Shown here piece after piece: positions 1 to 13,404 of a stretch of DNA of 13,404 nucleotides (the first letter of the stretch is position 1; each line of letters starts with the position of its first letter). The position numbers were made by a program, and so were the translations under genes. Under the pieces are notes generated by a model, which worked only from the letters and a program-made list of their open reading frames with translations, was not told the DNA's origin and did no database searches. This DNA is from Candidatus Altimarinota bacterium (GTDB taxonomy: Bacteria > Patescibacteriota > Gracilibacteria > JAHISY01), in the NCBI GenBank assembly GCA_023142645.1, contig JAGLJE010000066.1, positions 1 to 13,404 on the forward strand, in the 5' to 3' direction.

Positions 1-1542
1 GCCGACTCGTACTTCTTTTTCTCGCAGCTCTGCTGCAAACTTTTCACTCGCCTTCAAAAATTCCGCTGCTACCGGGATTATTCGCGCCACTTCCGACTGT
101 AAAAAAAGCGGTAATTCTCCCGCGGTGTGTTCGAGCAGGACTGCCAAAAATCTTTCGAAAGAACCGATGATGGCGCGGTGAATCATTACCGGTCTATGCT
201 TCTCGCCGTCTTCGCCGATGTAGTTCAGGTCAAATCTTTCCGGCAAATTGAAATCAATCTGGCAGGTGCCGAGCTGCCAGTTTCTGCCGATGGCATCTTT
301 CACATTGAATTCGATTTTCGGACCGTAAAACGCGCCCTCGCCTTCTTTTACTCCCCATTCGAGCTTCAACTTTCGCATCGCATTTTCGAGCGCGCTCGTT
401 GCTTTCTCCCAAATCGCATCGTCGCCGATCGCTTTTTTCTCCGGCTTCGTCGCAATGAAAAGCTCGTAATTGCCAAAACCAAATTTCTCGTAAACCGCTG
501 TCGTGTACTCGATGATTTTCACAATCTCATCTTCAAGCTGCTCAGCCGTACAGTAAATGTGCGCGTCATCCTGCCGAAATTCCCGTACTCTTAAAAGTCC
601 GTGCAGCACGCCGGAAAGTTCGAGGCGGTGGACGATTCCAAATTCCGCCACTCGCATCGGCAGCTCGCGGTAGCTCGGAATTCGCTCCGCGAAAAGCTGG
701 CAGCCGCCAGGACAATTCATCGGCTTCACCGCGAATTCGCGATCCTCGAATTCTGTGAAATACATATTGTCCTTGAAATTTTCATAATGACCGGACTGTT
801 TCCAAAGCTCGCTGCTCAAAATAATCGGGGTGGAAATTTCCACATAGTCGCGCTTTTCATTCTCGGCTTTCGTGAAATTTACGAGTTGGTCGTAAACAAA
901 TTTTCCCCGCGGATGCCAAAAAGCCGCGCCCGGCGCTTCCGGGTGAAAGGAAAACAAATCCAATTTTTTTCCCAACTCGCGGTGATCGCGTTTCGCCGCC
1001 TCCTTCATTTGCTCCTCCCATTCTTTCAGTTCGTCTTGACTCGCAAAAGCCACTCCATAAATTCGCTGCAGCTGCGGTCTTTCCGAATCTCCCCGCCAAT
1101 AACTTCCCGAGATCCGCGTGAGTTTCACGGCTTTGATTTTATTCGTGCTGTCGAGATGGGGTCCGCGACACAGATCGACAAAATTTCCCGTTTTGTAAAA
1201 ACTCACCGATTTCTCGCCTTCTTGTCTCAATTCCGCGACCAGTTCAACTTTCAAATCTTGCTTCGTTTTCTGTAAAAACTTTTCCGCTTCTTCAATCGGC
1301 TCTTCATATTTCTCAAATTTTAAATTCTGTTTGATGAGGTGTTTCATCTTTTTTTCAATCAGCAGAAGGTCTTCGGGAATCAGCGTGCGCGGCAGCAGAA
1401 AATCGTAATAAAATCCTTCCTCAATCGCGGGACCGATTCCCAGTTTCGCGTCGGGGAACATTTCCAACACCGCGGCAGCAAGCACATGGCTGGCGGAGTG
1501 GCGAAGGGTTTTGGGTTCGACAATAGCTTTTTCTTTGTTCAC
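1..1542 (-). CDS. thrS: Threonyl-tRNA synthetase, TGS-less, 3' end outside window
   Basis: Class II synthetase that charges tRNA-Thr with threonine. 514 codons are visible; the C-terminal anticodon-binding part runs off the left edge. The N-terminal editing domain starts almost at once, with HSASH (H15, H19) and DLCRGPH (C125, H129), the four editing-site ligands, then YWRGD and LQRIYG. The catalytic core follows with the MNCPG zinc-cysteine motif, motif 2 (HRLELSGVLHGLLRVREF, then QDDAH) and motif 3 (IHRAIIGSFERF). The start is GTG at 1542: an in-frame TGA lies directly upstream (1545-1543), so no TGS domain can be encoded here. TAAAAT sits 6 nt before the GTG and there is no Shine-Dalgarno, suggesting a leaderless message. 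It is divergent from the 113-aa gene. The identification is very secure; the missing TGS domain is seen directly. Confidence 0.97.
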   Translation of the reverse strand, partial: MNKEKAIVEPKTLRHSASHVLAAAVLEMFPDAKLGIGPAIEEGFYYDFLLPRTLIPEDLLLIEKKMKHLIKQNLKFEKYEEPIEEAEKFLQKTKQDLKVELVAELRQEGEKSVSFYKTGNFVDLCRGPHLDSTNKIKAVKLTRISGSYWRGDSERPQLQRIYGVAFASQDELKEWEEQMKEAAKRDHRELGKKLDLFSFHPEAPGAAFWHPRGKFVYDQLVNFTKAENEKRDYVEISTPIILSSELWKQSGHYENFKDNMYFTEFEDREFAVKPMNCPGGCQLFAERIPSYRELPMRVAEFGIVHRLELSGVLHGLLRVREFRQDDAHIYCTAEQLEDEIVKIIEYTTAVYEKFGFGNYELFIATKPEKKAIGDDAIWEKATSALENAMRKLKLEWGVKEGEGAFYGPKIEFNVKDAIGRNWQLGTCQIDFNLPERFDLNYIGEDGEKHRPVMIHRAIIGSFERFLAVLLEHTAGELPLFLQSEVARIIPVAAEFLKASEKFAAELREKEVRVG

Positions 1543-1548
1543 TCAATG

Positions 1549-1577
1549 ATTTTAAAGGGAGAGAGGGCAATGTTCAA
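1549..1577 (-). promoter_or_regulatory. thrS promoter, leaderless type
   Basis: Reading the minus strand, TTGAAC (1577-1572) is followed by a 17-bp spacer, TAAAAT (1554-1549), 6 nt, and the GTG start. Transcription would begin at or within 1-2 nt of the start codon. Confidence 0.7.
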
Positions 1578-1604
1578 TTTTTTCAATGTGCAATGTGCAA
1601 TGAA
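1568..1604. repeat. CAATG short repeats between divergent promoters
   Basis: CAATG occurs at 1568, 1584, 1591 and 1598. The last three are in perfect 7-bp phase (CAATGTG CAATGTG CAATGAA). The cluster lies between and partly over the -35 regions of thrS and the 113-aa gene, where an operator could sit. Function unknown. Confidence 0.5.
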
Positions 1605-1612
1605 GTTATGCT

Positions 1613-1640
1613 TTGGGAGCCTTTAGAATTGTTGTAAAAT
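1613..1640 (+). promoter_or_regulatory. Promoter of the 113-aa membrane gene, leaderless type
   Basis: TTGGGA (1613-1618), 16-bp spacer, TAAAAT (1635-1640), then 6 nt to the ATG at 1647. No Shine-Dalgarno is present. Confidence 0.65.
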
Positions 1641-1646
1641 TTTCAC

Positions 1647-1988
1647 ATGGGAAACGACAAAGCTGAAAAGAAGCGATTAAAGGCGCGAATCAAGTTTGCC
1701 AAGGCGCAGGCGAAATTAGCGGAGGGCGAGCAGTCGCAGTCGGTGGTTTCGTCAGAAAATCAAGCCTCACCCGCGCTGAAGTTTGCGGAAGCGGTGCGGG
1801 GGTTGCTGTATTTACTCGGATCGGCTTCGCTTGTTTTGGCTGTGGTGCTTCAAGAAAGGGGTGTGTGGATTACTTTGGATGAGATTGTGGAGAATCTTCT
1901 GGTAATTCGGGCAGGGCAGGTGGTGTTGATCGTAATTGCGCTAGCTTTGTTTATTTATGGGCTGAAGCATATTCGGTTGGTTAGGTAG
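1647..1988 (+). CDS. Small two-helix membrane protein, unknown function
   Basis: A 113-aa protein not recognised as a named family. The first ~45 residues are highly charged (Lys/Glu/Ala/Gln-rich, probably helical and cytoplasmic). Two hydrophobic segments follow, at about residues 50-68 (GLLYLLGSASLVLAVVL) and 89-106 (GQVVLIVIALALFIYGL), and the protein ends in a short basic tail (KHIRLVR). The ATG at 1647 is supported by a TAAAAT box 6 nt upstream. It is divergent from thrS and lies upstream of the SLH protein gene, with 83 nt between them, so co-transcription is possible but not shown. A role in the envelope is all that can be inferred. Confidence 0.8.
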   Translation: MGNDKAEKKRLKARIKFAKAQAKLAEGEQSQSVVSSENQASPALKFAEAVRGLLYLLGSASLVLAVVLQERGVWITLDEIVENLLVIRAGQVVLIVIALALFIYGLKHIRLVR

Positions 1989-2071
1989 GGGTTTAGGGTT
2001 GGTGGGGATTTGCATTTAACTTGATTTTTTTCAGGTTTTTTCCTAAAGTAATAGTAATAATTCTCTTGTCT

Positions 2072-4255
2072 ATGTCTTTTCGCACCATCTTTATGGTAAC
2101 ATCAGTTGTTGCTTTCTTCCCATCGTTAGTTTTTGCAACAAGCGTTGCATTCCCCGATGTCACTGCGAGTAATCCAAACAAGATTGCCATTGAGTATTTG
2201 CAAGACAACGGCGTGATAAACGGTTACGGCGATGGTACATTCAAGCCACAGAATAAAATCAATCGGGCAGAACTCCTCAAAGTACTGGTCGAAGGGCAGG
2301 GTATCACGCCTGACGCGAGTACCTACAGCCACTGCTTCCCTGATGTGAAGGACGAGTGGTTCGTGCCGTATGTTTGCTATGCCGAAGAAGCAGGTTGGGT
2401 ATCTGGCTATCCCGACGGCACATTCCAACCTGCGCGGACAGTCTTGAAGGTGGAGAGTCTAAAAATGATTTTGAATGCTTACGGTTTCACTGTACCCGAG
2501 CAGGTGGCTGCCGCACCCTTTGCCGATACAAATGCAAACGCGTGGTACACGCCATTCGTGGCAGAGGCAAAAGAGCGTGGACTGTTGGAGGAGACGGGCG
2601 GCACTTTCGAACCTGCGGGTGAGATGGCACGAGGGGGCGTGGCAGAAAATATCTTTCGTAGCATTGCAGTGAAACAAGTAAATGTCGAAGTATTCAGCCC
2701 GACTATTATTGAGACTGCTATTAGCATGCCCATCATTCGCGTGGAGTATGTCGACACGCTTATCACGGGGAACACCAACATTGATAACTCAACTCACATC
2801 ACGAATGTGGATAACTCCGTGACGGACAATTCCAGCAACACGACCTACAACATCCAGCTCATCACACCGTCCAATCCCGACACAAGCACGACTTTTCAAA
2901 CGAACTCAAACACAGCAGCACTTAATGCACTCAACAGCGAATACAAACTCCAGTTCGATGCGATCGACCAGCAGATTGTAGATTTGCAGAGTAAGTACTA
3001 CGAGGATGTCGAGAATCTCAAGCAAAACGCCTACCTCTCGCAATCATCGCTCGACAGCAGGATTCAGAAGCTTACCAGCGACACTAACTTTGAAATTCAA
3101 AAACTACAAACCAAGCGGGATGCTCTCTGGCTCGAATACGAGCGCAAAGCGGATACTATTGAAAATGCTTCTGCCAGCAATTCTAGCGCAACAACGCAGT
3201 CATCCAGCCCGCGCAGTTGTACCGTGGAGAATGGCACGGGTCAGCAAGCATGGAATACTGCCACGCAAAACTGGGGTGCGTGTACGCTCGCAAGCTGTAA
3301 TAGTGGTTTTGTTGAACAAGGTAATGTTTGCACTGCAGCCATTACTTTTCAGCGTGTGTGGATTGATGATGAGGATAAATTTCTAATCAAGAACCTAAAC
3401 CCTCATAACATTCAACTTAAGAAATTTATCTTTCTTGATGAGTCAAACGGAAATGAATTCGAGTATGCAAATTTTGGTTTTAGATTCCCAGATTCCTATG
3501 ATTACTCTTGTCAGTACGATTTTGAGTATGCCTCACAATGTCGGTATATCGAGTCTGACCAAAAGAGATGTGCGAGAAAAGCAGGGTTCAGCGCTCTGCA
3601 AAATGAAGTACGAGCAAATGAAACTGTGGAGTTTAGGAGAGTGCTATCTACTCCTCTAAAACAAATTGTTTATTTTGATAAAACAATTGGGACAGAATTG
3701 ATTTTTACTGTTACAAATGATCCTGGAGGACACATCGCCACACCTACAGGAATAGGCAAGCCCACTATTTATCTCGCGAGTAGCTCTCCAAGTGGAAGTC
3801 GCACGGTTTGCGCTTCGGACAATGTTTTCGTCTTTGAGGTCGCTGCAGACAACAACGGCAAGGTGCTGCTCGAAGAGCTGACAGTACAATTACACTCTGA
3901 CAGTAGCTTCAACTTAGAGCAAGGAAGTGATTTGCAGGCGTATCTCAAAGAAGGTGGCAATACCGTCGCCACCAGTAGCATCACCCTAACGGATACTTCA
4001 AGTGGTTCGGCTACCTTCACATTCAACCCAGCATTTGAAATAGTCAAAGGAACACGCAAGACCTTCACACTACGGACTGACACTACGAAACTTATTAGCG
4101 ATGAGAGCGGAACAGATGATCCGTTTACTCTAAGCATTGACCTCGGAACTAAAGATAATGCAGGCGGTTTCATTTGGAGCGATGGTATTACAAGCGGTAT
4201 CAGTTGGGTAGACACTTCGAATCACACACTGAACAGCAATACACTCAGGTACTAA
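2072..4255 (+). CDS. Secreted S-layer-homology (SLH) surface protein
   Basis: A 727-aa secreted modular protein. A signal peptide (residues 1-22, MSFR, hydrophobic core, VFA) is followed by three SLH domains at about 27-76, 89-138 and 149-200 (FPDV...GYGDGTFKP...NRAELL; FPDV...GYPDGTFQP; FADT...GGTFEP). These normally anchor proteins to cell-wall polymer. Then come an Asn/Thr-rich stretch (~234-265), a coiled coil (~283-365), a Cys-rich module with the pattern C..nGtG...W....W..C...C..GF.....C (~383-420), an AT-richer segment with five Cys in its centre, and a C-terminal Ser/Thr-rich beta domain. The frame is open back to a TTG at 2021, but ATG 2072 gives a better signal peptide and has AATAAT (2056-2061) 10 nt upstream. 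The likely role is S-layer component or cell-surface adhesin; the ligand is unknown. Confidence 0.9.
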   Translation: MSFRTIFMVTSVVAFFPSLVFATSVAFPDVTASNPNKIAIEYLQDNGVINGYGDGTFKPQNKINRAELLKVLVEGQGITPDASTYSHCFPDVKDEWFVPYVCYAEEAGWVSGYPDGTFQPARTVLKVESLKMILNAYGFTVPEQVAAAPFADTNANAWYTPFVAEAKERGLLEETGGTFEPAGEMARGGVAENIFRSIAVKQVNVEVFSPTIIETAISMPIIRVEYVDTLITGNTNIDNSTHITNVDNSVTDNSSNTTYNIQLITPSNPDTSTTFQTNSNTAALNALNSEYKLQFDAIDQQIVDLQSKYYEDVENLKQNAYLSQSSLDSRIQKLTSDTNFEIQKLQTKRDALWLEYERKADTIENASASNSSATTQSSSPRSCTVENGTGQQAWNTATQNWGACTLASCNSGFVEQGNVCTAAITFQRVWIDDEDKFLIKNLNPHNIQLKKFIFLDESNGNEFEYANFGFRFPDSYDYSCQYDFEYASQCRYIESDQKRCARKAGFSALQNEVRANETVEFRRVLSTPLKQIVYFDKTIGTELIFTVTNDPGGHIATPTGIGKPTIYLASSSPSGSRTVCASDNVFVFEVAADNNGKVLLEELTVQLHSDSSFNLEQGSDLQAYLKEGGNTVATSSITLTDTSSGSATFTFNPAFEIVKGTRKTFTLRTDTTKLISDESGTDDPFTLSIDLGTKDNAGGFIWSDGITSGISWVDTSNHTLNSNTLRY

Positions 4256-4392
4256 TTTGGTAATCGAAATTTTTCCAACATTCCTCACTGTCGTGTCATG
4301 GGCTCTTTTTGGGAAGTCGTCACATGAGGTGTGGTGAACATACTCCATTTTGTTTCCTTTTCTTGTATTTTCGAAGATGGTAGAAAAAGAAG

Positions 4393-4422
4393 AAATCTAA
4401 ATATCTCTACTCTTTTAGATTT
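4393..4422 (+). terminator. Possible weak terminator after SLH gene
   Basis: AAATCTAA (4393-4400) pairs with TTAGATTT (4415-4422), 8 bp around a 14-nt loop, running into a short T run. The stem is A/T dominated and 138 nt past the stop, so this is weak evidence. Confidence 0.3.
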
Positions 4423-4513
4423 TTACGAACGGTTAAGGTAATTCGTGAATCAAATAAATCAAATAAATCAGCGTAATCAGTGGTTCAAAACTTTTTTCAT
4501 CCCACTCTTTCCA

Positions 4514-4567
4514 TCTCGCAATCAAGAAAATCCGTAAATCAGGAAAATCAAGATTCGAACAATGAGA
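4514..4567 (+). repeat. Dispersed A-rich intergenic repeat, copy 1
   Basis: Begins TCTCGCAATCAAGAAAATCC and continues through AAATCAGGAAAATCAAGATTC. A second copy lies at 6244-6343, where it is split by a GC-rich hairpin. Weaker similarity extends upstream of both (TTTTTCA, then a CT-rich tract). Confidence 0.65.
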
Positions 4568-4569
4568 GA

Positions 4570-4598
4570 TTGACGAGATTATTTATAGGCTTTATGAT
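4570..4598 (+). promoter_or_regulatory. Promoter of the 127-aa membrane gene
   Basis: TTGACG (4570-4575), 17-bp spacer, TATGAT (4593-4598), then 7 nt to the ATG at 4606. Both hexamers match the sigma70 consensus at 5 of 6 positions. It implies a leaderless or nearly leaderless transcript. Confidence 0.75.
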
Positions 4599-4605
4599 TT
4601 GACTT

Positions 4606-4989
4606 ATGGACGATACATTAAAATATTTAATATTTTTAACGCACGATCAAATAGTGTTTTGGTTGCTGCAGATAATTTTGTTGCTAATATTTCTGTATGC
4701 ATGCATTTATCCTAAATATATAGCTTATCGTAATGAAAGAGGTGGGGTAAATTTTACCACAACAAGGGAAGAAAAATCTTTAAAATATCTTCGCAATTTT
4801 GCTAGTGGTTTTACATCGATAATTCTCGCGGTTATGATAAGTATCGCCGATGTTGCTTATGGTCACAAGGTTTTTATATTTTTATTAGACATAATAATAG
4901 TTTTATATTTATCTTACTATAATGATTGGTTTAGGAATAAATTGATTGGTATTTATAGTCGAATAGAGCAAAAAGAAGAGAAACATTAG
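4606..4989 (+). CDS. Three-helix membrane protein, unknown function
   Basis: A 127-aa protein, not recognised. Hydrophobic segments lie at about residues 16-38 (IVFWLLQIILLLIFLYACIY), 69-88 (FTSIILAVMISIADVAYG) and 89-106 (FIFLLDIIIVLYLSYY). Between the first two is a basic, Thr/Glu-rich loop (NERGGVNFTTTREEKSLKYL), and the tail is charged (RIEQKEEKH). The codons are markedly AT-rich compared with thrS or the SLH gene, which fits an accessory or recently acquired gene. The start is set by a strong promoter whose -10 box ends 7 nt before the ATG. The gene stands alone between repeat-rich spacers, so context gives no clue to its role. Confidence 0.8.
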   Translation: MDDTLKYLIFLTHDQIVFWLLQIILLLIFLYACIYPKYIAYRNERGGVNFTTTREEKSLKYLRNFASGFTSIILAVMISIADVAYGHKVFIFLLDIIIVLYLSYYNDWFRNKLIGIYSRIEQKEEKH

Positions 4990-5045
4990 GTAGGTCATTA
5001 TTTTTTTCATCTACAAAATTTACGAAAATTGCGACTTTGAATTTG

Positions 5046-5163
5046 TCTGAACCTCTGAAATACACCTGAAATCACTGACGCACACTGAACACTGATTTTC
5101 ACTGAATTGTTTTTCAGTGTTCATGTGAAATTCATGTGGCATCAGTGCGTTCAGTGGTTCAGA
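5046..5163. repeat. Inverted-repeat element made of CACTGAA units
   Basis: TCTGAACC (5046-5053) pairs with GGTTCAGA (5156-5163), and TGAACACTGA (5086-5095) pairs perfectly with TCAGTGTTCA (5114-5123). CACTGA/TCAGTG units recur in both orientations throughout. The right end (TCAGTGGTTCA, 5151-5161) is also found at 4477-4487, in both cases followed by ACTTTTTTCA. It would form a long imperfect hairpin. Confidence 0.65.
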
Positions 5164-5165
5164 CT

Positions 5166-5187
5166 TTTTTCAGCAGGTGCTTTCTTT
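5166..5187 (+). repeat. 22-bp direct repeat, left copy
   Basis: Five T followed by CAGCAGGTGCTTTCTTT. The exact sequence recurs at 6018-6039, so the pair brackets the 241-aa orphan gene. Confidence 0.8.
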
Positions 5188-5214
5188 ATTTACGATCAAT
5201 GCCATTCTTAAACA

Positions 5215-5242
5215 TTGAATAAATTTATTTTTATGGTAAAAT
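5215..5242 (+). promoter_or_regulatory. Promoter of the 241-aa orphan gene
   Basis: TTGAAT (5215-5220), 16-bp spacer, extended -10 TGGTAAAAT (5234-5242), then 8 nt to the ATG at 5251. The TTG at 5215, which opens the longest reading frame, is this -35 box. Confidence 0.7.
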
Positions 5243-5250
5243 CAATCTTC

Positions 5251-5976
5251 ATGAAAAATCAACTCGCAGACATTCCCGATCAAATTGTCCAGCTTGAGAC
5301 ATTGCACGACGAAGGAGGTTTCTCGTCGGTGCAAGAACTGCGAGATAAATATCGAGATGTGCATCTCCGCAAAGCTTTATCCGGTCAACTCCAAACCGAT
5401 AATCCAGATGCACGCAAATTACCTCAATTGAGACACTCCGTCATCCAAGGTGCTGGCAAAGGCTTGCCGGATTATCCGAGCCGTTATTTTGAATGGCTCC
5501 GGTCGCTACCCCTGCGCGAGGTCGAAAATTATGCTGATTCGGCGATTCGAGATAACCAACGATTTCCTTTTTTAACTCGCGCTAACCAGCTTAAAAGCAT
5601 TTTGAAAAATAAAATTAAGGAAGGGATTTCTCCGACGAGTGTACTTTGTCGGATTCCCACGGAATTTATTTCCGAAAAAACAGACGGCAAAAAACAAAGA
5701 TGCGAAATCCACATCAGCAATTTTCAAATCTTATTTATGTTTCACATGCAAGCAAAAGGAATGGCGGCCAGTCGCGGATTTGAAGATAAAACTTATCGCT
5801 TACGATTATTTGCTCTCAATAAACTTTTTGCACCTGACTTTATTCGCCATGTTAACGAAAATGCCGGCGAAGAAGTAAAAAGAGAAATGTGCTCTGGTGA
5901 TTACAAAAAAGCTGTTGATATTTTGCTTTCAGCTACGAATGAATTTATGAGGAAATATAATTTTCGAGGGATTTGA
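5251..5976 (+). CDS. Orphan protein of unknown function, bracketed by repeats
   Basis: A 241-aa soluble protein that I do not recognise. It has no signal peptide or membrane segment, is rich in basic and aromatic residues, and looks mainly helical. An N-terminal acidic stretch (DIPDQIVQLETLHDEGG) is followed by a region with YPSRYFEWLRSLP, a central NQLKSILKNKIKEG, two cysteines (SVLCRIP and KQRCEIH), and a C-terminal helical part (YRLRLFALNKLFAPDF...AVDILLSATNEFMRKYNF). The frame is open back to TTG 5215, but that codon is the promoter -35 box, so ATG 5251 is chosen. The gene stands alone between two identical 22-bp repeats (5166-5187 and 6018-6039), with the inverted-repeat element upstream and the GC-rich element downstream. 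A cargo or mobile-locus role is only a guess. Confidence 0.8.
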   Translation: MKNQLADIPDQIVQLETLHDEGGFSSVQELRDKYRDVHLRKALSGQLQTDNPDARKLPQLRHSVIQGAGKGLPDYPSRYFEWLRSLPLREVENYADSAIRDNQRFPFLTRANQLKSILKNKIKEGISPTSVLCRIPTEFISEKTDGKKQRCEIHISNFQILFMFHMQAKGMAASRGFEDKTYRLRLFALNKLFAPDFIRHVNENAGEEVKREMCSGDYKKAVDILLSATNEFMRKYNFRGI

Positions 5977-6017
5977 TTTTTTATTTCTTCGATATTTTTT
6001 TCTTTCACCCATTCTAA

Positions 6018-6039
6018 TTTTTCAGCAGGTGCTTTCTTT
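6018..6039 (+). repeat. 22-bp direct repeat, right copy
   Basis: Identical to 5166-5187 (five T, then CAGCAGGTGCTTTCTTT), in the same orientation. Confidence 0.8.
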
Positions 6040-6043
6040 GAAG

Positions 6044-6198
6044 AACCCCTGCTCTGTTGTCCTTTTGTGTTTTAAAAACAGGTGGCTTCGCCGCCCCATT
6101 AACAAGGGGCTTCCACCGTTGCTCCCCTGCCTGTCCGCCATAGCCGAAGCGAAGGCGGAATAAGGGGAGATGTCCCGCTGCGGCGGGGCAGAGGGGTT
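6044..6198. repeat. GC-rich multi-hairpin palindromic element
   Basis: The whole block closes on itself: AACCCC-TGC-TCTG (6044-6056) pairs with CAGAGGGGTT (6189-6198), with a 3-nt bulge. Inside are GGTGGC/GCCGCC (6081-6095), GCCCC/GGGGC (6093-6097 with 6106-6110), CTCCCCT/AGGGGAG (6122-6128 with 6163-6169) enclosing TCCGCC/GGCGGA (6134-6139 with 6154-6159), and CCCGC/GCGGG (6174-6187). The base composition contrasts sharply with the AT-rich surroundings. It resembles REP/MITE-like intergenic palindromes; a structured RNA is possible. Confidence 0.6.
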
Positions 6199-6243
6199 GG
6201 TTTCTATTAGCACAATTATGAATTTTTCAGCTCACCCTTTTTT

Positions 6244-6343
6244 TCTCGCAATTAAGAAAATCCCGCCTGCCCTCTGAAGCTCCGCCGCAGCGGAGCGAAG
6301 GATGAGTTAATCAAGAAAATCAGGATTCAGACAAATTGATGAG
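6244..6343 (+). repeat. Dispersed A-rich repeat, copy 2, interrupted
   Basis: TCTCGCAATTAAGAAAATCC, then a 42-nt block (6264-6305), then AATCAAGAAAATCAGGATTC. Apart from the block it follows copy 1 (4514-4567) closely. Confidence 0.6.
6264..6305. mobile_element. 42-nt GC-rich hairpin inserted in a repeat
   Basis: Contains the perfect hairpin GCTCCGC-CGCA-GCGGAGC. The block is absent from the uninterrupted copy at 4514-4567, so it looks like a small palindromic unit that moved in. The exact ends are approximate. Confidence 0.45.
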
Positions 6344-6417
6344 AAATGAAATTTAGCACCAATACGACGATTGAAAATTCAAGTTGCTCTGCCATGAGAC
6401 ACTGTGTAGTATCGAAT

Positions 6418-6423
6418 TATAAT
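6418..6423 (+). promoter_or_regulatory. -10 box of the DUF5678-like/retropepsin pair
   Basis: Perfect TATAAT, 10 nt before the ATG at 6434. No convincing -35 box is seen. The predicted leader is only a few nucleotides long. Confidence 0.6.
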
Positions 6424-6433
6424 AATTTTGTTT

Positions 6434-6598
6434 ATGAAATTTAAGGCTGAACATGCTGGAAAGTGGATAGTCGCTAAAGACGAAAAAATCGTTGCTGTCG
6501 ACAAAACTTTTACTAAACTCAAAAAGCGAGTGATCGATCGTGTAGATTTTGGAGAATTGAGATTTGCTCTCGTCCCTAAAGGTCATATCGCCGGTTAA
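6434..6598 (+). CDS. Small DUF5678-like protein
   Basis: A 54-aa protein, MKFKAEHAGKWIVAKDEK continuing to LRFALVPKGHIAG. The 'aGKWia...ekiVAvdktf..L' opening and the 'fALVPKGhIaG' ending match, from memory, the small DUF5678 family, whose function is not known. It stops at 6598, and the retropepsin-like gene begins 2 nt later, so the two are almost certainly one transcript. A perfect TATAAT lies 10 nt upstream of the ATG and no Shine-Dalgarno is visible. A partner role for the protease (substrate, inhibitor or antitoxin-like) is inferred from the tight pairing only. Confidence 0.75.
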   Translation: MKFKAEHAGKWIVAKDEKIVAVDKTFTKLKKRVIDRVDFGELRFALVPKGHIAG

Positions 6599-6600
6599 TT

Positions 6601-7014
6601 ATGTTATTCAAATATTCACAGCAACAATTTTCTGATGGCAAAGGCATGAGCTTGCCGCTTATTCCGGTTACTTTCAAAAATAAGAAGCATGTAATGCGGA
6701 CAATAGCACTGATTGATTCCGGTGCAGACATCTCGATTTTACCAATCCAAATAGCGGGGGAATTAAACCTAAAATTAAATCCGAAAGAAAAAATTGAGAT
6801 CAATGCAGCTGGAGGAAATACATTTTTTGTTTATCCTTCTGCAGATAAAGTTGAATGTATCATCGAACAAAAAGGATTCAGATCAATTGTTCTAAGATCA
6901 AAAATTTACTTTACAGAAGCGGTAGCAACGATATTAATTGGTTATAATAATTTTCTGTATCAATTGAAAGTTGTGCTTGATGGCACTAAAAAAGAAGTTG
7001 GAATAAACAGATAG
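6601..7014 (+). CDS. Retropepsin-like aspartic protease (clan AA)
   Basis: A 137-aa single-lobed protease expected to act as a homodimer. The catalytic motif is ALIDSGADISILP with D39-S40-G41, and the second hallmark, ILIG (I111-G114) followed by YNNFLYQLKVVLD, corresponds to the family's ILG..f pattern. The length is right for one retropepsin lobe. There is no signal peptide or membrane anchor, so it should act in the cytoplasm. The ATG is 2 nt past the stop of the DUF5678-like gene, with no Shine-Dalgarno, so translational coupling is likely. The gene is AT-rich like its partner. Its stop codon lies inside a perfect 10-bp hairpin. The family call is strong; the physiological substrate is unknown. 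Confidence 0.85.
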   Translation: MLFKYSQQQFSDGKGMSLPLIPVTFKNKKHVMRTIALIDSGADISILPIQIAGELNLKLNPKEKIEINAAGGNTFFVYPSADKVECIIEQKGFRSIVLRSKIYFTEAVATILIGYNNFLYQLKVVLDGTKKEVGINR

Positions 7015-7027
7015 CGAATCTGTTTAT
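7003..7027. terminator. Perfect hairpin at the retropepsin stop codon
   Basis: ATAAACAGAT (7003-7012), loop AGCGA, ATCTGTTTAT (7018-7027): ten perfect pairs spanning the TAG stop. There is no immediate T run on either strand (a run of seven T follows ~22 nt later), so it may be an atypical terminator between convergent genes or a 3'-end RNA-stability hairpin. Confidence 0.4.
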
Positions 7028-7054
7028 CTGTAATGAGGGATTTGCGCGATTTTT

Positions 7055-8680
7055 TTACTCACTCGCCCCCTCCAACGCCGTGAGCACTCCCCGCACTTTT
7101 TTCTCAATCTCTTTAAATTCATTTCTTGGCACGGAATCTGCCACTACGCCCGCGCCGGCTTGCACGGTAGCCTTTCCATTCGCCGCGAACAGGCTCCGCA
7201 AATTTACTGCAAGCACGCAATCACCTGTTAAGCTGAAAAATCCTACTGCGCCGGCGTACGGTCCACGCGCATCCGGTTCGAGTCGCTGGATTATTTTCAT
7301 CGTTTCAATCTTCGGTGCGCCGGAAACGGTGCCCATTGGCATTTGCGCCGCGAGCGCGTCGAAGGCATTCTGATCTTTCCGCAATTTTCCCACCACCTCG
7401 CTCGCGATGTGTTGCACATGCGAGAATTTTTTGATCACCATCAATTTTCGCACTTTCACGCTTCCGAATTCGCACACTTTTCCGACATCATTTCGCGCTA
7501 GATCGACGAGCATCATGTGCTCTGCTTTTTCTTTTTCGTCCGCCAATAACTCTTTCGCCAGCTTCGCATCTCGTTTCGCATCTCCCGTAATTTTTCTTGT
7601 ACCAGCCAGAGGGTAATTCTCCACCATTCCATTTTCCACTCGCACGATCAGCTCGGGCGAGCTGCCGATTAGTTCTCGTGTTCCGAATTTCAGAAAAAAC
7701 ATGTGAGGGGAGGGATTCACCTCGCGGAGTTTTTTGTAAAAATCCAATCGGTTGCCTTTCAGCTCGAAAAAATATTTCCGGCTGATTACGAATTGGAAAG
7801 TGTTGCCCGCGAAAATTTCTTTTTTGCCTTCTGTTACCGCCGCCTCGAAGTTTTTTTGGCTGCGATTTGTTCCGCTCGCCTGCGCTGTGAATTTTCGCTC
7901 GCGATGGAGCGGTTTCCTTAAAATTTTCTCGAGTAGCTTGCTGCGATCTTCGCTCAAATAAAAATATTTCAGTTCTCCGTTTTTTTTATCGAAAATCAAA
8001 CCGTCGAAGTAAAGTCCGAACTCGAAATCGGGAAAGTCGGGATGCTCCCTGAATTTCACGCTCGGTTCGAAATAACGGGTCGCCTCATAATTTAAGTATC
8101 CAAACAGCCCGCCACGGAACCCCCTTCCTTTCGGTAGTTTCGGCAGAAAAAGTTTTAACGCTTCGAAAGGATTCGGCGTGGCAAAAACTTTTCCATTTAT
8201 AACGAGCTTTCCCGGATTGCCGTGAATTATCGCGTGTGGTGCAAAACCAAGATAACTTTTTCGCGAAAAATCATCATAATTCCCGAGCGATTCGAGTAAA
8301 AAACAGGTTTCGAAACTTTGTTTCAGCCGCGCAAAAATTTCCAGTAAATCGAGACTGGTTTTAATTTTTTTTTCGCGATATTTTAATTTTTTTGGGGAGA
8401 GTTTTTCTGCGAGCAAAAAAAAACTTTTTTGGCTTCCGCGCGAGATTCCCATCAACACCTTCCAAATTTTATCCACATCTTTTTTTGCAATTCCTAATTT
8501 TTCGCCCTCTTGCTGTAGTTTCGCAATCAATTCTTTTTCCCGCTTTGCATCACGAATAGGTTTTCCGCCGCGAATTTTGGTCGCGGCGACTTCGGTCGCG
8601 AGATTTTGTCGCTTCGCGAGGATTCGCAAAAGTTCAGTGTCGAGCGTGTTGATTTCGCCACGAAGTTTATGGAGATTCAC
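7055..8680 (-). CDS. trpE: Chorismate mutase-anthranilate synthase component I fusion
   Basis: A 541-aa two-domain enzyme. Residues 1-88 form an AroQ-type chorismate mutase (chorismate to prephenate). All E. coli-type active-site residues are present: R7, R24, K35, D44, R47, E48, S80 and Q84. Residues ~105-538 are anthranilate synthase component I (chorismate to anthranilate, using ammonia from a TrpG partner). They carry LLES (128-131, the tryptophan feedback motif), FQFVISRKY, PLAGTR (357-362; Ala at 359 rather than the Lys of PabB), LVDLARNDVG, FSHVQHIAS (H424), GTVSGAPK and QAGAGVVADS. The start is GTG 8680, with TGCTAAAAT ending 6 nt upstream and no Shine-Dalgarno. It lies 22 nt after the 74-aa gene. 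The domains compete for the same substrate, so the fusion is unusual. No trpG is in the window. Confidence 0.93.
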   Translation of the reverse strand: MNLHKLRGEINTLDTELLRILAKRQNLATEVAATKIRGGKPIRDAKREKELIAKLQQEGEKLGIAKKDVDKIWKVLMGISRGSQKSFFLLAEKLSPKKLKYREKKIKTSLDLLEIFARLKQSFETCFLLESLGNYDDFSRKSYLGFAPHAIIHGNPGKLVINGKVFATPNPFEALKLFLPKLPKGRGFRGGLFGYLNYEATRYFEPSVKFREHPDFPDFEFGLYFDGLIFDKKNGELKYFYLSEDRSKLLEKILRKPLHRERKFTAQASGTNRSQKNFEAAVTEGKKEIFAGNTFQFVISRKYFFELKGNRLDFYKKLREVNPSPHMFFLKFGTRELIGSSPELIVRVENGMVENYPLAGTRKITGDAKRDAKLAKELLADEKEKAEHMMLVDLARNDVGKVCEFGSVKVRKLMVIKKFSHVQHIASEVVGKLRKDQNAFDALAAQMPMGTVSGAPKIETMKIIQRLEPDARGPYAGAVGFFSLTGDCVLAVNLRSLFAANGKATVQAGAGVVADSVPRNEFKEIEKKVRGVLTALEGASE

Positions 8681-8686
8681 GAGAGT

Positions 8687-8695
8687 ATTTTAGCA
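8687..8695 (-). promoter_or_regulatory. Extended -10 box before trpE
   Basis: On the minus strand, TGCTAAAAT ends 6 nt before the GTG at 8680. It lies in the 22-nt gap after the 74-aa gene, allowing an internal leaderless promoter in addition to read-through. Confidence 0.6.
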
Positions 8696-8702
8696 GCAAA
8701 TT

Positions 8703-8927
8703 TTACGAGCGAAGGAGATCCGCGAATTTTTTTGCAACAGAACGGCTGTTTGGATCGTGCGGATGTTTATCTCTGATTTTATCCGCTGCTCGATTTTGCT
8801 CCAAAAATTCTAAATATCTTTTTTCGGCGAGAAGCAAAGTCTCCTCTTTTTTTCTCAAACCGTTCAAAAAGTCATTGTAATTAAACTTTGGCAGCCTGAT
8901 GGAAATGTCATTTTTGTGCTCGCTCAT
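8703..8927 (-). CDS. Small charged protein upstream of trpE, unknown
   Basis: A 74-aa protein, not recognised. It is highly charged and probably helical (GLRKKEETLLLAEKRYLEFL; AADKIRDKHPHDPN), with no Cys, no signal peptide and no membrane segment. It precedes trpE by 22 nt on the same strand, so the two may share a transcript. A consensus promoter (TTGACA-N16-TAAAAT) lies 21 nt upstream of its ATG. An alternative ATG at 8950 is in another frame and gives only an 8-residue peptide (MNSFNFSR) whose TGA overlaps this ATG (ATGA), which is a possible coupling arrangement. Whether it has any role in aromatic amino-acid synthesis is unknown. Confidence 0.65.
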   Translation of the reverse strand: MSEHKNDISIRLPKFNYNDFLNGLRKKEETLLLAEKRYLEFLEQNRAADKIRDKHPHDPNSRSVAKKFADLLRS

Positions 8928-8948
8928 CTAGAAAAATTAAAGGAGTTC

Positions 8949-8976
8949 ATTTTAAAAAAAGCGATATTTTTGTCAA
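8949..8976 (-). promoter_or_regulatory. Consensus promoter of the 74-aa gene/trpE
   Basis: On the minus strand, TTGACA (8976-8971) matches consensus perfectly and is followed by a 16-bp spacer and TAAAAT (8954-8949). The start codon is 21 nt further on, so the leader is about 15 nt. The -35 box overlaps the likely -35 region of hisF on the other strand. Confidence 0.75.
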
Positions 8977-8986
8977 ATTTTATTTC

Positions 8987-8995
8987 TGTTAAAAT
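8987..8995 (+). promoter_or_regulatory. Extended -10 box of hisF, leaderless type
   Basis: TGTTAAAAT (8987-8995) ends 6 nt before the GTG at 9002. A -35-like TTGTCA (8970-8975) is only 14 bp upstream, which is short, but an extended -10 needs little -35 contact. Confidence 0.7.
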
Positions 8996-9001
8996 TTTCG
9001 C

Positions 9002-9760
9002 GTGCTTACGAAAAGAATCATCCCGTGTCTCGATGTGGATGCAGGGAGGGTGGTGAAAGGCGAGAAATTTATTAATCTTCGCGATGCGGGTGATCCTATT
9101 GAGCTTGCGAAATTTTACGATAGCGAGGGTGCGGACGAACTTTGTTTCCTCGATATCACTGCTTCCTCCGATTTTCGCGAGACGGTTTATGAAATGGTTG
9201 AAAAAGTCGCGAATCAAGTTTTTATTCCGTTCGCGGTTGGCGGCGGGATTCGTTCGGTTTCCGATGCAAAAAAAATTCTCGCGGCAGGTGCGGACAAAAT
9301 TGCAGTAAATTCAGCGGCGGTGAAAAATCCAAATTTGATTTCTGAAATTGCGGAGGCGATCGGTTCGCAAAATTTGATTCTCGCGATTGATGCAAAAAAA
9401 GCTGGGAATAAATTCGAAGTGTTTACTCGCGGCGGGCGGGATTCCGCAAATTTAGATGCGGTTGAGTGGGCGGTCCGCGGAGAAAAATTGGGGGCGGGCG
9501 AGATTCTTCTCACTTCGATGGATGCAGATGGCACTAAAAAAGGTTTTGATATTCCACTTACGCGTGTAGTTTCCGAAGCGGTGAAAATTCCGATTATCGC
9601 TAGCGGGGGGGCGGGGAGAGCGGAGGACTTTCTCGAAGTTTTTCAAAAAACGAGCGCAGAGGCGGCACTTGCAGCTTCTATTTTTCATTTCCGTGAAACA
9701 TCGATAAGAGCCATCAAAGATTTCTTGGCAGCGAAGGGAGTTTCGGTGAGGAGAGTTTGA
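9002..9760 (+). CDS. hisF: Imidazole glycerol phosphate synthase cyclase subunit HisF
   Basis: A 252-aa TIM-barrel enzyme of histidine synthesis. Using ammonia from the HisH glutaminase, it turns PRFAR into imidazole glycerol phosphate and AICAR. Both catalytic aspartates sit at the family positions: D11 in IIPCLDVD and D130 in ILAIDAKK. Phosphate-binding and core motifs include [49 protein letters not shown] and IIASGGAG. The length is normal. The start is GTG 9002, preceded by TAAAAT at 6 nt and no Shine-Dalgarno. hisI follows 89 nt downstream with its own -10 box. No hisH is in the window. The TGA stop falls exactly where the family ends, so UGA is not recoded here. Confidence 0.97.
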
Positions 9761-9837
9761 TGTTGTTTCAAGTTTCTAAATTTTTAAATTCCAAAATATA
9801 ATTTCCAAATTACAAAAAAGATAAATTAGTTTTCAGT

Positions 9838-9843
9838 TAAAAT
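9838..9843 (+). promoter_or_regulatory. -10 box of hisI, leaderless type
   Basis: TAAAAT (9838-9843) ends 6 nt before the GTG at 9850. An AT-rich tract upstream also contains a perfect TATAAT (9797-9802), a possible alternative start with a ~40-nt leader. No clear -35 box is seen. Confidence 0.6.
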
Positions 9844-9849
9844 GACTTC

Positions 9850-10185
9850 GTGGACAAGAGTGAGCTTAATTTTTCGAAGATGGGCGGGTTGATTCCCGCG
9901 GTAATTCAAGATTCCGAAACAGGCGAGGTTTTGATGTTGGCTTTTCAAAATCAGGAAGCTTTCGAAAAAACTTTAGAGAGCGGGGAGGTTTATTTTTTTT
10001 CGCGCTCTCGCCAAAAATTGTGGAAGAAAGGCGAGACGAGCGGGAATGTTTTGCGCGTTGTCGAGATTTTTGCCGACTGCGATGATGATTCGGTGATTAT
10101 TAAAGTTCAGCATGATCCGAATTTGCGCGTGTGCCATACCGGTAAGCGGAGTTGTTTTTTTAAAAGCGTTCAGTGTAGAGCATAA
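9850..10185 (+). CDS. hisI: Phosphoribosyl-AMP cyclohydrolase HisI
   Basis: A 111-aa stand-alone PRA-CH, the third step of histidine synthesis (ring opening of PR-AMP). The signature is complete: W58KKGETSGN, then DCDDD (D76, C77, D78, D80; metal and zinc ligands), VCHTG (C95) and SCFF (C102). Many bacteria fuse HisI to HisE; here they are separate genes 34 nt apart. The start is GTG 9850, set by TAAAAT at 6 nt. The gene lies between hisF and the hisE-like gene on the same strand. Confidence 0.96.
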   Translation: MDKSELNFSKMGGLIPAVIQDSETGEVLMLAFQNQEAFEKTLESGEVYFFSRSRQKLWKKGETSGNVLRVVEIFADCDDDSVIIKVQHDPNLRVCHTGKRSCFFKSVQCRA

Positions 10186-10219
10186 CAACATACAAAAATT
10201 ACTGATTGGTTTTTTTGAT

Positions 10220-10627
10220 ATGAATAATTCTGAAAGAAATCTCGCGAAAAAACTTTTCTCCGTTTTCGAGATGCTCCGCGATTCAGACAAATTCAAACAC
10301 TCCGGAACTTCAAAAATGTTGCGAGAAAAAAATTCACAATTTTTTCGCGCGCGCGCGGTGGAAGAATTCACCGAACTTGTGGGTGTTGTTGATGGCAGTC
10401 ACCGCCACTCCGATGATTTTGAAAAAGATTTCGTACTTGAAAGTTCGCAAGTTTTTTACTGGCTCGCGCTTGCGGTAGTGGTTCAAAACAAATCGTTCGA
10501 AGAACTTGAAAAAGAGTTTGCTGGTGAGTTGGCTCGCCTCGAAAAACTTCATGCGGAGAATAAGATTCCGCTTCTAAAAATCTTCGAAAAAGATTTAGAA
10601 GAATGCAAAAAAAAAGGTTATTTGTGA
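10220..10627 (+). CDS. Divergent phosphoribosyl-ATP pyrophosphatase-like protein
   Basis: A 135-aa all-helical protein placed where hisE is expected, 34 nt after hisI. It resembles the HisE/MazG fold: RARAVEEFTELVGVVDG carries the EExxE motif (E48, E49, E52), and 21 residues later LESSQVFYWLALAVV carries E74. The family's ExxD aspartate is glutamine here (Q77). It is longer than a typical HisE, with a charged C-terminal extension. The function, hydrolysis of PR-ATP to PR-AMP, is inferred from position plus this partial motif. It could instead be an inactive or altered MazG-like nucleotide pyrophosphatase. Start ATG 10220 is chosen because an upstream in-frame start (10112) would overlap hisI by 74 nt. 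The 3' end overlaps prs by 10 nt. Confidence 0.7.
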   Translation: MNNSERNLAKKLFSVFEMLRDSDKFKHSGTSKMLREKNSQFFRARAVEEFTELVGVVDGSHRHSDDFEKDFVLESSQVFYWLALAVVVQNKSFEELEKEFAGELARLEKLHAENKIPLLKIFEKDLEECKKKGYL

Positions 10628-11571
10628 GATTCCCAAAATTTTGAAACGGAGCGACCTTCATGTACTCCGCGGATGGTTTGCGCGAGAAGATTTGCAATCG
10701 AGAGAATTTTTACGTTTTGCAAATTTCCGAAATTTTGTGGAATCGAATCAGTAAAAACAATTTCGCTGAATTTCGCATCAGCCAGTTTTTCCTTTGCATC
10801 GTTTGAAAGAACCGCATGAGTTGCCGCGAGAAAAATTTCGCGTGTACCATTTTTCCGCAAAGCTTCAGTAGCGGCGGAAACGGAGCCGGCGGTGTCAACA
10901 AGATCATCAAAAATAATTGCGGTTTTGTTGGCGACATCCCCAACGATTTTTTGAATTTCTGCTCGGTTGTGGGCTGGTCGTGATTTATGGAGAATGGCGA
11001 GATCGGTGTTCAGAAGTCTCGCGAATTTTTCCGCATTCTTCGCACCACCCGCATCTGGAGAAACGACCACCGGGTTCTTCAACTTCTTTCGCGAAAAATA
11101 ATCAAGAAAAAGTTTTTTGGCGGTGAGGTTGTCTACCGGTTTTTCGAAAAAAGCTTGCGTTTGATCGGAGTGTAAATCGAGAGTAATGATATGTTTCGCG
11201 CCTGCGCATTCAATTAAATTTGCCACGAGTTTTGCGGAAATCGGTTCGCGCGGATCAGTTATCTTGTCCTGACGTGCATAGCCGAAGTGAGGAATAACAA
11301 CATGGATGTATTTTGCGAGGCTTCGTTTCAAAGCATCAATTACCAAAAACAACTCCATCAAATCTTCATTTACATTTTGTGTTGCGCTTGAAATTACGAA
11401 ACAATTACAGCCACGTACGGACTCACCGATTTGTATGTATTTCTCTCCGCACGCGAATTTTTTGATTTTTAATTTACCCGGTTTCACTCCGGTTTTTTGA
11501 CAAATCTTTTTTCCCAGCGCGATAGAGCTTGAGGTGGAAAAAATTTTGAGAAATTTGAGATCAGATTTCAT
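10618..11571 (-). CDS. prs: Ribose-phosphate pyrophosphokinase (PRPP synthetase)
   Basis: A 317-aa class I PRPP synthetase (ribose 5-phosphate + ATP to PRPP + AMP). It has the ATP-site PHFGYARQDK (94-103), DLHSDQTQAFF (132-142), VVSPDAGGAKNAEKFA (169-184) and the PRPP loop FDDLVDTAGS (221-230). One oddity is FACGE (39-43), where most members have FxDGE. The length is normal. The ATG at 11571 has an extended -10 box, TGTTAGAAT, 9 nt upstream. The gene converges on hisE, overlapping it by 10 bp, and follows the terminator of the pilin-like gene. Its product supplies HisG and TrpD, matching the histidine and tryptophan genes nearby. Confidence 0.96.
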   Translation of the reverse strand: MKSDLKFLKIFSTSSSIALGKKICQKTGVKPGKLKIKKFACGEKYIQIGESVRGCNCFVISSATQNVNEDLMELFLVIDALKRSLAKYIHVVIPHFGYARQDKITDPREPISAKLVANLIECAGAKHIITLDLHSDQTQAFFEKPVDNLTAKKLFLDYFSRKKLKNPVVVSPDAGGAKNAEKFARLLNTDLAILHKSRPAHNRAEIQKIVGDVANKTAIIFDDLVDTAGSVSAATEALRKNGTREIFLAATHAVLSNDAKEKLADAKFSEIVFTDSIPQNFGNLQNVKILSIANLLAQTIRGVHEGRSVSKFWESHK

Positions 11572-11580
11572 TGTAGAAGA

Positions 11581-11589
11581 ATTCTAACA
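11581..11589 (-). promoter_or_regulatory. Extended -10 box of prs
   Basis: On the minus strand, TGTTAGAAT ends 9 nt before the ATG at 11571, giving a leader of about 2-3 nt. The -35 is weak. Confidence 0.6.
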
Positions 11590-11605
11590 CTTCATCTAAA
11601 AATTC

Positions 11606-11640
11606 GAAAAACAAAAACCTCCCGCTGAGACGAGAGGCTT
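11606..11640 (-). terminator. Rho-independent terminator of the pilin-like gene
   Basis: On the minus strand, CCTCTCG-(6 nt)-CGGGAGG (11637-11618; 7 bp including one G-T pair) is followed by TTTTTGTTTTT. It starts 24 nt after the stop at 11661 and separates that gene from prs. Confidence 0.85.
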
Positions 11641-11660
11641 TCAAGTAATTAAAATCGAAA

Positions 11661-12050
11661 CTATTGATCTATTCTGCTGGGCGAAACCATATCTACGAGA
11701 GCATTCACGAGGACTGCGGAAAGGAGGATAACCACGATACCAATTGCTGCGTATGTGATGAGCTTCTTCGCTTTGTTGATGTTCTCATCATTCCCTGCGG
11801 AAGTGATATAAAGGAATCCGCCGTATATAAGGAAGCCGGTAGCAATTAAACCAAGAAAAAGAAGTACCCAGTTAACTATGTTGAGTACCAAATTCCGCAG
11901 ACCAGGATCACAAAGACCTTGATCAATTTGCCACTGGGTACAAGTTTGGTTTATGTCGTCCGCCAAGACAGCTGGAGCTGAAATCGCGAGAGTAGAAACG
12001 CCAAAGAGAGTAGCCAACCCGAGGGCGAGAACTTTAAGTTTGGTAGACAT
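11661..12050 (-). CDS. TrbC/VirB2-like pilin-type membrane protein
   Basis: A 129-aa protein with a signal peptide (residues 1-30, MSTKLKVLALGLATLFG... APAVLA), a short exported segment with two Cys (CTQWQIDQGLC), and two membrane helices at about 53-79 (LVLNIVNWVLLFLGLIATGFLIYGG) and 97-118 (ITYAAIGIVVILLSAVLVNALV) with a charged loop between (NDENINKAKK). This matches the small two-helix pilin-like proteins of the TrbC/VirB2 type that are frequent in CPR genomes, here without other secretion genes. A promoter and a strong terminator show it is a separate transcription unit. Its role as a pilus subunit or envelope component is inferred from family resemblance. Confidence 0.75.
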   Translation of the reverse strand: MSTKLKVLALGLATLFGVSTLAISAPAVLADDINQTCTQWQIDQGLCDPGLRNLVLNIVNWVLLFLGLIATGFLIYGGFLYITSAGNDENINKAKKLITYAAIGIVVILLSAVLVNALVDMVSPSRIDQ

Positions 12051-12081
12051 TTTTAAAAGGGGTTATTTTTAAATCATTGGG

Positions 12082-12109
12082 ATTTTAATGAAAAGAGAAT
12101 AAATTGCAA
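12082..12109 (-). promoter_or_regulatory. Promoter of the pilin-like gene
   Basis: On the minus strand, TTGCAA (12109-12104), 16-bp spacer, TAAAAT (12087-12082), then 31 nt to the ATG at 12050. Unlike its neighbours this gene would have a leader of about 24 nt, still with no Shine-Dalgarno. Confidence 0.55.
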
Positions 12110-12117
12110 AACTTTTG

Positions 12118-12816
12118 TCAATCCCGATTCATCGCGATCATAAAGCGGAGAATGTATTGAAAAAGCAGTACAAAATCAAGAAAAAGTGAAATTGCAGCAC
12201 TGATCGGAGAAATTCCGGGTTGCGCACGTGTGATTTTTTGAAAATCGTGAGCGGTAAATCCCGCGAACAATAAGATTCCGAAACCGGAAAAGATTAGTTC
12301 AATGCGACTGCTCCAAATTTCCACTCCAAAAAGATGGAATATGAAAGTAATCACGCTTACGCAAATCATTCCGATTAATCCCGCCATCAAAAATCCGCCG
12401 ATGCCAGAGAGATCGCGTTTTGTTGTAAATCCGTAGATCGCCATTCCGCCGAACATCGAAACAGTCGCGAGGAGAGCTTTTCCCAAAATTCCGATGCCCG
12501 CGGTGAGAGTCGCGTATGCCAAAATTGGAACGAGCGTAAGACCGAGGATTCCGGCAAAAAGAATTAAAAAAAGATAACCGAACCTTCCAACACTCCACTT
12601 TCTTGCGGTAAAAATTAGAATTAATGTGACTGCAAACATTGCCAACATAAATCCACTGTTTGCAAGGAGGGCGGGTGGTAGCCAAAACATTCCTGCAAAG
12701 ACTCCACTTGCCGTGGCGGTGAGTGCGAGTGCCAAATAGCCCATCGTTTGCCCGAAGAAAGTTCGGGTGGACGTGGGGGCAGGGTCGGAATGCGAGTGAA
12801 TGAAAGCTTGATTCAT
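12118..12816 (-). CDS. Bax inhibitor-1/YccA family membrane protein
   Basis: A 232-aa integral membrane protein with about seven helices and a ~23-residue polar N-terminus (MNQAFIHSHSDPAPTSTRTF). Family features include the FFGQTMGYLALALTATASG first helix, MAIYGFTTKRDLSGIGGFL in the middle and FAGFTAHDFQKI near the end. A C-terminal helical segment (FLDFVLLFQYILRFM) matches 'LYLDFINLFLyLLRil' of BI-1 proteins. Bacterial members such as YccA/YbhL are linked to membrane-protease control or calcium leak; the role here is unknown. It lies upstream of the pilin-like gene on the same strand; its TGA is 67 nt before that ATG, whose promoter fills the gap. Confidence 0.9.
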   Translation of the reverse strand: MNQAFIHSHSDPAPTSTRTFFGQTMGYLALALTATASGVFAGMFWLPPALLANSGFMLAMFAVTLILIFTARKWSVGRFGYLFLILFAGILGLTLVPILAYATLTAGIGILGKALLATVSMFGGMAIYGFTTKRDLSGIGGFLMAGLIGMICVSVITFIFHLFGVEIWSSRIELIFSGFGILLFAGFTAHDFQKITRAQPGISPISAAISLFLDFVLLFQYILRFMIAMNRD

Positions 12817-12881
12817 TGCGAGTGATTTTCACGTATACAAAATTTTTTTGCAAATGAAGAAAAATGCTTTAAGTAAGTATT

Positions 12882-12897
12882 TTTTGTGAACACAAAA
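12882..12897. promoter_or_regulatory. Palindrome between BI-1 gene and ftsA
   Basis: TTTTGTG-AA-CACAAAA: two 7-bp arms pair perfectly around AA. It lies between the divergent BI-1-family gene and ftsA, about 65 bp upstream of the BI-1 start. It could be an operator for a dimeric regulator. Confidence 0.45.
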
Positions 12898-12980
12898 TTT
12901 CCTCAAAACAAGTAATTGAACTCAAAAATTGTTCATCTTGGTTTGCGCTTCGATTCCGGTAAATCTAAACTGACCGAAGC

Positions 12981-12986
12981 TAAAAT
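12981..12986 (+). promoter_or_regulatory. -10 box of ftsA
   Basis: TAAAAT ends 11 nt before the GTG at 12998, giving a predicted leader of about 5 nt. No clear -35 box. Confidence 0.5.
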
Positions 12987-12997
12987 ACATTTTCTGC

Positions 12998-13404
12998 GTG
13001 CCTAAAGATAATACCGTTGTCGGTCTCGATATCGGAACTAGCAAAATTCGCACCGTAATCGCGAATGTTGATGAACGAGATATTTCGCCGAATGTGGTGG
13101 GAGCGGGAGTTTCTCCTTCCGCTGGTTTGAGGAAAGGAGCGATTGTTGATGTAAATGAAACGATTTCGTCGATCACGGCTTCGCTTGAGGATGCAGAAAG
13201 AATGAGTGGTGATCCGATTCATCATGCTGTCGTGGCTGTCGGTGGAGCGCATCTCGCGGCGCAAGATTCGAAAGGCGTGATTGCAGTGCCACATGGCGGA
13301 GAGATTTCTCCTGCGGATGTCGAACGCGTGCTCGAAGCAGCGCAAGCGGTCAATATTTCATCGAATCGACAGATTCTCCGTGTAATTCCGCAAAATTACA
13401 TTGT
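12998..13404 (+). CDS. ftsA: Cell division protein FtsA, N-terminal part
   Basis: The first 135 residues of an actin-like ATPase that tethers FtsZ to the membrane. The N-terminus carries the phosphate-1 motif VVGLDIGTSKIRTVIA. It continues with GAIVDVNETISSI, a typical FtsA segment, then HHAVVAVGGAHLAAQDSKGVIAV (the SHS2/1C-type insert characteristic of FtsA) and DVERVLEAAQAV...RQILRVIPQNYIV. The gene runs off the right edge within the last codon. GTG 12998 is chosen because it gives the usual short lead-in (MPKDNTV) before the actin fold and has TAAAAT 11 nt upstream. ftsZ would be expected downstream. Confidence 0.93.
   Translation, partial: MPKDNTVVGLDIGTSKIRTVIANVDERDISPNVVGAGVSPSAGLRKGAIVDVNETISSITASLEDAERMSGDPIHHAVVAVGGAHLAAQDSKGVIAVPHGGEISPADVERVLEAAQAVNISSNRQILRVIPQNYI

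Follow-up and report, generated by a model that had tools for sequence, protein, structure and literature searches.

Boxes upstream of the genes in the window

The window, by which we mean the whole stretch of 13,404 nucleotides analysed, is one entire contig of a genome of 791,606 bases in 165 contigs that is 71.65% complete. Pfam matches support thrS, hisF, hisI, prs and ftsA, together with genes for a Bax1-I protein, a T4SS pilin and an SLH protein. The nearest named relatives of prs come from genomes labelled Ca. Peribacteraceae, Ca. Gracilibacteria and Patescibacteria; those labelled Ca. Peregrinibacteria are more distant. The trpE-type protein (7055-8680, minus strand) carries, at its N terminus and fused to the domains of anthranilate synthase component I, a chorismate mutase type II domain (PF01817). 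A small protein (6601-7014, plus strand) resembles retropepsin-like aspartyl proteases, though weakly and below the cutoff.

A preliminary description of this DNA claimed that a TAAAAT box ends exactly 6 nt before the start codon of five genes: thrS, trpE, hisF and hisI, each starting with GTG, and a 113-aa gene starting with ATG. All five proved exact. It also listed -10-like boxes at looser spacings before the starts at 4606 and 5251, prs, the start at 6434, and ftsA; every one of these is present in the sequence, but conservation backs prs alone. The boxes are given below, where N (or d) followed by a number is the number of nucleotides between box and start codon; those for the starts at 4606, 5251, 6434 and 8927 are read from the window's sequence itself.

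1549..1554, minus strand: TAAAAT box, N6 before the GTG of thrS (1542); exact
1635..1640, plus strand: TAAAAT box, N6 before the ATG of the 113-aa gene (1647); exact
4593..4598, plus strand: TATGAT box, N7 before a putative ATG (4606); start uncertain
5237..5242, plus strand: TAAAAT box, N8 before the ATG at 5251
6418..6423, plus strand: TATAAT box, N10 before the ATG at 6434; weaker
8687..8692, minus strand: TAAAAT box preceded by TGC, N6 before the GTG of the trpE-type gene (8680); conserved
8949..8954, minus strand: TAAAAT box, 21 nt before the ATG at 8927; possible leadered mode
8990..8995, plus strand: TAAAAT box preceded by TGT, N6 before the GTG of hisF (9002); conserved
9838..9843, plus strand: TAAAAT box, N6 before the GTG of hisI (9850); conserved
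11581..11586, minus strand: TAGAAT box preceded by TGT, N9 before the ATG of prs (11571); predicted 3-nt leader
12082..12087, minus strand: TAAAAT box, 31 nt before the ATG of the T4SS pilin gene (12050); example of a leadered mode free of Shine-Dalgarno (SD) sequences
12981..12986, plus strand: TAAAAT box, N11 before the GTG of ftsA (12998); present, unconserved

At the frequency of TAAAAT in the window, its occurrence at N6 before five of 16 starts has a probability of about 4e-12, and of 4e-9 if the frequency is set fourfold higher. The same-genus genomes examined were G000-G004, with G005 drawn from the same family. The trpE box lies at N6 in G001, G002 and G005 and at N7 in G003; trpE also has a second TAAAAT, at d19. 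The hisF box is found at N6 in G001 and G003 and at N9, before an ATG, in G002. At hisI, TAAAAT or TAGAAT stands at N6 in G001, G002 and G003, in each of which the nearest in-frame stop falls 2-4 codons before the start. thrS of G005 shows TAGAAT-N6-ATG a codon ahead of where its start was projected. thrS and the 113-aa gene are divergent, with a gap of 104 and N6 on both sides; no relative of the 113-aa gene, nor of the gene at 5251, was found in the sequence pieces examined.

The prs box occurs at N9 in five of five genus or family genomes (the window's own, G001, G002, G003 and G005), and in all of them the seventh nucleotide after the box is A; of three genomes at a greater distance, one lacks a TANNNT box and the remaining two have different ones, at d7 or d9. 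In G002 and G003, too, the T4SS pilin gene lacks a near box, and its TAAAAT is followed by an A/T-rich stretch. The N11 box of ftsA is probably not a leaderless promoter, because G002, G003 and G005 have TTG there and no box. Across 58 ortholog pairs, a box is present in both members of 24 and in neither of 19; it is confined to the window's genome in nine and to the other genome in six.

Starts were called from coding statistics alone, with no motif used, which gave 278 genes; an earlier caller (202 genes) was dropped as too insensitive. The 278-gene caller missed hisI and the open reading frame 8703-8927, and its starts differ from the author's choice at 2072, 4606 (where it begins at 4681), 10220 and 12816. 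Starts in the window were therefore inspected by hand and against relatives.

Spacing, motif and start codon

The distribution of TAAAAT distances across the genome, named beforehand as a test, is not flat: it has a peak at N6 and a shoulder extending to N9. In 326,097 bases of the window's genome, TAAAAT occurs before open reading frames of at least 80 aa 28 times at d6, 21 times at d7 and 11 times at d8, compared to 1-11 times at each other distance from d0 to d39; d8 alone is not outstanding, since its count falls within the range of the others. No peak at d6-d8 is apparent for reading frames shorter than 80 aa in the same bases, and the related hexamers TTAAAA, ATAAAA and AATAAA show no comparably sharp peak. 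Before the starts called without any motif (n=247), TAAAAT is found 26 times at d6, seven times at each of d7, d8 and d9, and 0-4 times elsewhere up to d49. Divergently transcribed genes have it at d6-9 in 29 of 96 cases, compared to one of 96 at d16-19. Among same-strand genes, it lies at d6-9 in nine of 30 where the gap is 0-19 and in four of 68 where the gap is at least 50.

One way to control for composition is to compare TAAAAT-N6-RTG to the same arrangement at N12, which preserves the phase. In whole genomes the ratio of N6 to N12 is 63/24 in G000, 102/26 in G001, 79/27 in G002, 81/27 in G003 and 108/25 in G004, that is, an excess in five of the five genus genomes examined; G005 shows the same (45/16). 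For the exact hexamer, the excess is small or nil in the rest of the class (G029 51/33, G021 8/6, G023 38/36), and it is not unique to the genus within the phylum (G130 57/21, G389 64/27, G060 82/40, G054 40/27). A Bacillota control, G409, gives 30/36.

Expressed as a share of starts above control, near boxes account for 27% in the window's genome (65/237) and 29% in G004 (38/133), and a near box is present in 35-40% of divergently transcribed genes. The excess is weak or missing in the class members G007 and G023 and in a set of code-25 genomes (11/68 compared to 21 and 11 at control distances), from which it follows that leaderless use is not class-wide.

Two modes of spacing are apparent. 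With a strict box, 64 of 387 starts (the window's genome and G004) have a match at d5-10, where shuffled sequences lead us to expect 2.8; 57 have one solely at d15-44 (13.9 expected), two solely at d11-14 (2.0 expected), and 264 have none up to d44. The preliminary description spoke of pervasive leaderless mRNAs as the default, a view that is partly supported. The first part agrees with the shares of starts and divergent genes given above; the second is too strong, because 57 of the 387 starts have their box at the longer distance and 264 lack a strict box altogether.

The two modes differ in other respects. The A/T fraction before the start is 0.78 for far-box genes, 0.63 for near-box genes and 0.69 where there is no box within 60 nt. 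Near-box starts (n=64) include no SD matches and 24 GTG codons; far-box starts (n=57) include one SD match and 54 ATG codons. The ratio of GTG to ATG is 24/35 at near boxes and 2/54 at far boxes (p 1e-6). The bias is tied to the exact spacing: at near TANNNT boxes in the window's genome, GTG/ATG is 22/14 at d6 and 2/38 at d7-8 (p 8e-8), and in G004 it is 12/11 and 4/23, respectively (p 0.007), with no significant coupling in G005 (p 0.67). GTG starts without TANNNT at d5-10 number 24 of 50 in the window's genome and seven of 24 in G004. The pattern suggests that GTG may be favored where the message is predicted to begin with it.

In the window's genome and G004 the motif is an extended -10 element, TGnTAAAAT, which bears out the earlier claim of TGn extensions. 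TG occupies positions -3/-2 in 39% of 67 near TAAAAT boxes (d6-8), in 35% of 72 at d12-55 and in 2% of 185 inside genes. The same three sets have G at -2 in 61%, 54% and 17%, and A at -1 in 1%, 15% and 33%, respectively. A C-rich stretch lies downstream of the box. An expectation-maximisation motif search also gave TGnTAAAAT, but its fractions were not used, because shuffled sequences scored high as well, with other motifs; strict patterns and shuffles were used instead. The -35 boxes claimed for several genes did not hold up consistently against control boxes (17/58 at boxes and 20/105 at controls in the window's genome, 6/46 and 18/61 in G004, 6/28 and 26/90 in G005). The base at +7 after a strict box at d8-45 is a purine in 73% of 70 cases; for boxes at d8 (n=11) a purine stands at +7 in 27% and at +8 in 73%.

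Among 69 divergent pairs examined in the window's genome and G004, 16 with a gap below 150 have TANNNT at d5-10 on both sides. At L007, L042 and L046 of the window's genome and L085 of G004, 32-37 bp separate the divergent start codons, with outward-facing -10-like boxes at N6-N8; gaps of this size leave no space for separate -35 elements.

Shine-Dalgarno sequences and the 16S tail

That SD sequences are missing, a passing remark in the preliminary description, is the larger finding. In the window's genome three of 237 starts have an SD match, compared to 19 at a control distance. The figures for the class are pooled, with 4 to 149 starts per genome: 21 standard-code genomes (the window's own excluded) give 24/784 compared to 49 and 54 at control distances, and five code-25 members give 2/68 compared to 3 and 3. 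Several small class samples show SD where their controls have none (e.g., G024 2/9 and G006 1/4). In the class members G014, G016, G018, G025 and G027 (L143, L144, L146, L152 and L153), open frames fit a code that reads TGA as sense, with which coding density is higher; there, too, SD stays at background level.

Outside the class, SD is well above controls in each of G054 (42/65), G389 (28/63), G060 (13/65) and the Bacillota genome G409 (34/69), whereas G130, of the same phylum, has 3/18 compared to 4 and 1 at controls. Pooled, the four phylum members and the Bacillota genome give 120/280, compared to 20 and 19; the same caller thus detects SD where it is present. SD is below background across the class as pooled, and clear in three of the four outside phylum members. 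G130 (L121) is a one-contig genome in which the N6 count is 57 compared to 21 and the SD count comes from a 20-kb sample; it is possibly a second SD-poor lineage.

Loss of IF3 or of S1 as the cause of SD scarcity was considered and rejected. IF3 is present in 58 of 60 class genomes, the exceptions being the window's own (71.65% complete) and G417 (77%). S1-type proteins have matches in 59 of the 60; none exceeds the curated rpsA cut-off, which two of 14 controls pass.

Checking the 16S 3' end for an intact anti-SD had been proposed at the outset. It is intact in G001, G002 and G004 of the genus; the 16S of the window's own genome is absent from the assembly, and G005, of the same family, has an altered tail (CATCTCC). 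A 16S-end pattern matched 101 of 212 class genomes. In the 80 of them on which our counts rest, taken from among the matches listed, CCTCC is kept in 22 and altered in 58. The altered tails are not independent, because 49 of them sit in three families (30 in f5, 11 in f14 and eight in f164, with nine in other families). Among class genomes outside the 80, whose 16S end departs from the pattern, the tail is altered in G006 and G011 and intact in G028. Two chance matches, the second hit in G273 and one in G113, were removed on visual inspection, and the two tails of G010, both CCTCC, were counted once. Seven genomes outside the class keep CCTCC. A separate control pattern for the 16S end contains ACCTCC and allows three mismatches, and its bias toward intact tails led us to exclude it from the counts.

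Interpretation and comparison with known systems

The near boxes are best understood as giving rise to leaderless or near-leaderless mRNAs. The sharp spacing, the extended -10 motif, conservation and the coupling of GTG to N6 all point in this direction. TGnTAAAAT would act as an extended -10 element, and RNA polymerase would set in some 7 nt beyond it, so that near-box messages would begin at the start codon itself or 1-3 nt away from it and ribosomes would engage a 5'-terminal start codon without SD contact. In a second mode, the same promoter 15-44 nt upstream would produce a short A/T-rich leader with almost no SD and almost always an ATG. Among genes assigned to a box, GTG would be used mainly where it is the predicted 5' end, at N6. 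The class appears to have fallen out of SD pairing, with the anti-SD of 16S changed in several families. Taken as a whole, this explanation (an extended -10 element at two distances, leaderless or short-leader mRNA, and disuse of SD) seems to us highly probable.

Could the pattern arise by chance in A/T-rich sequence, from which favorable cases were picked? The looser cases (ftsA at N11, 4606 and 6434) are unsupported and would suit such a view, but distance controls, shuffles, the N12 pattern and conservation refute it for N6-N7, and we give it almost no credence. It is also improbable that TAAAAT is a translational signal, an A/U-rich element of the 5' leader that would aid binding of the 30S subunit. 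The A/T-rich upstream regions and the near absence of SD are in keeping with that idea; yet TGn accompanies near and far boxes and not intragenic ones, most strict boxes have a purine at +7, GTG is tied to N6 and not to N7-8, and related hexamers have no peak of comparable sharpness.

A further alternative accepts the leaderless promoters as real, but holds that upstream promoters or read-through supply most protein from longer, leadered mRNAs. Near boxes do occur between tight same-strand neighbors (the nine of 30 noted above), where read-through messages of the upstream gene are likely, and the second TAAAAT of trpE also speaks for this alternative. Against this, none of the 30 tight same-strand genes (gap 0-19) has an SD, which means that re-initiation would still be SD-free. 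We consider this alternative unlikely, while allowing it a real share of the probability.

The leaderless or short-leader explanation can be extended to the class, where it becomes tentative and, in our judgment, not quite an even proposition. The whole class may have given up SD pairing; in the genus, a two-distance extended -10 module would set either a leaderless message or a short A/U-rich leader, with GUG working best at the 5' end, and the anti-SD, freed from selection, would apparently have been altered several times. The class combines a near absence of SD with an anti-SD that some lineages keep intact and others have altered, and this mixture makes the order of events (loss of SD first, decay of the anti-SD later) testable. 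The coupling of GTG to N6 offers a rule that can help to place start codons, and a way of testing 5'-terminal initiation. Gene-finding programs with SD sites in their scoring probably misplace starts in this class.

Leaderless genes are known, usually alongside SD genes. In the SD-poor Bacteroidota, A-rich upstream contexts aid 30S binding and the anti-SD is intact but sequestered by bS21/bS18/bS6. Going by their labels, Peribacter and the Absconditabacteria are probably members of the window's class. CCUCC is lacking in Ca. Peribacter riflensis (Peregrinibacteria, 7% SD) and in two Absconditabacteria SR1 (2 and 7%), as printed in 2024 (PMC10783764), and loss of the anti-SD in these named relatives is already in print. 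The core lost there is intact in the window's genus, with very few SD genes in both; the parts of that paper covered here are silent on promoter position and on spacing to the start codon. In the parts covered, the open-licence literature on leaderless genes or SD in the Candidate Phyla Radiation, Patescibacteria, Gracilibacteria and Peregrinibacteria, and on anti-SD loss with leaderless genes, does not describe the promoter arrangement, and an earlier printed account is possible. In 128 organisms without a consensus anti-SD, loss of SD accompanies loss of the anti-SD (PMC6107228), a loss concentrated, in the portion of that source considered, in some Bacteroidetes, Mycoplasma and Carsonella.

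Enteric bacteria have bidirectional promoters, divergent and pseudo-symmetrical (PMC12825309, PMC10268837); by comparison, in the four cases described above, two outward-facing -10 boxes fit within a start-codon gap of 32-37 bp. In TA-led leaderless genes the start is preceded, at about 10 bp, by a TA-like signal, and TG precedes the TA box in several low-GC genomes; the leaderless share is about 20% in Actinobacteria and about 40% in Deinococcus-Thermus (Zheng et al. 2011, PMC3160421). The window's group is absent from the leaderless groups named in the sections of that paper covered. Judged by the features of TA-led genes, a TA-type -10 box is present here about 6-10 nt ahead of the start, and SD is found at none of the 64 near-box starts. 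On the predicted onset of transcription at the start codon, the purine at +7 and the conserved prs footprint have a bearing.

There is also a likeness to Deinococcus-Thermus. In D. radiodurans, TANNNT about 6-7 bp before the open reading frame marks nearly one third of genes, which are assumed to be leaderless (PMC12340547), and the shares above control in the window's genome and G004 are near that third. The commonest box is TACACT there and TAAAAT here. According to the parts of the same source covered, other genes there carry a GGAG ribosome-binding motif, whereas in the window's genus SD is below background.
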